A model generated the notes under the pieces. That model was not told where the DNA came from. It did no database searches and saw nothing but the letters and a program-made list of their open reading frames with translations. Both the position numbers and the translations under genes were made by a program. From Desulfosarcinaceae bacterium (GTDB lineage Bacteria; Desulfobacterota; Desulfobacteria; Desulfobacterales; Desulfosarcinaceae), in NCBI GenBank assembly GCA_030066015.1, contig JASJCL010000016.1:1-64000 (forward strand): DNA of 64,000 nt, written 5' to 3'. This document shows positions 1 to 64,000 of this stretch, piece after piece. Within the stretch, counting starts at the first letter, position 1, and every line of letters starts with the position of its first letter.

Positions 1-948
1 CGGCTGATTTTCAAGCACTGCCTGGGCCATAAATTGAAACACGGCGTTTTGATCCATGCGGGCTTCTTTTTAGGCCCGCAGCAGTTTTATGATGCCCTCA
101 ATGCGATGAGTGAAGAAGAACGCAAATGCATCTATATGACCAGTGTGCTCAACGTCAACCAGCTTTATGAAAATGAATACGGTAAAGAAGAGCTTAGAGT
201 CCTGCAGCGTCAACATGCGCGGTTTGTCAATGCCACCCTGATGGTTACGCTGTCCGGCGCTGTCGTTTCGGATGGCCTTGATAACGGCCAGGTGGTCAGT
301 GGTGTCGGGGGGCAATACAATTTTGTCTCCATGGCCCATGCCCTGCCGGGTGGTCGCTCCATCCTGATGGCGAAAAGCACCCGCAGCAAAGGTGAGACCG
401 TTAGTTCCAATGTCGTCTGGAACTATGGGCACATCACCATTCCGCGGCATCTAAGAGACTTTATCATTACGGAATACGGAATAGCCGATCTACGCGGTAA
501 AAATGATAAAGATATTATCACCGCACTGCTCAACATCACCGATTCTCGCTTTCAGGAAGGGCTGCTGGGCAAGGCCAAAGCGGCCAAAAAAATCCCCAGA
601 AACTACGCGATTCCCGATCTGTTTCGGCATAACACGCCCCAACGAATATCCGACGATTTGGCCGCTTTCCGAAAAAAAGGATATTTCCCCGCCTTCCCCT
701 TTGGCACCGATTTTACGGACGAAGAATTGGTCATCGGCAAATCGTTGCGCCAATTGAAAGAGAAGCTGGCCGCCCAGAAGGTTCCGGTGCCGCTGCCAAG
801 TTTAGGGCAAGCCAAGAAAATGATTTCCGTACCCGATGCGGCGACGCCCTACTTGGCACGCTTGGCGCTCGATGCGCCTCAGACGGGCAAAGAGCGCTTG
901 ATGCAACGCATGGTCGTTTATGCGCTGTCCGCCAGCGGTCAGATATAG
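1..948 (+). CDS. Acetyl-CoA hydrolase/CoA-transferase family protein, C-terminal part (5' truncated by window)
   Basis: The frame is open from base 1, so the true start lies upstream; the TTG at 34 is only an internal codon. About 315 residues are visible and match the C-terminal domain of the acetyl-CoA hydrolase / CoA-transferase family (4-hydroxybutyrate or butyryl-CoA:acetate CoA-transferase relatives). Recognisable stretches are VSGVGGQYNFVSMAHALPGG, SNVVWNYGHITIPRHLRDFI and TEYGIADLRG, the last being the family signature. Such enzymes are cytoplasmic and move CoA between acyl groups or hydrolyse acetyl-CoA. The exact acyl substrate cannot be told from this part. It ends 46 bp before the carboxykinase-like gene on the same strand, so the two may be co-transcribed. 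Confidence 0.85.
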   Translation, partial: RLIFKHCLGHKLKHGVLIHAGFFLGPQQFYDALNAMSEEERKCIYMTSVLNVNQLYENEYGKEELRVLQRQHARFVNATLMVTLSGAVVSDGLDNGQVVSGVGGQYNFVSMAHALPGGRSILMAKSTRSKGETVSSNVVWNYGHITIPRHLRDFIITEYGIADLRGKNDKDIITALLNITDSRFQEGLLGKAKAAKKIPRNYAIPDLFRHNTPQRISDDLAAFRKKGYFPAFPFGTDFTDEELVIGKSLRQLKEKLAAQKVPVPLPSLGQAKKMISVPDAATPYLARLALDAPQTGKERLMQRMVVYALSASGQI

Positions 949-994
949 CGGTATGGAAGATAAACCCGCGCAAATGGTGCGCTAACGAGGAGAT

Positions 995-2665
995 ATGATG
1001 CCTGAGATCGCTGAACAGATGACGATCGATAGAAAAGAGGGCGTGCTCGACTTGTGGTCATTCGGTCAGAAGAACCTGAGGCACATTCATCGCAACCTCA
1101 CCACCGCGCAACTCTACGAACACATCATCAATAACCGCGAGGGGCAGATCGCCCAGCATGGAGCGATTGTGGTGCGCAGCGGGGATGGGGTAGAGCTGCC
1201 CCTGACGGATAAATATGTTGTCAAGGCGCCCACAGATGCCTCGGCAGCGCCTCATTCGGCCAATGAATTGGAAGCGGAGCAATTCACCCAGCTCGTGTAT
1301 CGTCTGATGGCGTATATCCAAAACAAAGAGGTCTATGTGCAGTATGCGCGCATTGGCTGTGGGCCGAAGGATAGCAGATCGGTTCGCTTTGTCACCGAAA
1401 CCGCCTGGCACAATCTGTTTGTCCGCAATATGTACACGCCGGTTGAGGGCGTCAGCGATTTCAGTGAATTCCGCGTCGATTTTTCGGTGGTCCATGTGCC
1501 CGGCTTCCGCGCGGATCCCCGTGTAGATGGTCTTCCGTCGACGGCTTTTGTGATGATCAACCTGAACCAGAAAATAATCTTCATTTGCGGTACCCATTAC
1601 GCCGGAGAGATCAAGCAGGCCGTTTTCAGCATGCTGAACTTTCTGGTCCCACCGGATGAAACCTTCCTGATGCGCTGTGCTGCCAATGTGGGGCCGGAGA
1701 AAGATGTGGCCATTTTCTTGGGCCGCGGCGGCAGCGGCAAGACCGCGTTGGCAGTGGATGGCCAAAGGCCCCTCATCGGTGATCATGTTCACGGGTGGAC
1801 GGCGGAGGGGCTGTTTGGTTTCGAACGCGGTGGGTATGCCAAGGTTCATCAGTTGACGGAAGCCAACGCCCCCCAGATTTATGCGTGCACACAGCGGTTT
1901 GGCACGATTCTGGAGAACGTCGCCATGGACTCGCTGTCGCGCCGCATCGACCTTGGCGATGGCCATTTAACACCCAACACCCGTGCAGCCTACCCGCTCA
2001 GTCATCTTGACAACTGGAAAGACACCGCCCTCTTTGGACATCCGAAACATCTTTTCCTGGTCACTTGTGATGCCTCCGGTGTGCTGCCCGCTTTGGCGCG
2101 GCTGACGACAGAACTGGCCGTCTATGCGTTCATGAGCGGTTATACCTCGCGACTGGACACACCCGAACCCACCGAAGCCGTTGCAGACTTGCGTTTCGAT
2201 GACTGCTTTGGCGCATCGACAGTGACACTGCCGGCGCACCTCTATGGGGAGCGCCTAATGGAAAAGATAGACCGCCATCAGGTGAGCTGTTGGCTGCTCA
2301 ATACGGGATGGATCGGCGAGCCGTGGTATCACGGCGAGCGCATAGATCTAGCGGTCAGCCGTGCATTGATCCATGCGGTGACTTCCGGCAGTTTGGAGGA
2401 TGTCGGTTTTGATATCGATCCGGTCTTCGGCTATGAAATCCCCACCGCCTGTCCGGGCGTGCCGGCGACCATCTTAGCCCCCCGGAAAGCGGCCCGGGAT
2501 GAAGCCGAATATGAGATTCGGGCCCACCAGCTGGCTAAAGCGTTAAGCCGAGGATTTGCCCGGTTTGAAGCCCAGATGCCGGAGAAGATGCGTCATCTCC
2601 TGGCGGCTGTAATATCATCTGATGATTCTTTTGATTTGCTCGAGAGCATGGGATTCAGCATCTAG
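995..2665 (+). CDS. pckA: ATP-type phosphoenolpyruvate carboxykinase homologue with altered metal-site residues
   Basis: The 556-residue protein aligns over its length with ATP-dependent PEP carboxykinase (oxaloacetate + ATP to PEP + CO2 + ADP). The P-loop is present as GRGGSGKTAL (residues 243-252), with K249 and T250 equivalent to E. coli K254 and T255, and NTRAAYP and SGYT also remain. The three protein ligands of the catalytic Mn2+ are replaced, at a constant offset of 5 from E. coli numbering: K213 is Q208, H232 is R227 and D269 is H264. The substrate-binding RSPKDK segment is absent and SGYTAKxAGTE has become SGYTSRLDTPE. Nucleotide binding looks possible, normal carboxykinase chemistry doubtful; it may be a paralogue with another role. 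GAGGAG precedes ATG 995, and ATG 998 gives equally good spacing. Confidence 0.8.
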   Translation: MMPEIAEQMTIDRKEGVLDLWSFGQKNLRHIHRNLTTAQLYEHIINNREGQIAQHGAIVVRSGDGVELPLTDKYVVKAPTDASAAPHSANELEAEQFTQLVYRLMAYIQNKEVYVQYARIGCGPKDSRSVRFVTETAWHNLFVRNMYTPVEGVSDFSEFRVDFSVVHVPGFRADPRVDGLPSTAFVMINLNQKIIFICGTHYAGEIKQAVFSMLNFLVPPDETFLMRCAANVGPEKDVAIFLGRGGSGKTALAVDGQRPLIGDHVHGWTAEGLFGFERGGYAKVHQLTEANAPQIYACTQRFGTILENVAMDSLSRRIDLGDGHLTPNTRAAYPLSHLDNWKDTALFGHPKHLFLVTCDASGVLPALARLTTELAVYAFMSGYTSRLDTPEPTEAVADLRFDDCFGASTVTLPAHLYGERLMEKIDRHQVSCWLLNTGWIGEPWYHGERIDLAVSRALIHAVTSGSLEDVGFDIDPVFGYEIPTACPGVPATILAPRKAARDEAEYEIRAHQLAKALSRGFARFEAQMPEKMRHLLAAVISSDDSFDLLESMGFSI

Positions 2666-2815
2666 CCGAATCAGTTCGCAGATGAGAAGCGCATCACCGA
2701 TAGGGATTTGCTGCAGGGTCGCTGCGGCGGCGGTTGAATCGAACCACTGTTCGGATGATGGGCGTACGTTTAACGCAATCCTGAATCGCGGCATCCGCCG
2801 GGATTTGGGATGTTA

Positions 2816-2868
2816 GATCCGTGAATCCGACGGGGGGGCTAGGGGGCCCCAATCCGGATTCACGGATC
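2816..2868. terminator. Perfect 14-bp inverted repeat between convergent genes
   Basis: GATCCGTGAATCCG (2816-2829) is repeated in perfect inverted form at 2855-2868 around a 25-nt G/C-rich loop that itself contains a GGGGG/CCCC fold. It lies between the 3' ends of two convergent genes, which fits a bidirectional terminator, although no U-tract follows on either strand. A mobile repeat element is an alternative. Confidence 0.45.
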
Positions 2869-2954
2869 GATATAGCAAATTCATACCTGTCCAAATACGC
2901 CTCAATCGCCATCCCACGAACCCGCTTCAGGCAAGCGCACTGGCCCGTCGACTG

Positions 2955-4304
2955 CTAAATCAAACCCTGGTCCTGCATGGCATTCACGACGCGCGTAAAC
3001 CCGGCGATATTGGCGCCCACCAGGTAGTTGCCGGCCTGGCCGAATTCGTCCGCCGTCTCCACACATTGGCGGTGAATGTTCTTCATGACGGCCCGCAGGC
3101 GTCCGTCCACCTCTTCGGCCGTCCAGTTCAGCAGCATGCGGTTCTGCGCCATCTCCAGCGCGGAGACGGCCACGCCCCCGCCGTTGGCGGCGGTGCAGGG
3201 AGCATAGCGCACATCACTGTCGAGAAAGATGTCCACCGCTTCTGGGGTGCAGGGCATGTCGGCCCCCTCGCAGACCAGCTGGACCCCGTTTCTGATCAAG
3301 TTGGCGGCGTCCTTGGCGTTGATCTCGTTCTCCGCCGCACAGGGAAAGGCGCAGTCGGCGGGGTGGTCCCAGAGGGGATTGTGGTCCAAGCCGCGATTCA
3401 CCTCCATGAAGGTCGCCTCGGAGTATTTGTCCACATACTCGTGGATGCGGCCGCGCTTGAGGTTCTTCAGCCGCTTGATGAAGGCCAGTTTGGCCGCATC
3501 GATCCCCTCCTCGTCGAAGATATGTCCGGTGCTGTCGGACATGGCCAGCACCTTGCCCCCCAGTTCGAGGATCTTCTCCGCCGTATGTTGGGCCACATTG
3601 CCCGACCCTGACACCAGGCAGGTCATTCCCTCCAGGGAGCGCCCCTCGGTGGCCAGGACCTCGGCGGCGAAATAGCCGATCCCGTAACCGGTGCTCTGGA
3701 GTCGCACGGCGCTGCCCCCCCAGCCCAGCCCCCGGCCGGTGAGGACGGCGGCATGTTTGCCGGTCTGTTTGCGATAGGCGCCGAAAAGGTAACCGATCTC
3801 CCGCACGCCCACCCCCATGCCGCCGCCGGGCACATCGATGTCTGGGCCGATGTGGCGGGCCAGTTCGGCCATGAAGCTCTGGCAGAAGCGCATCACCTCG
3901 TCATCCGATTTGCCCTTGGGCTCGAAATCGGATCCGCCCCGCCCGCCCCCGATGGGCAGGGTGGTGAGGGCGTTTTTGAACACCTGCTCGAAGGCCAGCA
4001 GCTTGAACGTCCCCAGACTGGCCGAGGGGTGGAAGCGCAGCCCACCCTTGTAAGGCCCCAGAACCCCGTTCATCTCCACCCGGAACCCGCGGTTGACCTG
4101 CACCTGGCCACTGTCGTCCATCCAGGGCACGCGAAAGATGAGGATCCGATCCGGCTCGATGAGGCGTTCGACAATGGCCTGGCGGGCCAGGCCGGGCCGG
4201 TTGTCCAGCACCGGCCGCACCCAGGAGAGCAGATGGGCCACCGCCTGGTGAAACTCCTGCTCCTGCGGATCTTTCTTCTCCAGCTCCTTGACAATGTCTG
4301 TCAT
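2955..4304 (-). CDS. gdhA: NADP-type glutamate dehydrogenase homologue with replaced catalytic residues
   Basis: ATG 4304 is chosen because GGAGG lies 8 nt upstream; it gives 449 residues, the normal hexameric GDH length. The family is clear from GPYKGGLRFHPS, GGSDFEPKGKSDDEVMRFCQ, the Rossmann motif SGSGNVAQ and the C-terminal GANIAGF. GDH interconverts 2-oxoglutarate + NH4+ and glutamate. The two residues known as catalytic in Clostridium symbiosum GDH differ here at a constant offset of 3: K125 (GGxKGGSDF) is R122 and D165 (DVPAGD) is G162, in DVPGGGMGVG. APGKAANAGG has also become APCTAANGGG. K110 (=K113) remains. It follows the FMN glutamate-synthase-like gene by 62 bp, probably one operon. 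It may have lost normal GDH activity or changed substrate. Confidence 0.88.
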   Translation of the reverse strand: MTDIVKELEKKDPQEQEFHQAVAHLLSWVRPVLDNRPGLARQAIVERLIEPDRILIFRVPWMDDSGQVQVNRGFRVEMNGVLGPYKGGLRFHPSASLGTFKLLAFEQVFKNALTTLPIGGGRGGSDFEPKGKSDDEVMRFCQSFMAELARHIGPDIDVPGGGMGVGVREIGYLFGAYRKQTGKHAAVLTGRGLGWGGSAVRLQSTGYGIGYFAAEVLATEGRSLEGMTCLVSGSGNVAQHTAEKILELGGKVLAMSDSTGHIFDEEGIDAAKLAFIKRLKNLKRGRIHEYVDKYSEATFMEVNRGLDHNPLWDHPADCAFPCAAENEINAKDAANLIRNGVQLVCEGADMPCTPEAVDIFLDSDVRYAPCTAANGGGVAVSALEMAQNRMLLNWTAEEVDGRLRAVMKNIHRQCVETADEFGQAGNYLVGANIAGFTRVVNAMQDQGLI

Positions 4305-4366
4305 TGGTCTCCTCCCATATGGTAAGCGCGCGAATAGTCGGCCCTGCGGTGCGGCCGGTGTCGCAC

Positions 4367-5950
4367 TCAGGCGTCGATGATCTCCATGGCCTCGTTGCGA
4401 TAGGCGTCCATGATGTAGGGCAGTCCCGTGATTTGGGCGCACTCCTGGCTGAGGGCGGCCAGATCGCGGCGGCTGATGTGTTCCACCGCCCAGCTGCGTG
4501 AACCGGCCATGAGCTGCTGGAGGCCGACCTTTATTTTGTCGGTCACATTGTAGATGCCGATGGCCCCCAAGGGCAGCTTCTCGACCTCACTGCCATACTT
4601 CTCCTTGAGGGTCTCGTAGTTCATGAAGATCTCCTCCTTGGTGTAGCCGTGCTTGGAGATGGTCGAGGGCAGTCCGCCGTCCTCGTCACGCAGCCACTTC
4701 TCGGCGTTCTTGCCCACCATCCCGGGAATCATGAGCGCCCGCCCCATACAGACCGCCTTGCAATAGGGCGCTCCCAGGGCAAGTGATTTAAAGACATGGT
4801 CTTCGCCCGAAAAACCGCCGGCAAAGGCGAGGTCGGGCACCGGACGGCCTTTGGCGGCCAGCCGCCCGCAGAGCTCGTAGGCCATGCTGTGGAGATGAAT
4901 GGCCGGAATCCCCCACTCGGTCATCATGCGCCAGGGGCTCATACCGGTGCCCCCGGGGGCGCCGTCGATGGTCAACAGATCGATGCCGGCATCGCTGGAC
5001 CAGCGGATCGCCATGGCCAGCTCCCGCATGGGATAGGCCCCGGTTTTGAGGGTCACCCGCTTGGCTCCCAGAGAGCGGACGCGCTCCACCTCCTGCATGA
5101 AGCCTTCCTGATCGACGAAGCCCAGACGGGAGTGGCGCTCGAACTGCTTCAGCGGACCCGCCTTGAAAGCGGCCTGGTTGGCCGGATCCTCCGGGTCGGG
5201 TGTGACGATATACCCCCGCTTTTTGAGTTCGATGGCGCGGCTGAGGGAATTGACCTTTATCTCGCCCCCGATGCACTTGGCGCCCTGGCCCCATTTCAAT
5301 TCGATGGTCTCCACGCCCAGTTTCTCGAGAACGTATTCGGCCACGCCGTTGCGCGTGTCCTCCACGTTGAGCTGAACCAGAATGTCGCCGTGGTCTTCCC
5401 GGTAGCGCCGGTAGAGTTCCACGCGGCGGTCCATCTCCGGCGATTTTACCACCTTGCCGTGGCTGCCGAACTCCAACTGCGGGTCCACCCCGCAGACGTT
5501 CTCCCCGCACACCAGGCTGATCCCGCTGATGGCCGCTCCGATGGCAAAATGCTCCCAGTTGTTGCGGGCGATGTCGGTGGAGCCCAGGGCGCCGGTGAAG
5601 ATGGGGACCTTCATCTTGACCTTGTGCTTCGTGCCGAAAACCGTTTCGGTATCCACCGCGGGAAAGGTGGCTTTGTCCGGATCGGCCGCCATCCCCCTGG
5701 CGCCGAGGGCGTAGCCCATGATGTTGAGGTGGCTGTAATCCACCGGATAGTCCTTGTCCGCACCGGCGGTGACGCTGCCGAAGGGTTGCGGGTAGAGCAG
5801 CTCGCGGCCGCGGAAGGTGGCCTGAAACAGATCGCAATTGCCCTTGCAGCCGTCGATGCAGCGGCTGCAGATACCCGATTGGGGGGCCACATCACGGGAG
5901 CGGTTCTTGGTCTGGAGAGATTCATTGGCATTGGCACGCTGCAGGTTCAT
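4367..5950 (-). CDS. FMN-binding glutamate-synthase-domain protein, glutaminase-less
   Basis: The 527-residue protein is the FMN/synthase domain of glutamate synthase without the N-terminal glutaminase domain. Family marks are IDGAPGGTGMSPWRMMTEWG, KWGQGAKCIGGEIK and ALGAPYCKAVCMGRALM. Near the N-terminus there is a cysteine cluster CSRCIDGCKGNC (CxxCx3Cx3C, about residues 28-39) that could hold an Fe-S centre. It starts at ATG 5950 behind GGAGGAG. Relatives occur in anaerobes and archaea as stand-alone glutamate synthases and as the FMN subunit of N-methylglutamate synthase. No glutaminase or NADPH-oxidoreductase subunit is nearby, so the amine donor and electron donor are unknown. The GDH homologue follows downstream. 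Confidence 0.85.
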   Translation of the reverse strand: MNLQRANANESLQTKNRSRDVAPQSGICSRCIDGCKGNCDLFQATFRGRELLYPQPFGSVTAGADKDYPVDYSHLNIMGYALGARGMAADPDKATFPAVDTETVFGTKHKVKMKVPIFTGALGSTDIARNNWEHFAIGAAISGISLVCGENVCGVDPQLEFGSHGKVVKSPEMDRRVELYRRYREDHGDILVQLNVEDTRNGVAEYVLEKLGVETIELKWGQGAKCIGGEIKVNSLSRAIELKKRGYIVTPDPEDPANQAAFKAGPLKQFERHSRLGFVDQEGFMQEVERVRSLGAKRVTLKTGAYPMRELAMAIRWSSDAGIDLLTIDGAPGGTGMSPWRMMTEWGIPAIHLHSMAYELCGRLAAKGRPVPDLAFAGGFSGEDHVFKSLALGAPYCKAVCMGRALMIPGMVGKNAEKWLRDEDGGLPSTISKHGYTKEEIFMNYETLKEKYGSEVEKLPLGAIGIYNVTDKIKVGLQQLMAGSRSWAVEHISRRDLAALSQECAQITGLPYIMDAYRNEAMEIIDA

Positions 5951-6305
5951 GCACTCCTCCTTGGGGCCTGGGGTGGACCCGCCGTTCTGAGATTAATGTG
6001 GTTTATGATGCGAACACCGACAATTAGTTCAGTAAAACTGAATAACTTTATTGGTGCCGCAATCATGTTTAAGCGATAGTTGGAAGAAGGTGAATAAAAA
6101 AATAATATCACATAATTTTAATATATTATATTTATCTAATGGGCACTTCAGAGGAGGCCCTGAAGGGACAGCCCAAGGGAGGCGTCCGTCGCCACATTGG
6201 AATTCTATTAAGTATTACTAACTTTGCTTGTCAAGGAAAAAGCGTATCTCCGACGGGTGGGGGTTCGTCGCGGAGTGACGGGGAATGGGTGGTTGGGGAG
6301 AATCC
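5951..6305. promoter_or_regulatory. AT-rich intergenic region with TTCAGT-AAA-ACTGAA palindrome
   Basis: This 355-bp stretch is far more AT-rich than its surroundings, especially 6060-6140, and holds no credible gene. A perfect 6-bp inverted repeat with a 3-bp centre lies at 6028-6042, inside a longer imperfect dyad 6026-6047, about 80 bp upstream of the glutamate-synthase-like gene. It is a candidate operator/promoter region for that minus-strand operon. The rest shows nothing recognisable; it is also downstream of the ABC ATPase gene. Confidence 0.4.
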
Positions 6306-7412
6306 TTATGCTGCTGGTGAATCGGGTACGCTCTCCGGAATCACAATTACTTCATCGGGCTGAATCCGAAGATCGACGGGTTGGTGGCGCTGAAATCGAG
6401 TACCGGTTGCGGGAGCGCGGGTGAAGATCCGTCCGACAGGCGTTTGGATGGCGTACTCGTACACCGCCCCCATGTAGGCACTTTGAACAATGGTGCCCGC
6501 AAGTGCTGTCCTGCGGCTTTCATCGGCGGCCTCTTTGGACACAATCTCAATGAATTCGGGCCGCAGGGAGAGTTGGACGGGCCCGTTCTCTACGGGCAGA
6601 TCCGCTCGATGGGAAACATCCAAATAGGTCTCGCCGATGGCCAACCACCGCTCCCCGCTTTGGCCGCCCAATTCGGCCGCCACCACATTGGACTCGCCGA
6701 TGAAATTGGCCACGAAGGCCGTCGCGGGGCGATGGTAGAGAGATTGGGGAGGGCCCTTTTGCTCAATGGCCCCTTGGCGCATAATGATGATTTCATCTGA
6801 TACCGCCAGCGCCTCGGCCTGGTCGTGGGTCACGTAGATGGCCGTGATGCCGGAGGCCTGCTGAAGCCGCCGGATATCCTCCCGCATACTGCGTCGCAAT
6901 TTGGAGTCGATGTTGCTCAAAGGTTCATCGAACAGCAGCACCTTGGGCCGCAGGACCATGGCGCGGGCCACTGCTACGCGTTGCTGCTGGCCGCCTGAGA
7001 GCTCGTTGGGGAAGCGGCGCTGGAAGCCGTCCATGGCCACCATCTCAAGGGCTTCCTTGACCCTCGCAGCGATGTCAGCGGCCGCCGCATTGAGAATCTT
7101 GAGACCATAGCCGACGTTTTGGGCCACCGTCATGTGGGGAAAGAGGGCGTAGGACTGAAACACCATGCCCACATCGCGACGAGTGGCCGACAAGTGGGTA
7201 ACCTCCTCGTCACCGAACCAGATCCGACCCGAAGTTGCTGGCTCCAGGCCAGAGACCAGGCGCAGCAGGGTGGTCTTACCGCAGCCCGAAGGCCCCAGGA
7301 GGGTCGTCAGTGCACCCGGGGCAAATTCAATGTCCACCGTATTGATGGCACACACCTTGCCGAACAATTTGGACACTTTCTCCAGAGAGATTTTTAGGGA
7401 GGTTCCGCTCAT
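6306..7412 (-). CDS. ABC importer ATPase, FbpC/PotA type
   Basis: The 368-residue nucleotide-binding subunit of a PotA/FbpC-type importer. It shows Walker A GPSGCGKTT, Q-loop FQSYALFPHM, signature LSGGQQQRVAVARA, Walker B VLLFDEPLSNID, the H-switch THDQAEALA and a C-terminal TOBE-like regulatory domain (about residues 285-360). ATG 7412 is preferred over the upstream in-frame codons: it follows the permease stop by 7 nt and lets the protein begin directly with the ABC domain. It forms an operon with the permease and binding protein upstream. The same NBD type serves Fe3+, thiamine, spermidine and aminoethylphosphonate systems, so the substrate rests on the binding protein. Confidence 0.9.
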   Translation of the reverse strand: MSGTSLKISLEKVSKLFGKVCAINTVDIEFAPGALTTLLGPSGCGKTTLLRLVSGLEPATSGRIWFGDEEVTHLSATRRDVGMVFQSYALFPHMTVAQNVGYGLKILNAAAADIAARVKEALEMVAMDGFQRRFPNELSGGQQQRVAVARAMVLRPKVLLFDEPLSNIDSKLRRSMREDIRRLQQASGITAIYVTHDQAEALAVSDEIIIMRQGAIEQKGPPQSLYHRPATAFVANFIGESNVVAAELGGQSGERWLAIGETYLDVSHRADLPVENGPVQLSLRPEFIEIVSKEAADESRRTALAGTIVQSAYMGAVYEYAIQTPVGRIFTRAPATGTRFQRHQPVDLRIQPDEVIVIPESVPDSPAA

Positions 7413-7419
7413 GGTCGCC

Positions 7420-9528
7420 TCAGTGGGTACGGGTTTGCCGCTCGGTCCGGGCACGGCCGGTCACCAGCTGCACCAGCAGGGTGAATATCAACATGGTCAG
7501 AATCAACACGGAGCCGTAGGCCACCGCGACACCTGTGTCGCCACTCTCCACCCGCGAAAGGATATAGGTGGTGGCGACGTCTGTTCCCGCCGTGGCGAGG
7601 AAAATAACCGCCGACACAGTGGTCATGGCACGAATAAAGCTGTAGGCCATTGAGGAGATGATGGTGGGTTTCAGCAGGGGCAGCAACACAAAGCGGATGG
7701 TCTTGCGGCTACCCGCGCGCTGTAGCAGGGACGCCTCCTCCAGGCTGGTCGAGATCTGGCTCAAGGCCGACATGCCGCCGCGAATCCCCACCGGCATGGC
7801 CCGAATCGCCATGGTGATGATCAAGATGGCTGCGGTACCGGTAAGTTCGATGGGCGGCGTGTTGAATGCCAGGATGTAGGCCACCCCGGTCACCGTGCCA
7901 GGAATTGCGAAGATTAGCACGGTCCCGAAATCGATGATGCCCCGCCCCAAAAACTGCTTGCGGGTGAGGATGTAGGCGACCAACACGCCCACCAGGGTGG
8001 TCAGGGGTGCCGCCACGAGCGCATACAAGAGGGAATGGATGAAGGAGGGCCATGCCCCCGAGGAAAAACCCTTGGACCACAGCTCGAGATGGTGAGCAAG
8101 CGTGAGGGTGTAGTCAGCGCCCCACTGCTTCACAAAGCCGCCCAGAAAAATGCTCACATAGAGCACGCCCACGAGGAGGAACCAGACGCCCACAAAGAGC
8201 GTCATACTGCGCTGTAGTCCCTTCGGCAGGGGGGTGACATTGCCGGCGGTTTCCACGCCAGTGACGGTGACATAAGAGCGCTCTCCGACCCAGCGCTTCT
8301 GGATGTAGAAGACGGTGAGGGAAAGGGTCAGAAGGACCAAGCCGAGGCCGGCAGCCTTGGCGAAATCCAGCTGGGCGCCGGCGATGGAGAAGTAGATCTC
8401 CGTTGAGAGAACGTCGTACTCACCCCCCAATACCAACGGGTTCCCGAAGTCCGCCGCCGAGGAGATCAAGTTGAGCAGAAAGGCATTTGCGATGCCCGGC
8501 CGGAGCAGGGGCAAGGTCACATGCCAAAGCGTCTCCCAGCGGCCAGCCCGCATGGTCAGCGAAGCCTCCTCCATGGCAGGGTTGACGGAGGCCAGCATGC
8601 CGCTGATGACCATATAGCTCACTGGGGTTAGCGACAGCACTTGGGCCAAAAAGATCCCCGTAAATCCGTATATGTAACCCGATCGCTCGAATAGAGGCGC
8701 CCCTCCTTCGGGAATGAAGAGACCTTGGGGTCCGAAAAGGAAGACCAGGGCGTCGTTGACCATTCCGGCCCGCCCGAACAGCAGAATCAGCGACATCCCC
8801 ACGACAAAGGGCGGCGTGATGATGGGGAGGATGTAGAAGATTCGTATCAGGTATCGAAGGCGTGTGGTGGCGCGCACCGCATAGAGGGCGAAAATCAGCC
8901 CACAGATGGTGGTCGCCGTGGCCACGCTGACAGCGAGCAGCAGGGTGTTGCCGATAACCCGGCCCACGCCGAAAGAGGTGATGATCCTGAAGAAGGTAAA
9001 TGGGGCCAGAGCACCCGCCTTGTCCATCAGAACGTGACGGAAGATCTGCCAAACCGGAAAGAAAATGAAGACCACCACCAGGGTCACCACGAAGATCACG
9101 GCCCCGGCAATAAAGCAGTCCCCTCGCTGAAAACCCAATTCGGAGAATCCAACGGCCAGGAGGGCCGTTAGGCAGAGAACGACCACCCCGGCCCCCAACC
9201 CCATGGCACCCCGAGTGGCCAGAAAGAAGGTCAGCACACCGATAAGGATCAGACCGGAAGATAGGGTCAGCAACCAGCCCCGCAGCCTACCGGATGCTCG
9301 TCCCCACGCCAGAGGTGTGAGTAGGGCAATTGTCAACGGCAGCGCGAAGGTGGCCCGATGGTGGTGCCAGCCCAGTGCTGAAAGCCACTCGTCGGGCGTG
9401 AAATCGCCGAGCCCGTATTCAAGGGCGACCCACGGCAGGCCCCCATAAGCCCCCAAGGCGATGAGCACCCAGGAGAGGATGACCCAGGGGCCAATCTCTC
9501 CAGGTGCACGCCAGTCGGTATCCATCAT
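7420..9528 (-). CDS. ABC importer permease, fused double-domain FbpB type
   Basis: A 702-residue membrane protein carrying two binding-protein-dependent permease domains in one chain, as in FbpB/AfuB. An N-terminal section with several hydrophobic helices (about 1-150) precedes the first permease domain (EAA loop around EEASLTMRAGRWETLWHVTL) and the second domain (EAA loop around LEEASLLQRAGSRKTIRFVLL). More than ten membrane segments can be seen. The extra N-terminal helices make it longer than typical FbpB (about 500-560 residues). It lies 33 bp downstream of the binding-protein gene and 7 bp upstream of the ATPase. Two consecutive ATG codons at 9528/9525 leave the start open by one residue. 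Confidence 0.88.
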   Translation of the reverse strand: MMDTDWRAPGEIGPWVILSWVLIALGAYGGLPWVALEYGLGDFTPDEWLSALGWHHHRATFALPLTIALLTPLAWGRASGRLRGWLLTLSSGLILIGVLTFFLATRGAMGLGAGVVVLCLTALLAVGFSELGFQRGDCFIAGAVIFVVTLVVVFIFFPVWQIFRHVLMDKAGALAPFTFFRIITSFGVGRVIGNTLLLAVSVATATTICGLIFALYAVRATTRLRYLIRIFYILPIITPPFVVGMSLILLFGRAGMVNDALVFLFGPQGLFIPEGGAPLFERSGYIYGFTGIFLAQVLSLTPVSYMVISGMLASVNPAMEEASLTMRAGRWETLWHVTLPLLRPGIANAFLLNLISSAADFGNPLVLGGEYDVLSTEIYFSIAGAQLDFAKAAGLGLVLLTLSLTVFYIQKRWVGERSYVTVTGVETAGNVTPLPKGLQRSMTLFVGVWFLLVGVLYVSIFLGGFVKQWGADYTLTLAHHLELWSKGFSSGAWPSFIHSLLYALVAAPLTTLVGVLVAYILTRKQFLGRGIIDFGTVLIFAIPGTVTGVAYILAFNTPPIELTGTAAILIITMAIRAMPVGIRGGMSALSQISTSLEEASLLQRAGSRKTIRFVLLPLLKPTIISSMAYSFIRAMTTVSAVIFLATAGTDVATTYILSRVESGDTGVAVAYGSVLILTMLIFTLLVQLVTGRARTERQTRTH

Positions 9529-9561
9529 CGGCGACCGGCCATCGAACAGGAGACGGGATGG

Positions 9562-10584
9562 CTAGCGTTCAAGTGATTTAATCTCCTTTACCCATCGATC
9601 GATGAGGTGACTGCGCATCTCCTCACTGCCGTACTTGACGAAATCGTAGTCGATGAGGTTGACCTGATCCAAGCGAATCGCCTCTTTAGGGACGTTGGCC
9701 TTCATGTTGGTGGGCACCTGGAACATCTTCACCCGCTGGGGAACCTCCTGCCCTTCTGCGCTCAGCATGAAATCCACGAACTTCTTGGCATTCTCCATGT
9801 TGCGGGCCCCTTTGATGATGCTCAGGCCGCCGATCTCATAACCAGTGCCCTCAGTTGGCACGATCAGTTCCAGGGGAAAGCCGTTGGCCTTCTGCAGCGC
9901 GTGATCGTGGAGGAACCCGATGCCGATCATGGTCTCCCCCCGTGCGGCAGCCTTACCTGGAGCTGAGCCGGACTTCGTGTACTGGTTGATGTTCTTGTGC
10001 AGTTTGGCCAAGTATTTGAAGGCTTCCTCCTCGCCCATGATCTGCGTCATGGTGGCCAGAACCGTATAGGCGGTCCCGGAACTCTGGGGGCTGGCCACCT
10101 GGACCAGGCCCTTGAATTCGGGCTTGGTGAGGTCCGCCCAGGACCGGGGCATGGGCAGCCCTTTTTCCTTCAGCACCTCGGTGTTCACCGAGTAGCCAAG
10201 GACACCGGCGTAAACACCGGCAGTATGGTGTTGTTGCGAGGTGGCTGGATTGCGAAAGCGCTCGCCAATCTCCGGCAGCATCGGCGACGTGTAAGATTCC
10301 AGAAGTCCGTTGACGCCCGCCTGGGAGTGTGGGTCCAGGGTACCCGCGTACCAGACATCGGCCTTCGGATTGTCCTTTTCGGCCAAGATCTTGGCGTATG
10401 TCGAACCGGATCCCGCCCGCGTCATCTGCACCTTTACGTCATATTTCTTGGCGAACTCGTCCGCCACCGCCTGGCAGGCAAATGGTTCGTTAGAGCAGTA
10501 AATCACCAGGCGTCCACTGGCGAAAACACTGGTGGTTGAAAGCAGCAACAATCCGGCAAGCCCAGAGACAACCAATCGTTTCAT
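9562..10584 (-). CDS. Periplasmic substrate-binding protein, Fe(III)-type family
   Basis: The 340-residue protein starts at ATG 10584, directly behind GGAGGGGAAG, and begins with a signal peptide MKRLVVSGLAGLLLLSTTSVFA. The mature part opens with SGRLVIYCSNEP, typical of the FbpA/AfuA cluster of type-2 periplasmic binding proteins, and contains KADVWYAGTLD and GAPGKAAARGET-like hinge segments (SGSAPGKAAARGE). FbpA proteins bind ferric iron through tandem tyrosines; only a single Tyr is seen in the comparable GTGYEIGG loop, so another ligand such as an organophosphonate or a metal complex is possible. It is the first gene of the binding protein-permease-ATPase operon. Confidence 0.88.
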   Translation of the reverse strand: MKRLVVSGLAGLLLLSTTSVFASGRLVIYCSNEPFACQAVADEFAKKYDVKVQMTRAGSGSTYAKILAEKDNPKADVWYAGTLDPHSQAGVNGLLESYTSPMLPEIGERFRNPATSQQHHTAGVYAGVLGYSVNTEVLKEKGLPMPRSWADLTKPEFKGLVQVASPQSSGTAYTVLATMTQIMGEEEAFKYLAKLHKNINQYTKSGSAPGKAAARGETMIGIGFLHDHALQKANGFPLELIVPTEGTGYEIGGLSIIKGARNMENAKKFVDFMLSAEGQEVPQRVKMFQVPTNMKANVPKEAIRLDQVNLIDYDFVKYGSEEMRSHLIDRWVKEIKSLER

Positions 10585-10742
10585 CTTCCCCTCCTTGTGA
10601 CGGTTGACGGCAACATGCGTTTGATAACGCGCAGCACACCATGCACCATATTGGATCCAGCTCAGTACTGACGTCAAGAACTAACCAGAAAGCGCGGATG
10701 CGCAATGGCCCCACTAAATGGCTGATCGCAGGAGGGGAGAGG

Positions 10743-10943
10743 TCATTTATGTAAATATTCGGCTTTGATCGACCTCAGATAACACCAGTGGGGTTTGCGG
10801 TGGTGGGGTCGCCAGCGGGCGATAAAACAGGCCTCACAGAGCCGGAGATGGCCATGCCGGTGCCCCCGCCCTTCAAGATCGGCACCGCAGCACTGACATG
10901 CCGCCGTGCCGCGCGTTTTTTGGGGATTGTGTGTCATTGACAT
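10743..10943 (-). CDS. Small Cys/His-rich zinc-ribbon-like protein
   Basis: A 66-residue basic protein with two cysteine pairs, CQCCG and LCEACF, about 16 residues apart, plus many His and Trp residues, suggesting a zinc ribbon. ATG 10943 follows AAGGGGG at good spacing; a second ATG lies two codons in. I do not recognise a named family, and the gene could be a chance ORF, but the ribosome binding site and paired CxxC motifs favour a real gene. It lies between the ABC transporter operon and the DUF3124 gene, on the same strand. Confidence 0.5.
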   Translation of the reverse strand: MSMTHNPQKTRGTAACQCCGADLEGRGHRHGHLRLCEACFIARWRPHHRKPHWCYLRSIKAEYLHK

Positions 10944-10995
10944 AGCGGCCCCCTTGTCCGGATCAGCCCAACCCTCGCGTTGGCGCGCAACGGAC

Positions 10996-11457
10996 CTATT
11001 CGATCGCCCGCCCGCGGGAAATGAAGGAGATCCCCAGCTGGTTCTGGGTGCTGATCATGATCGACTCGATAATGGGGGGGTTGACCGGGCGGTCGGCCTC
11101 CCAGGTGACGTAGAAATTGGCGCCCGAGCCCCCGGCCTTGTCGGAGTACTTCACGATGTATCGGGTGGACTGGGCGGCTCCGAGGATCAACGGCGAATCC
11201 AGGTAATGTTTGAGCAGCTTGCCGGCGGAGTCGTAGTAGTCCACGGCGACGACGGTGATGGGAGACTTCGGATCGGTGTTGCGGATACTCAGGGTCGCGG
11301 CCAGCAGGAGCGGTCGTTCTCGATCGCCGCTGTAGATGTGGGAGTAGATGGGCGCATAGATCACTTGCCCTTTGGTAAGTTCGGCCACCGCAGCGCTCGG
11401 TAAAAGACCGCCAACAGCAACCGCCAGCAGCAGAACGACGCACGCCATCCGCACCAT
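10996..11457 (-). CDS. DUF3124 family secreted/periplasmic protein
   Basis: ATG 11457 is preceded by AAGGAGG at 8 nt, giving 153 residues; the longer open frame upstream of it is not credible. Residues 1-25 form a signal peptide (MVRMACVVLLLAVAVGGLLPSAAVA). The remainder matches my memory of DUF3124 proteins: GQVIYAPIYSHIYSGD, LSIRNTDPKSPITVVAVDYYDSAGKL and LGAAQSTRYIVKYSDKAGG. It is probably a beta-rich periplasmic protein of unknown function. It is flanked by rlmN upstream (same strand, 172 bp) with no clear functional link. Confidence 0.8.
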   Translation of the reverse strand: MVRMACVVLLLAVAVGGLLPSAAVAELTKGQVIYAPIYSHIYSGDRERPLLLAATLSIRNTDPKSPITVVAVDYYDSAGKLLKHYLDSPLILGAAQSTRYIVKYSDKAGGSGANFYVTWEADRPVNPPIIESIMISTQNQLGISFISRGRAIE

Positions 11458-11629
11458 GAGACGTTCCTCCTTGTCAAATTGGCTAGTATTGACGCCACTA
11501 TAGACCATTTTCAGGATCTTCACCACCCCGCCGAAAACGGCCTCGCGCCACGGGCCCGTCCGGCGATCCAGCCCGCGGGTCGGCGGCGGTGGAACCCGCG
11601 CATCAACGCATCCGGTGGGCGCGCCAGCT

Positions 11630-12688
11630 TCAGCTTCCGGCGGCCGCCCTCGTTTCACAATGGCGGGCCTTGAGCTGACCGCAGGCGGCGGAGATATCCT
11701 GCCCCTTGCTGCGCCGGATCACGACGGTGTAGTGCCGCTGGAGTAGAATTTCCTGAAAGGCCAGCAACTGCGCCTCGTCGGTGGCCTCGAAGGGCGATCC
11801 GGCGGTTGGATTGAAGGGGATCAAGTTGATTTTGGACCGGATGGGGGCCAGCAGCCTGCCCAGACGGCGGGCGTCGGTGAGGGTGTCGTTGATCCCCTTG
11901 AGCAGGATGTACTCGAAGGTGATCTTGCGGCCGCTGGGCAGGGGAAAGCTGCGACAGGCCTCCAGCAGTGCCGCTAGGGGATAGGTGTTGTTAATGGGCA
12001 TCAGCCGGCTGCGGGTGGCGTCGTCGGTGGCGTTGAGAGATACCGCCAGGTTGACCTTGGTATCGCGTCCCAGGTCGGCCATGCGGGGCACCAGCCCGGC
12101 GGTGGAGACCGTCACCCGCCGGTGGGCGAACTTCAGGCCGCAGTCGTGATCGGTGATCACGCTCAGCGCCTCCACCAGATTGCGATAGTTGGCCAGGGGC
12201 TCGCCCATGCCCATAAAGACGATGTTGCGCAGGGGACGGTCGGGGGGAGCCAGCGTCAAGCAGTCGCGCACCTGGGCGATGATCTCACCCCGGGATAGGT
12301 TGCGCTCGAAGCCCCCCGTGGCGGTGAGACAGAACCGGCAGTTCTGGGCGCAGCCCACCTGGGTAGAGACGCAAAGCGTGTAATGCCCCCTTTCGGGAAT
12401 GAGGACCGATTCGATGGTGCGGCCATCTTTCAGGCCGAAGAGAAATTTCTGCGACCCATCTTTCGAGACCTCTAAGCCTTCCCTTTTCAACCGATCGATG
12501 CTAAACTCGAGTGACAGTAACTCCCTGACATCTTTTCTCAGATCGGTCATTTGGGAAAAGCTGTCGGCCTGGCGGATATACACCCACTTCAGTATCTGAG
12601 CCGCGCGGAAAGGGCGCATTCCCTTCTGTTCCAACCAGGCGGCCAGTTGTTCCCGTGTCAGTTCCTTGAGGTCGGTCGTGTCAGCCAT
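11630..12688 (-). CDS. rlmN: 23S rRNA (adenine-2503-C2)-methyltransferase RlmN
   Basis: A 352-residue radical-SAM enzyme that methylates C2 of A2503 in 23S rRNA and A37 of some tRNAs, using two SAM and a 4Fe-4S cluster. The cluster motif CAQNCRFC (CxxxCxxC) is present, with FMGMGEPLAN, RRVTVSTAGLVPRM, VNLAVSLNA and the C-terminal region IRRSKGQDISAACGQL, which holds the resolving/methyl-carrying Cys. The N-terminal accessory domain covers about residues 1-90. Length and motif order are normal. It is divergent from ffh across a 148-bp promoter region. Confidence 0.97.
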   Translation of the reverse strand: MADTTDLKELTREQLAAWLEQKGMRPFRAAQILKWVYIRQADSFSQMTDLRKDVRELLSLEFSIDRLKREGLEVSKDGSQKFLFGLKDGRTIESVLIPERGHYTLCVSTQVGCAQNCRFCLTATGGFERNLSRGEIIAQVRDCLTLAPPDRPLRNIVFMGMGEPLANYRNLVEALSVITDHDCGLKFAHRRVTVSTAGLVPRMADLGRDTKVNLAVSLNATDDATRSRLMPINNTYPLAALLEACRSFPLPSGRKITFEYILLKGINDTLTDARRLGRLLAPIRSKINLIPFNPTAGSPFEATDEAQLLAFQEILLQRHYTVVIRRSKGQDISAACGQLKARHCETRAAAGS

Positions 12689-12741
12689 TATCTTTTCCCG
12701 GCAAATCGGGGGGTTACCGGTGCCCGATGCCGTTTCGAACC

Positions 12742-12785
12742 GCTATGTAATTTCGCTTGACATAGCATTTTAAAAAAATTATTTT
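12742..12785 (+). promoter_or_regulatory. Sigma-70 promoter for ffh operon with overlapping dyad
   Basis: TTGACA (12757-12762) and TATTTT (12780-12785) are separated by 17 bp, a strong -35/-10 match about 50 bp before ffh. A 7-bp inverted repeat, GCTATGT (12742-12748) and ACATAGC (12760-12766), overlaps the -35 box and could be an operator. Confidence 0.7.
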
Positions 12786-12836
12786 CAAGGTTTTAATTTT
12801 CCAGCGAACCGGAATCCGCTAAGATAACGACTGAAT

Positions 12837-14168
12837 ATGTTCGACAACCTGAGCGATAAGCTGGACGGGGTCTTCCGTAAACTCAAGGGCCACGGCAAGC
12901 TGTCGGAGAAAAATATCGCCGACGGCCTGCGCGAGGTGCGTCTGGCCCTCCTGGAAGCGGATGTCAATTATAAGGTTGTTAAAAAATTCATCGCTGATAT
13001 AAAGGCGCGCGCCGTCGGTCAAGAGGTGACGGCCAGCCTCACACCGGGTCAGCAGGTGGTCAAGATTGTCAACGAGGAGCTGACCGCCCTCATGGGAGGC
13101 CAAAGCGAAGAGATCCATCTCGCCGGCACCCACCCGGTCTCGGTCATGCTGGTAGGCCTGCAGGGCGCCGGCAAGACCACCACTGCCGGCAAGCTGGCCA
13201 CCCGGCTGCGCAAGGAGGGGCGCAAACCCTACCTGGTGCCCGCCGACGTTTATCGGCCGGCCGCCATCGATCAGCTCCAGAAGCTCGCCGGGCAACTGGG
13301 GATGCCGGTTTTCGCCTCGACGACCGACATGGATCCGGTAACGATCTGCCAGCAAGCGCGCACGGCCGCCCAGAAGGAGGGCTGCGACACCCTTCTGCTC
13401 GATACCGCCGGCCGCCTGCACATCGACGATGCCCTCATGGATGAGCTCCAGCGCATCCGCGACGGGGTCAAGCCGTCGGAAATTCTCCTGGTGGCCGACG
13501 CCATGACGGGCCAGGATGCCGTCAACATGGCCAAGGCCTTCGACGATGCCCTGGACATCGGCGGGGTGGTGCTCAGCAAGCTGGACGGTGACGCCCGCGG
13601 CGGCGCGGCGATCAGCATCAAGGCGGTCACCGGCAAGCCCATCAAGTTTGTCGGTGTGGGTGAGAAGCTCGGCGACCTGGAGGTATTTCACCCGGACCGC
13701 ATGGCCTCGCGCATTCTGGGCATGGGTGACGTTCTCAGCATGATCGAGAAGGCCCAGGCGGTGGTGGATGAGAAGCAGGCGGTGGAACTGGAGAAAAAAC
13801 TGCGCAAGAACCAGTTCACCCTGGAAGATTTCCGCGACCAGATGGTGCAGATCCGGAAGATGGGATCGCTCACCGACCTGCTGGGAATGATTCCCGGCAT
13901 GAACAAGCTCAAGCAGATGAAGAACCTCGATGTGGACGAACGCGAATTCGTGCGGATCGAGGCGATGATAAACTCCATGACCCCTCAGGAGCGACAGCAG
14001 CACAACATCATCAACGGCAGCCGCCGCAAACGCATCGCCAGAGGGAGCGGCACGACGGTGCAGGACGTCAACCGCCTGCTGAAGAATTATGCCCAGGTCA
14101 TGAAGATGATGAAAAAATTGAACAAAGGCGGGATGCGCGGGTTCGGCCGCGGCATGTTGCCTTTCTAA
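12837..14168 (+). CDS. ffh: Signal recognition particle protein Ffh
   Basis: A 443-residue SRP GTPase that, with 4.5S RNA, targets nascent membrane proteins to FtsY. The N domain (1-90) is followed by the G domain with P-loop GLQGAGKTTTAGKLA, PADVYRPAAIDQL, DTAGRLHID and SKLDGDARGGAA. The methionine-rich M domain from about residue 300 contains MGSLTDLLGMIPGM and the RNA-binding SRRKRIARGSG. Length is normal. It opens the translation operon; rpsP starts 132 bp downstream. Confidence 0.98.
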   Translation: MFDNLSDKLDGVFRKLKGHGKLSEKNIADGLREVRLALLEADVNYKVVKKFIADIKARAVGQEVTASLTPGQQVVKIVNEELTALMGGQSEEIHLAGTHPVSVMLVGLQGAGKTTTAGKLATRLRKEGRKPYLVPADVYRPAAIDQLQKLAGQLGMPVFASTTDMDPVTICQQARTAAQKEGCDTLLLDTAGRLHIDDALMDELQRIRDGVKPSEILLVADAMTGQDAVNMAKAFDDALDIGGVVLSKLDGDARGGAAISIKAVTGKPIKFVGVGEKLGDLEVFHPDRMASRILGMGDVLSMIEKAQAVVDEKQAVELEKKLRKNQFTLEDFRDQMVQIRKMGSLTDLLGMIPGMNKLKQMKNLDVDEREFVRIEAMINSMTPQERQQHNIINGSRRKRIARGSGTTVQDVNRLLKNYAQVMKMMKKLNKGGMRGFGRGMLPF

Positions 14169-14300
14169 CCAACGGCGAGTGAGGTTAAGAGTCAATTCTG
14201 CCGGCCGCTTGAACCGGAACATCGGCCCGGAAAACCGGAGCGACGCGGAGAGACCATCACAACCGACTTTTGCGGTTCCATCGACGAAGGAGAGATTTCA

Positions 14301-14573
14301 ATGGCGGTAAAAATCAGACTGGCGCGTCACGGCGCAAAAAAACGGCCTTTCTACCGGATCGTAGTGGCGGACAATGACAGCCCGCGTGACGGCCGTTTTC
14401 TGGAAAAAGTGGGTACCTACAACCCTCTGCAAGATCCCGCAGAGGTGACCGTAGAAGCAGAGCGAATTCAGTACTGGATGGCTCAGGGCGCGACCCCCAC
14501 GGACACGGTCAAAAACCTTCTCAAGAAGGAAGGTGTCCTGGCAGCGGGCGATGCAGCGGCGCCGGCCGAATAA
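14301..14573 (+). CDS. rpsP: 30S ribosomal protein S16
   Basis: The 90-residue protein begins [22 protein letters not shown], the S16 signature, with [13 protein letters not shown] following. S16 is an early-assembling component of the 30S body. GAAGGAGAG lies at proper spacing before ATG 14301. The ffh-rpsP-KH-rimM-trmD order is the standard arrangement. Confidence 0.98.
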
Positions 14574-14652
14574 CGGGTAAGTGACTGACGATCAGCGATG
14601 GACGACACGATCACGGTATGCTCAACCGACGAGTAGCGAGGGAGAGGGACCT

Positions 14653-14883
14653 ATGAAAGAACTGATCAGCTTTATTGCCAAAGCCCTGGTCGACCACCCG
14701 GAACAGGTCTCGGTTGATGAAGTGGAAGGCAACCAGACGTCCGTATTGGAACTCAAGGTGGCCAAGGAGGATCTGGGCAAAGTGATCGGTAAACAGGGTC
14801 GTACCGCGCGGGCCATGCGCACCATTCTAAGCGCGGCCTCCGCCAAGGTTAGAAAACGCACGGTTCTTGAAATTCTCGAGTAA
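14653..14883 (+). CDS. khpA: KH-domain RNA-binding protein KhpA
   Basis: ATG 14653, preceded by GAGGGAGAGGG, gives 76 residues, the usual size of KhpA/YlqC. The single KH domain has the GxxG loop in [17 protein letters not shown]. KhpA binds RNA, often together with KhpB, in ribosome assembly or small-RNA control. Its last 17 bases overlap the presumed TTG start of rimM. Confidence 0.95.
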
Positions 14884-15421
14884 GATTTCGCCACCTGCGG
14901 AGACGATCCTCATCGGCAAGATCATCGCGGCACATGGCATAAAGGGGGCCGTGCGGATCTTGTCCTATGCTGAGTCTCTGGATCTGTTCACCAGCGGGAC
15001 ACCGCTGTGGGTACAGCCGGAGGGAGCGGCTGCGATCGCTCATTCAGTGGCCTGGGCTCAGGCCCACGGCAAGCGGGTGCGTATGGCGTTCAAGGGGGTC
15101 GACGACCGCGATGCGGCCGAAGCCCTGGTCGGCGCCAGCCTCTTCATCGATCGGGCCCTCTTGCCCGACCTGGAGGCGGACACCTACTATTGGTTCGAGT
15201 TGATCGGCCTGGAGGTCGAAGAGATGAACGGCCGTCGCCTGGGCGAGATCGAAGCGGTACTGCCCACGGGCAGCAACGATGTCTACGTGGTCAAGGACAG
15301 ACGCCGCGCCCCGGAACGGGAGCTGTTGCTGCCCGCCCTGGCAACGGTGGTCCAGGAAGTGGATCTGGCGGGCGGCGTCATGCGCGTCGTGCTGCCCGAA
15401 GGGTTGGAGGACGACGCCTGA
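14867..15421 (+). CDS. rimM: Ribosome maturation factor RimM
   Basis: About 184 residues. The N-terminal barrel contains [17 protein letters not shown], and the C-terminal PRC barrel contains [22 protein letters not shown] and GSNDVYVVK. RimM binds S19 and aids maturation of the 30S head. The only usual start codon is TTG 14867, overlapping khpA by 17 bp with a poor ribosome binding site; a GGAG at about 14897 sits just before an ATC codon where the conserved part begins, so the start is uncertain. trmD follows by 52 bp. Confidence 0.94.
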
Positions 15422-15473
15422 AGTGAACGCCGCCAGTCGCGCGGCGTTTCGCATGAGCGGATAGACGATACCG

Positions 15474-16241
15474 ATGCAGATTCGCGTCCTGACCCTTTTC
15501 CCCGAGCTGTTCGACGGTTTCTGGGCCAACGGCATGATCAAACGGGCCGTCGCGGTTGGGCGCCTTTCTCCGGAAACCATCAATATCCGCAGTTTCGCCA
15601 CCGACCGCCACCAGGTCACCGACGACCGGCCTTACGGAGGCGGGGCCGGCATGGTGATGAAACCGGAACCGCTGGCGGCCGCCATTCGCCAGGCACGGTC
15701 GGACCTCAAGCGTGCCTCCGGCAGCGAAGCGGCGGACAGCACCGCCATCTTCATGAGCCCCCAGGGACGCCTGCTGAATCAGGACCTGGCGCGCCAGCTG
15801 GCGGGTCAGGATAACCTGATTTTTGTTTGTGGACGCTACGAGGGCGTCGACGAACGGGTCATCGCCAGCGACATCGACCTGGAACTCTCCATCGGTGAGT
15901 ATGTTCTCACCGGCGGGGAGGTGGCCGCCATGGTCGTCATCGACGCGGTGACGCGCCTGCTGCCCGGTGTGCTGGGCAATGCCGACTCCACCCAGGTGGA
16001 GAGCTTCTCCGACCATCGACTGGAAAACGCCCACTACACCCGACCGCGGGAATTCGAGGGCGTTGCGGCGCCGGAGGTGCTCCTGTCGGGCAATCACCAG
16101 GCCATTGACGACTGGCGCCGCGAGAGCGCCCTGGTGCGCACCCTGCTGAAGCGACCGGACCTGCTGCGCAGGCAGGGGCTCACGACAACCGAAAAAGCGA
16201 TCCTGCGGCGCTGGCGAAGAGAGTGGGACCACCTTGATTGA
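15474..16241 (+). CDS. trmD: tRNA (guanine-37-N1)-methyltransferase TrmD
   Basis: The 255-residue SPOUT methyltransferase makes m1G37 in tRNAs, preventing +1 frameshifts. Motifs: MQIRVLTLFPELFDGF at the start, DDRPYGGGAGMVMKPEPL, FVCGRYEGVDERVI and the trefoil-knot SAM site SIGEYVLTGGEVAAMVVIDA. Length is normal. Its stop overlaps the TTG start of the next methyltransferase gene by 8 bp. Confidence 0.98.
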   Translation: MQIRVLTLFPELFDGFWANGMIKRAVAVGRLSPETINIRSFATDRHQVTDDRPYGGGAGMVMKPEPLAAAIRQARSDLKRASGSEAADSTAIFMSPQGRLLNQDLARQLAGQDNLIFVCGRYEGVDERVIASDIDLELSIGEYVLTGGEVAAMVVIDAVTRLLPGVLGNADSTQVESFSDHRLENAHYTRPREFEGVAAPEVLLSGNHQAIDDWRRESALVRTLLKRPDLLRRQGLTTTEKAILRRWRREWDHLD

Positions 16242-16800
16242 GTCACGGTTGCATCTGGCCCTGGTCCACTATCCGGTGCTGGACAAAAACGGCGATACCA
16301 TCGCAGCCGCGGTGACCAATCTGGATCTCCACGACATCGCGCGGGCGGCCAGAACTTACGGGGTGCGCGGCTACCATATCGTCACGCCCGTCGAAGATCA
16401 GCACGAGCTGGTCCACCGCCTGCGCCGCCACTGGGTGGAGGGGCATGGGGCGGCTTACAACCCCAAGCGCCGGCAAGCGCTGGAACTGGTCGCATTGCAC
16501 AGCGCGCTGGACGATGCCGTGCAGGCCATCGGACGAGCGGAGGGACAACGGCCCCGCGTCGTGGTCACCAGTGCGCGCTTTACCGACCGCGATGGATGCC
16601 TGAGCTTCGCGGAGCTGCGGCGGCAACTGGCAAAAGGGCGGGTCGTCCTCCTGGTGCTGGGCACCGGCTGGGGGTTGGCCCCGGCGTGCATCGCGGCGGC
16701 CGATGATCGCCTGGAGCCCATCGGCGTGCCGACGCACTACAACCACCTGTCGGTGCGCAGCGCCGCCGCCATCATGCTGGATCGACTCCTGGCGGCGTGA
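16234..16800 (+). CDS. SPOUT-type RNA methyltransferase (Methyltrn_RNA_4 family)
   Basis: A 188-residue protein starting at TTG 16234. It begins [38 protein letters not shown] and carries a knot-like SAM loop [17 protein letters not shown] near the C-terminus. I recognise this as the SPOUT-class family that sits between trmD and rplS in many delta-proteobacteria and Aquificae. The RNA target is unknown; translational coupling to trmD is implied by the overlap. Confidence 0.85.
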
Positions 16801-16919
16801 AAGGGCGCCAATCGGTCCGTGCGGATTCGGCATGCGGTGCCGGACCGCATTTTAAGGTTGCAAAAAGTTTTTTAAACGGTTTAAAGGACTTTCCAAATTT
16901 CAATCGGGAGAACAAACTC
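16801..16919 (+). promoter_or_regulatory. rplS leader with GC-rich hairpin
   Basis: The 119-nt leader carries GGTCCGTGCGG (from 16814) that can pair with CCGGACCGCA ending near 16850, followed by TTTT. The shape is that of an attenuator or L19 autoregulatory leader, inferred only from base complementarity. Confidence 0.35.
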
Positions 16920-17267
16920 ATGCAAGCGATCGAGCAACTCAACAGAGAACACATGCGCATGGACCTGCCCAATTTCGGTCCGGGCGACACCGTAAAGGTT
17001 CACGTCAAGATCCGGGAAGGCGAAAAAGAGCGGATTCAGGTGTTTCAGGGCGTGGTCATCAGCAAGCGCAAAGGCACCACCAACGCCACCTTCACCGTAC
17101 GCAAGGTGTCCTATGGTGTCGGCGTGGAGCGTATCTTCCCCACCCACTCACCGGCCATCAATCAGGTCGAAGTGGTGACCCGGGGCCGCGTACGGCGCGC
17201 CAAGATCTACTATCTGCGCAAACTGCGCGGCAAAGCGGCACGTATCAAAGAGCGCCGCGATTACTAA
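16920..17267 (+). CDS. rplS: 50S ribosomal protein L19
   Basis: The ATG at 16920 after CGGGAGAAC gives 115 residues, the normal L19 size; longer upstream reading is not needed. Signature parts are [29 protein letters not shown] and the C-terminal [21 protein letters not shown]19 lies at the subunit interface. It follows the SPOUT methyltransferase gene and precedes rnhB. Confidence 0.98.
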
Positions 17268-17365
17268 ATACAGTTCGCCGGTGGGCCTGTGTGCCGGTTG
17301 GTCAGTCACATGAGGGTGTTGCCTTGCCGTGCAATTGAACACCGGCAACTGACGCGACGGCTACG

Positions 17366-18040
17366 GTGATCCAATTGCCCACACGACGCGACGAAGCGAC
17401 CCATCATCGATTCGACGACGCCCAGACAGACCTCTGGGCGTTCGAACGCCGACTGCACCAAGCGAACTACCACTTGGTCGCGGGCGTCGATGAGGCCGGC
17501 CGGGGCCCCCTGGCCGGCCCCGTTGTTTCTGCGGCCGTGATTCTCCCACCCGACGACGCCATCCCCGGCCTGAACGATTCCAAGAAACTTTCTCCCGCCC
17601 GGCGGGCAGGACTTTTCGAGACGATTCAGCAGCGAGCGCTGGCCGTGGGTGTCGCCGCCGTGGATGCCCGGGAGATCGACCGCATCAACATACTTCAGGC
17701 CAGTCTCCTGGCCATGCGGCAGGCGGTCGCCCGCCTGAGCCCTGCCCCCGACTACCTTCTCATCGACGGCAAGTTTACCCTGGCCGAAACCACCACCCCA
17801 CAGGAAGCCGTCGTGAAAGGGGATGCCCGCTGCGCCGCCATCGCGGCGGCGTCCATCATCGCCAAGGTGAGCCGTGACCGCCTCATGCAGGGCTACCACG
17901 AGACCTATCCCGCCTTCGGCTTTGATCGCCATAAAGGATATCCCACACGGTCCCACAAAGCGGCGATCGCCGCATACGGCCCCTGCCCGATTCACCGCCG
18001 CAGCTTCCGGGGGGTCAAGGAGCACCTGACCCCATGCTGA
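17366..18040 (+). CDS. rnhB: Ribonuclease HII
   Basis: A 224-residue RNase HII, which cleaves at ribonucleotides embedded in DNA. The acidic metal site is seen in VAGVDEAGRGPLAGPVV (Asp-Glu) and in LLIDGKF; IAAASIIAKVSRD is also conserved. The start is GTG 17366. The gene ends 7 bp inside yraN, so the two are translationally coupled. Confidence 0.97.
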   Translation: MIQLPTRRDEATHHRFDDAQTDLWAFERRLHQANYHLVAGVDEAGRGPLAGPVVSAAVILPPDDAIPGLNDSKKLSPARRAGLFETIQQRALAVGVAAVDAREIDRINILQASLLAMRQAVARLSPAPDYLLIDGKFTLAETTTPQEAVVKGDARCAAIAAASIIAKVSRDRLMQGYHETYPAFGFDRHKGYPTRSHKAAIAAYGPCPIHRRSFRGVKEHLTPC

Positions 18041-18402
18041 ATCCGGCCCAGTGGTTCGGCCGCAGCAGCGAAGCTGTCGCCGCTCGGTTCCTGCGCAAGC
18101 AGGGGTACCGGATTCTGGCCCTCAACTACCGCAACCGCTTCGGCGAGATCGACATCGTGGCCGAAGAGGGGGACACCCTGGTCTTCGTGGAGGTCAAAGC
18201 GCGTCATGATCCGGCGCTGCAGAGTCCCAAGGCGGCCGTCACCCCTCGCAAACAGCGAAAGATCGTTCAGGTGGCACAGGGCTATCTCAAGACCGGCGAC
18301 CACCACAAGCGCCCCATCCGCTTCGACGTTGTCGCCATCTCCGCCCATACCGCGCCACCGCAGGTGGAACTCATTCGACATGCCTTCGATGCCACCAGTT
18401 GA
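18034..18402 (+). CDS. yraN: UPF0102 family endonuclease-like protein YraN
   Basis: The 122-residue protein has the UPF0102 pattern: GRSSEAVAARFLRKQGYRIL, then the PD-(D/E)xK-like core FGEIDIVAEEGDTLVFVEVKAR. The family is nuclease-like; its cellular role is not established. It overlaps both rnhB upstream and rsmI downstream, as is usual for this cluster. Confidence 0.95.
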   Translation: MLNPAQWFGRSSEAVAARFLRKQGYRILALNYRNRFGEIDIVAEEGDTLVFVEVKARHDPALQSPKAAVTPRKQRKIVQVAQGYLKTGDHHKRPIRFDVVAISAHTAPPQVELIRHAFDATS

Positions 18403-19276
18403 CGCCATCCTCCCACCGCCAGGGGCCCCTCCCCTGCCGGCCGGCCTCTATGTGGTGGCGACCCCCATCGGCAATCGCGACGACATCACCCTGCGCGCGC
18501 TCAAAACATTGGCCGCCGTCGACCTAGTGGCTGCCGAGGACACCCGCGAAACCGGCCGTCTGCTGCGCCACTATGGCATCACGGCGCGTCTGCTCTCCTA
18601 CCACGAACACAATGAAGCGCAGCGCACCCCCCACCTGATCCAGCGCCTGACGAATGGGGAGCGCATCGCGCTGGTGTCGGACGCCGGTACCCCGTCGGTC
18701 TCCGATCCTGGTTTTCGGCTGGTCCAGGCGGCCGTGGCCGCGGGACTCCAGGTGGTCCCCGTCCCCGGCGTCAGCGCCGCGGTGAGCGCGCTCAGCGTCG
18801 CCGGACTGCCAACGGACCGATTCCTCTTCGTGGGATTCCTGCCCAAAAAGAGGAGCAAACGGCGTCAACTGCTGGCCGAGCTCGCCGATCAGCCCCATAC
18901 CCTGGTGTTCTACGAGTCCCCTCGGCGCATTGTCGACCTATTGGAAGAGATGGCGGCATGCTTCGGATCCCGAACGGCCATGCTGGCCCGCGAGATGACC
19001 AAACGCCATGAAGAGTTTCTGCGCGGCGAATTGGCGGAGATCCGCGCCGAACTGGCGGCGCGCCCCGAGGTGAAGGGGGAGATCACCCTTCTGGTGAGCG
19101 GCGGCAGCAAGTCGCCGGCTTCGGACTGGGCCGAGGTGGAGGCCGCGCTGAGGGACGCGCTTGCGGCGGGTCGCGGTTCCCTGTCGCAGATTACCAAAAC
19201 CATCGCCGGCACCCACCACCGCCCCCGTGCGGAGGTGTACGCGCGGGCACTGCGGTTGAAGAGGAAGAAGGGCTAG
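18380..19276 (+). CDS. rsmI: 16S rRNA (cytidine-1402-2'-O)-methyltransferase RsmI
   Basis: The 298-residue enzyme 2'-O-methylates C1402 in the decoding centre. Tetrapyrrole-methylase fold motifs are GLYVVATPIGNRDDITLRA, AAEDTRETGRLLRHY, SDAGTPSVSDPG and FYESPRRI. ATG 18380 (or 18389) inside the end of yraN is the likely start; the longer open frame from 18206 only shadows yraN. Confidence 0.96.
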   Translation: MPSMPPVDAILPPPGAPPLPAGLYVVATPIGNRDDITLRALKTLAAVDLVAAEDTRETGRLLRHYGITARLLSYHEHNEAQRTPHLIQRLTNGERIALVSDAGTPSVSDPGFRLVQAAVAAGLQVVPVPGVSAAVSALSVAGLPTDRFLFVGFLPKKRSKRRQLLAELADQPHTLVFYESPRRIVDLLEEMAACFGSRTAMLAREMTKRHEEFLRGELAEIRAELAARPEVKGEITLLVSGGSKSPASDWAEVEAALRDALAAGRGSLSQITKTIAGTHHRPRAEVYARALRLKRKKG

Positions 19277-19292
19277 TCGCCCGATCACTGCC

Positions 19293-19910
19293 ATGGCCCT
19301 CTACCCCATCATCATCCAGGTCCCCCCCGATATCCAGGCCACCAAGGGACGCCCCAAGGTCCAGGCCCTCAGCCGGCTGGCCCGACAGGCGGCGCAGCAG
19401 TCGGCCCAGCGAAGCCTGGGACATGCCCTGTCCGGCTTCCCCAAGAGCGGGGCGGGTGTCCCCCAGCCGGTGAACGGCATCCACTGGTCCCTCTCCCACA
19501 AATCCGCCCTGGTGGCCGGCATCGTGGCGCCCCAGGCCGTCGGCATCGATGTGGAGTACTGCCGTCCGGTGAAGGCGGGCATGTTCGCGCGCATCGCATC
19601 CGAGAAAGAGTGGGCATTGGGGCGGGGGGCCGATAGGGGCGACGCCGCGCTGGCCGAAGAAGGCGTGTTCCACCGGTTCTGGACCGCCAAGGAAGCGGTC
19701 CTGAAAGCGGTCGGCCACGGACTGACGGGCCTCTCGCGGTGCCGGATCATCGCGGTACCCTCCCCCCACCGCATCCACCTGACCTATGCGGGGGCGCCCT
19801 GGAGGGTGGTGCAGCACTGGTATGACCGTCACCTGGTGGCGGTGGCCCTGCAACACCTCCCCGAAGAGGGAGAACAGATCCACTGGCCTCCCCCGCCCCG
19901 GCGATGGTGA
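19293..19910 (+). CDS. 4'-phosphopantetheinyl transferase superfamily protein
   Basis: A 205-residue Sfp/AcpT-type transferase that moves 4'-phosphopantetheine from CoA to a carrier protein Ser. The magnesium and catalytic motifs are GIDVEYCRPV and FHRFWTAKEAVLKAVGHGL, preceded by the histidine segment IHWSLSHKSALV. No polyketide or non-ribosomal peptide genes lie nearby, so it may serve fatty-acid ACP. It starts 16 bp after rsmI. Confidence 0.88.
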   Translation: MALYPIIIQVPPDIQATKGRPKVQALSRLARQAAQQSAQRSLGHALSGFPKSGAGVPQPVNGIHWSLSHKSALVAGIVAPQAVGIDVEYCRPVKAGMFARIASEKEWALGRGADRGDAALAEEGVFHRFWTAKEAVLKAVGHGLTGLSRCRIIAVPSPHRIHLTYAGAPWRVVQHWYDRHLVAVALQHLPEEGEQIHWPPPPRRW

Positions 19911-20019
19911 ATATTCCCTGAACCCCCCGACAACGCTCGCGATCTGTTGTCAATGCAGAGACTTCCTGTTATGATTGCGGCGCTCTCGCGGTTCGACGAC
20001 AGCCATCCAGGAGACCCCC

Positions 20020-21597
20020 ATGCACATGACCTTCTACGGTGCGGTCCGAGAAGTTACCGGCTCGATGCACCTCCTGACCACAGACAGCGATCGCGTTCTA
20101 CTGGACTGCGGCCTCTTCCAAGGTCGCCGCAAGGAGGCGGCGGAGAAAAACCGCGTCCTCCCCATCGATCCCGCCCTGCTCACCAACGTCGTCCTCTCCC
20201 ATGCCCACATTGACCACTCCGGCCGCCTGCCGCTCCTCACGCGGAGGGATTTCAGCGGCCGTATCGTGGCCACCCGCGTCACCAAGGATGCCTGCGGCTA
20301 TCTGCTGCCCGACTCGGCCCACATCCAGGAGTCCGACGCCAACTACCTCAATTACAAGACGGTGCGCAAAGCCATCTCCCAGAATGGCGGCGAACACGGC
20401 AATCGCCGTCAATCGGACCGAGAGAATGCCGCACTGCGCAAGAAACTCAAACGCAAACACCGTATCGACGCCGACGAGATCGATAAGCTGCTACAGCGCT
20501 TACACCTCAAGGGCGTCAAGCCGCTCTACACAGCCGCCGACGCGGACGCCGCTCTGTCGGCGATGGAGGGCTACCCCTTCCGCACCCCGGTCATCATCGG
20601 AAGGGGGCTTTCGGTTACCTTCTACCCCGCCGGCCACATCCTCGGCTCTGCGATCAGCGTCATCACCGACGAGAACAACGGCAAACCACTGCGCATCTGC
20701 TACACCGGCGATATCGGCCGCTTCGGCAAACCGATACTCAAAGATCCCTGCCTGGAGTTTGCAGAGGAGGATCGCGCGATCGATCTGCTCATCATGGAGA
20801 GCACCTACGGCGACCGCCTGCACGAACCGGTAGTGGACCTCAAACCCCGTTTGAAGGCGATCCTCATCGAGGCCGAGAACAAGGGCGGGTCGATCCTCAT
20901 TCCCTCCTTCGCCTATGGTCGCACCCAGGAATTGCTCTACGTGCTCCACGAGCTCTATGCCGAAGAAGCGGTTCCCCGCCTGCCCATCACCGTGGACAGC
21001 CCCTTGGCCACCCGGTTGACCACCGTTTTCGGAGAGCATCCCGAGGTGTACGACGCGGAGACCCACGAAACCTTCCTGCAGAAGGGCCGCAATCCCTTCT
21101 TCTTCGAACAGGTCTCCTTCACCGGCTCCGTTGAGGAATCCATCGCCCTGACCCGCGAAACCCGGCCCCACATCGTCATCTCCGCCTCGGGCATGTGCGA
21201 GGCGGGCCGCATTCTCCACCACCTGCGCTACAAGATGCACAATCCCAACAACACGATCCTGGTGGTCGGCTACATGGCCGCCCACACCTTGGGGCGGCGC
21301 ATCCTGGAACAGGGGCAAGCATACGCTGCCAACGGCCGCAGTGGCGCGGCGCCGCTGCTCAAGGTGCTCGGAAAAGAGTATCCGCTCAAGGCCAAGGTTC
21401 ATAAAATCGACGGCTTCAGCGCCCACGCCGATCGGGATGAGATGATGCGGTTCCTGGAGCGTTCCAACCTCGAGGTCAAGCGCATCGCCCTGGTTCACGG
21501 GGAGGAAGCACAGGCCCTCGCCTTTGCCGATACCCTGAAAACCGCCGGCTACGACACCACCGTGCCCCGCCACGGGGAAAGCCTCTACGTGAGATAA
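20020..21597 (+). CDS. MBL-fold beta-CASP RNA exonuclease/endonuclease family protein
   Basis: ATG 20020 behind AGGAG gives 525 residues. The metallo-beta-lactamase core has SHAHIDHSGRLP (HxHxDH) and AGHILGSA, the beta-CASP section has ISASGMCEAGRILHHL, and the C-terminal RMMBL part has HKIDGFSAHADRDEM. This is the CPSF73/YsgH-like family, zinc-dependent RNases involved in RNA processing or decay. A basic insertion around residues 115-160 (RKKLKRKHRIDADE) is longer than I expect. Its TAA overlaps the ATG of the next gene (TAATG). Confidence 0.92.
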   Translation: MHMTFYGAVREVTGSMHLLTTDSDRVLLDCGLFQGRRKEAAEKNRVLPIDPALLTNVVLSHAHIDHSGRLPLLTRRDFSGRIVATRVTKDACGYLLPDSAHIQESDANYLNYKTVRKAISQNGGEHGNRRQSDRENAALRKKLKRKHRIDADEIDKLLQRLHLKGVKPLYTAADADAALSAMEGYPFRTPVIIGRGLSVTFYPAGHILGSAISVITDENNGKPLRICYTGDIGRFGKPILKDPCLEFAEEDRAIDLLIMESTYGDRLHEPVVDLKPRLKAILIEAENKGGSILIPSFAYGRTQELLYVLHELYAEEAVPRLPITVDSPLATRLTTVFGEHPEVYDAETHETFLQKGRNPFFFEQVSFTGSVEESIALTRETRPHIVISASGMCEAGRILHHLRYKMHNPNNTILVVGYMAAHTLGRRILEQGQAYAANGRSGAAPLLKVLGKEYPLKAKVHKIDGFSAHADRDEMMRFLERSNLEVKRIALVHGEEAQALAFADTLKTAGYDTTVPRHGESLYVR

Positions 21598-22199
21598 TGG
21601 GTCTTTGGTCTCGCGTAAAAGAGCGGACGGCCCTCTTTTTGGCGGCCATCGTCATTCTAAATCCCGAGGGCGGGCTTGCGCTGGCCCTGCGCAACTGCAT
21701 TCGTCTAGACGGCCGCTGGCATCCCATAAGGTGCGGTATCGAGATCCGCAGCCTGATCCAGGTGGTCGTCGTTCTGGTCTGCTTGCCGATCCTCTATATC
21801 GGCATGAGCGTTGGCGTCATCTGGGCGGTGAATCAATATGTCGTTCCCCTGCCCTTTGTCTTCAAGCTGGCTTCCGTCTTCCACATCGAGGAGGAGGCCT
21901 GGGAGGCCAATATCGAGGAGACCTTCGGCAGTATGAAGGAGGTGGCCAGAGAGTACGAAGCCTGGGGCCAGGAGCGCGGGATGTCCGCCGGAACCGCAAG
22001 GCTGATGGAGAAGACCCTCTGGCACGGATGGCCAGTCTACCTGGGGCTGGGCCTTTTTCTGGGCCTGAACGCCTATCTGATCTGCGTACGGCTGCTGGTC
22101 AAGGCGGTACGGCGTTACGGCCGCGGCCTGAACATGCGCAAAGAGCGCTACTACGATATGGATCTGAAGGCGATACCGCGCCACCGCCTGCTTTTCTGA
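21597..22199 (+). CDS. Membrane protein of unknown function
   Basis: A 200-residue protein with two clear membrane segments (about 52-82, LIQVVVVLVCLPILYIG..., and about 141-166, WPVYLGLGLFLGLNAYLICV) separated by a charged, Glu-rich soluble stretch. The C-terminus is strongly basic. No family is recognised. The start overlaps the stop of the beta-CASP nuclease gene, so the two are likely co-expressed. Confidence 0.75.
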   Translation: MGLWSRVKERTALFLAAIVILNPEGGLALALRNCIRLDGRWHPIRCGIEIRSLIQVVVVLVCLPILYIGMSVGVIWAVNQYVVPLPFVFKLASVFHIEEEAWEANIEETFGSMKEVAREYEAWGQERGMSAGTARLMEKTLWHGWPVYLGLGLFLGLNAYLICVRLLVKAVRRYGRGLNMRKERYYDMDLKAIPRHRLLF

Positions 22200-22325
22200 G
22201 CACGCGGAGGGCGCCTCGAACGGCAGGGGAAGCGGATGTGAAGGATCCAACCTGCCCGCAGGGAACATAACGATCCGAACCGCCAGACCCTCAGCGATCT
22301 GAACACCGACTGCCAAGGATGTCTT

Positions 22326-24599
22326 ATGGCCGCCAATCGCATACTGCTGCGTCGTACGGGCCGCCTCACGGCCTTCTCCCTCCTCCTCTGTTGGCTTTTG
22401 GCCGCTCCTGCGTGGGCGCGGGATCTCGAGACGGTCCAGGAGTCGATTCGCCGCAGCGGCGCCCGCTGGGTGGCCGGGGAGACCAGTGTCTCGCGACTCA
22501 GCGCGGCGGAGAAGGAGAAGCTCGTCGGCCTGCTCCCGGAACCCGAAACGGCCCTGGCGCAAACGCCGAGCCGCTCCCTTTTCAGCGCTCCCCTGACGCC
22601 ACCATTGCCTGTCCGTCTGGATTGGCGCGCCATGAACGGCGGCAACTACGTCACCCCGGTGCGGCATCAAAAATCCTGTGGGGCCTGCTGGGCCTTTGCC
22701 GCCGTGGCCGCCCTGGAATCCAGATTCCTCCTGGAAACCAACCAGCCCGGCCTGACCATCGACCTCTCCGAACAAACCCTCCTCTCCTGCGACACCACCG
22801 GCGGCTGCGCCGGCGGCAGCGGCAATACCGCCGCCCGCTATCTGCGCGACAGGGGCACCACCACCGAGAGCTGTCAGCCCTACACCATCAGCGACACGAC
22901 CCCCTGCAACGAGGCGTGTTCCAGAACCTATGCCATCAGCGATTACCGACGGGTACTGCCCGTTCTCTATCCAAACCCGACGCCGACGCCGGCGGAGCAG
23001 ATCGACATCATCAAAACCCACCTCGCCCAGTACGGCCCCCTGTGGACCTCCATGATAGTGTATGACGAGTTTTACGATTACCAGAGCGGCGTCTACTCGC
23101 TGACCGGCAGTCCCGGAATATGGAAGGGCGGCCACGCCGTCCTGATCATTGGCTATGACGAGACCGAGGCGGCCTTCATCGTCAAAAACAGCTGGGGGAA
23201 GGGTTGGGGGGAGAACGGCTTCTTCAGGATCGCCTACAGCGAGATCGAAAGCGAAGTGGGATTCGGCGCATTCACCTATGCTTATGGCGATCCCGTGGAT
23301 CTGGGGCTGGAGGCCCCGACGGCGGATGCCGGTGCGGATCAGACCATCGCGGAAATGGAGACGGTAACCCTCGACGGTTCCGCCTCCAGCGATCCCGACG
23401 GCCAGATCGTGGACTACGCCTGGCGGCAGGTGCAGGGGCCCGGCGTCGCCCTGGACGGTGCCGCCACCGCACAGCCCAGTTTTACGGCCCCCAACCTCAC
23501 CGCCGGCACCGATACCGACCTTCTCTTTGAATTGACGGTCACCGACGATGACGATCTCCATGCGACGGATGAGGTCCTGGTGACCGTCATCTGGGAAAAC
23601 GATCCGCCCGTCGCCCAGGCGGGTGCCGACCAGCGGGTTTCCGAAGGGGTGCGCGTTACTCTCGACGCCAGCGCCTCAACGGATCTGGAGGCGGGCGCCC
23701 TGACCTACGCCTGGGAGCAGATCGGCGGACCGCCGGTTGCCCTGGAGAACGCCGATACCGCCCGTCCCGGCTTCATCAGCCCCAACCTCGCCGCTGCCGC
23801 CGATGCAGAGCTCCGCTTTCGGCTGACCGTCACGGACGCCTACGGCGCCACGGCCACCGATCAGATCCGGGTAACCATCGCCTGGGAAAACGACCCCCCC
23901 ATCGCGCGGGCCGGGGCGGACCGTTCCGTGGAGGAACATAGCGTGGTTCAGCTCGATGGCGGCGGGTCGACCGATCCTGAAGGGGAGCCGCTCACCTACC
24001 AATGGCAGCAGGTCGGCGGCCCGGGCGTCGCGCTGGTGGATGCCGACACCCCCCAGCCCACCTTCTCGCCACCGAATCTCGCCACGGATGCCGAGCTCTT
24101 CTTCCAGCTCACCGTCAGCGACCCGCATGCCGCCAGTGACACGGACCTGGTGACCATCACCATCATGTGGCAGAACGACGCCCCCATCGCCGCCGCGGGC
24201 GCCGATCAAGCGGTCACCGGGGGTGCGCTGGTCCTCCTCGACGCCGGCGCCTCCGCCGATCTGGATGACGGCATCGCCGGCTGCGTGTGGACGCAGGTGG
24301 CCGGTCCCCCCGTGCAATTGACCTCGCTCACCGATCTTCAAACCAGCTTCACCGCCCCCGTCAACGACGGCAGCACAGACCTGAAGCTGGGTTTCGAGGT
24401 CGTTGTCAGTGATCCGGGAGGGCTGAGCGGCAGCGATCGGGTGGACATCTGGATTGCGCCGCAAGACGCCGCCGAGCCGGGCGGGACCGGTCAGGACCCG
24501 ACACCTGGCGACGACGACAGGGAAGAGGGCCAGCCCACGGCTGGCGCTTCCGGTGGTGGGGGCGGCGGCGGTTGTTTTATCTCCATCCTGGGAACCTGA
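22326..24599 (+). CDS. Secreted papain-like cysteine protease with four PKD-like repeats and Gly-rich Cys tail
   Basis: A 757-residue exported protein. Residues 1-31 form a signal peptide ending APAWA. The C1A catalytic domain (about 95-320) has the oxyanion Gln115 and nucleophile Cys121 in HQKSCGACWAF, His270 in GGHAVLIIGYDE and Asn288 in VKNSWGKGWGENG, so the catalytic set is complete. Four beta-sandwich repeats of 95-97 residues start near 330, 427, 524 and 619, each opening with a version of PxAxAGADQ and carrying LTYAW-like strands; they resemble PKD/REJ domains. The tail ends SGGGGGGGC750FISILGT with no transmembrane helix, recalling Gly-rich Cys sorting or anchoring tails. It probably acts at the cell surface or outside. 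Confidence 0.9.
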   Translation: MAANRILLRRTGRLTAFSLLLCWLLAAPAWARDLETVQESIRRSGARWVAGETSVSRLSAAEKEKLVGLLPEPETALAQTPSRSLFSAPLTPPLPVRLDWRAMNGGNYVTPVRHQKSCGACWAFAAVAALESRFLLETNQPGLTIDLSEQTLLSCDTTGGCAGGSGNTAARYLRDRGTTTESCQPYTISDTTPCNEACSRTYAISDYRRVLPVLYPNPTPTPAEQIDIIKTHLAQYGPLWTSMIVYDEFYDYQSGVYSLTGSPGIWKGGHAVLIIGYDETEAAFIVKNSWGKGWGENGFFRIAYSEIESEVGFGAFTYAYGDPVDLGLEAPTADAGADQTIAEMETVTLDGSASSDPDGQIVDYAWRQVQGPGVALDGAATAQPSFTAPNLTAGTDTDLLFELTVTDDDDLHATDEVLVTVIWENDPPVAQAGADQRVSEGVRVTLDASASTDLEAGALTYAWEQIGGPPVALENADTARPGFISPNLAAAADAELRFRLTVTDAYGATATDQIRVTIAWENDPPIARAGADRSVEEHSVVQLDGGGSTDPEGEPLTYQWQQVGGPGVALVDADTPQPTFSPPNLATDAELFFQLTVSDPHAASDTDLVTITIMWQNDAPIAAAGADQAVTGGALVLLDAGASADLDDGIAGCVWTQVAGPPVQLTSLTDLQTSFTAPVNDGSTDLKLGFEVVVSDPGGLSGSDRVDIWIAPQDAAEPGGTGQDPTPGDDDREEGQPTAGASGGGGGGGCFISILGT

Positions 24600-24868
24600 T
24601 GCGCCGTACTGACGATCACCGGCCGATCTCCATCACCGTGGCGCCATCACCTGCGGCACGCCGTTTTTCCCGGCCAAAGCTCAGTGGGCGTGGGCACAGC
24701 AGCCGTTGAAGGTGGGATCCAGGTGGGGTCACCGATTCGCTCGCCAGATCGCCTCAAGGGGCAATTGCCACCCGCCTCGCGAACCATCTCGCCCATCGCG
24801 CACCACGGCTGGGGGACATGTTGTCAATACAGATGTTCAGAGGTCGCAGGCATCCTTATCGCCTTTCA

Positions 24869-26326
24869 TCAGGGCGCAAGGAGGATCTCGAAGCGTTCTC
24901 GCATCTGTTGGTCCACTTCGCTGGGGATATGACCGTCACCAGCCTCCGCGAGTAGCCGCTTGGCGATGGCCGTTGCACGGGTGCGGGCATCCGCGGCGCC
25001 CTCCTGGGCCCATTTCTCCCGATGCTTGCGATCGGTAACACCGTTGCCCTGAAAGTATTCGCTGCGCATATGACGCAGGGTGTGGGGCGACACCATGAAG
25101 TTGCCCCCCGGTCCCACCTGATCGATCACCTCCACCGCCAGGTGCTCCGCGTCCACCGTGATGCCACGCAGCACCTTACACGCCATGCCGATGATCTCGT
25201 CGTCGATCACGTACTGCTCGGGCGCCACGGTGAGCATCGACTCGAGCATGCCGGCGCTGTGGTGCATGTAGTTGGAGCCCCCCATGGCGCCCAGGAGAAT
25301 GGTCATGGCCTTCTCCCAGCCGGCCTGGGCGTCGGGCAGCTTGGTGTCCGTAAGGCCGGCCGAATTGTAATTGGGCACTGCGATGTGGGCGGCCAGCTGA
25401 TGAATGGCGGCGTTCATCATCCCGCACTCCACCCCGCCGCCGGTGTAGCCCATGGTGTTCATGTTGGCCATTCCCGGTATGCCCCCGTAGAGCAGGGGAG
25501 CGCCCGCCCGGGTCAACTGGCAGATGGTGATGCCGGCCAATTGTTCGGCGTGGACCTGGGCCAGGGTGCCGGCCATGGTCATGGGGCTGGTGGAGCCCGA
25601 CATGGGAGCCGCCGACAGGGCCACGGGGATCCCCTCGCGGTTGCAGGCCTGCAGGATGCGGGTGCTCTGGGTGCACAGCTTCAATGGGCTGATGGCGAAG
25701 CTGGTGATCACCGAGATGAAGGGTTTGGCCCGCAGGGCCTCCCGCCCGCCGGCGAGGAGGCTGGCCAGATCGATGACGGCCGCCAGGCCGGCCTCGTCGT
25801 TGACCCCGGACATCACATGCTTGGCCGTGGCCCGCAAACAGGCGTAGAACATGTTGACATCGTAAGCCGACTCCGGGATGTCGGTGGGGATGCAGGGCCG
25901 CAGGTAGAAGTGAATGTGGTCGAGCCGGTCCACCAGGCGTCCGAGATTATAAATATCCCGCAGCGTCGTGGGACGGATCTCGCCGGTGTCCAGGTCGAGG
26001 ATCTTGATGGCCGCGCCCCCCGTTCCGATGTGGACCTTGTCTTCGGTGAGATCCAGATCGTGGGCCCTCTTCCGTCCATGGAGCACCACTCGTTTGGGTG
26101 CCTTGGCCAGTTGCGCCACAATCAGGTCGCGGGGAAAGGTGACGCGCGCTTTGCTGGCGTCCACGTGGGCGCCCGCTGCGGAAAGCATGTCGAGGGTCTC
26201 CTCGAGGCCCTCCTCATAGGTCATGCCGGTGCCTTCAAGTATGGACAGGGCGGCGTCGTGGATGGCGACGATCCCCGCCGGCGATAGGGGTTTGTAGATG
26301 CCGCCATTAAGGCCTTTGGAATCCAT
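24869..26326 (-). CDS. mttB: Trimethylamine/quaternary-amine methyltransferase family protein (non-pyrrolysine MttB)
   Basis: ATG 26326 behind GGAG gives 485 residues, the size of the MttB superfamily; the open frame continues upstream but without homology. Family parts include VHIGTGGAAIKILDLDTGE, PLLYGGIPGMANMNTMGYTGGGVECGM and SAGLTDTKLPDAQAGWEKA. Classical MttB carries pyrrolysine near the last segment; here there is no in-frame TAG, so this belongs to the non-Pyl group, whose known members demethylate glycine betaine, proline betaine or carnitine using a corrinoid protein. No corrinoid protein gene lies beside it. It diverges from an RpiR regulator. Confidence 0.9.
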   Translation of the reverse strand: MDSKGLNGGIYKPLSPAGIVAIHDAALSILEGTGMTYEEGLEETLDMLSAAGAHVDASKARVTFPRDLIVAQLAKAPKRVVLHGRKRAHDLDLTEDKVHIGTGGAAIKILDLDTGEIRPTTLRDIYNLGRLVDRLDHIHFYLRPCIPTDIPESAYDVNMFYACLRATAKHVMSGVNDEAGLAAVIDLASLLAGGREALRAKPFISVITSFAISPLKLCTQSTRILQACNREGIPVALSAAPMSGSTSPMTMAGTLAQVHAEQLAGITICQLTRAGAPLLYGGIPGMANMNTMGYTGGGVECGMMNAAIHQLAAHIAVPNYNSAGLTDTKLPDAQAGWEKAMTILLGAMGGSNYMHHSAGMLESMLTVAPEQYVIDDEIIGMACKVLRGITVDAEHLAVEVIDQVGPGGNFMVSPHTLRHMRSEYFQGNGVTDRKHREKWAQEGAADARTRATAIAKRLLAEAGDGHIPSEVDQQMRERFEILLAP

Positions 26327-26670
26327 GCGGGCGCTCCAGAACGAGTGGTCGAGGGGGGTGTCTCCGTTGAATAAATCAAATTCATTCAATTTGAATGTTT
26401 CTGTTTCACTCTTCAGCAGTGGTGTCAACAGAAAAATCGCGTCGTGCCGTCCGAACGCGCCATTCGTCCGGTTGCCATCAAACACGGTATGCACGACTAA
26501 CCTACCTAAAAGATTCAAAACCATGCTCAATAGAAAATCCCGCCACTTGACAGCCGGGGTACAAACGGGCACACTGGAGCGTAGAAAAACAGGCCCATGG
26601 CCACTGGCAGCCGTTGGCGTCACGGGCAGGAGTGGCAGCTTAATCCCAACCAAATGATAGTTTTGATTTC
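26327..26670. promoter_or_regulatory. Divergent mttB/rpiR control region with palindromes
   Basis: The 344-bp region separates mttB from the regulator gene. A perfect dyad CATTCAA-T-TTGAATG lies at 26383-26397, 57 bp upstream of mttB, and a further TTGAAT half-site precedes it at 26367-26372. The local stretch is AT-rich. These are likely operator sites for the adjacent RpiR-type regulator. No other gene is seen. Confidence 0.5.
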
Positions 26671-27531
26671 ATGTCACAGCGAGAAAAATCCAGTTTCATC
26701 GCGGCCATCGCCGCCGCCACCGCCGATTTGACCCCCAAGGCCCGCATCATCAGCGTTTTTATCCAGGAGCAGCCGCACAAAGCGGTCTTTATGACGGCCA
26801 AAGAGCTGGCCGAAGCGTGCCGGGTGAGCGAGGCCACCGTGGTACGGTTTGTCACTCAGCTGGGCTACGGACGCTACAGCGAATTTCAGAACGCTTTGCG
26901 ACACTATATGGACAGCGAGCTGACCCTGCTGGATCGCATGGATCTCACTGCCGGCGCGACGACCGGCAATGGGCGGTTGATGCAAGTGATGCGCGAGGAG
27001 ATCGACAACATCAAGGCGTTCTTCAGCAGCATCGACACCACGGCTGTGGAGCAAGCCGTGGAAGCAATGCGCACGGCGGATCCCATCCTGGTGATCGGTG
27101 CGCGTCTCTCCTACAGCATGTCCTACTACATGGGTTGGGCCCTCACCAAGATCAAGCCCGACATCCGAATACTTCGGGGCAGCGACCGCACGACCATCGA
27201 CTGGCTGACCTTGGCCGCTCCGGAGAGTCTCGTGATCATCGTGGCCATGGCGCGCTATCCCAACGAATTGATCCGAGTCGGCAAATACGCCCGCCGGCTG
27301 AAGCACACAGTGCTGCTCATTGCCGACAGCGAAACATGCCCCCTGATTCGATTCGCCGACATCGCCCTCATCGCACCCTCGCGCCACATCCCCGTTCTGG
27401 GCAGCCCTACCCACATCTCCTGTCTGATCAACTACCTGGTTCACGAAGTCGCCCGTCGCATGGGGAACCGGGTCAAGACGCACCAGGCGCGCCTGGAGCA
27501 GGCCTACCTGGAAAACGACCTTCTCTTCTGA
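26671..27531 (+). CDS. MurR/RpiR family transcriptional regulator
   Basis: The 286-residue regulator has an N-terminal HTH (about 20-80; AKELAEACRVSEATVVRFVTQLGYGRYSEFQ) and a C-terminal SIS domain (about 125-260; LVIGARLSYSMSYYMGWAL, LTLAAPESLVIIVAMARY). SIS domains usually bind phosphosugars, but members also control amine and other catabolic genes. Its divergent position points to control of mttB and itself. The last codons GAC CTT CTC TTC TGA begin the tandem 15-bp repeat that continues past the stop. Confidence 0.92.
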   Translation: MSQREKSSFIAAIAAATADLTPKARIISVFIQEQPHKAVFMTAKELAEACRVSEATVVRFVTQLGYGRYSEFQNALRHYMDSELTLLDRMDLTAGATTGNGRLMQVMREEIDNIKAFFSSIDTTAVEQAVEAMRTADPILVIGARLSYSMSYYMGWALTKIKPDIRILRGSDRTTIDWLTLAAPESLVIIVAMARYPNELIRVGKYARRLKHTVLLIADSETCPLIRFADIALIAPSRHIPVLGSPTHISCLINYLVHEVARRMGNRVKTHQARLEQAYLENDLLF

Positions 27532-27640
27532 GGCCATCTCATTTGAGACCCTCTCATTTGAGACCCTCTCAATTGAGACCTTCTCTATTGAGACCTTCTC
27601 ATTTGAGACCTTCTCTATTGAGACCTTCTCTTCGAGATGG
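27521..27640 (+). repeat. 15-bp tandem repeat array (six clear plus two degenerate units) spanning the rpiR stop codon
   Basis: Six adjacent 15-bp units run from 27536 to 27625 with consensus YTCTCATTTGAGACC; degenerate copies flank them at 27521-27535 (the end of the regulator gene) and 27626-27640. Each unit holds a near-palindrome TCTCAWTTGAGA; unit 3 has the perfect TCTCAATTGAGA. In the regulator reading frame each clear unit reads CTC-ATT/TAT/AAT-TGA-GAC, so every copy carries an in-frame TGA. Confidence 0.95.
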
Positions 27641-27765
27641 CGGCCGTCTCCGCGCACGGAAAGCCGTTGCAATGAGGGCCGCCCTCGGTTAGAAAGACAG
27701 GCAGCACGGTGGTTGGCGCGACAACGCGTCCGCCCAGCAACCCCCCCATCGCCAAGAGGTAGCAG

Positions 27766-28143
27766 GTGCTGAAATTTGTCATTATTGCCGTTGGCGGCGC
27801 CATCGGCGCGCTGGCCCGCTACGGTCTGGGCGGGCTGGTACAACAGCTCACCCAAACAGCCAGCTTTCCCGCCGGAACCCTGGTTGTGAACCTGACCGGT
27901 TGCCTCCTCATCGGGATCGGGGGCGGCCTCATGGAGGCCCGTCAGTTTTTCAATCCCGAGATGCGGGCCTTTCTCTTCATAGGTTTCCTGGGCAGTTTCA
28001 CCACCTTTTCCACCTTTGGTCTGGAGAGCTTCAACCTGGCCCGCGACGGCCAGTGGCTGCTGGCGGCGCTCAACATCGGCCTCAGCGTGATGGTGGGCCT
28101 TGCCGCGGTGCTGGCGGGCAGCATGTTGGCCAAGCTGTTGTAA
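27766..28143 (+). CDS. crcB: Fluoride efflux channel FluC/CrcB
   Basis: A 125-residue membrane protein with four helices and the CrcB marks GGAIGALARYGLG, GTLVVNLTGCLLIG and GFLGSFTTFSTFGLE. Fluc channels are dual-topology dimers that export F-. It starts at GTG 27766 after AGAGGT. No crcB-type fluoride riboswitch was recognisable in the 125 nt upstream. DUF190 follows 14 bp downstream. Confidence 0.95.
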   Translation: MLKFVIIAVGGAIGALARYGLGGLVQQLTQTASFPAGTLVVNLTGCLLIGIGGGLMEARQFFNPEMRAFLFIGFLGSFTTFSTFGLESFNLARDGQWLLAALNIGLSVMVGLAAVLAGSMLAKLL

Positions 28144-28157
28144 GGAGAGCGGTCGCA

Positions 28158-28505
28158 ATGGAAAAGTATAAGGAGGAGGGCAAGCTGCTGCGGATCTTCA
28201 TCGGCGAGACGGACAAGTACGACCGTCGGCCGCTCTACGAGTGGATCGTTCAGCAGGCCAGAGCCGAAGGAATGGCCGGCGCCACGGTGCTGCGGGGGAT
28301 CGTCGGCTACGGCGCCGGGAGCCTCATCCACACCACCAAAATCCTGCGACTCTCCGAAGACCTACCCGTCATCGTTGAGATTGTCGACAGCGAGGAGAAG
28401 ATCGACCAATTTCTACCCCAGATCGAGCCCGCCATCACCGAAGGGCTGGTCACCGTGGAAAGGGCCCATATCCGGCTCTATCGCAACAAAAAAGGGGGCG
28501 CGTGA
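28158..28505 (+). CDS. DUF190 family protein (CrcB partner)
   Basis: The 115-residue protein shows the DUF190 pattern: LLRIFIGETDKYDRRPLYEWIV, GMAGATVLRGIVGYGA and LPVIVEIVDSEEKI. It has a PII-like ferredoxin fold and is commonly encoded beside crcB, presumably tuning fluoride handling. ATG 28158 lies 14 bp after crcB with GGAGAG upstream. Confidence 0.92.
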   Translation: MEKYKEEGKLLRIFIGETDKYDRRPLYEWIVQQARAEGMAGATVLRGIVGYGAGSLIHTTKILRLSEDLPVIVEIVDSEEKIDQFLPQIEPAITEGLVTVERAHIRLYRNKKGGA

Positions 28506-28720
28506 CAGGACATGGCGCCTGCGGCGGGCCGGACGGATGGTGGTCATCCCTGCAGCAGGCGGCGGCGTTTCGCGGGTGCGTCCAATTGGCGGCCCCCGCA
28601 ACGGCCCCCATTCGATGATCGCAGCGACCAAGCTGCGACGTGACCCGGTCCGGAGATGACAACCGCTGGGGCTACCCTTATATTTCGGTAAATCCACCTT
28701 TAACTTCCTGGAGTGAAGCC

Positions 28721-28993
28721 ATGATCGCCTACTACGTGCATGATGACAAGGATGGGAACGACGTAATCCTGTTGCCCGATATGAGCTGCGCCGTCGAGGT
28801 GAATAAAGAGAAGTTGGAGATGTTTATTTCGCCGGCGCCGGCCTTCGCCAACTGGTCAGGGAACAGCTGTGTGGATGCAAACCCGGAAGCGTTCGGCACG
28901 GTGGTCGCTTCCCGCGAAGAGGGTGGCGATGTATGCGTCATCAAGCGGGAGATTTGGCAGGCGCGGATGGAGTACTACCTGAAGCAGGATTGA
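28721..28993 (+). CDS. Conserved-looking hypothetical protein
   Basis: ATG 28721 follows TGGAG and opens a 90-residue acidic soluble protein (MIAYYVHDDKDGNDVILLPDM...). No signal peptide, membrane segment or known motif is seen; it has two isolated cysteines (CAVEV, NSCVD) and a third in DVCVIK. The ribosome binding site and balanced composition favour a real gene. It stands alone between DUF190 and the convergent flavin reductase gene. Confidence 0.6.
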   Translation: MIAYYVHDDKDGNDVILLPDMSCAVEVNKEKLEMFISPAPAFANWSGNSCVDANPEAFGTVVASREEGGDVCVIKREIWQARMEYYLKQD

Positions 28994-29039
28994 AGCCGTC
29001 GCCCCCCACCCGGCCAGTTACCCTTCCGCTTTGCGGGCG

Positions 29040-29696
29040 CTAGTAGAAGCGTTCGGTGAAGACGGTAGCCCCCTCGAAGCGGTCATCGATGATGTTGAGC
29101 GCATCGCCGATCATAGCAGCGCTGCCGCAGAGATAGAAGTGACAATGCCTTGGCGGCATGGATCGCAACAGATCGGTGACCCGCCCCGTCGACGTCTCGC
29201 CCGGTTGAGTGGCATCCCCCGAAGACGATTTGCTAAGGCAGGTTTGGTAGTCTGCGGCGGCCGACCGCATCTCCTCCCCGAAGAGAAGCGCTGCCGCCGT
29301 GGCGGCGCCGTGCAAGAGCGTGAAGCCCCGCACACCCGCCCGTACATAGGCGACAAAGGGCGCAATCCCGGACCCTGTGGCCACGAAGACTGCCGTTGCC
29401 GGATCGCTCTGGAAGCGGAAATAGCCCAGAGGCCCCTCCACGTCGAAGGTTTGCCCCGCTGTGGCACCGACGAGGGCCGGGGTGAATCGCCCCTCGGGTA
29501 GATGGCGCAGACAGATCTCGAGGTGGGTGTCGTCGGGCGCATTGATGAGGGTGTAATCGCGGACCACACCCTGGTGGTGAAAACGGATATACTGGCCGGG
29601 TGTGAAGCTAAAGCGCGTTGGCCGCTTGAATCTCAGAAGATAGTAATCCGCCCGCAGGCGGCGACACGCTTCAAGGTGGAGGGTATAGAAAGGCAT
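29040..29696 (-). CDS. FAD/NAD(P)-binding ferredoxin-reductase-family protein
   Basis: About 218 residues of the ferredoxin-NADP reductase fold. FAD-binding motif RDYTLIN (RxYT) and GPLGYFRF lie in the first half; the NAD(P) site shows VATGSGIAPFVAYVRAG and FYLCGSAAMIGDA. No 2Fe-2S domain is attached. It follows the cobalamin adenosyltransferase gene by 29 bp, with a rubredoxin gene just upstream, which suggests a reductase delivering electrons to rubredoxin, flavin or cob(II)alamin. ATG 29696 is preferred; its ribosome binding site is weak. Confidence 0.82.
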   Translation of the reverse strand: MPFYTLHLEACRRLRADYYLLRFKRPTRFSFTPGQYIRFHHQGVVRDYTLINAPDDTHLEICLRHLPEGRFTPALVGATAGQTFDVEGPLGYFRFQSDPATAVFVATGSGIAPFVAYVRAGVRGFTLLHGAATAAALLFGEEMRSAAADYQTCLSKSSSGDATQPGETSTGRVTDLLRSMPPRHCHFYLCGSAAMIGDALNIIDDRFEGATVFTERFY

Positions 29697-29725
29697 TCCG
29701 GATGTAGATCTCCAGCGATCGCGGA

Positions 29726-30289
29726 TCAGGATCGTTGCCAGGGGATATCGGCCACCCCCGCCAAATGATTGCAATAGCGGGCGCAGACAAAAAGGTAGTC
29801 CGAAAGTCGGTTCAGGTAGACCAGGGCGCCGGGCGGAACCGCGTCGTCCGTTTCCGTTTCCGCCAGACGAAAAACGTGTCGTTCCGTGCGCCGGCAGACG
29901 GTGCGGGCCACGTGCGCCATGGCGGCGGCGGGATGCCCGCCGGGAAGAATGAAGGACTTCAACTCGGCCAATTCGCCATCCATGGCATCCATGGCCCGCT
30001 CCAATCGGTCGGCCCGTTCAGCCGCGAATGGTGCCAGTTGTCCCGTTGCGCCGGAACCGGGAGTGGTGGCCAGCCAGGCGCCCAGATCGAAAAGGTCGGC
30101 CTGAATCCCCTGCAGGGTCTCCGCCACCGCCACGGATTGGGGCGGTAGAAAGGCGACCAGAGCGCCGATGGCGGCGTTGAGCTCATCCACATCTCCGTAG
30201 GCCTCGATCCGCACGTTGGCCTTGGCCACACGCTCGCCGCTGAAGAGGCTGGTCTTGCCCCGATCCCCAGTACCTGTGTATACCTTCAC
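29726..30289 (-). CDS. pduO: Cob(I)alamin adenosyltransferase, PduO type
   Basis: GTG 30289, with GGAGG 5 nt upstream, gives 187 residues beginning MKVYTGTGDRGKTSLFSGERV, the ATP-binding signature of PduO-type adenosyltransferases. R-rich helix VARTVCRRTERHV and LNRLSDYLFVCARY complete the active-site set. The enzyme transfers adenosyl from ATP to cob(I)alamin. It lies 11 bp after a rubredoxin-like gene and 29 bp before a flavin reductase gene, which could together reduce cob(II)alamin. Confidence 0.95.
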   Translation of the reverse strand: MKVYTGTGDRGKTSLFSGERVAKANVRIEAYGDVDELNAAIGALVAFLPPQSVAVAETLQGIQADLFDLGAWLATTPGSGATGQLAPFAAERADRLERAMDAMDGELAELKSFILPGGHPAAAMAHVARTVCRRTERHVFRLAETETDDAVPPGALVYLNRLSDYLFVCARYCNHLAGVADIPWQRS

Positions 30290-30300
30290 AGCGACCTCCC

Positions 30301-30411
30301 CTACTCCACCAGTTCGAACATCTGGGACGGTGCGCCGCAGATGGGACAGGTATGCGGCGGCTCCTCTCCCTCGTGAATATACCCGCAAATCACACAGCGC
30401 CAACGTTTCAT
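30301..30411 (-). CDS. Rubredoxin-like mini-protein (36 residues)
   Basis: ATG 30411 behind AAAAAAGGAG opens a 36-residue protein: CVICGYIHEG (CxxCGY) at the N-terminal side and CPICGAPSQMF at the C-terminal side, the two-cysteine-pair iron site of rubredoxin or the rubrerythrin C-terminal domain. It is shorter than standard rubredoxin (about 52 residues) and matches the stand-alone rubrerythrin-tail type. It probably transfers single electrons in the cytoplasm. It is encoded 11 bp before the adenosyltransferase. Confidence 0.9.
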   Translation of the reverse strand: MKRWRCVICGYIHEGEEPPHTCPICGAPSQMFELVE

Positions 30412-30517
30412 GCAAACTCCTTTTTTCGATCAGGCCGGTCCAGGACAGGTGGGCCCGCCTTCGCCAGGAAGGTCAGTGACCCAGACGGCCCCGCATTGAA
30501 AAGGTCTGCCGTAACGA

Positions 30518-31081
30518 TCAGGACTGCCAGTACAGCACTGGCGCCTGGGGATCGACCCGCTCCAGATGGGCCAGTAGTTCATCCAGATTGGCGATAAAGG
30601 CAGCGCCCTCGCGGTTCGCACTCAGATGTTTGTGGGCTTTGGCAGCCAACTTCTCGGCGGCAGCTTGGTGACCCCAGATGAGATGGATGTGCACCCCGGC
30701 GGCCTGAATCACCCCCTTGAGGGCACTGCGCAAGGGTTCCTCGGCCGGGTGCCAGATGGTTTCAAGGAGTTCGTGCACCTCAAAATAGAGCCCCACGTTC
30801 CACAGCACCAAGGCCTGGCGAATGGGCGCGCGCACATCATCCGCCGCAAACTGCTCAAACGCCTGGCGATAGCGTCGCAGGCGACCGTTGAGGTAATCGC
30901 GATAGACACCCCCCATATCCACCGCTTCCCAGTGTTCGCAGAACAGATGAAAGGCCTGGACGTCGTTGCGCAGCGCCACCTCGACGAATTGTTCCGACAA
31001 GGTGTTGCGCAGATCACGGCTTTGGCGGTCGTTGAAAGGGTCGAAGCCCCTCCCGGGGGTCAGTGGTTCGTCATCGGTCAT
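30518..31081 (-). CDS. DUF309 domain protein
   Basis: A 187-residue protein with the DUF309 helix pair GLYFEVHELLETIWHPAEEPLRSALKGVIQAAGVHIHLIWG. DUF309 proteins are all-helical and of unknown function; conserved His and Glu suggest a metal or nucleotide site. An extra N-terminal section (1-80), also helical, precedes the domain. It is first in the minus-strand set with rubredoxin, adenosyltransferase and reductase. Confidence 0.8.
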   Translation of the reverse strand: MTDDEPLTPGRGFDPFNDRQSRDLRNTLSEQFVEVALRNDVQAFHLFCEHWEAVDMGGVYRDYLNGRLRRYRQAFEQFAADDVRAPIRQALVLWNVGLYFEVHELLETIWHPAEEPLRSALKGVIQAAGVHIHLIWGHQAAAEKLAAKAHKHLSANREGAAFIANLDELLAHLERVDPQAPVLYWQS

Positions 31082-31337
31082 GCCGTCCTCCAGAAGCGGT
31101 GCAAGCGGGTTGCGGCAAGGGTCGCTCGTCTGAACGGCGAACCCGTGGAAGGAAAGATTCTTGACCTGCTCTGCAGGCCGGTGCCATTATGAACTGCTCG
31201 ATTGGACGAAAACCGGAACCAACCGCGTCGGTGATCGCAAGGTCCCCTAGTGTCCCAGGCAATCAAGCGGCTCAGCGGACCGCTGCGAACCAGCCGGCAG
31301 CCATCTGCGCGTATGGATCATTGATCGATATATTGCA

Positions 31338-32768
31338 ATGATAACAAGATCCAGCGAAACTTACCAGGGGTTGCGGCCCAAAGACGCCGAAATGATCTTT
31401 GGGGCCATCATGCAGCACTCCAAGGATGGTCTCTTCGTCACCGATCACCGTGGCGTGGTGGTCATGGTGAACCGGGCCACCGAAGAGATGTGCGCCATCG
31501 AGGCCAAGCAGATCCTCGGCCGCAATGTGCGCGATCTGGTTAGGGAAGGCTTCTGGGACCCTTCGGTCTCCCTGGAAGTGATTCGAAAGCGTCGCACCAT
31601 CTCCTTGATTCAAACCACCCGCCGCCAGAAGCGCCTCCTTTCCACCGGCATCCCCATCTTTGACAACGAGGGCGAGCTGCGCTTCGTCATCGTCAACGAT
31701 CGCGACATCAGCTTCATCAGCACGACACTGGAGATTCTTGAAGCGGAGGAGATCACCGGCGAAGGGGTGCGTTTTGAACTGAGCGAGCTGGGGCTCGCAG
31801 CGGCCGAGATGGAGGGGCTGGTGGTGCGCAGCGACCGCATGGCCGAGGTGTTGCGAACCGCCGTGAGAGCAGCCCGCTTCGACATTCCCTTGGTGATCTC
31901 GGGAGAATCCGGGGTGGGCAAATCGATGCTGGCCCGCCTGGTGCACCACCTCTCCCAGCGGCGCAACGGCCCCTTTATGGATCTCAACTGCGGTGCCATC
32001 GCTCCCAACCTGCTCGAATCGGAGCTCTTCGGTCACGAGAAGGGTGCCTTTACCGGCGCCGCCGCCAGCGGGAAGAAGGGCCTATTTGAGATGGCCCACC
32101 AAGGCACCCTCTTCCTCGATGAAATCGGCGATGTTCCCCTGGCGCTACAGGTGAAACTGCTCAAGTTTCTGGAAAGCAAAACCCTCATACGGGTCGGTGG
32201 CGTGGCGCCCATCGCCATCGACACGCGTATCGTCGCCGCCACCAACCACGACCTCGAGGCCTTGGTGGCAGACGGCGGATTCCGTGCCGATCTCTTCTTC
32301 CGTCTCAATGTGGTGCCCATCGAAATCCCCCCCCTGCGGGAACGTCCCGAGGAGATCGAGGATCTGACCCGGCACTTTCTGGAACGCTTCAACACCGAGT
32401 TCGGCACCCACAAGGTGATCACTAAGAGCGCCCGCCTGACCCTCTGTGACTACAGCTTCCCCGGGAACGTACGCGAACTGGAGAATCTCATCAAGCGGCT
32501 GGTCACGATGACCGAAGGGGACTTCATCCGCATCAAACATCTCCCCGAGATGCTGCTCAAATCGCGCCCCTGCGATGACGACGGCTCCGGGGAGGCGCTG
32601 GGCACCTACCAGGAGGAGGTGGCCGCCTTCGAACGCCGCATCATCCTGAAGGCCATCGAGAAGCATGGCAGTCAGCGTAAGGCCGCCCAGGCCTTGGGCC
32701 TGAGCCAGTCGACCCTCTCGCGCAAGCTCAAGGCCAGTGCGCCGGGACCAGGGGTGGTGCACGACTGA
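31338..32768 (+). CDS. PAS-containing sigma-54-dependent transcriptional activator
   Basis: A 476-residue enhancer-binding protein: N-terminal PAS sensor (about 20-130), AAA+ domain (about 160-390) with Walker A GESGVGKS (near 188), GAFTGA loop contacting sigma-54 (236-241) and Walker B GTLFLDEIGD, then a Fis-type HTH (about 435-476; GSQRKAAQALGLSQSTLSRKL). It has no receiver domain, so a ligand sensed by PAS is likely. The next gene on the same strand has a consensus -24/-12 promoter, making the demethylation operon its probable target. Confidence 0.95.
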   Translation: MITRSSETYQGLRPKDAEMIFGAIMQHSKDGLFVTDHRGVVVMVNRATEEMCAIEAKQILGRNVRDLVREGFWDPSVSLEVIRKRRTISLIQTTRRQKRLLSTGIPIFDNEGELRFVIVNDRDISFISTTLEILEAEEITGEGVRFELSELGLAAAEMEGLVVRSDRMAEVLRTAVRAARFDIPLVISGESGVGKSMLARLVHHLSQRRNGPFMDLNCGAIAPNLLESELFGHEKGAFTGAAASGKKGLFEMAHQGTLFLDEIGDVPLALQVKLLKFLESKTLIRVGGVAPIAIDTRIVAATNHDLEALVADGGFRADLFFRLNVVPIEIPPLRERPEEIEDLTRHFLERFNTEFGTHKVITKSARLTLCDYSFPGNVRELENLIKRLVTMTEGDFIRIKHLPEMLLKSRPCDDDGSGEALGTYQEEVAAFERRIILKAIEKHGSQRKAAQALGLSQSTLSRKLKASAPGPGVVHD

Positions 32769-33145
32769 ATTTCGTCCGTGAAGTTTCTCCAGCCGGGGCA
32801 ACCAATACTGATTCATCTATGCATCACCCGCCCGGCTTCTGATGTCGGCCTGCATCACTCCGCGGCCCAGCCGCCGGCGCAAGCGCCCCCCACACCACCG
32901 AACCGCCGGTCTACGGTTCGTCGGAATGAGGTCAACGGCCTTATTTATTTGAAGATCCCCACGCGGTTGCGTTCCCGCCCCAGCTTCGCTTGAAACAGAG
33001 CGAACGCTGGCACATGCCTTGCTCAAAGGGGAAGCGAAGCCAGTTGTCAGGTTGCGAGGACAGCAGCTGCCTGGCGCGTGTCTCTAATTCTAATCAGGTC
33101 CCCACCCCAAGTATAAACAACTTCCCAGCAAGAAGGAGAACGCTT
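32769..33145 (+). promoter_or_regulatory. Leader/control region upstream of the dimethylglycine-dehydrogenase-like operon
   Basis: This 377-bp stretch has no gene. It contains a 7-bp inverted repeat CGAACCG (32899-32905) / CGGTTCG (32914-32920), about 90 bp upstream of the -24 box, where an activator site would be expected, and a second dyad TTCGCT/AGCGAA (32985-33004) close to the promoter. Confidence 0.5.
33008..33023 (+). promoter_or_regulatory. Sigma-54 (-24/-12) promoter
   Basis: TGGCAC-ATGCC-TTGCT at 33008-33023 matches the RpoN consensus TGGCAC-N5-TTGCW at every specified base, with 10 bp between the GG and GC elements. It lies 122 bp before ATG 33146 and downstream of a sigma-54 activator gene. 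Confidence 0.85.
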
Positions 33146-35593
33146 ATGTCATCGCCCATCCCCACTCAGGCCCAGGTCGTCGTCATCGGCGGCGGGATCG
33201 TCGGTTGCTCCACCGCCTATCACCTGACGAAAGTCGGCTTCACCGATGTCGTGCTGCTGGAGCGCAAGGAGATCGCCTCGGGCACCACCTGGGCGGCGGC
33301 CGGGCTCCTGGCCCAGCTGCGCCAAAATCAGGAGATGACCAACCTGGCCAAGTATGCCCTGGAATGCTACGGCCGACTGGAGGAGGAGACTGGTGTGGCC
33401 ACGGGCTTCAAGATGAACGGCGCCATCGGCGTCTGCCAGACCGAGGACCGCCGCCGTGAGTGGCTGCGCGGGGCCGCCATGGCGGCCAATTTCGGTGTGG
33501 AGATGGTCGAGATCAGCATGAAGGAAGCCGAGGAGATGGTTCCCGGCATGGCCACCGACGACCTGGTGGCGGCCTTCTATCTGCCCAATGACGGTATCAC
33601 CGATCCGGTGGGCACAGCCCAGGCCCTGGCCAGGGGCGCCAAGATGGGTGGGGCCCAGATCATCGAAGGGGTCAAGGTCACCGGCATCCAGGTGGAGAAG
33701 GGAGTGATCACGGGTGTCAGCACCGACCAGGGCGATATCAAAGCCGAATATGTGGTGGCCTGCGCCGGCATGTGGAGCCGAGCCCTGGGCCAGAAGATCG
33801 GTGTCAGCCTGCCGCTGCTGGCCGCCGAGCACATGCACGCCATCACCCTGCCCATCGAGGGGCTCAAGAAAAGCTTCCCCACCGTGCGGGATTTCGACGG
33901 TTACTCCTACTTCAAAGAGGAGTCGGGCGGCATCCTGCTCGGTGGATTCGAACCCGTGGCCAAGCCCTGGGGCATGGACGGCATTCCCGAAGAGTTCAAG
34001 TTCAGCGAACTGAGCGAGGACTGGGACCAGTTCGAGCTCTTCCTCGAGTGCGGCTTCAAACGCTTCCCCGTCCTGGAGACCGCCCAGATCCGCCACCTCT
34101 CGGTCGTGCCGGAAAGCTTCACGCCGGACAACGCTTTCATGATCGGTGAGGCCCCCGGGGTGAAGAACTTCTTCGTGGGCTGCGGCATGAACTCGGTGGG
34201 CATCGCCGGTGCGGCCGGTGTTGGCCGGGCTCTGTCCCAGTGGGTGGCCCAGGGTTATCCTGAAGAGCAGCTCTGGCCGGTGGATGTGCGCCGCTGGTTC
34301 CCCTGGCAGCAGAACATCCACTACCTGGAGAAACGCATCACCGAATCGGTCGGCATCCTGTATGAACACCACTATCCCAATCGCCAGCGCACCACCGCCC
34401 GCCCGGTGATCATGAGCCCCATCCACGACCGCCTCAGAGAGAACGGTGCCGCCTTCAGCATGATCGCCGGCTGGGAACGGGCCGACTGGTTCGCCCCCAC
34501 AGGAGTGGCGCCGGTTCACGAATACGACTGGCACCATCCCAACTGGTTCGAATACCAGGGGGTTGAACACATGGCCGTGCGCGACAGTGTCGGCATGTAT
34601 GACCTGTCCAGCATGGGCAAGTACATCGTCCAGGGCAGGGACGCCGGCAAGCTCCTCCAGCAGCTCTGTTCCAACAACATCGACGTCCCCGTGGGCACGG
34701 TGGTCTACACCCCCATCCTCAATGAAAAGGGCGGTTTTGAATCCGACCTGACCGTCACCCGCATCAGCGACGAGGAGTACTTCCTGGTCACCGCCGCCGG
34801 CACCACCGTGCGCGACTACGACTTCATCAAACGCCGCATCCCGGAAGACGCCGTCTGCACCATCACCGACGTCACCCATGGCTACAGCATGCTGGCCGTC
34901 ATGGGACCCAATTCCCGCAAGCTCCTGGCCACCCTCACCAAGGAGAACCTCAGCAACGAGGCCTTCCCCTACGCCACGGGCAAGTTCATGGATGTGGCCA
35001 TGGCGCGCCCCCTGGCGATCCGCATCTCTTATGTGGGCGAACTTGGCTGGGAGCTCTACATTCCCACCATGTTCACCCAGGCGGTCTTCGACGCCATCAT
35101 GGAAGCCGGCAAGGCCTTTGACCTCAAGCTGGTGGGCATGCAGGCGGTCAACTCCCTGCGCCTGGAGACCGGCTACCGTCATTGGGAGACCGACATCACC
35201 CCCGAAGACACCCCCTACGAGGCCGGTCTGGGCTTCGGTGTCAAGCTCGATAAAGGGGTGTTTACCGGCCGCGATGCTCTGGTCGCCCAAAAGGCGGCCG
35301 GCCCTCTGACCAAACGGATGGCCATGTTCGTCCTCGAGGAGATCGAACCGCGGCTCTACGCCAACGAACCCGTCTACCGCGACGGCCAGGTGGTGGGCCA
35401 GATCACTAGCGGCGCCTTTGGCTACAAGGTGGGCGCACCGGTGGGAATGGGCTATCTGCACAACGCCGACGGCGTGGATGCCCAATGGATCGCTTCCGGA
35501 AAGTTCGAAATTATGGTAGAGGGAAAGCTTGTTCCAGCCAAGGCCTCTCTGCGTTCTCCCTACGATCCCCGGAACGAACGCACCAAGATGTAG
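33146..35593 (+). CDS. Dimethylglycine/sarcosine-dehydrogenase-like FAD-folate oxidoreductase
   Basis: ATG 33146 after AGAAGGAG gives 815 residues, the length of dimethylglycine dehydrogenase. The order is DAO-type FAD domain (Rossmann VVVIGGGIVGCSTAYHL, about 10-370), a linker FAO_M domain (about 370-425) and a folate-binding GCV_T/aminomethyltransferase domain (about 435-815; GYSMLAVMGPNSRKLL, YVGELGWELYIP). Such enzymes oxidatively demethylate dimethylglycine or sarcosine, handing C1 to tetrahydrofolate and electrons to ETF. The covalent-FAD histidine of the mitochondrial enzyme (STWHAAGL) is Ala here (TTWAAAGL), so FAD should be non-covalent. etfB and etfA follow. Confidence 0.92.
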   Translation: MSSPIPTQAQVVVIGGGIVGCSTAYHLTKVGFTDVVLLERKEIASGTTWAAAGLLAQLRQNQEMTNLAKYALECYGRLEEETGVATGFKMNGAIGVCQTEDRRREWLRGAAMAANFGVEMVEISMKEAEEMVPGMATDDLVAAFYLPNDGITDPVGTAQALARGAKMGGAQIIEGVKVTGIQVEKGVITGVSTDQGDIKAEYVVACAGMWSRALGQKIGVSLPLLAAEHMHAITLPIEGLKKSFPTVRDFDGYSYFKEESGGILLGGFEPVAKPWGMDGIPEEFKFSELSEDWDQFELFLECGFKRFPVLETAQIRHLSVVPESFTPDNAFMIGEAPGVKNFFVGCGMNSVGIAGAAGVGRALSQWVAQGYPEEQLWPVDVRRWFPWQQNIHYLEKRITESVGILYEHHYPNRQRTTARPVIMSPIHDRLRENGAAFSMIAGWERADWFAPTGVAPVHEYDWHHPNWFEYQGVEHMAVRDSVGMYDLSSMGKYIVQGRDAGKLLQQLCSNNIDVPVGTVVYTPILNEKGGFESDLTVTRISDEEYFLVTAAGTTVRDYDFIKRRIPEDAVCTITDVTHGYSMLAVMGPNSRKLLATLTKENLSNEAFPYATGKFMDVAMARPLAIRISYVGELGWELYIPTMFTQAVFDAIMEAGKAFDLKLVGMQAVNSLRLETGYRHWETDITPEDTPYEAGLGFGVKLDKGVFTGRDALVAQKAAGPLTKRMAMFVLEEIEPRLYANEPVYRDGQVVGQITSGAFGYKVGAPVGMGYLHNADGVDAQWIASGKFEIMVEGKLVPAKASLRSPYDPRNERTKM

Positions 35594-35700
35594 GCCGCTG
35601 AATCAATCCCTACCCGCGACACCAGCGGGGACGTGACCTGCGCCGGTGAGAGGCGAGCCTCCGCCGCGTCACCGGCGGCCAACCTTACAGGAGATCGACC

Positions 35701-36492
35701 GTGAATATCATTGTACTCGTCAAGCAGGTACCGGACACCGAGTCACTGCTGGAGGTGGACACCGCCAACGCCACCGTGAATACCCAGAACGTCAAGTGGA
35801 TCATCAACCCCTATGATGAATACGCCATTGAAGAGGCGCTCCAGATAAAGGAGGCCAAGGGAGCGGGCAGCGTTACGGTCGTGGCTGTGGGCCCGGATCG
35901 CAGCGAACAGGCCCTGCGCACTGCCCTGGCCATGGGCGCAGACACCGCCGTCCTGGTGAACGATGCGGCCGCCGAGGGCAGCGACGCCCTGGGCATCGCC
36001 AAGGTGCTGGCCGGCGTCATTAAAGAGATGCCGTACGACCTGGTCATCGCCGGCGTGCGGGCGGTGGACGACGATGGCTACCAGGTCCCCGCCGCCGTGG
36101 CCGAATACCTGGAGCTGCCGCTGGTGACCGCCGTCATAAAACAGGAGCTGGGAGAGGGCAAAATCACCTGCCACCAGCTGGTGGAGGGCGGCAGCCTCGT
36201 GGTGGAAGCGCCCCTGCCCATGCTCTTCACTGCCCAAAAGGGGCTCAACGAACCGCGCTACGCCTCCTTGCCCAACATCATGAAGGCCAAGAAAAAGCCC
36301 CTTGAGAAGAAGCGCCTGGCCGACATCGGTCTGGATGCCGCTTTGGTCGGCACCGGCAGCGCCAAAGTCGCCATCTCCGCCCTGGCCCTGCCCCCCGAGC
36401 GTAAAGGGGGCAAGATGGTGACCGGCGACACGCCCGAGGCCCTGGCCGCCGAGTTGGTGCGGCTGCTAAAGGAAGAGGCCGAAGTTTTATAG
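35701..36492 (+). CDS. etfB: Electron transfer flavoprotein beta subunit
   Basis: The 263-residue protein begins at GTG 35701 behind AGGAG with MNIIVLVKQVPDTESL and contains WIINPYDEYAIEEALQIKE and AVDDDGYQVPAAVAEYL, both EtfB hallmarks. EtfB binds AMP, or FAD in bifurcating types, and pairs with EtfA. It sits 107 bp after the dehydrogenase gene, so this ETF is the expected electron acceptor. Confidence 0.96.
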   Translation: MNIIVLVKQVPDTESLLEVDTANATVNTQNVKWIINPYDEYAIEEALQIKEAKGAGSVTVVAVGPDRSEQALRTALAMGADTAVLVNDAAAEGSDALGIAKVLAGVIKEMPYDLVIAGVRAVDDDGYQVPAAVAEYLELPLVTAVIKQELGEGKITCHQLVEGGSLVVEAPLPMLFTAQKGLNEPRYASLPNIMKAKKKPLEKKRLADIGLDAALVGTGSAKVAISALALPPERKGGKMVTGDTPEALAAELVRLLKEEAEVL

Positions 36493-36595
36493 GCCGTGGG
36501 CCACTAAAACTTCGGCCCTTTCGAACCTGATGAAGACTTCTTCTGGCAAGACAAAAAGATTTCAACCGTTCCAAGTGCAACGATGGAGATAGATT

Positions 36596-37564
36596 ATGGC
36601 TTCAGGCGTATTTGTGTTTGCGGAACAAGTGGACAATGGTTTCAAGAAGAGTACCCTCGAGGCGGTGAGCGAAGGCCGCCGGCTGGCCGACGCCCTGGGT
36701 GAGCCCCTCTGCGCCATGGTGATGGGCGGCGGGATCGCTGAATTGGCGGGCGGGCTGGGCACTTACGGCGTGGACAAGGTGCTGGCGTCCGACGACACGG
36801 CCCTGATCGATTTTGCCGCGGATGCCTACACCCAGACCCTCCACCAGGCGATCCAGGAGATGGGCCCCCGGGTGGTCCTTGCCGCAGCCACGGTGACCGG
36901 CAAGGAGCTATTCGCCCGTCTGGCCGCCAAACTGGACACCGGCCTGGCCATGGAGTGCAGCGACTTGGCCATGGATGGCGATGCGCTCAGTGCCAAACGC
37001 AGCCTCTACGGTGGAAAGGTGATCGCCACCGTCACGGTCCAGGGAAGCCCCATGCTGGCCACCCTGCGGCCCAATGTTTCAGATGTGGTAGAAGCACCCA
37101 AGACGGCCGAGGTGGTCAGCATGGCGCCCGTCACCAGCGGGGGCCGCACCCAGGTGGTGGACAAGCAGTTGGAGAGCGGCGGGAAGGTCGAACTCACCGA
37201 GGCCAATTTCGTCGTCTCCGGCGGCCGCGGCATGGGCGGCCCGGATTATAGCCTCCTGGAAGAGCTGGCCAAATCTCTGGGTGGCGCCGTGGGGGCCTCG
37301 CGCAACGCCGTGGACGAAGGCTGGCGCCCGGTATCCGATCAGGTGGGCCAGACCGGCAAGGTGGTCTCGCCGAAAGTATACTTCGCCTGTGGCATCAGCG
37401 GCGCCATCCAACATGTGGCCGGCATCCGTACCTCCGACGTCATTGTGGCGATCAATAAGGACGATGACGCTCCCATCTTCCGCATCGCCGACTACGGCGT
37501 CAAGGGGGACCTCAACGAGGTGGTCCCCGCCATCATCGCGGAGGTGAAGAAGTTGAAGGGATAG
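36596..37564 (+). CDS. etfA: Electron transfer flavoprotein alpha subunit
   Basis: The 322-residue EtfA has the C-terminal FAD site [55 protein letters not shown] and [21 protein letters not shown]. It begins at ATG 36596, 103 bp after etfB. With EtfB it would carry electrons from the flavoprotein to a quinone oxidoreductase; no ETF:quinone oxidoreductase gene is in the window. No N-terminal ferredoxin domain is present. Confidence 0.97.
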
Positions 37565-37593
37565 CGTCGTACCAGGCCATCACCAGCGAACAT

Positions 37594-37634
37594 AAAGGGG
37601 AGGCCAGCCTTGCGTAAAGGCTGCCTCCCTTTTT
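37594..37634 (+). terminator. Rho-independent terminator after etfA
   Basis: AAAGGGGAGGCCAGCCTT (37594-37611) pairs with AAGGCTGCCTCCCTTTTT (37617-37634), a long GC-rich stem with one mismatch region and a five-base loop ending in a T-run, 30 bp after the etfA stop. The stem could also work for the converging ABC-F gene. Confidence 0.88.
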
Positions 37635-37722
37635 ACGTCCGTGGTGGGCATTGATAACCGCGCTAGCGCAGGATAGTTCAGTGGCGCAAACAGGGTGCAC
37701 CAGTGTTTCCGCTGAAGAGCCT

Positions 37723-39234
37723 TTATGGCAGCACCAATCGGCCTTCACCCGAGGCCGTTGGATCGGTCCGAATCTGCCAATGGTGCCGTGCCAAAGCAGC
37801 CAGAAATCGACGGTCATGGCTGACCAGCAGCAACCCGCAGGGGGCGTCGGCGAGCACCGCCTCCAGACAGGAGATCGACGGCAGGTCGAGGTGATTGGTC
37901 GGTTCGTCCATGATGATGAGATGAGGGGTTCGTATGATCCCCATGGCAAGCAGCGTCTTGCGGATCTCTCCCGGGCTTGGGGTAGTGCTCTCCAAAAGCC
38001 GCCTGGGCCGAGATCCCAGCCGGCTGACGATGGTCATCAGCTGCCCCAGTCTTTCGCCGGAAAGTGCTCTTGCGCTGGCCAGGATATCCCGTGCGGTCTG
38101 CTTGTCGATCTCCTGGGGCAGGAAGATAAGACGATCCGCATCCACGTTGAGGGAGCGGACGATACGGTCGATCAGGCGACTCTTCCCACTTCCATTGGGG
38201 CCTGAAAGTGCGATGCGGTCATCGGGCCGCATCGACAGCTCGGGATAGTGAAGCCAGCGATCGCTGCCGAGGTGCAGTGATCCCGCCGGTAGCTGAAAAA
38301 GAGTATTGCGTCGGGAAGTGGCCCCTGGCAACCAGACCCCCAGCGTATGCCGTTTCTTTACCCGAAGATCGTTAAGGGTCGCTTGCGCCTGCTTGAGACG
38401 ACCGCCGATCTGGCGCAGGCGTCTACCGGCCGCGCCGTCCTTGCCGCTGAGGCGCGCCAGATGGATCTTGCTGCGCGTGTCATGGTCGCGTCTTGTCACG
38501 CCTCGCTTGGAGCGTTTTCGATCTGCCTGCGAGGCCGCTTCCCGGCGTTTGGTTGCCTCCCGCTTCAGCTTGGCGAGCTTCTGCTTGGCATGACGTTGGC
38601 GGCGATGGGCAGCCAATCGCTCCCTTTCTGCCTGCTGCAAGGCTTGGGTGTACCCGCCAGGTCGCAGGATGGCATCGGGTGGCTCCAGCATTAGACACTG
38701 GCGGCACAGGCCGTCGAGCAGGCGGCGGTCATGACTCACCAGGATGCCGACCCCCTGAAAATGTAACAGCGCCGAATAGATCTGGTCTTGCGCTTCGAGA
38801 TCGAGGTGGTTGGTGGGTTCATCCAGAGCCAGAGCCTGGGGTCCCCGCCACAGGGCGACGGCAATCTGGGCCCTTTTGCGCTCGCCGTGGCTGAGTGAAT
38901 CCCAGCGCCGGTGCCAGTCATCCTGGATGCCGAGCCGGCCTCGGATTTCAAGTGCATCTCCCGTTGCGGCCACCATCAAGGCGGTTAGATGGGCAGGGGC
39001 GGAATCGGTCCGCTGCCGGCAGTAGAGTGCCGTGGCAGGCCTCACCACCCGTCCCTGCTGGGGATGCAGCCGTCCGGTGGCGAGTTTCAGCAAGGTGCTC
39101 TTGCCGGTGCCATTGGCACCGACGACACCTGTCCAACCAGACGGGAAGTGGACCGACAGATGGGAGAAAAGCGGGCGGGTGGCCCCATCAAAGGTAAAGG
39201 AGAGATTCTGGATCTGAATGGATGGTATGCGCAT
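37723..39234 (-). CDS. ABC-F family ATPase
   Basis: ATG 39234 gives 503 residues with two ABC domains and no membrane segments. Domain 1: Walker A GANGTGKST, signature LSHGERKRAQIA, Walker B ALALDEPTNHLD. A long Lys/Arg-rich linker (about 205-290) follows. Domain 2: GPNGSGKS, a degenerate signature SPGEIRK and LIIMDEPTNHLD. ABC-F proteins act on the ribosome; some protect it from antibiotics (Vga/Lsa types), others relieve stalling. Subtype cannot be settled here. A hairpin and an Arg-rich overlapping leader frame lie upstream. Confidence 0.88.
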   Translation of the reverse strand: MRIPSIQIQNLSFTFDGATRPLFSHLSVHFPSGWTGVVGANGTGKSTLLKLATGRLHPQQGRVVRPATALYCRQRTDSAPAHLTALMVAATGDALEIRGRLGIQDDWHRRWDSLSHGERKRAQIAVALWRGPQALALDEPTNHLDLEAQDQIYSALLHFQGVGILVSHDRRLLDGLCRQCLMLEPPDAILRPGGYTQALQQAERERLAAHRRQRHAKQKLAKLKREATKRREAASQADRKRSKRGVTRRDHDTRSKIHLARLSGKDGAAGRRLRQIGGRLKQAQATLNDLRVKKRHTLGVWLPGATSRRNTLFQLPAGSLHLGSDRWLHYPELSMRPDDRIALSGPNGSGKSRLIDRIVRSLNVDADRLIFLPQEIDKQTARDILASARALSGERLGQLMTIVSRLGSRPRRLLESTTPSPGEIRKTLLAMGIIRTPHLIIMDEPTNHLDLPSISCLEAVLADAPCGLLLVSHDRRFLAALARHHWQIRTDPTASGEGRLVLP

Positions 39235-39710
39235 GGAAACCCCCAATAAAGCAACGCCGCGGTCGCCCGCGGCGGTTCCGGTTGAGGCGAGGTCGTTCAA
39301 GCATCAAAGGGCGACGGACAGTGACGGGCACCCACCTAGAGATCGGGAAGCAACCGGTCTAGGGCTGCCAAGTAAATCTCGCGGTGGGTGATCGGTGCAC
39401 CTATGGCGATCCTATCGCTTCAACGTGTCTCTCCCGCTTCTTAGGGGGTGGTTGGTGTTGTCTTAAAGGGCGCAGATCCCCAAGGTTGCCTACCAATTGC
39501 GGGCGTTGCTGTCAATCCGGGTGCCGCCCGATCACCGCGCGCTGCCCAGCGCGGCGCTGCAGGGAAGCGGGTGCAAGGGCGGCGTCCCTTCGCTGGACAG
39601 GCGGCGGCCTGTCTTGAAGTCAACCCGGCGGATTGTTATGATCTAGCGAGTTATGCATCGCTGAAACACCCCGTCCGTCAATGGTATCACCGCAAGAAAG
39701 CGAGGTCGCC
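39235..39710. promoter_or_regulatory. Divergent region between ABC-F gene and desulfhydrase-like gene
   Basis: This 476-bp region has no gene of its own. Next to the ABC-F start is a GC hairpin (GCCGCGG-tcgc-CCGCGGC, about 39255-39273) followed on the minus strand by a T-rich stretch, attenuator-like. For the plus-strand gene a sigma-70 promoter is seen: TTGAAG (39614-39619), 17 bp, TATGAT (39637-39642). The middle shows nothing recognisable. Confidence 0.5.
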
Positions 39711-40718
39711 ATGTCGCCTGACCATTCCCTTTCACAGGCCCGCAGGTTTTCTTTGGGATTTTTCCCGACCCCCCTGGTGGAGATGAAACGCCTCAGTGCC
39801 GAACTGGGCGGCCCCCGACTGTTCATCAAACGCGACGATCAGACCGGCCTGGCCTTCGGCGGCAACAAAACCCGCAAGCTGGAGTATTTGGTGGGAGAGG
39901 CCCTCGCCAAAGGCTGTGACACCTTGGTCAGCGGCGGAGCAGCCCAAAGCAACCATTGCCGCCAGACGGCCGCGGCGGCCTGTGCCGCCGGGTTGGGCTG
40001 CCATCTGGCATTGGGGGGCGAGGCACCCGATGTCCCCGAGGGCAATCTGCTCCTGGACACCCTTTTGGGCGCCGAGATCCACTGGGGGGGCCCCCATCGC
40101 AAAGGTGAACAGATCCCCGACATCGTCAACCAGCTGGTGTCCGAGGGCAAGCACCCCTACCGCGTGCCCTACGGCGGCTCCAACACCACCGGCGCCGTCG
40201 GCTTTGTGGCCGCCATGGGCGAGCTCAAGGCGCAATTGACCCAGTTGCAGCAGAGCCTCACCCACATTCTCTTCGCCTCCAGCAGCGGCGGCACCCAGGC
40301 CGGTTTGCTGGTGGGGGCTCGCCTCTTCGGTATGGGGGCCAAAGTGATCGGCATCGGCATCGACAAGGGCGAAGCGGGTGACGACCCCTTTGAAACCCAT
40401 GTGCAGGCCCTGGCCAACGCCACCGTGCGACATCTGGGGATCGCGCACCACTTCTCCGCAACGGATGTCATCGTCGAGAACGACTTCCTGGGCGACGGCT
40501 ACGGGAAGGTGGGCGAACTGGAGCGCCGGGCGGTCACGCTTACCGCCCGGACCGAAGGAATCCTGCTCGACCCGGTTTACACCGGGCGGGCCATGGGGGC
40601 CCTGATGGCCATGATCGAATCGCAGCAATTGACCCGTGCCGACACAGTGCTCTTTTGGCACACCGGCGGGGCCCCCGCCCTCTTCCCCTATGCCGCAGAC
40701 CTGATCGCGCCGGGGTAG
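39711..40718 (+). CDS. D-cysteine desulfhydrase / ACC-deaminase family PLP enzyme
   Basis: ATG 39711 behind GAGGT gives 335 residues of fold-type II PLP enzyme. The PLP lysine is in FGGNKTRKLEYLVGEAL; SGGAAQSNHCRQTAAAA and the Gly loop SSSGGTQAGLL bind cofactor phosphate. The family includes D-cysteine desulfhydrase (D-Cys to pyruvate, H2S, NH3) and ACC deaminase; motif spacing favours the former. A good sigma-70 promoter lies 70-95 bp upstream. It appears to be monocistronic. Confidence 0.9.
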   Translation: MSPDHSLSQARRFSLGFFPTPLVEMKRLSAELGGPRLFIKRDDQTGLAFGGNKTRKLEYLVGEALAKGCDTLVSGGAAQSNHCRQTAAAACAAGLGCHLALGGEAPDVPEGNLLLDTLLGAEIHWGGPHRKGEQIPDIVNQLVSEGKHPYRVPYGGSNTTGAVGFVAAMGELKAQLTQLQQSLTHILFASSSGGTQAGLLVGARLFGMGAKVIGIGIDKGEAGDDPFETHVQALANATVRHLGIAHHFSATDVIVENDFLGDGYGKVGELERRAVTLTARTEGILLDPVYTGRAMGALMAMIESQQLTRADTVLFWHTGGAPALFPYAADLIAPG

Positions 40719-41491
40719 CTGACAACTCTGCGCATCTTGGCATCACGCCGGGCCCTGAAGAAGATCCGAGTGCCATCGCCGACCGGAAATTCGATCGATC
40801 GTCCATTTTCTCCGGCAGGATGCCGAAAGAATGCAGCGGACCCGCTCACCCTCAAGCGACATCGCTCTGCGAGGGTCAACCCTCTTCACAAAAGGGATCT
40901 CTTCTCGCGTTGCAGATGCACTGAGATGCCCCACATGCGCATCCTCCACCGATTCTCATGGTGGGCTCGACGTCTTCTTTCTCATCCAGGAACGATGATC
41001 CCGCCTTGGTTGCATCCACCGCAGCAGATCGGCGAGGAAGTACTGCTGCGTCCCGCAGATACCGCCCAGCGCACAGCGGTTCGCCTCCCCTGAGTGCGCT
41101 TCACGAGCGCGCTTCTAAGGACAACGTCCCCCGTACAGGACTGCCGTTGGATCCGACTCGGAGACCCCATCCGGCTTGGCTGGTGCCTGATAGGGTCGGC
41201 GGGCGCTCTGGGCGATTTGATTCATGTGGATTTGTGCTTACCATCTCTGGACTGAGCGTAAAGTCGCAAACCGGTGGATAGCGTTGCAAGCATGCTGAGA
41301 CGCCGCAGCGATCCTCACGGGCGCCCAGAGTGAAAGTATTTAGCGCCAATGCGAGTAGCATATGGCCTCTACGAAACCGATACCCGGGATGGGTACGAGA
41401 CCCCGCGACCCACGAAGTCACGGGAAACGGGCGAAGGGGCATGACCGCTGCTCAGCGATTGGCGTTCAACGCGGTCGTTTAGGATGGTACC
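40719..41491. other. 773-bp region without a recognisable gene
   Basis: Several short overlapping frames exist on both strands but none has a ribosome binding site, family motif or believable composition. A long-range complement is present: CGCTCTGGGCG (41204-41214) can pair with CGCCCAGAGTG (41322-41332) with one G-T wobble, so a structured RNA or decayed element is possible. Nothing else is identified. Confidence 0.4.
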
Positions 41492-43174
41492 ATGCAACTG
41501 ACAAGAATGCGGTTGAAACTCACACCGGAGGAGCTGCCGGAGGCGTATGCCAAGCTTTCAGAGAGCGACATGGAGCGGCTCTGCCGGTTCGGCAAGAAAA
41601 GGTCGTATCAGGCCGGTGAGGCGCTGTTCAGCGAGGGGCAGAAACAGGCCTCGATGCATGCCCTTATCTCCGGCAGGATCGGCATATACCAGCATATCGG
41701 CCGCGGAGATGCAGAGCAGATCGCCGAGATCACCCCGGGCATGTTTACCGGTGATGTGTCCATGATGTCGGGCAGGGCGACGGTTGCGGAAGGCAGATGC
41801 CTGGAGCCCTCCGAGGTGATCGAGGTTCCCTTTGGTCAGCTCAAGCGGCTCCTGGTTGAGGACTCGTATTTAAGCGATATTATCGTTTCCGCCTACATCA
41901 AACGCAGAGCGGCATTGTCCTCCAAAGGGCTGTCATCGATTCAGCTCCTCGGATCACGCTATGCCAAGGACACAGCCCGCATACGTGAGTTTCTGACGCG
42001 CAATGCACTGCCGTATAACTTCATCGATCTCGAATCTGGCGCGGATTACCGATCTCTCCTGCAGGCAATTGAGGTACCGGAAGCCGAGACACCGGTCATG
42101 GTGTATAAGGGCAGCGAAATCCTGAAGAACCCTTCGAACGAGACCATCGCCAACAAGCTTGGCGTCAGCTGCCTAGAGGAAGAGGAGCTGCTCTATGATG
42201 TAGCGGTGGTTGGCTCGGGACCGGCCGGTCTGGCGGCGTCCGTAAACGCCGCCTCGGACGGGCTCTCCGTCATCAACATCGATGCGGCGGGGCCCGGGGG
42301 GCAGGCGGGCAGCAGTTCGAAGATTGAGAACTATCTCGGGTTTCCCATGGGCATCTCCGGTCAGGAACTGGCCAACCGGGCGATGGTGCAGGCCCAGAAA
42401 TTCGGCGTGCTCATGGTCGCACCGCAGATGGTGAACCGGCTGGAAAAAGCGGGCGATACCTATCATTTGGCCCTGGCCAATCGTAAAACCGTGCAAGCCC
42501 GTTCTGTGGTCCTCGCACTGGGTGCCAAATACCATCGTCTGGCCATCGACAACATCGGTGATTTCGAAGGGTCCAGCATCCACTTCAACGCCACCGGTAT
42601 GGAGGCGCAGCTCTGTCGTGACGAGGATGTGGCGATTGTCGGCGCCGGCAACTCAGCCGGACAGGCAGCCGTGTTCCTGTCGGAAAGCTGCCGCCATGTC
42701 TACCTTGTCGTCCGCAAAGACAACCTGGTCTATAAAATGTCCAATTATCTGATCCGTCGTATTGAAGACCGGGAAAACATCACCGTGCTGACCCAAAGCG
42801 AAGTCACCGCCCTTTCCGGCCGGGACGGGATGCTCGACAGCATCGACATCTCCGATAACCGGAGCGGGCAGACAACGACCAGAGGGATTCATCATCTCTT
42901 TCTCTTCTTGGGCGCCAAGCCGTTGACCGATTGGCTGGAGGGCACCCTGTCACTCGATACCAAGGGATTTATCAAAACCGGGCTCGATCTCGAACCGATA
43001 GACCTTGTGCGGGCGCAGTGGAATCTCAACCGCATGCCGAGCGTGTTTGAAACGACCTGGCCACGGGTCTATGCCGTGGGGGATGTGCGCAGCGGTTCGT
43101 CCAAGCGGGTCGCCGCAGCCGTCGGCGAGGGCTCCATGACCATCGGCCTCGCCTTTCGCGCGCTCAATGAATAG
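41492..43174 (+). CDS. cNMP-binding domain / thioredoxin-like / thioredoxin-reductase-like fusion
   Basis: A 560-residue cytoplasmic fusion. Residues about 20-140 resemble a cyclic-nucleotide-binding beta-roll (YQAGEALFSEGQKQASMHALISGRIGIY). Residues about 150-220 look thioredoxin/glutaredoxin-like (TARIREFLTRNALPYNFIDLE) without CxxC. From about 230 a thioredoxin-reductase fold follows: VAVVGSGPAGLAASVNAAS, GPGGQAGSSSKIENYLGFP, AIVGAGNSAGQAAVFLSE and GDVRSGSSKRVAAAVGEGS. The redox CxxC normally in the NAD domain is absent (only MEAQLCRDEDV), so it cannot act as a normal thioredoxin reductase. A cNMP-controlled flavin oxidoreductase is plausible. It stands alone. Confidence 0.88.
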   Translation: MQLTRMRLKLTPEELPEAYAKLSESDMERLCRFGKKRSYQAGEALFSEGQKQASMHALISGRIGIYQHIGRGDAEQIAEITPGMFTGDVSMMSGRATVAEGRCLEPSEVIEVPFGQLKRLLVEDSYLSDIIVSAYIKRRAALSSKGLSSIQLLGSRYAKDTARIREFLTRNALPYNFIDLESGADYRSLLQAIEVPEAETPVMVYKGSEILKNPSNETIANKLGVSCLEEEELLYDVAVVGSGPAGLAASVNAASDGLSVINIDAAGPGGQAGSSSKIENYLGFPMGISGQELANRAMVQAQKFGVLMVAPQMVNRLEKAGDTYHLALANRKTVQARSVVLALGAKYHRLAIDNIGDFEGSSIHFNATGMEAQLCRDEDVAIVGAGNSAGQAAVFLSESCRHVYLVVRKDNLVYKMSNYLIRRIEDRENITVLTQSEVTALSGRDGMLDSIDISDNRSGQTTTRGIHHLFLFLGAKPLTDWLEGTLSLDTKGFIKTGLDLEPIDLVRAQWNLNRMPSVFETTWPRVYAVGDVRSGSSKRVAAAVGEGSMTIGLAFRALNE

Positions 43175-43224
43175 GCGCACAATACCTCGGGGGTGTCCTG
43201 CCATTGAAAGAGAGGATGCCGCCG

Positions 43225-43614
43225 TTAATGGCGCACCCGCCGCCCCCACAATCGCGGACTGCGGCGATTCGTGGATGCGATTGTGCTTCCCTTTAAGTCG
43301 GCGGCGAAGCGTATCAAGTCGTCTTCGCCGATGGAGTGCTTCTCCAGGTGGATCTGGCCCCCGGTGGGCACCACTTGAGATACCGTAACACTGCAATCTT
43401 CGCGAAAAAGCACTATCTTACTGTTTTCGACACGAAACAACCCGCAATGGATGTGACGAACAGCTTCTCGAGGGCCCAAAATCGCCCGGATCGACCAGCG
43501 TGGCCATGCGTTGAAGCATCACCGATATGCGGTGCGATCCATACGGCCGGCGCTGACGGCAGCCGGAAAGGCGACAGATACTGCCAGCATCATGACGCCG
43601 ATGAATGCTTTCAT
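43225..43614 (-). pseudogene. Small exported-protein ORF interrupted by an in-frame TGA
   Basis: ATG 43614, 11 bp after the alpha/beta-hydrolase stop, opens a clear signal peptide (MKAFIGVMMLAVSVAFPAAVSA) followed by GRMDRTAYR and then TGA. The same frame then continues for about 97 codons with protein-like text (HIHCGLFRVENSKIVLFRED, SQVVPTGGQIHLEKHSIG) to the stop at 43225. No family is recognised. A decayed gene is the simplest reading; a sequencing error or recoded TGA are alternatives. Confidence 0.4.
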
Positions 43615-43625
43615 CTAGACCGCCG

Positions 43626-44576
43626 CTACTTCAGCGTGCTCTCGAAGTGTCGGACGACTTCCGTGACGGATCGCAATACAATTTCCGGCTTATCATAGAA
43701 GTCAAATTGGGTTGTATTCTCGAACCACACCGTTGAGACGCTGCGACCCATTCGTTGCGCATACTCCTTGGCACCCTGCGGAATGGCGGCAGCTTCGGAA
43801 TGCACCAGCAGCGTTGGCTTTTCCAGCTTGTCCGCGGTCTTGATGGCATCGTAGGTCAACCAGCCTTCCCACGAGGCGGCATTGAATTTATTGTCATATT
43901 CGGGAATCATGCCGCGGTCGGTTTCCGTATAGTAGGGTGCCTGATACATGACTGCGTTCTCGTTGGTCATGCTGGCCGCTTCCAAAATGACGGGCTCGGA
44001 AGCCGTTTGCGCATCTCTGCTGATCTGAATCAGCTTTTTAACGCCTGCTTCACCACCATAGACCGCGTTGACGATCTCGGCATCATGCAGCCACGGCGCT
44101 ACCAAGGCCACCGCTTTGATATGGTCGTTTTGCAGAGCGGCATCACTCATGTACCCGGCGGACGCGCAAATACCCAAGCCGGCGATGCGGTTCTGGTCGA
44201 CTTCTGGTCGCGTGGCCAGGTAGTTCACGGCAGCATTGATGTCCTCCGTCTTCCGCTTGGGGTCTTCGAGATATTTAACGGCGTCGTGCGACTGTCCCCA
44301 CCCGCGAAAATCGAAGGTAAGCGCGACATAGCCTTGCGCGGCCAGCTTTCCGGCATAGGTTCCGGGCATTTGCTCTTTGACCGTGGTCCAGGCGCCGGTG
44401 ACCACCACGCCAGGACGCTGTTGATCTTGCCCATCGCCATCCGGCAGGTGCAGATACCCCACCAAGGTTTGGCCATGGCTGTCAAAGGTAACTTTTTTAA
44501 TCGTTGCGGCATTGGTCACCATCGGCAGAGCAACGAATGACACCAAAAGGACCACAAATTTGAAAATTTGAATCAT
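43626..44576 (-). CDS. Exported alpha/beta-hydrolase, dienelactone-hydrolase-like
   Basis: The 316-residue protein has a signal peptide (1-23, ending MVTNA) and an alpha/beta-hydrolase fold (RPGVVVTGAWTTVKEQMPG, TFDFRGWGQSHD). The nucleophile elbow is GLGICASAG, giving Cys137 in place of Ser, as in dienelactone hydrolases. Near the C-terminus the usual catalytic His position reads TTQFDFYDKPE, with Gln; whether another His serves is unclear. The natural substrate is unknown. It belongs to the minus-strand cluster read away from the LysR gene. Confidence 0.82.
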   Translation of the reverse strand: MIQIFKFVVLLVSFVALPMVTNAATIKKVTFDSHGQTLVGYLHLPDGDGQDQQRPGVVVTGAWTTVKEQMPGTYAGKLAAQGYVALTFDFRGWGQSHDAVKYLEDPKRKTEDINAAVNYLATRPEVDQNRIAGLGICASAGYMSDAALQNDHIKAVALVAPWLHDAEIVNAVYGGEAGVKKLIQISRDAQTASEPVILEAASMTNENAVMYQAPYYTETDRGMIPEYDNKFNAASWEGWLTYDAIKTADKLEKPTLLVHSEAAAIPQGAKEYAQRMGRSVSTVWFENTTQFDFYDKPEIVLRSVTEVVRHFESTLK

Positions 44577-44639
44577 TTCTTACTCCTTTATGCGATGCGT
44601 AGTTGCTTCAAACCAACAATATGGCCTGCAAATGGATTC

Positions 44640-45240
44640 GTCTTGCAGACTATTGCGAAGCTGTTGAAGAATCTTGCTGCTGCGCATTGCGCCATACGGT
44701 TGGGGTCGTTCCCACAATTTTGAGGCCCGCTTCGGCGGCCATTTTCTCCAACGTGACGCGTTTGCCAAAATTGGCGGCGATATCGTCCAACACCTGTGCG
44801 TAGCGCTATGGGGAAAAACATTGGGGAAGATCGGCCGCCGCAGCCGACACCCGCCCATACGCCTGGATAAGTTTGATAAGGAAAAAGCGGGCCAACGATT
44901 CATAGATCACCGAAGGTGGCGGCGCCGCTGATTTGAGGGCCTCCAGCAGCAGTGTACCGGCATGGGTAATGTCTTCATCGACGGACGGCAGAATGCTTCT
45001 CAGTCGCTCACCGACGAGCTGGAGGCTCAGTTCGCACTGCGCAACCCTTTCGAGTTGTACCGGGCGGATGGTTATCACGATGACGTTAGACCGAGCATGC
45101 CAGCGCCAACCCGACATTACTCCCGCCGGCGTGAAGATGATCTCGTTTTTGCGATAGGTGAAATCGCGATAGTCGCCATTTCGCCAGTTCTCAACCCGGT
45201 GAGGATCCGCTTTCAGATTTAGCAGGACGTGATGCTGACC
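44640..45240 (-). pseudogene. AraC-family regulator remnant
   Basis: Reading the minus strand from about 45240, one frame gives the cupin-type N-terminal half of an AraC regulator (FTYRKNEIIFTPAGVMSGWRW, PPSVIYESLARFFLIKLIQAYG), closed by TAG at 44806-44808. The same frame resumes at once with RYAQVLDDIAANFGKRVTLE and KMAAEAGL, the first helices of the AraC HTH, then loses similarity and stops near 44640. A TGA cuts the frame at the 5' side. The gene lacks its start, has an internal amber codon and has lost most of the HTH, so it is decayed. Confidence 0.7.
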
Positions 45241-45299
45241 GAATCATCTCTGCGTTCTTTATATCCATTGCGGGTAATATGTTTCAGACCGCTGCCCTT

Positions 45300-46274
45300 T
45301 TATAGTTTGGTCCGGTCAAGTTCTCGGACCCTGAAATCCAGCCGGTCATAGAGTGGCAATTCTTCCAGAAATGCCTGCAGCTGGGTGCCATCGGCGGCAC
45401 GGTATTCCAGGTAGATACGCACCTGCCGCCAATCCTCGTGAGAGTGACGAAAGAAGCAGAGCAATTTGCCATCGCGTTTGTGTTCCGCCAGCCTGGCGAC
45501 TTCGGCCGGAATCTTTTCTCGAAACCCCTCATCAACGGGTCCCTTCAGCTGTACTTCGACCATATAGCGCTGCTTCGAATCGGGACCGAAATCGGGGAAA
45601 TCGGCCAGGTAGGGCAGGCGCAGCGGCGCTTCGTCAAAGAGGCCCGTTATCCGACCGGATAACTTCTCAAGAACGACGGCTCGTTCTGCCTCGGAAGCCT
45701 GAGCCGGCGCATAGGCGATAAACGGCTCCAATGGGGTAAAGCCGTTGAACCAGAAGACACCATATTGAATCGGTGTCATGATCTTTTCCATCGGCGGATC
45801 AAATCCATGACCATTGTAGGCGTTTTCCGGAGCACCGGTGGTCATCAGAATCAGGCCGGGTTTGCTGTTTTTGCCGATACCGTTTTCAAAAAGAAGGGGA
45901 CCGCCATAGACACGTTTGTAGACCAGCACGCGGTCACACCAGCCTTTCAATATGGCCGGCATGCCGAACCACCAGATGGGAAAGCTGAAAATCAACGCAT
46001 CGGCGGCCTCTAGCTTTTGGATCTCCGTCTCGATATTCGGGGCAAAGCCATCATTATCCGAAGCATACGCTTCTTCCACCTGCTGCTTGTAGTATTCCGG
46101 ATCCTTGACCGTGGTGAAATTGGTACGGTCCGAAACAGGATTAAATCTCATGCGGTAAAGATCGGACATCACGACCTCGTGGCCCTCAGCGGTGAACGCA
46201 TTTTTAGCAGTGTTCGCCAGAGCGGAGCTGAAGCTTTTGGCTTCGGGATGGGCGTGTACGATCAAAATCTTCAT
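45300..46274 (-). CDS. NAD(P)H:quinone-oxidoreductase-like flavodoxin-fold protein with C-terminal YCII-like extension
   Basis: ATG 46274 after AAGGAA gives 324 residues. The first 235 residues are a Flavodoxin_2/NQO1-type fold: MKILIVHAHPEAKSFSSAL (FMN/FAD phosphate loop), ADALIFSFPIWWFGMPAILKGWCDRV and MTTGAPENAYNGHG. Residues about 236-324 form a separate small alpha/beta unit (RYMVEVQLKGPVDEGFREKI...) like muconolactone-isomerase/YCII folds, an unusual addition. It likely reduces quinones or aromatic nitro/azo compounds. It lies in the decaying cluster divergent from the LysR gene. Confidence 0.85.
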   Translation of the reverse strand: MKILIVHAHPEAKSFSSALANTAKNAFTAEGHEVVMSDLYRMRFNPVSDRTNFTTVKDPEYYKQQVEEAYASDNDGFAPNIETEIQKLEAADALIFSFPIWWFGMPAILKGWCDRVLVYKRVYGGPLLFENGIGKNSKPGLILMTTGAPENAYNGHGFDPPMEKIMTPIQYGVFWFNGFTPLEPFIAYAPAQASEAERAVVLEKLSGRITGLFDEAPLRLPYLADFPDFGPDSKQRYMVEVQLKGPVDEGFREKIPAEVARLAEHKRDGKLLCFFRHSHEDWRQVRIYLEYRAADGTQLQAFLEELPLYDRLDFRVRELDRTKL

Positions 46275-46401
46275 GATGCGGATTCCTTCGGTGGCGATGA
46301 CGTTTTGACTGCGTCTATTCTCTTGGAAAGATGCCACCCATTCAATGGCGGCCGCGCCGGCAGCGACCGTGGGCTGGCCATGACCACCGTTTTCAATATG
46401 G

Positions 46402-46716
46402 TTATTCTGCCAGGCCCTGCCGCTCCTCATTCTTGAACAATACCTCCCAGTTGCGGAACGGGCGCAGCTCGTGATACTCGGCGGTGATCAGGCCGGCCTT
46501 GAGCAGCGGCAGATCCTGCATCAACGCCTGCGCCGCAGCAATGCTCTCCATCTCGAGAATGGAGATGGCCGGTGTCGGCAGGTCGCTTTCATAATGCTCG
46601 CGCAGGTCGCCCTTGAGGTAGATTCCCCAGGCCCAGCGCTCCTCCTCGACGAGATAGTCTTTCACCTCGGTCAGGTCAGCGTCGTCCTTGACTTTGAACA
46701 GAACCAATATCTTCAT
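46402..46716 (-). CDS. YCII/muconolactone-isomerase-like small protein
   Basis: The 104-residue protein starts at ATG 46716 behind AGGAGGG, a strong ribosome binding site. MKILVLFKVKDDADLTEVKDYLVEEERW and LPTPAISILEMESIAAAQALMQDLP suggest a dimeric alpha/beta-barrel fold like the tail of the next gene product, to which it may be related. Function is unknown. It is 127 bp upstream of the NQO-like gene on the same strand. Confidence 0.72.
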   Translation of the reverse strand: MKILVLFKVKDDADLTEVKDYLVEEERWAWGIYLKGDLREHYESDLPTPAISILEMESIAAAQALMQDLPLLKAGLITAEYHELRPFRNWEVLFKNEERQGLAE

Positions 46717-46750
46717 GCGTCCCTCCTGTCGGTTCTATCTCTGCTGCCAG

Positions 46751-46963
46751 CTAGGCCTGCGGGGCAGGCACCTTGTGCTCAAACGACCGCAGGATATCTG
46801 CTCGAACCTCCAGCGGCCATGCGTCGGCGATACCGATTTCAGCAGCAATACCGTGTGCTGTGGTCTTATCGCGTGAGCCCCAACAAACCTGATGCCCGGC
46901 TGCAGCCATGGCACCCCCTAAAACGGGTGACAACTTCCCCACACCGAAGAATTCTATTGTCAT
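46751..46963 (-). pseudogene. Truncated Rossmann-fold (F420/NADP-oxidoreductase-like) fragment
   Basis: ATG 46963 opens 70 residues whose first 35, MTIEFFGVGKLSPVLGGAMA then AAGHQVCWGSRDK, match the nucleotide-binding start of coenzyme-F420-type NADP oxidoreductases. The parent proteins are about 200-220 residues, so this stops far short, and the GxGxxG motif is damaged (GVGKLSPVLGG). No good ribosome binding site is seen. It looks like a gene remnant. Confidence 0.55.
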
Positions 46964-47052
46964 GGTAGTTGCCGTCTCTTTCTTGCGATGGGGGTCCAAT
47001 CTCTTCCAACCCGGTGCATATACTGTGGTTGGCGGTTCGATGGTGGATCCAA

Positions 47053-47547
47053 CTAGGCTGCAGGCACCTTCACCTCCGTCCCGTCGAACACCTGGACCCA
47101 ATGGCCTTTCGTGCGGAATGCCGCAGCCACCGCATAGGTGTTTTCATAAAAGCTGTATTCGCTGAACTTGCCGTCCTTCAGCCGGATGCGGATCACATAG
47201 TCGCTGTCGAAACGTCTGCCGGTGGATACGGCCCGATAGGAGAAGGAACCGAAGACAGCGATCACGTCACCGTCGCCGATCACCTCCTGTGGACCGAAGC
47301 CGATCACTTCGATATTGCGCTGCAGGTGGGCGATGAATTCCCGTGCGCCGGCCGGACCATGGTAGGTGCCGATCCAGGGAATGGCCTGTTTCGACTCGGG
47401 ATCGAGCGGCGGAGTGCCGTCCGGGTCGCCCACCACCGTATAGACAATGTCTTCGGCAAAAAAAGACGCGACCGCTTCGAGATCTCGCCGCCCGAAGGCC
47501 GCGAAAAATTCGGCGACAATTTCTTTATTTGGTTTTTGTTCCGTCAT
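47053..47547 (-). CDS. SnoaL/NTF2-like family protein
   Basis: The 164-residue protein starts at ATG 47547 behind AAGGAAG. It has the NTF2-like cone fold signature NKEIVAEFFAAFGRRDLEAVASFFAEDIVYTVVG, GTYHGPAGAREFIAHL and the strands SDYVIRIRLKDGKFSEYSFYENTY. Proteins of this type are cyclases, isomerases or ligand-binding proteins; the substrate is unknown. It is the first gene of the minus-strand cluster facing the LysR gene. Confidence 0.85.
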   Translation of the reverse strand: MTEQKPNKEIVAEFFAAFGRRDLEAVASFFAEDIVYTVVGDPDGTPPLDPESKQAIPWIGTYHGPAGAREFIAHLQRNIEVIGFGPQEVIGDGDVIAVFGSFSYRAVSTGRRFDSDYVIRIRLKDGKFSEYSFYENTYAVAAAFRTKGHWVQVFDGTEVKVPAA

Positions 47548-48070
47548 CACGGCTTCCTTTCGTTAATGGTGGTATTGACTTAGCTAGATGCGGTATGCGT
47601 CAGCGCCGCCGTCTCCTCCTGGCCGCACGCCCATCTCTACCCGGACATTGTCACCGCGAGCACCGAATACTGCTTGCTGAGCTGCCCATAGGGCTCGTTT
47701 ACATCCCCGGTAATGGCCGTCATGATCTCAATGGGTGGCTCCTCAGCGGCCAGATTGACGGCAGGTGGGGTTCTGCCGTCACGGCTGTCGCGCCGCGCCC
47801 TGCCTATTTATGGAGTGGCGGCCATTTTCGCGCCGTATGCCGCACCTCAGGTGCAAACGGTGTGAAGGTGGACACGGTGGCCATGATCTGGGTGATCGGC
47901 TGAAAAGGAGTGCAGCATCAACACGCCGAATCGTCGCTCAACGCATGCCGGAAAGGCGGTCAGATATGCCGTTGTCCGGATGTTCCCAGTGGAACAACGC
48001 TATCGTTCAATAGTTAGTCTTGCCGGGACAAAAATAATTACCTATTTTGTGTTCATAAAGGACACGAATC
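47548..48070. promoter_or_regulatory. Divergent region between SnoaL-like and LysR genes
   Basis: The 523-bp stretch has no intact gene. A minus-strand frame ending near 47635 (VNLAAEEPPIEIMTAITGDV) reads protein-like but is short and unplaced. Just before the LysR start there is an AT-rich dyad ACAAAA (48028-48033) / TTTTGT (48045-48050), a probable LysR or promoter element. Confidence 0.4.
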
Positions 48071-48979
48071 GTGAATAATCTACCCCTCCTGGACGACCTC
48101 AAGCTCTTTTGCACCGTTGCCCGGAAGCGCAGCTTCGTGGCGACAGCCAATGAGCTCGGCTTTTCGCCGGCCTATGTATCGAAACGAATCGCATTACTGG
48201 AAAAGAACCTGAACGTTCAGCTTCTCTATCGGACCACCCGGCAGGTAAGTGTCACGGAGGAGGGAGAATCGGTCTATGAATGGAGCCAGCGGATCATTGA
48301 GGATGTCGAGCAGATGGCCGCATCGGTGGCCTCGGCAAGTCGACTCCCTAAAGGTACCCTGCGCGTCGCCACAAGTCCCGGTTTTGGCCTGAAAAGGCTG
48401 GCGCCGGCACTTTCCCAACTCGTCTCGCGCTATTCGGAGCTGCACGTGCAGATCGAACTGCTCGATCGGCCTGTGGACCTGATCGCCGAGGGGTTCGATC
48501 TGGATATCCGGATCGGCGGCAGCGTTGAAGCCAACCTCATCGTCAAACGCATCGCCCGGAACCATCGGGTGCTCTGCGCCTCACCCGACTACCTGGCGCG
48601 GTTCGGGATTCCGGAAAATCTGGCCCAATTGCGCCACCATCGCTGCCTAATCATCCGCGAACGCGATCAAACCTTCGGTATCTGGCGCCTTGAAGGACCG
48701 AATGGCACGGAAACGGTTCGGGTAAATTATCCGATGAGCTGCAACAACGGCGCAATTGTCCACCAGTGGGCGCTTGACGGGCACGGAATTGTTCTCCGAT
48801 CGCTCTGGGATGTCAGGGAAAGCATCGCGAGCGGTAGCCTCGTCCATCTGTTGCCCGTGTACTATCAGGAAGCAGACATCACCGCCGTCTATCCCATTCG
48901 GCTCACGCAATCCGCTAAAATACGGGTTTGTGTCGAATTTCTCGAGCAGCAATTGGCAAAGCAGCCGATCAGCGGCTGA
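48071..48979 (+). CDS. LysR-family transcriptional regulator
   Basis: A 302-residue LysR regulator starting at GTG 48071. The winged HTH (about 5-65) reads DDLKLFCTVARKRSFVATAN and SPAYVSKRIALLEKNLNVQL; the effector domain (about 95-295) includes GTLRVATSPGFGLKRLAP and DLDIRIGG, typical of the DmlR-like subgroup. It diverges from the minus-strand SnoaL/YCII/NQO/hydrolase cluster, its likely target. Confidence 0.94.
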   Translation: MNNLPLLDDLKLFCTVARKRSFVATANELGFSPAYVSKRIALLEKNLNVQLLYRTTRQVSVTEEGESVYEWSQRIIEDVEQMAASVASASRLPKGTLRVATSPGFGLKRLAPALSQLVSRYSELHVQIELLDRPVDLIAEGFDLDIRIGGSVEANLIVKRIARNHRVLCASPDYLARFGIPENLAQLRHHRCLIIRERDQTFGIWRLEGPNGTETVRVNYPMSCNNGAIVHQWALDGHGIVLRSLWDVRESIASGSLVHLLPVYYQEADITAVYPIRLTQSAKIRVCVEFLEQQLAKQPISG

Positions 48980-49036
48980 ATCGCTGGCCCATCGTCCAAG
49001 CAGGCACGGCCCCGAAGATTCGGTACACAGGGCGGG

Positions 49037-49387
49037 TTAGATCTCCAGAAAATAGCTCACCCCCCACAGGATCAATCCGGCGAAGATCCAACTCCACCCC
49101 GACTTCTCCCGCGAATCCAGATCAGCCACATCCTGCTGGGCCCTGCGGCGCGAGGCGGGTGTCATCACCGAACGGCCCAATTGATAGGAGGCGTCGCCGC
49201 GGCCGAAAAATTCGCCGAAACGCCCGATGGCGAAAAGGGCGATGGGACCGGCCCCGACGTAGAAAAGCATCTCCGCCAGTGGCATCTGGCGAGGCTTTAG
49301 CCAACGCCACGCGACGGCGGCAATGGCAAGGAGGATGGCCGCTCGAATAAGAACGGCCAAACTTCGCCGGAAGATCGTCATTGCCAT
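49037..49387 (-). CDS. Small integral membrane protein
   Basis: ATG 49387, preceded by GGAG at 6 nt, gives 116 residues with three hydrophobic segments: about 7-25 (LAVLIRAAILLAIAAVAWRW), about 35-52 (AEMLFYVGAGPIALFAIG) and about 96-114 (WSWIFAGLILWGVSYFLEI), joined by a basic cytoplasmic loop. No family is recognised. Confidence 0.68.
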   Translation of the reverse strand: MAMTIFRRSLAVLIRAAILLAIAAVAWRWLKPRQMPLAEMLFYVGAGPIALFAIGRFGEFFGRGDASYQLGRSVMTPASRRRAQQDVADLDSREKSGWSWIFAGLILWGVSYFLEI

Positions 49388-50256
49388 AATTGCTCCATTT
49401 CTGCTGCGCTCCAAGGGCGCGCTCAACGAAAATGATCGGCGACTTGACGTCCGCCCCCCGCATGCTGAACCACATCGGCCACCTCGTGGAAGTGGCCCTC
49501 GGCCAGCGGCTTGTCGTCGACGCCCCCGGCGGAGACGAATCCGGCGTTAGGCGTGACGCTGATGGCCAAGCGCGCACGCGCATGGCGGACCGCACCAAAA
49601 GCGGTGTTGGTGCGGGCCTCGTCGGTATCCGTGTCATCGGTCTCCGGCTGGCCCAAGAAGAGAATCGGTACACCGACCGCGGTGAGCTTACCGGCAACCA
49701 AACAATCGCATCACATTCAGGTATCGGTCCCCAGTGGAAAGCGGGCGTCGCGCTATCCCCATCGACGATTGGGATAGAGATTGGACCAGCAGCCGCCGCC
49801 AATCTTCACGGTGGCAGGGTTTCGCGGAAGGTGTCGCCATAGCGGGCGTCGACGAGGACGCCAGGCCGATGGGGGTTATAATCTGGCTGACGCCCCCTGT
49901 CAAACCGGACCACCAGAATGGCGCGAAATCCGCAGGATTGCGGCAGGATGATCTGCAGGCCGCCGCTTTGGACCCTTGACCTCGGCGCCCGTTAAAGGCA
50001 AAATGGCGCTGATCGATCGGCGGGGTAGCCGTAGACGGACCACGCCGCTCCACGGCCCGATGCCACACCGCCTTAGACCGCCTCGCCCCGGACGCTTTCA
50101 AGAGCCGATCCGCAGCACCAAGCGTCCCATCTGACCGGATCCGAGCCGTGCTCAACCCCTGACCGGTCCGCTGGCGGTCCCCTTTGATCGGCAACTGCCC
50201 TGAGCCCCCTCCGCGAATGACGTTTCGGCGCTAAGTCCCCAATCTTTTTTGACACG
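49388..50256. other. 869-bp region with probable decayed coding sequence
   Basis: No intact gene is seen. On the minus strand, protein-like text appears in pieces: GVLVDARYGDTFRETLPP followed by an in-frame TGA, then RLAAAAGPISIPIVDGDSAT and PAFHWGPIPECDAIVWLP, and after a frame change AGKLTAVGVPILFLGQPETD through VADHFR ending at 49423. This pattern suggests one unidentified gene broken by a stop and a frameshift. Nothing clear lies at 50000-50256 apart from the start region of the kinase gene. Confidence 0.35.
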
Positions 50257-53200
50257 ATGAAACCGATGACCTTGGAAACGCACCCTGAGGAAAGAAAAGA
50301 GATCAGCTGTCGGGTAACCCGCACGCTCCTGACCTTCGTCCGGGAGCAAAACGGCGGCTCACTGGGACCGCTGCTGGACGACCTGCCGTTTGACGAAGGC
50401 TATCTCGCGGACACCAACAATTGGGTGTCGCACGCGCTCCTGCAGCGGCTTTACCATCGCATGATCGCGATTCTGGGAGATGACAATGCCGTATACCGTA
50501 TGACGCTTGCGGCCGAAAAATTTCGTTCCCTGGGGATTTTGGACCGCATCGTACGCCTCCTCGGCAGTCCCAAGCGCATCTACTCCCAAGCCCCCAAATA
50601 CAACCGATACTTGAAGCTCAACGGTAGCGTGTTCATTCATGACATCGGCGATACTTGGGTCGTATTGGAGGACCGCTATCACGACAGCGCCCAGAAGACG
50701 CGCTTCGACTGTGACTACACGCGGGGAGTGCTGGCCGGCATCCCGACGCTCTTCGGACTGCCCTTGGCGGAGGTGGAGGAGATCCAATGCCAGGTAGCGC
50801 CCGAAACCTACGGGCGCCGGATTTGGCCGGACAGCCCCTCCCAGGGATCGGCCAGCTGTCTCTACCGGGTTCGCTGGACTCCTGAAGAGCGATCGCTCTG
50901 GAAGCGATGGCGCATCCGCAAGGAGGATCCCCAAAAAGCCATCGAAGAGCTGGCCCAGGCCAATCGGCTGATTCAGGCCAAATATGACGAGGTCAAAACC
51001 CTGATGCACGACCTCGAGCGGGCCAACCGCGAACTCAACGCCTCCAAGAAATCGCTCGAAGCACAAAAAGCGGCCCTGATGGAGTCGGAGCGCAAATACC
51101 GCCTGCTGGCGGAAAACATCTCCGACACGATCTGGGTCATCGACCTCGAAACGCTCAAATTCACCTATATCAGCCCTTCGGTGGAGAAGAACCGGGGGTT
51201 TTCGGTGGCAGAAGCGATGGCCTTGGATCTGGCGCAGACCCTCTCCGCCACTTCGTACACCATGGTGGCGGAGATCCTCGCAGAGGAGTTGGCCAAGGAG
51301 GCCGCACCGGAGGCCGATCCGCAGCGCTCCAGGACGGTCGAGATCGAGCACACCGTGAAAAGCGGCGGCTACCGGTGGGCGGAAGCCACGGTATCATTCG
51401 TGCGCGGCAGAGACGGCAAACCGACCGCCATCATGGGGGTGACGCGCGATATAACGGACCGCAAAGAGGCCCAGCGCCGCATCGCGGAAAGCGAACGCAA
51501 ATACCGCAATCTCTTCGAGAACGGATCCGACCTGATCTGCATCCACGACCTGGAGGGCAACTTACTGGACACCAACCTGCCCTACAAAACGAGCTATGGC
51601 TGGCGTCGGGAAGATCTGGCGGGCGTCAATATCCGCACCCTGCTCCCGGAACGTCACCTACCCCGATTTGACGACTATCTGACGCGCATTCGCGACCATG
51701 GCGAAGACGAGGGATACATGAAGGGCTTCACCAAGTCCGGGGAAGCGGTGGTGCTGGAGTACCGCAACAAGCTGATGCTGGATGACAATGGCGAGCCGGT
51801 CGCGGTTTACGGGGCCGCCAGGGACATCACCCGCCGTTTCCGCTATGAGAAGGCCCTGAAGGAGAGCGAGGAGAAGTACAAGAACATCGTCCAACATGCC
51901 CCCGCCGGTATCTATGAAATCGACCTGCAGCGCATGCGGTTTGTCAGTGTCAACGATGTGATGTGCGGCTACACCGGTCACAGTCAAGCGGCGTTTCTCG
52001 CTCTGGATCCCGCCGTTATCTTCGACACCGAGAGCAGACCGACCTTCAGACGGCTCTTGGAGACGGTCATCACCGATAAACCGCAGGCGCTGTCCACCGA
52101 ATTCCGGATCAAACGGCAGTCCGGAGGCAGCATTGCGGTGATGATGAACACGCGCTTCTTTTACGAGGATGGGGCGCCCAAGCGCGCCATGGCCGTGGTG
52201 CATGATCTTACCGAGATCCGCCGGGCCGAGGAGGAGAAGCGCTTGCTCGAGGCCAAGCTGCACAATGCCAAAAAGCTCGAATCGCTGGGGACCTTGGCCG
52301 GCGGTGTGGCCCACGACCTCAACAACATCCTCAGTGGGATTGTCAGCTATCCGGATCTCCTGCTGCATACGATGGAACCGGACAGTCCCCTTCGCAAACC
52401 CCTGACGACGATCAAAAAATCCGGTCAGAAAGCGGCCGAAATTGTGCAGGATCTGCTCACCCTGGCGCGCCGTAGCGTCTCCACCAAAAGGGTGGTCGAC
52501 CTCAATCACATCGTGAAAGACTTTCTGGACTCGCCCGAATACGGGGAGATTCTTCGCGAGCGCAAGGACCTCACCGTCAGCACGAACTTCACGCAGGCGG
52601 TTTTAAAGCTGATGGGCTCCGAAACACATATTTCCAAAGCGGTGATGAATCTGGTCCAGAACGCCGCCGACGCCATGCCCACCAGCGGCAGGCTGAGGGT
52701 GGCGACCGGCAGTCGCTATATCGACACGGCACACGGCGGATTTGAAACCATCCCGATGGGTGAATACGTCCTGCTCGAAGTATCCGATACCGGGGTCGGT
52801 ATCGCGCCTTCGGAATTGGAACGAATCTTCGAACCGTTTTACACCAAAAAAGTGCTGGGACGCAGCGGCACCGGTCTGGGAATGTCCGTGGTGTGGGGCA
52901 CGATCAAAGATCATGAGGGGTACGTCGACATCACCACGGCCCAGGGCGAGGGGACGACCTTCACGCTCTATTTTCCAGCCGCCAGGGGCGAAATCGAAAT
53001 CCAGCCCTCGGTGGATTTAGAGAACTACCGCGGCAACGGCGAGTCGATCCTGGTCATCGACGATGCCGAGGAGCAGCGCGACCTGGCCTCGCGGATGATG
53101 CGGCAGCTTGGATACGAGGTGGCCTCGGCAAGCAGCGGCGAGGAGGCGATTCGACGGGTCCGAGAGCGCGCTTTTGATCTGCTGATTCTGGACATGATCA

Positions 53201-53409
53201 TGCCGCCGGGCATCGACGGGCTGGAGACCTACAAACGCATCTGCGACATCGTCCCCGGCCAGAAAGCCGTCATCGCCAGCGGCTATTCCCAGACCGACAA
53301 TGTGAAAGCGGCCCAGCGCCTGGGGGCCGGCAGTTATGTGAAAAAGCCCTACACGCTGGCCAATATCGGCCTCGCCGTGCGAAAGACATTACATCCAGAT
53401 CACAAATGA
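50257..53409 (+). CDS. Multi-PAS hybrid sensor histidine kinase
   Basis: A 1050-residue soluble kinase. Residues 1-225 form an unassigned sensor region (with YHDSAQKTRFDCDYTRGVLAGI and ASCLYRVRW, recalling V4R/heme-NO-type ligand pockets), then a coiled coil (about 230-275) and three PAS domains starting near 278, 411 and 537. HisKA follows with the phosphorylated His in GGVAHDLNNILSG (near 685), HATPase with DTGVGIAPSELERIFEPFYTKK and GTGLGMSVVWG, and a C-terminal receiver domain with Asp in LLILDMIMPPGIDG (near 978). No membrane segment exists, so it senses an internal signal. No partner regulator adjoins it. Confidence 0.93.
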   Translation: MKPMTLETHPEERKEISCRVTRTLLTFVREQNGGSLGPLLDDLPFDEGYLADTNNWVSHALLQRLYHRMIAILGDDNAVYRMTLAAEKFRSLGILDRIVRLLGSPKRIYSQAPKYNRYLKLNGSVFIHDIGDTWVVLEDRYHDSAQKTRFDCDYTRGVLAGIPTLFGLPLAEVEEIQCQVAPETYGRRIWPDSPSQGSASCLYRVRWTPEERSLWKRWRIRKEDPQKAIEELAQANRLIQAKYDEVKTLMHDLERANRELNASKKSLEAQKAALMESERKYRLLAENISDTIWVIDLETLKFTYISPSVEKNRGFSVAEAMALDLAQTLSATSYTMVAEILAEELAKEAAPEADPQRSRTVEIEHTVKSGGYRWAEATVSFVRGRDGKPTAIMGVTRDITDRKEAQRRIAESERKYRNLFENGSDLICIHDLEGNLLDTNLPYKTSYGWRREDLAGVNIRTLLPERHLPRFDDYLTRIRDHGEDEGYMKGFTKSGEAVVLEYRNKLMLDDNGEPVAVYGAARDITRRFRYEKALKESEEKYKNIVQHAPAGIYEIDLQRMRFVSVNDVMCGYTGHSQAAFLALDPAVIFDTESRPTFRRLLETVITDKPQALSTEFRIKRQSGGSIAVMMNTRFFYEDGAPKRAMAVVHDLTEIRRAEEEKRLLEAKLHNAKKLESLGTLAGGVAHDLNNILSGIVSYPDLLLHTMEPDSPLRKPLTTIKKSGQKAAEIVQDLLTLARRSVSTKRVVDLNHIVKDFLDSPEYGEILRERKDLTVSTNFTQAVLKLMGSETHISKAVMNLVQNAADAMPTSGRLRVATGSRYIDTAHGGFETIPMGEYVLLEVSDTGVGIAPSELERIFEPFYTKKVLGRSGTGLGMSVVWGTIKDHEGYVDITTAQGEGTTFTLYFPAARGEIEIQPSVDLENYRGNGESILVIDDAEEQRDLASRMMRQLGYEVASASSGEEAIRRVRERAFDLLILDMIMPPGIDGLETYKRICDIVPGQKAVIASGYSQTDNVKAAQRLGAGSYVKKPYTLANIGLAVRKTLHPDHK

Positions 53410-53618
53410 CATCGGTCTAAAGCATGGTGACGGCCATGGGGCTGGTGCGCTTTCAGACCGACGCCGATATGCTCTTTGACGACGGCAGTCCGATGGATCT
53501 GTGCGTCGCTGGGGATGTGGCGGTCGAGGGCGAGTCCCGCGAAGGGAGCAAGAGCGGTGACGGCAACGACGGAGGGGGTGCCGACGCTGCCGCGGGGGAC
53601 GATTGGGCCCAACCATCG

Positions 53619-54357
<739 letters not shown>

Positions 54358-54371
<14 letters not shown>

Positions 54372-55122
54372 TGTCGGTCTCCTCTCCCAGATAGGCGGCC
54401 TGAACGGTCGGCATCAGCAGGACCTGCCTGGGATCTCCTTCGGCAATCTTGGCACCATTGTCCAGCACCACCAGCCGCTGGGCCACCCGCAGTACCTCGC
54501 TGAGATTGTGTTCAATCATGACCACGGTCATGCCGCCCTGATTGATCTCCGCCACGGTGTCGGCCAATCGGCCCGCCTCCACGTGGTTGAGGCCCGCCAG
54601 CGGCTCATCCAGCAGCAGCAGCCTGGGCGATAAGGCCAAGGCACGGGCCACCTCGAGCCGTTTCAGCACCCCCAAGGGCAGACCGGCCACCGGATGATCC
54701 ATATAGTCTCCGATGCCGACCCGTTCCAGGAAAGCGGCCGCTTTGGCACGTTCGGAGCGGCGATCAAGGTGCACCAAAGCCCCCAGCACCCGCTGCAGGC
54801 GCTGGTGTCCGGCGGCCAGCGCCACGTTGTCCCGCACCGTCATACAGGTGAACGGCCGCACGATCTGATGGGTCAGGGCAAGTCCCAGGCGGATGCGGCG
54901 ATGGGTGGGCAGATGGGTGATGGATCGACCCGCGAGCCGGATCTCGGCCTGCTGGGGTTGAACGATGCCGAGGATGCTTTTCAGCAAGGTGGTTTTGCCC
55001 GCGCCGTTGGGGCCGATGAGGCAGAGGAACTCCTTTTCACGGACCGCGAAGGAGACGTCGGTGAGCGCCTTCACCCCACCGAAGTGCAGGGTCAGGTCGG
55101 CCACTTCCAGAAGCGGCTTCAA
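54358..55122 (-). CDS. livG: Branched-chain amino-acid ABC transporter ATPase LivG
   Basis: A start at TTG 55122 is favoured: AAGGAGG sits 5 nt upstream and the codon overlaps the livM stop as TTGA. This gives 254 residues beginning MKPLLEVADLTLHFGGVKAL. Walker A GPNGAGKTT, the LivG-type LALTHQIVRPFTCMTVRDN, signature LPLGVLKRLEVARALA (slightly divergent) and LLLDEPLAGLNHVE are present. An ATG at 55146 would add eight residues. Confidence 0.95.
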
Positions 55123-55982
55123 GGGGCCCTCCTTCCCAGGCGCCATCGGGCCAGCCACGAGCGCCCCACGCCTGCCAACCCCTCCGGGGCGAACCGCATG
55201 ACGGCAAAGAGCAGCACTCCGTAGACAAGAAGCTTGTAGTCACTGATGAAGCGGAAGAACTCGGGCATCAGGGTAAGCAGGCCCGCCCCGAGGATCACGC
55301 CAGTGGTGGAGCCGATGCCCCCGACGGCCACCATGGAGAGGATGCTGATGGAGGTGATGAAGCCAAAATCGTCGGGGACGATGAAGCGGGTGAAATAGGC
55401 GTAAAGCCCCCCGGCCAGTCCAGCCAGCGCCGTCCCCAAGGAAAAAGCGGCCAGCTTGTAGGCGGCCACATCAACGCCGACCACCCGGGCGGTATCCTCG
55501 TCGTCGGCCACCGCCTCGAAGGCGAAGCCCATCCAAGAACGGTTGATGTATCCACTGAGCATGGCGGTCAAGAGTGCCAGGAGCAACACGAAGAGCAGAT
55601 AGCCGGGTTTGCTCAAGCCAAATGCGGGGATGGCACTGATGCCCAATTCGCCCCCCAGCCAGCGGTCCTCTTGTCGCACGATGCCGAGGAAGAGAAAGCC
55701 CACGCCCATGGTGGTGATGGCCAGGAAGTCGTGACGCACCCGCAGGCTGGCGAGCCCCACGACCACGCCGATGGCCGCGGCCGCGAACATGGCGGCCGCC
55801 AGGCTCACCAGCCCGGGCACCCCGCTCTGTGCGGCGAGGGCCGTCGTATAGGCGCCGATGCCATAGAAGGCGGCGTGCCCCAGGCTGATCTGACCGCAAA
55901 AGCCGGTGATGAGGTTCAACCCCAGGGCGAGGATGACGTTGATGCCGACCACCGTCGCCAGACTGATTTCATAGATGCCCAT
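55119..55982 (-). CDS. livM: Branched-chain amino-acid ABC transporter permease LivM
   Basis: A 287-residue permease of about nine helices with the LivM motifs INVILALGLNLITGFCGQISLGHAAFYGIGAY and VGGIGSTTGVILGAGLLTL, and the EAA-like loop around FEAVADDEDTARVVGVD. It forms the channel with LivH. The gene overlaps livG by 4 bp and lies 91 bp after livH. Confidence 0.95.
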   Translation of the reverse strand: MGIYEISLATVVGINVILALGLNLITGFCGQISLGHAAFYGIGAYTTALAAQSGVPGLVSLAAAMFAAAAIGVVVGLASLRVRHDFLAITTMGVGFLFLGIVRQEDRWLGGELGISAIPAFGLSKPGYLLFVLLLALLTAMLSGYINRSWMGFAFEAVADDEDTARVVGVDVAAYKLAAFSLGTALAGLAGGLYAYFTRFIVPDDFGFITSISILSMVAVGGIGSTTGVILGAGLLTLMPEFFRFISDYKLLVYGVLLFAVMRFAPEGLAGVGRSWLARWRLGRRAP

Positions 55983-56073
55983 GGTGATTCCCGTCTCTGG
56001 TGTGAGACTCTTGCAGCGGTTCGATGCCCTTTGCGCGCGCCTTCCGCCGGGCCGATGGTGAAGGCCCGGATCC

Positions 56074-56934
56074 CTATCTTCCGCCGAAGAGTCCCTGGGG
56101 TCTGACCATCAGAACGACGATCATGAACGCGAAGGCGATGGCGTCCCGATCCATGAAGTTGCCGATATAGATCGTCCCGAAGGCCTCCGTCACCCCCAGC
56201 AGCAAGGAGGCGCAGAGGGTGCCGGTAACATTGCCCAATCCCCCCAGCACGATGATGGCCAGGGCCTTGTAACTGGGAACGCCGCCCATGGTGGGTTCCA
56301 CCAGATTGGACAGCAGGGAGATGAAGACACCCGCCACCGCCGCCAGGGCCGAGCCGATGAAGAAATTGAGATAACGCACTTTTAGGACACTGATGCCGAA
56401 GCTGGCCGCCATCTGGGGGTCATCCACGGTGGCCCGCCAGGCCACCCCTAATCGGGTATGGCGTGACAGCCAGCTGAGGATCCCCAAGATGAGCACACTG
56501 CCGACAACGATGACGATCTCCACCCGCCGAATGGTCATGCCGCCCATCGCGAACGTCTCCTGGAGTGGTGCCTGGGCGTAGGTAAGTCCGTATGGGCCGA
56601 AGATCAGCCGAAAGATCTCCTCCAAGGCGATGAAGAGGCCGATGGAGGCGATCAAGGCAACGTATGGCGGCCGGTGGAGGATGGGCTCGTAGCAAAAGCG
56701 GTAGATGGCCATCCCCACCACTCCCACGGCGGCCGCGGCCAGCGGCAGGGCCAGAATCAGACTGCCAGTGGCGTTGGTCAGTAGAAGCCCAAGATACCCG
56801 CCCAGGGCAAAGAGCCCCGCGTGGGCCACATGCAGAATGCGCAGCAGGCTGTATACCAGGGTAAGCCCCACGGCGATGGTGGCGTACATGCAGCCGTAAA
56901 TCAATCCCTGAGCGAAGAGTTCGAGAAACAGCAT
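56074..56934 (-). CDS. livH: Branched-chain amino-acid ABC transporter permease LivH
   Basis: ATG 56934 gives 286 residues starting MLFLELFAQGLIYGCMYATIAVGLTLVYSLLRI, the usual LivH start; the further upstream frame is not protein-like. VDDPQMAASFGISVLKVRYLNF is the ATPase-contact loop and IIVLGGLGNVTGTLCASLLLG the conserved C-terminal part. It follows livK by 83 bp. Confidence 0.95.
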   Translation of the reverse strand: MLFLELFAQGLIYGCMYATIAVGLTLVYSLLRILHVAHAGLFALGGYLGLLLTNATGSLILALPLAAAAVGVVGMAIYRFCYEPILHRPPYVALIASIGLFIALEEIFRLIFGPYGLTYAQAPLQETFAMGGMTIRRVEIVIVVGSVLILGILSWLSRHTRLGVAWRATVDDPQMAASFGISVLKVRYLNFFIGSALAAVAGVFISLLSNLVEPTMGGVPSYKALAIIVLGGLGNVTGTLCASLLLGVTEAFGTIYIGNFMDRDAIAFAFMIVVLMVRPQGLFGGR

Positions 56935-57017
56935 GTGAAACGTCCGTTGGAGGGCGAAGTCTTCAAACTCCCGGCAGTGGGCAGACGTGCACGCCTGTCC
57001 ACCGCCGGCGGAAAGGG

Positions 57018-58169
57018 TTAGTTTTCGGGCGGCGCGAGCAACTCGGGATCGTCGATCACCGCATAGTGGCGCCAATTTCCCGCCTTGACCACCTGGATCT
57101 GGACAGCCTTCATCACCTCGCCGAGAGCGTTGAAGCGGATCTCGCCGGTGGAAGCCTTGAGCTCGACGGCGGCGATGGCGTCGCGCAGGGCCTTGGGATC
57201 GGTGCCACCCGCTTTGGCCAGGGCAGCGGCGGCCACCTTGACGGCCGTGTGGCCACTGGCGGCCACCATATCGACCTTGAAGCCGGCCTGCTGCTCGAAG
57301 GCCTTCATAAAATCGACGGTTTCGGGCACCGTGGAGTCCCGATCGAGGCTGGTGGTGATGATCACCCCCTCGGCGGCATCGCCGGCGATCTCGATAAATT
57401 TCTGGCTGTCGTAACCCTCCTGGCCGATGACGGAGGCCGTGACGCCGGCGGCGCGCAGCTGACTCACCAATGGACCGGCAGTGAAGTAATAGCCCGAAGC
57501 ATAGATGGCATCGGGGGCATCGGCCTTGACCTTGGCCACCATGGCACCGAATTGGCGGTCTTTGATGGCATACTGATACTCGTTGAGTATGGCGAGACCA
57601 TACCGCTCCGCCACCGATTTGAAACCGGCGGCCAACGATTGGCCAAAGTCGTTTTGGAGGGTGATCATGACCACCTTCCGCTTGCCCATGAGTTCGCCGA
57701 TGAGTTTGGCCCCGGCCTTGCCCTGAATCTCCCCAAGAAAACTGGTGCGGAAGACGTAGTCGCCCGCCCGGGTGATGTCGGGATGGATGGCATACGCGCT
57801 GATGTAGGGAATCTTATTCTCCTGAAACACACCGGCGGCGCTGCGGGTGGCCCCCGAATAGGAGCCGCTGATGCCCATGACGACCTTGTCTTTACCGATG
57901 AGCTTGTTGGCGATGGGAATCGCCTGGGCCGGTTTGGCCTGATCGTCGTATATCACCAGCTCCAACTGTCGACCCAGGACGCCGCCTTCGGCATTGATCT
58001 GGTCGACCGCCAATTTGGCACCTTCGCTGCATGATTTACCGTCGCTGGCGGCAAAGCCAGTCAGCGGTGTATTGAAACCGATCTTGATGGTATCGGCACC
58101 CGTGGCGTTGGCGACGCCCAAAATGACCAACCCCAGCACGACGAGAACCACACGTTTACTTCTCAGCAT
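57018..58169 (-). CDS. livK: Branched-chain amino-acid ABC transporter binding protein LivK
   Basis: ATG 58169 lies 7 nt after GGAGG and opens 383 residues with a signal peptide (MLRSKRVVLVVLGLVILGVANATGA region, no lipobox Cys). The mature part has IKIGFNTPLTGFAASDGKSCSEGAKLAVDQINAEGG and VVMGISGSYSGATRSAAGVF, typical of LivK/amide-binding periplasmic proteins. Related systems take leucine, isoleucine, valine, amides, urea or short aromatic acids, so specificity is open. Confidence 0.95.
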   Translation of the reverse strand: MLRSKRVVLVVLGLVILGVANATGADTIKIGFNTPLTGFAASDGKSCSEGAKLAVDQINAEGGVLGRQLELVIYDDQAKPAQAIPIANKLIGKDKVVMGISGSYSGATRSAAGVFQENKIPYISAYAIHPDITRAGDYVFRTSFLGEIQGKAGAKLIGELMGKRKVVMITLQNDFGQSLAAGFKSVAERYGLAILNEYQYAIKDRQFGAMVAKVKADAPDAIYASGYYFTAGPLVSQLRAAGVTASVIGQEGYDSQKFIEIAGDAAEGVIITTSLDRDSTVPETVDFMKAFEQQAGFKVDMVAASGHTAVKVAAAALAKAGGTDPKALRDAIAAVELKASTGEIRFNALGEVMKAVQIQVVKAGNWRHYAVIDDPELLAPPEN

Positions 58170-58183
58170 AGCACACCTCCTCT

Positions 58184-58921
58184 TCATCGGGTCTTTTCGA
58201 AATCATCTGCAATGCGTCTGCGTTTCACCGTAGCGCAACGCGCCTCAGAGACGGCGTTCGGATGCGGTGCCACCACCTCGCAAAACAAACTGGAAGCATC
58301 CACCGCGTATACCCGATACCGGCAGCCGGCGGTCGCGGCGAGCCGGGCGAAATCGGCCCGGCCAAAACGGGTGGCTCGGAAGCCATCCCGCCCGACGATG
58401 ACACCGTCGCGCGAGGCCTCTTCGTCAATGGCGCCGATGAGACCCGCTTCGGCTTGGCGGCGGAACCAGTCCAGCCGATGCGACCAGAAACTGGCCGTAT
58501 AGCTGGCCAGTACAATCCGCCCGTTTGGCCGGACAACGCGCAGGGCTTCCGTCAACACGTCTGCCGGTGACACCTGGCAGACACTGATAAAATTCTGCAC
58601 CCCGAAGACCAGATCAAAACTCTGGTCGCCGAATCCCATGCGAGCGGCGTCCATCAGCGCGAAGGCCACTTCCGAGTGGGTTGCACGGCCCAGCTTCAGG
58701 CTTTCCCATGCCAGATCGACACCCACGCGACGTCCCCCCACCGCGGCCAGCACGCGGCCGTACCCACAACCCAGTTCCAGCACTCGGTCACCGGGTGCCA
58801 CCATGGCAGCCAGACGGTCGATTTCCGCCTGAAGGTAACGCTGCACCCGCGGTCCGGCGAGAGCATAGACCGCCTGGAGCTTGGCGGCACTCAGCCGTTG
58901 GGCATAGTAGGTTTTGCGCAT
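58184..58921 (-). CDS. Class I SAM-dependent methyltransferase
   Basis: About 245 residues with the SAM-binding motif VLELGCGYGRVLAAV, acidic loop VGVDLAWESLKLG, MDAARMGFGDQSFDLVFGVQ and ALRVVRPNGRIVLASY. The start is ATG 58921. The target is unknown; it ends 14 bp before livK, so it is probably the first gene of the transport operon, an unusual companion for liv genes. Confidence 0.85.
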   Translation of the reverse strand: MRKTYYAQRLSAAKLQAVYALAGPRVQRYLQAEIDRLAAMVAPGDRVLELGCGYGRVLAAVGGRRVGVDLAWESLKLGRATHSEVAFALMDAARMGFGDQSFDLVFGVQNFISVCQVSPADVLTEALRVVRPNGRIVLASYTASFWSHRLDWFRRQAEAGLIGAIDEEASRDGVIVGRDGFRATRFGRADFARLAATAGCRYRVYAVDASSLFCEVVAPHPNAVSEARCATVKRRRIADDFEKTR

Positions 58922-59271
58922 TGGTAAGGGGCATCCTTGGCGGTGCAAATGGTCTCCGCTTCACCGGCCCGGGCGCCCAGTGGTAGATCGCCGTAGATGG
59001 CGGGCCAACACGTGTGGCGAAGTCGTGTTGGAAACCAGCTCAACGGAGGTCTGTGCGAATCGTCTGGATTCGGCAATCTGGTATACAGGTCTTACGTTCC
59101 TCGATCCCGGAAGTCAATTCCGTGTCGACCTTGCCGGGATCGCGAGCGAACCGGTGTACGGATCCGTCTGGCCGATCTGATCGGAGGGTGCGCACAAGCA
59201 GACTGGTTTTGGTCGGCCAATGGATGGGATCCGGTCGTGCTGCCGTGAAACAGAGGGCTCGACAGTCACCC
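58922..59271 (-). promoter_or_regulatory. Promoter region of the methyltransferase-liv operon
   Basis: On the minus strand TTGACT (59117-59112) and TAAGAC (59094-59089) stand 17 bp apart, a plausible sigma-70 promoter about 170 bp before the methyltransferase. A perfect 9-bp inverted repeat CGATCCCGG (59102-59110) / CCGGGATCG (59134-59142) brackets the -35 box and could be an operator. No gene lies in the 350 bp. Confidence 0.45.
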
Positions 59272-61026
59272 TCAGGCGGTCGGCGTCAGTCCGTAGCGAC
59301 GCAGCTTACGGTAGAGGGTCTGACGGCTGATGCCCAGCAATCGGGCGGCTTTGGCCTTGTTGCCGTCGGTACGCCGTAGAACGACGGCGATGCGACGGGC
59401 CTCATCATCAGCGGGCCGCTTGCCGGTCCGCTGGGCGGCCTTCTTGGTGATCTCCGGCGGCAAGTATTTCAGCGAGATCGCTTTGGCGGGGCAGAGGACA
59501 AAGGCGCGTTCGATGGCGTGTTCCAGCTCGCGCACGTTGCCGGGCCAGTCGTAGGCCATGAAAGCGGCCATCACTTCGTCGGTGACGCCATAAATCCGTT
59601 TCTGATAATGGTCGCAGAACTGCTGACAGAAGTGGCGCGCCAGGAGGGGGATATCCGCGCGCCGCTGTCTGAGCGGCGGCACCTCGATCTCCACCACCTT
59701 CAGGCGGTAGTAGAGATCCTCACGAAAGCGTCCGGCAGCCACAGCAGCAGTGAGGTCCTGATTGGTGGCGGCGATGATGCGCACATCCACCTTGATGGGG
59801 GTGGACGCACCCACCCGTTCAAACTCCATCTCCTGGAGGAAGCGCAGCAGCTTCACCTGGATATTGGGAGAGACCTCGGCAATCTCATCGAGAAAGAGGG
59901 TCCCCTGATGGCACGCTTCGAAGCGGCCGATCTTGTCGGCCACGGCGCCGGTGAAGGCGCCCTTGACATGACCGAACAATTCGCTTTCGAGCAGTTCGGC
60001 CACCAACGCCGAACAGGAGACGGTGAGCATCGGTTTCCGGCGGCGCAGGCTGTTCTTTTGGATGGCGCGGGCCACCAGGCTCTTACCGGTGCCGCTCTCG
60101 CCGGTGATCAGAACGGTGGCGTCGGTGTCGCTGAGGGCCTGGATCAGCTCGTAGATGCGTTGCATGGGGGCGGAATTGCCGATGAGTTCGCGGATCCGAT
60201 GCTGGGCGCGGAGCTGGTTCTCCAAATCATGCACCCGGGTGTTGTCCCGCACCACCAGTGTGGCCCCGATGAGCTGCCGGCGCCGGTTGCGCAAGGGGGA
60301 GCAGGCCGCTTCCAACACTCTTCGGCTGCCATCTTCCGAACGGCACTCGATCTGCCGCTGACGGATGCTGGCGCCGCCGGCCAGGATAGCGGCCACGCTC
60401 TCGAAGCAGCGCTGTAGACAGGCATTGTCCACCAGATCGATGGGCTGGTGGAGCAGCTCTGTGTCGGTCATGCCGCTGATACCGGCGACGGCCCGGTTGA
60501 CGGCGATGATCCGTCCGTCGGTGTCGATGGTGATGATGGCGTCCTGAACGCTGCTGAAGATCGCTTCGAGGTGACGGCGGTAGCGCTCGTTCTCCGCCTG
60601 CACCCGACGGCGCTCCAATTCCAGCGCGCGCTGCGCCAAGGCCTTGCCGGTGATGCGGAGCAGATCGTCTTTGCGGATCGGCTTGACCAGGTAGTCGTAG
60701 GCCCCCGAACGGACGGCGGCGGCGGCGGTGTCGATGGCCGGCTGGCCCGTGATCATCACCACCGGACAATCCCGCTCCGCTTGGTGCACCTTTTTGAGCA
60801 GGTCGATCCCCGAGCCTTCGGGAAGCAGAATATCGCAGAAGATCAAGTCGACCTCGTTTTCGGCCAGCTGGCGTTCGGCCACCGCCAATTTCGCTGCGCT
60901 GAGGACGGCGTAGCCCGCCTGGCTGAGAAAGGTGTCGAAGGTGAACCGTATGCTCTCCTCGTCATCCACCACCAGAATGGTGGCCGGCGCCGGGGCTTGA
61001 ACTTCACCCGTCACGGAAACATTCAT
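59272..61026 (-). CDS. Sigma-54-dependent response regulator with PAS domain
   Basis: A 584-residue NtrC-type activator: receiver domain (1-130; phospho-acceptor Asp65 in DLIFCDILLPEGSG, Lys in VKPIRKDD), a PAS domain (about 145-265), AAA+ domain with Walker A GESGTGKS, GAFTGA and GTLFLDEIAE, and a Fis-type HTH (GNKAKAARLLGISRQTLYRKLRRYG). Its start overlaps the end of the REC-PAS kinase by 4 bp (ATGA). A PAS domain between receiver and AAA+ is uncommon. It likely acts on sigma-54 promoters, not identified here. Confidence 0.95.
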   Translation of the reverse strand: MNVSVTGEVQAPAPATILVVDDEESIRFTFDTFLSQAGYAVLSAAKLAVAERQLAENEVDLIFCDILLPEGSGIDLLKKVHQAERDCPVVMITGQPAIDTAAAAVRSGAYDYLVKPIRKDDLLRITGKALAQRALELERRRVQAENERYRRHLEAIFSSVQDAIITIDTDGRIIAVNRAVAGISGMTDTELLHQPIDLVDNACLQRCFESVAAILAGGASIRQRQIECRSEDGSRRVLEAACSPLRNRRRQLIGATLVVRDNTRVHDLENQLRAQHRIRELIGNSAPMQRIYELIQALSDTDATVLITGESGTGKSLVARAIQKNSLRRRKPMLTVSCSALVAELLESELFGHVKGAFTGAVADKIGRFEACHQGTLFLDEIAEVSPNIQVKLLRFLQEMEFERVGASTPIKVDVRIIAATNQDLTAAVAAGRFREDLYYRLKVVEIEVPPLRQRRADIPLLARHFCQQFCDHYQKRIYGVTDEVMAAFMAYDWPGNVRELEHAIERAFVLCPAKAISLKYLPPEITKKAAQRTGKRPADDEARRIAVVLRRTDGNKAKAARLLGISRQTLYRKLRRYGLTPTA

Positions 61027-62519
61027 GGCGAGACCCCTTCCGTTTCGAGGTCAATGGTCACCCGCGTGAAGGACCCCTCTTCGCTGTCGATGCCCATTCG
61101 GCCGCCATGATTCTCCACGATGCCGAAACTGATACTCAACCCCAGGCCGGTGCCCTGATCGGAGGGCTTGGTGGAGAAGAAGGGATTGAACACGCTCGGG
61201 AGATGTTCCTCGGCGATCCCGCTGCCCTGGTCCGTAAAGGTGGCCCGCAGGACCGATCTGCCCGCCTCCTCTACCGGCGCGATTTGGATCTCCAAGCGTT
61301 TGTCGGGGTCCGCCCCTGGAAAGCGCTGATTGAGCGCATACCGCGCGTTGCTGATCACGTTGAGGAATACCTGCTGCAGTTGCTGGCCGTTAATCCGACA
61401 GGGCGGCAGGGCCGGCGCCAGGTCGATGACGAGATCGATGTGGTCCTTTTTTAGCAGGGTGCCGGTGAGGTCGAGGGCGTCCTGGAGGACATCACCGAGG
61501 TCCAAAAGCGAGGTTTCGTCCTTGCGCTCCCGGGCGAAGCTGAGAAGCTTGCTGACGATGGCGGCGATGCGGTCACCCTCCTTGATGATGCGCCGCGGAA
61601 TACTCTTCTGCGGGTCGATATCCCTTTCCTGATCCACGAGAATTTGGGCGTAGTTGATGATGCCGTTGATGGGGTTGTTGATCTCGTGGGCCACGCCGGC
61701 GGCCAGCTCGCCCAATGCGGCAAGATGGGCATTGCGGGCGGCTTCGGCCTGCAGGCGTTTCTTCTCGGTGGTGTTGCGGCAGACCAAGATGACATGACGG
61801 GGGTGCCCCTTGGCGTCCATGAGCACCGGATTGGTGGTGCACCAGTAGTCTTGTCGTAGACCATCGTTACGGGATATGGTCATCTCCATGTCATACTGGC
61901 CGCCGTCTTCGAAACAGCGTCTGACGATGCAATCGGGCGGGGCTTCGAAACCATCATAGAGGATGGTGAAATAGGCCTGCCCCTCCAGTTCCGGCCCGAA
62001 AACCTGACGGCCACGCTCATTGCACCAGGCGATTCGCCCCTGATCGTCGATCATCACCATGGCGTCTGCCACGGCATTGATGATGCCGGCCAATTTATCC
62101 TGACTCTCCAGGAGGGCGCGCTCAGCGGCCTGCTTCTGCTCCCGCAGGCGGATCGCCTCGAAGATCCGCTTGAGCAGTCCCAGCAGCTCGTCCACCCGAA
62201 AGGGTTTGCGCAAGTAGTAGTAGGCACCCTGATCCAGGGCGGCCACTGCCGAATCGAGGTCGGCGTGCGCCGTGATGATGATGCCGTAGCAGTCGGGCCA
62301 GCGCTGTTTGAATTCTGCCAGCAGAGCGGTTCCCGAGCCGTCGGGCAGCCGCTGATCGAGCAGAAACACCGGGGGTCTGTGGCGGGCTGCCGCCTGCCGG
62401 GCATCGCGCGCCGAGAGCGCCGATACGGCCGCATAGCCCTCGAGATCGAGAATATCGACCAGGTTGGCGCAGTGCCCGGCGTCGTCGTCAACGATCAAAA
62501 TGGGCGTGGTCGTCATCAC
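61023..62519 (-). CDS. Receiver-PAS-histidine kinase
   Basis: A 498-residue soluble kinase: N-terminal receiver (1-120; Asp55 in VFLLDQRLPDGSG), PAS domain (about 140-255; DDQGRIAWCNERGRQVFG), HisKA with His278 in GVAHEINNPINGIINYA, and HATPase with FNPFFSTKPSDQGTGLGLSISFGI. It can take phosphate at its receiver and give it through its own kinase, a middle step of a phosphorelay. It overlaps both neighbours by 4 bp. Confidence 0.94.
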   Translation of the reverse strand: MMTTTPILIVDDDAGHCANLVDILDLEGYAAVSALSARDARQAAARHRPPVFLLDQRLPDGSGTALLAEFKQRWPDCYGIIITAHADLDSAVAALDQGAYYYLRKPFRVDELLGLLKRIFEAIRLREQKQAAERALLESQDKLAGIINAVADAMVMIDDQGRIAWCNERGRQVFGPELEGQAYFTILYDGFEAPPDCIVRRCFEDGGQYDMEMTISRNDGLRQDYWCTTNPVLMDAKGHPRHVILVCRNTTEKKRLQAEAARNAHLAALGELAAGVAHEINNPINGIINYAQILVDQERDIDPQKSIPRRIIKEGDRIAAIVSKLLSFARERKDETSLLDLGDVLQDALDLTGTLLKKDHIDLVIDLAPALPPCRINGQQLQQVFLNVISNARYALNQRFPGADPDKRLEIQIAPVEEAGRSVLRATFTDQGSGIAEEHLPSVFNPFFSTKPSDQGTGLGLSISFGIVENHGGRMGIDSEEGSFTRVTIDLETEGVSP

Positions 62520-64000
62520 CCGTCCTTCTCCTGCGTCACCGATGGGGTGGATGGATGTGACGCTGCGGCCGCGGCATTGAAATGCCCCCAGCGGGCGATC
62601 TCCAATTCGATCACGGTGCCCTCTCCGGACCGGGAGTCGAGGGTCACGCCGCCGTGATGCTCTTCGGCAATCTTGCGCACGATAGCCAGCCCGAGCCCCA
62701 CACCGCGGGCGCGGGTCGTGAACAGCGGTTCGAAGGCCTGTGCGGCCGTTTCCGGTGACATGCCCACGCCGTTGTCACGGACCGTCAGACGCACCCCGCG
62801 GCGGCTGGCCCGCGCGGTGAAGGAGATTTCCGCCTGGTAGTCGGGCGGCGTCTCCTTTTCGGTCTGCTTGGCCTGAACGGCGGTCACGGCATTCTCCACC
62901 AGGTTGGTGATGGCGCCCCGCAGCTTGATCCGATCGAAGGGTACAATGGGAATGTCGGCTTCAAAGTCACAGCGTAGGTGGATGTCGTCGGGCAGCGCGA
63001 TCTCCTCCACAAGGCTCTCCAGGAAGGGGGTGATCTCGGTAAAGACCGGCTCGGGTTGACGGGTGCGGGCGTAGTCCAGCAGGTCGTTGACAATGGTATC
63101 GCAGAGCTCCACCTGGGCTTCGATGCGGGCCAGATGCTGGCGAATCTTGGGATCCGCATTGGGCTGTTTTCGCTCCAGGAAGTAGATGCTCGATCGGATC
63201 ACGCCCAAGGGATTGCGCAGCTCGTGACTCACCGTGGCGGTCAGTTGGCCGAGCACCGAGAGTTTTTCGTGTTTGATCAGCTCCTCTTGGGCGGCCTCCA
63301 GTTCACGCGTGCGCTTGGAAAAAGAGGCGCTCAGAGCCGAGGCCATGGCGTTGAACTGGCGGCCGAGGGCCTCGATTTCATCTCCGCTGGTGGGCACCGT
63401 AATGGGCGTAAAATTGCCATCGGCCACCTGGCGTGTCCCCCGGATCAGTGTATCGATGGGTTGTAGAATTCGGCGGATGAAGAAGAAGACCAGTCCGGCA
63501 GAGATCAGCCCTCCCAACCAGAGCATTCCCCAAAAGAGTTTGAGATAGTCGAAGATCGGGGCGCTGACAACGGACCACTCCTCCTGGGTGATGATGCCCC
63601 ACGCGGTATCGGGCACCGGCGCGAACCCGGAGATCAGCCGCTCCCCGGATGGACGGCTGGTGAGGGTTGCGCCGGTCTCACCGCGGGTCACCCGGGCGAC
63701 GGGTTCGCTGGCGTCCAGCAGGGTTGCCAGCAGGGAGGTGTGGCGGTGGTAGAGCACGCGCCCGTTGCCGTCCACCAGAAAGGCATAGCCCTTGCGGCCC
63801 GACTCGAACTCCAGGACCCGGGCATAGACGGTGCCGAGAAGGGAGAAGCGCACCGAACAAAACCCCGCCAGCGCCCCGACGAACTCGCCCGCAGCGTCGA
63901 TGATGGGCACCCCGATGAGAATCACCTCTTCATTGACGGCGTCATGGGAGAAGATGTTGGAAAAAACCGGCCGCAGGCTGTTTTCGAGACGATCGAAGAG
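62516..64000 (-). CDS. Membrane sensor histidine kinase with Cache domain (N-terminus beyond window)
   Basis: The frame stays open to the right edge, so the protein start is missing; 494 residues are seen. They comprise the end of a periplasmic double-Cache sensor (GVPIIDAAGEFVGALAGFCS, GRKGYAFLVDGNGRVLYHRH), a membrane helix (LKLFWGMLWLGGLISAGLVFFFI), HAMP, HisKA with LTATVSHELRNPLGVIRSSI and an HATPase domain (DNGVGMSPETAAQAFEPLFTTRARGVGLGLAI). Cache sensors usually bind small extracellular ligands such as amino or carboxylic acids. It starts the three-gene phosphorelay unit upstream of the liv operon. Confidence 0.93.
   Translation of the reverse strand, partial: LFDRLENSLRPVFSNIFSHDAVNEEVILIGVPIIDAAGEFVGALAGFCSVRFSLLGTVYARVLEFESGRKGYAFLVDGNGRVLYHRHTSLLATLLDASEPVARVTRGETGATLTSRPSGERLISGFAPVPDTAWGIITQEEWSVVSAPIFDYLKLFWGMLWLGGLISAGLVFFFIRRILQPIDTLIRGTRQVADGNFTPITVPTSGDEIEALGRQFNAMASALSASFSKRTRELEAAQEELIKHEKLSVLGQLTATVSHELRNPLGVIRSSIYFLERKQPNADPKIRQHLARIEAQVELCDTIVNDLLDYARTRQPEPVFTEITPFLESLVEEIALPDDIHLRCDFEADIPIVPFDRIKLRGAITNLVENAVTAVQAKQTEKETPPDYQAEISFTARASRRGVRLTVRDNGVGMSPETAAQAFEPLFTTRARGVGLGLAIVRKIAEEHHGGVTLDSRSGEGTVIELEIARWGHFNAAAAASHPSTPSVTQEKDG

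Follow-up and report, generated by a model that had tools for sequence, protein, structure and literature searches.

In the glutamate, leucine, phenylalanine and valine dehydrogenases, the catalytic lysine and aspartate are conserved despite the differing specificities of these enzymes. GudB of Bacillus subtilis is a catalytically competent glutamate dehydrogenase (GDH), and to our knowledge a partnership between GDH and glutamate synthase is known from B. subtilis only. In that partnership, the activity of GudB is reported to be sequestered by GltA-GltB (PMC9522360, citing Jayaraman 2022), and the same source discusses YwlG, a GDH homologue of Staphylococcus aureus, as a possible pseudoenzyme. 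According to PMC9570180, GdhA of Thermus thermophilus has no catalytic activity and acts as a regulatory subunit. Concerning the active site itself, N348 of E. coli GDH is reported to contact the main-chain alpha-carboxyl group of the substrate, and in the C. glutamicum enzyme the coenzyme too (PMC8784811).

We analysed a 64,000-nt stretch of a Desulfosarcinaceae genome (contig JASJCL010000016.1, positions 1 to 64,000; hereafter the window), in which a gene on the minus strand (start at 4304, stop codon at 2955-2957; Table 1) encodes an intact homologue of hexameric-type GDHs with no internal stop. In a phmmer search of the PDB, its 449-aa product was aligned end to end with solved GDHs; the best stretch against C. 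symbiosum GDH (1bgv) covers query residues 4-448 and target residues 7-447 with an offset of 3. The alignment with 2yfh, whose N-terminal half we take to be that of C. symbiosum GDH, has no gaps across the catalytic region. Because the alignment is ungapped with this offset, K86, K110, R122 and G162 correspond to K89, K113, K125 and D165 of C. symbiosum, respectively. The first-pass annotation had placed Arg and Gly at K125 and D165, and this assignment holds; its statement that both catalytic residues are lost is correct for these two, while the substrate lysines K89 and K113 are retained. The change from APGKAANAGG to APCTAANGGG that it pointed out is also present. The offset to E. coli GDH is 6, which makes R122 the equivalent of K128; the catalytic lysine is named K126 in PMC8784811, and we have taken this as a numbering difference within that paper, as the K92, K116 and N348 given there match our mapping. 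Since R122 and G162 recur in orthologues from four further genomes (L121/L192, L122/L191, L261 and L262), they are not a sequencing error. We call this protein, and its relatives with such losses, pseudo-GDHs. The product exceeds the curated NCBI cut-off of PRK09414.1 and is thus labelled NADP-GDH, and four other deviant proteins (L121, L047, L143 and L003) are also above this cut-off. Modelling with AlphaFold gave poor results for both the pseudo-GDH (16-row alignment A1) and the neighbouring GltS-like protein (17-row alignment A2), mean pLDDT being 56 and 55, and the models were set aside. The hairpin listed in Table 1 is a possible terminator, and it was absent from the output of a terminator scan that requires a T run. 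The convergent gene beyond it (995-2665, plus strand) encodes a homologue of ATP-dependent PEP carboxykinase that stays under every NCBIfam cut-off (best 538 versus 636 bits) and is possibly a divergent PEPCK.

Table 1. Coordinates of the pseudo-GDH gene, its diagnostic sites and adjacent features in the window
Feature	Position	Strand	Remark
Pseudo-GDH gene	2955..4304	-	449 aa, PF02812 + PF00208; NCBIfam PRK09414.1 650.7 bits, cut-off 536
R122 codon (C. symbiosum K125)	3939..3941	-	Translation and alignment to solved GDHs
G162 codon (C. symbiosum D165), inside DVPGGGMGVG	3819..3821	-	Translation and alignment
D349 codon (E. coli N348)	3258..3260	-	Reported substrate alpha-carboxyl and coenzyme contact
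APCTAANGGG, residues 368-377 (APGKAANAGG in many canonical GDHs)	3174..3203	-	
Dinucleotide-binding loop SGSGNVAQ, intact	3588..3611	-	
Strong hairpin, -37.6 kcal/mol, z -6.8	2816..2868	-	Between pseudo-GDH and convergent PEPCK-like gene
GltS-like gene P0001, 527 aa	4367..5950	-	PF01645 matched in part; Fe-S and FMN presumed from its cysteines and its family

The GltS-like gene P0001 lies upstream of the pseudo-GDH gene on the same strand with a 62-bp gap. Its product matches PF01645 at 51.7 bits (cut-off 20.4), the best stretch covering residues 278-408 only, and no N-terminal GATase domain (PF00310) was found in it at E 0.01. The only PF00310 match of the genome belongs to another gene, on contig C42, and a 1568-aa ORF of the genome with GATase_2 and PF01645 is a usual GltB; among four other genomes examined, a GATase_2 match was not found in G216 and G089. 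The 3Fe-4S motif of classical glutamate synthases, which we take to be cysteines of the C..TN.CP type, occurs in none of 17 P0001 orthologues. All 17 carry CxxCx3Cx3C at residues 28-39, and eight cysteines are invariant throughout them. A PDB sequence search with the GltS-like protein gave no match at E 0.001, and its profile matches (designed TIM barrels and a weak Fd-GltS match at E 0.29) were not counted. Thus, the partial PF01645 match agrees with the neighbour being glutamate-synthase-like, but the missing GATase domain and classical 3Fe-4S motif, together with the separate GltB-type ORF, make a glutamate-synthase identity less certain than the first-pass annotation assumed, and we regard P0001 as a GltS-like protein that might make glutamate.

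GDH sequences were collected from 80 loci on genome contigs and from genomes of relatives, of the order, of the class and of the phylum. Pieces from tblastn were dropped when they were below 45% identity, started after residue 60, ended before residue 425 or contained stops, and 197 distinct full-length proteins were kept. Each was typed by its residues at positions 86, 110, 122 and 162 (KKKD in canonical GDHs), to which position 349 was later added, giving five-letter types such as KKRGD. Among the first 128 distinct full-length homologues, 111 were KKKD and 17 deviant, and 16 of these 17 adjoined a GltS-like orthologue. In the set of 197, a deviation at one or more of the five positions was found in 32 of the 34 GltS-adjacent GDHs and in 21 of the 163 for which no GltS-like neighbour was seen, 19 of the latter belonging to a single K-to-A/S clade (Fisher p 2e-20, the rows not being independent). 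Adjacency was judged only where the locus included the flank, and some of the 163 rows are therefore "not seen" cases. A class-wide survey for the GltS-like gene found it in 119 of 389 genomes at E 1e-200, and flanks were fetched for part of these; a VKCD-type copy truncated at a contig end (L245, G322) and a partial copy of G320 (L259) do not count towards the 34. Of the 34 proteins, 31 deviate within the first four positions, and 30 do so at K122 or D162. Their types are KKQGD (8), VKCDD (7), KKRGD (5), KKQDT (3), KKHDS (2), one each of KKKGD, KKIDN, MNKDN, VRCDD, VKSDD, KKQDD and KKKDE, and canonical KKKDN (2); at position 349, 30 of them have D, E, S or T. The non-adjacent proteins are KKKDN (142), KKADS (10), KKADN (8), KKSDS (1), KKKDD (1) and KKQGD (1), the last in G270, where the copy has apparently moved away from its GltS-like gene. 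The five R122/G162 proteins fall into one subclade and all directly adjoin a GltS-like gene, in line with the co-occurrence that the first-pass annotation proposed to check; the further point it wished to see checked, that such proteins are always found beside that gene, stands for these five and fails for a KKQG protein (L296, the G270 copy).

Eighteen further loci of the phylum gave 16 KKKDN, one KKKDD and one KKADN, the KKADN being from the same order; only matches at E 1e-225 were kept there (21 of 395 genomes), so that deviants outside the order may be missed. The GltS-linked group has so far been found in one bacterial order only, and the named records with it are Desulfobacterales and Desulfotignum MAGs. 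Titles and abstract beginnings among the matches listed in the open-licence PMC literature mention no GDH without these residues beside a GltS-like gene.

Besides this group, there is a second one in which the catalytic lysine is replaced by Ala (Ser in L308) with the aspartate kept, comprising 19 distinct proteins plus L357 (members: L003/L319 at G000:C108:7293-8639, L231/L314, L297, L301, L303-L310, L321, L327, L330-L334 and L357), with a tree support of 88 and dN/dS of 0.05-0.12. We considered whether these KKAD/KKSD paralogues are GltS-linked and rejected it; they are located elsewhere, and four genomes in which a GltS-like orthologue was not found at E 1e-200 (G019, G011, G005 and G021) have them too. 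The copy in the window's own genome presumably lies between parC- and parE-like genes, as judged by reading the ORFs.

Within the order, the neighbourhoods of the GltS-like gene take three forms: the GltS-like gene, a protein of about 990 aa with receiver and PPDK_N domains, and then GDH (arrangement A); the GltS-like gene followed directly by GDH, which is mostly degenerate (B); and the GltS-like gene alone (C). The gap between the GltS-like gene and GDH is 21-105 bp in 31 of the 34 adjacent cases. The other three have wider gaps, of 272 bp (the K122I protein) and of 345 and 371 bp (both canonical). All GDHs with the PPDK-like gene directly upstream are KKKD (27 distinct full-length GDHs and two scored ones in the GltS-PPDK-GDH order). 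In 14 of 30 loci, no GDH was seen up to a distance of about 1.5 kb from the GltS-like gene, the PPDK-like gene lying between in some of them, and the GltS-like orthologues of 74-78% identity mostly stand alone. In other genomes a GAF-ANTAR gene is often found upstream of the GltS-like gene, which would fit nitrogen-responsive control, and it is absent from that place in the window.

Several further observations concern these neighbourhoods. The receiver + PPDK_N protein (L158:2628-5603; L117:7569-10523 in the window's own genome, about C23:81.6-84.5 kb) adjoins canonical GDHs in several phyla, and this conserved pairing may regulate GDH. Two copies of the GltS-like gene are present in G206 (loci L269 and L237/L273). 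One precedes the PPDK-like gene on a contig that also carries a canonical GDH, and the other directly adjoins the K122I GDH. The GltS-like gene of the VKCD group is preceded by a conserved gene for a 124-aa protein with an HNH domain (L044, L047, L244, L245, L247, L249-L253, L256, L257 and L259). Two genomes of the same genus, each a single contig, have a GDH beside the GltS-like gene that is divided or has fragments near it: in G270 (L236 and L296) residues 1-64 remain by the GltS-like gene and residues 55-449 lie about 1 Mb away, and in G305 (L238 and L339) an extra GDH piece covering residues 194-449, with two stops, is on the opposite side of the GltS-like gene.

Which functions decay was examined at the 128 positions that are invariant in 144 canonical GDHs, using 33 pseudo-GDHs (the 32 adjacent ones plus L296). 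The pseudo-GDHs depart from the invariant residue at 2 to 24 positions per protein, compared with 0-2 in 140 of the 144 canonical proteins. Departing cells amount to 27.6% in the D162 loop, 23.0% in EGANMP, 14.7% in GGGKGG, 12.3% in residues 1-82, 10.5% in residues 390-449, 5.9% in residues 169-226, 5.6% in PYKGG, 5.2% in residues 263-343, 4.8% in FEQxFKN and 2.6% in residues 366-389, and to only 0.5% (1 of 198 cells) in the dinucleotide loop. The contrast is partly circular, as sites 122, 162 and 349 helped to define the group, while the sparing of the dinucleotide loop is not. The pattern is also not clean, with residues 1-82 and 390-449 departing more than the substrate segments PYKGG, FEQxFKN and 366-389. 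We infer that GDH chemistry has probably been lost while coenzyme binding has been kept.

In a first tree (87 rows, IQ-TREE with ultrafast bootstrap and SH-aLRT), 15 of the 17 deviants and L133 formed one clade (98/92), and L118 (MNKD) and L003 (KKAD) were placed elsewhere. With the five sites masked, a second tree (103 rows, a quick method with SH-aLRT only) divided the adjacent deviants into two groups of 15, one of QD/HD and VKCD types (84) and the other of D162G types including L296 (99). Because the adjacent deviants split in this way, with L195 (the protein of L133), L118 and L292 outside both groups, a single origin of the GltS-adjacent clade is not secure. The minimum numbers of parsimony changes on the masked tree, each a loss or a regain, are 4 for the presence of K122, 2 for K86, 7 for N349 and 1 for D162, and the groups themselves give good support to the lysine having been lost several times separately. 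The occurrence of KKKG beside KKRG and KKQG suggests that the aspartate may have been lost before the lysine in the D162G group. KKRG and KKQG are each found in three families, and VKCD and QD/HD each in one genus.

The dN/dS of the GltS-adjacent pseudo-GDHs is 0.01-0.15 (16 pairs), as compared with 0.025-0.071 for canonical GDHs (9 pairs), 0.05-0.12 for KKAD proteins (4 pairs), 0.04-0.11 for GltS-like proteins (6 pairs) and 0.11 between the MNKD protein and its canonical relative L008; all these values are approximate, dS reaching 1.9 in the KKAD pairs and 2.4 in the canonical pairs. The pseudo-GDH genes are therefore maintained, under slightly relaxed selection. For the gene in the window, the ORF is intact and dN/dS is 0.15 against L121 and 0.09-0.11 among its three nearest relatives, which bears out the first-pass description of it as a maintained protein and not a pseudogene.

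The genome of the window has a canonical KKKD GDH at C23:80122-81468, 62% identical to the pseudo-GDH; this gene is accompanied by the PPDK-like gene, the two occupying about C23:80-84.5 kb in a region outside the window. The genome has a third GDH, of KKAD type, on C108. Among the 33 genomes whose pseudo-GDH is GltS-linked, 28, this one included, have a canonical KKKD copy, a count that includes the moved copy of G270, excludes G103 (deviant only at 349), judges G301, G031 and G147 from fragments and accepts a KKKD copy of only 48% identity in G013. That pseudo-GDH is always accompanied by canonical GDH does not hold, since in the other five genomes (G089, G148, G283, G207 and G278) none was found at E 1e-60. 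G283, G207 and G278, which are 80-88% complete, have the deviant copy alone; G148, 100% complete, has KKQD and KKAD only, and G089, a single contig and 92% complete, has KKKG and KKAD only. In six genomes with a single GDH (G127, G045, G092, G137, G027 and G332), this GDH is of canonical type. A canonical GDH encoded elsewhere could supply the activity in the 28 genomes. Across 21 genomes, distances of the pseudo-GDH correlate with those of the GltS-like protein at r 0.89 (partial 0.68) and with those of the canonical GDH at 0.84 (partial 0.52), a slight edge for the GltS-like protein that does not decide the matter, both correlations being confounded by shared ancestry.

Judged from the sequences, the pseudo-GDH very probably has no meaningful GDH activity. 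Its being a partner of the GltS-like protein is a tentative proposal, for which we put the chances a little short of even. For the whole reading, namely a protein that has lost GDH chemistry, keeps NAD(P)(H) binding and assists the GltS-like protein in a regulatory or structural role without catalysis of its own, the balance seems to be even, and it is the one we prefer, as the first-pass annotation had offered a regulatory partner of its neighbour among its possibilities. We favor it because K125 and D165 are lost, the genes are adjacent on the same strand, the losses are recurrent and differ from one another, selection is purifying and the dinucleotide loop is intact. The paralogue would fold and bind NAD(P)(H) like GDH, with glutamate/2-oxoglutarate chemistry made impossible; it would be retained by binding the GltS-like protein encoded 62 bp upstream and may relay a coenzyme or metabolite signal. 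GDH activity would presumably be unwanted inside such a complex, leaving any catalytic residue free to go, which is a plausible driver of the losses. Counter-cases exist: two GltS-adjacent GDHs are fully canonical (L165 and L255), L133 departs only at 349, many GltS-like genes stand without a GDH at their side, and the 19-protein K-to-A/S clade has lost K122 without GltS adjacency. We consider it distinctly unlikely that the pseudo-GDH joins the GltS-like Fe-S/FMN protein in a two-subunit oxidoreductase of a new kind, in which a GDH-derived hexamer, having repeatedly abandoned its own chemistry, would replace a GltD-type subunit as an NAD(P)H platform that senses or delivers reducing power to the FMN partner.

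The main rival, which we think rather unlikely, regards the pseudo-GDH as the regulatory subunit of a heterohexamer with canonical GDH, the adjacency to the GltS-like gene reflecting co-regulation only. T. thermophilus GdhA is a precedent as an inactive regulatory subunit (PMC9570180), the same length and end-to-end alignment would permit mixed hexamers, a canonical copy accompanies the pseudo-GDH in 28 of the 33 genomes including that of the window, and genomes with a single GDH match have the canonical type; against this, the canonical copy was undetected in the remaining five, the nearly or fully complete G089 and G148 among them, and the heterohexamer leaves the tracking of the losses with GltS adjacency unexplained. 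That the enzyme has been rewired to use a different substrate or catalyse a different reaction is improbable in our estimate; the acid might then have shifted, with K125 replaced by R122 or some other residue. This reading gains from the coincidence of D162G and N349D in all 15 G162 proteins (KKRGD 5, KKQGD 9 and KKKGD 1), from the positive charge that R122 preserves in the window's subclade, and from the report that changes at K116 and N348 altered the substrate range of E. coli GDH (PMC8784811). N349D is found, however, with D162 intact in 10 proteins (VKCDD 7, VRCDD, VKSDD and KKQDD), so that no simple swap has occurred, and in place of the lysine the adjacent sister lineages have Q, H, C, S or I and the other clade has A or S, which offers no common chemistry. 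Moreover, the lysine and aspartate are conserved across dehydrogenases of differing specificity. The amino-acid or imine dehydrogenase of changed specificity suggested in the first-pass annotation accordingly loses ground, some sister lineages even lacking the equivalents of K89 or N348; an active site dismantled in such differing ways is unlike tuning to one new substrate.

Early decay, with a redundant paralogue under relaxed selection heading to a pseudogene, seems very improbable to us. The dN/dS roughly twice that of canonical GDHs, the divided gene of G270 (a KKQG piece away from the remnant by the GltS-like gene), a third GDH with a stop in this genome, and the broken fragment nearby in G305 all fit such decay. 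It is opposed by dN/dS of 0.01-0.15 across dS of up to about 1, by the absence of internal stops from every listed full-length GltS-adjacent copy, by the occurrence of KKRG and KKQG in three families each, and by the kept dinucleotide loop.

The textbook view takes K125 and D165 of GDH as fixed, and here one paralogue in a defined gene context has lost them, or K89/K113, repeatedly while still being maintained. The partnership of GDH with glutamate synthase thereby becomes testable in anaerobes, with natural variants of each catalytic residue on offer. All five deviants checked are labelled NADP-specific GDH, so that GDH is likely to be overcounted in nitrogen models of Desulfobacterales, a problem that the second, K-to-A/S clade of the same order enlarges.

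As compared with the NADP-specific GDHs of subfamily I (C. symbiosum, E. coli and C. glutamicum), the pseudo-GDH shares fold, length, domain order, the K89/K113 equivalents, the dinucleotide loop and an NCBIfam score above the cut-off, and differs by K125 to R, D165 to G, the N348 equivalent to D, and APGK to APCT. It resembles T. thermophilus GdhA, as described in PMC9570180, in being a presumably inactive GDH homologue, retained in our reading for a regulatory role, whose genome also encodes a paralogue of the active type; the T. thermophilus pair belongs to another GDH subfamily (3aoe sequences at 193 and 123 bits versus 344-523 for subfamily I structures). With GudB-GltAB of B. subtilis it shares the tie of a GDH to glutamate synthase, which is physical there according to PMC9522360 and a gene linkage here; the glutamate synthase of B. 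subtilis is classical, whereas in our case a degenerate GDH is paired with a GltS-like gene whose product has neither GATase domain nor classical 3Fe-4S motif. YwlG of S. aureus is likewise a GDH homologue and possible pseudoenzyme, with HPF as its partner, and its description in the part of PMC9522360 concerned does not include loss of both catalytic residues. Inactive GDH paralogues are thus already known, and what is added here is a group of pseudo-GDHs that recurs, is maintained and goes together with a GltS-like gene.
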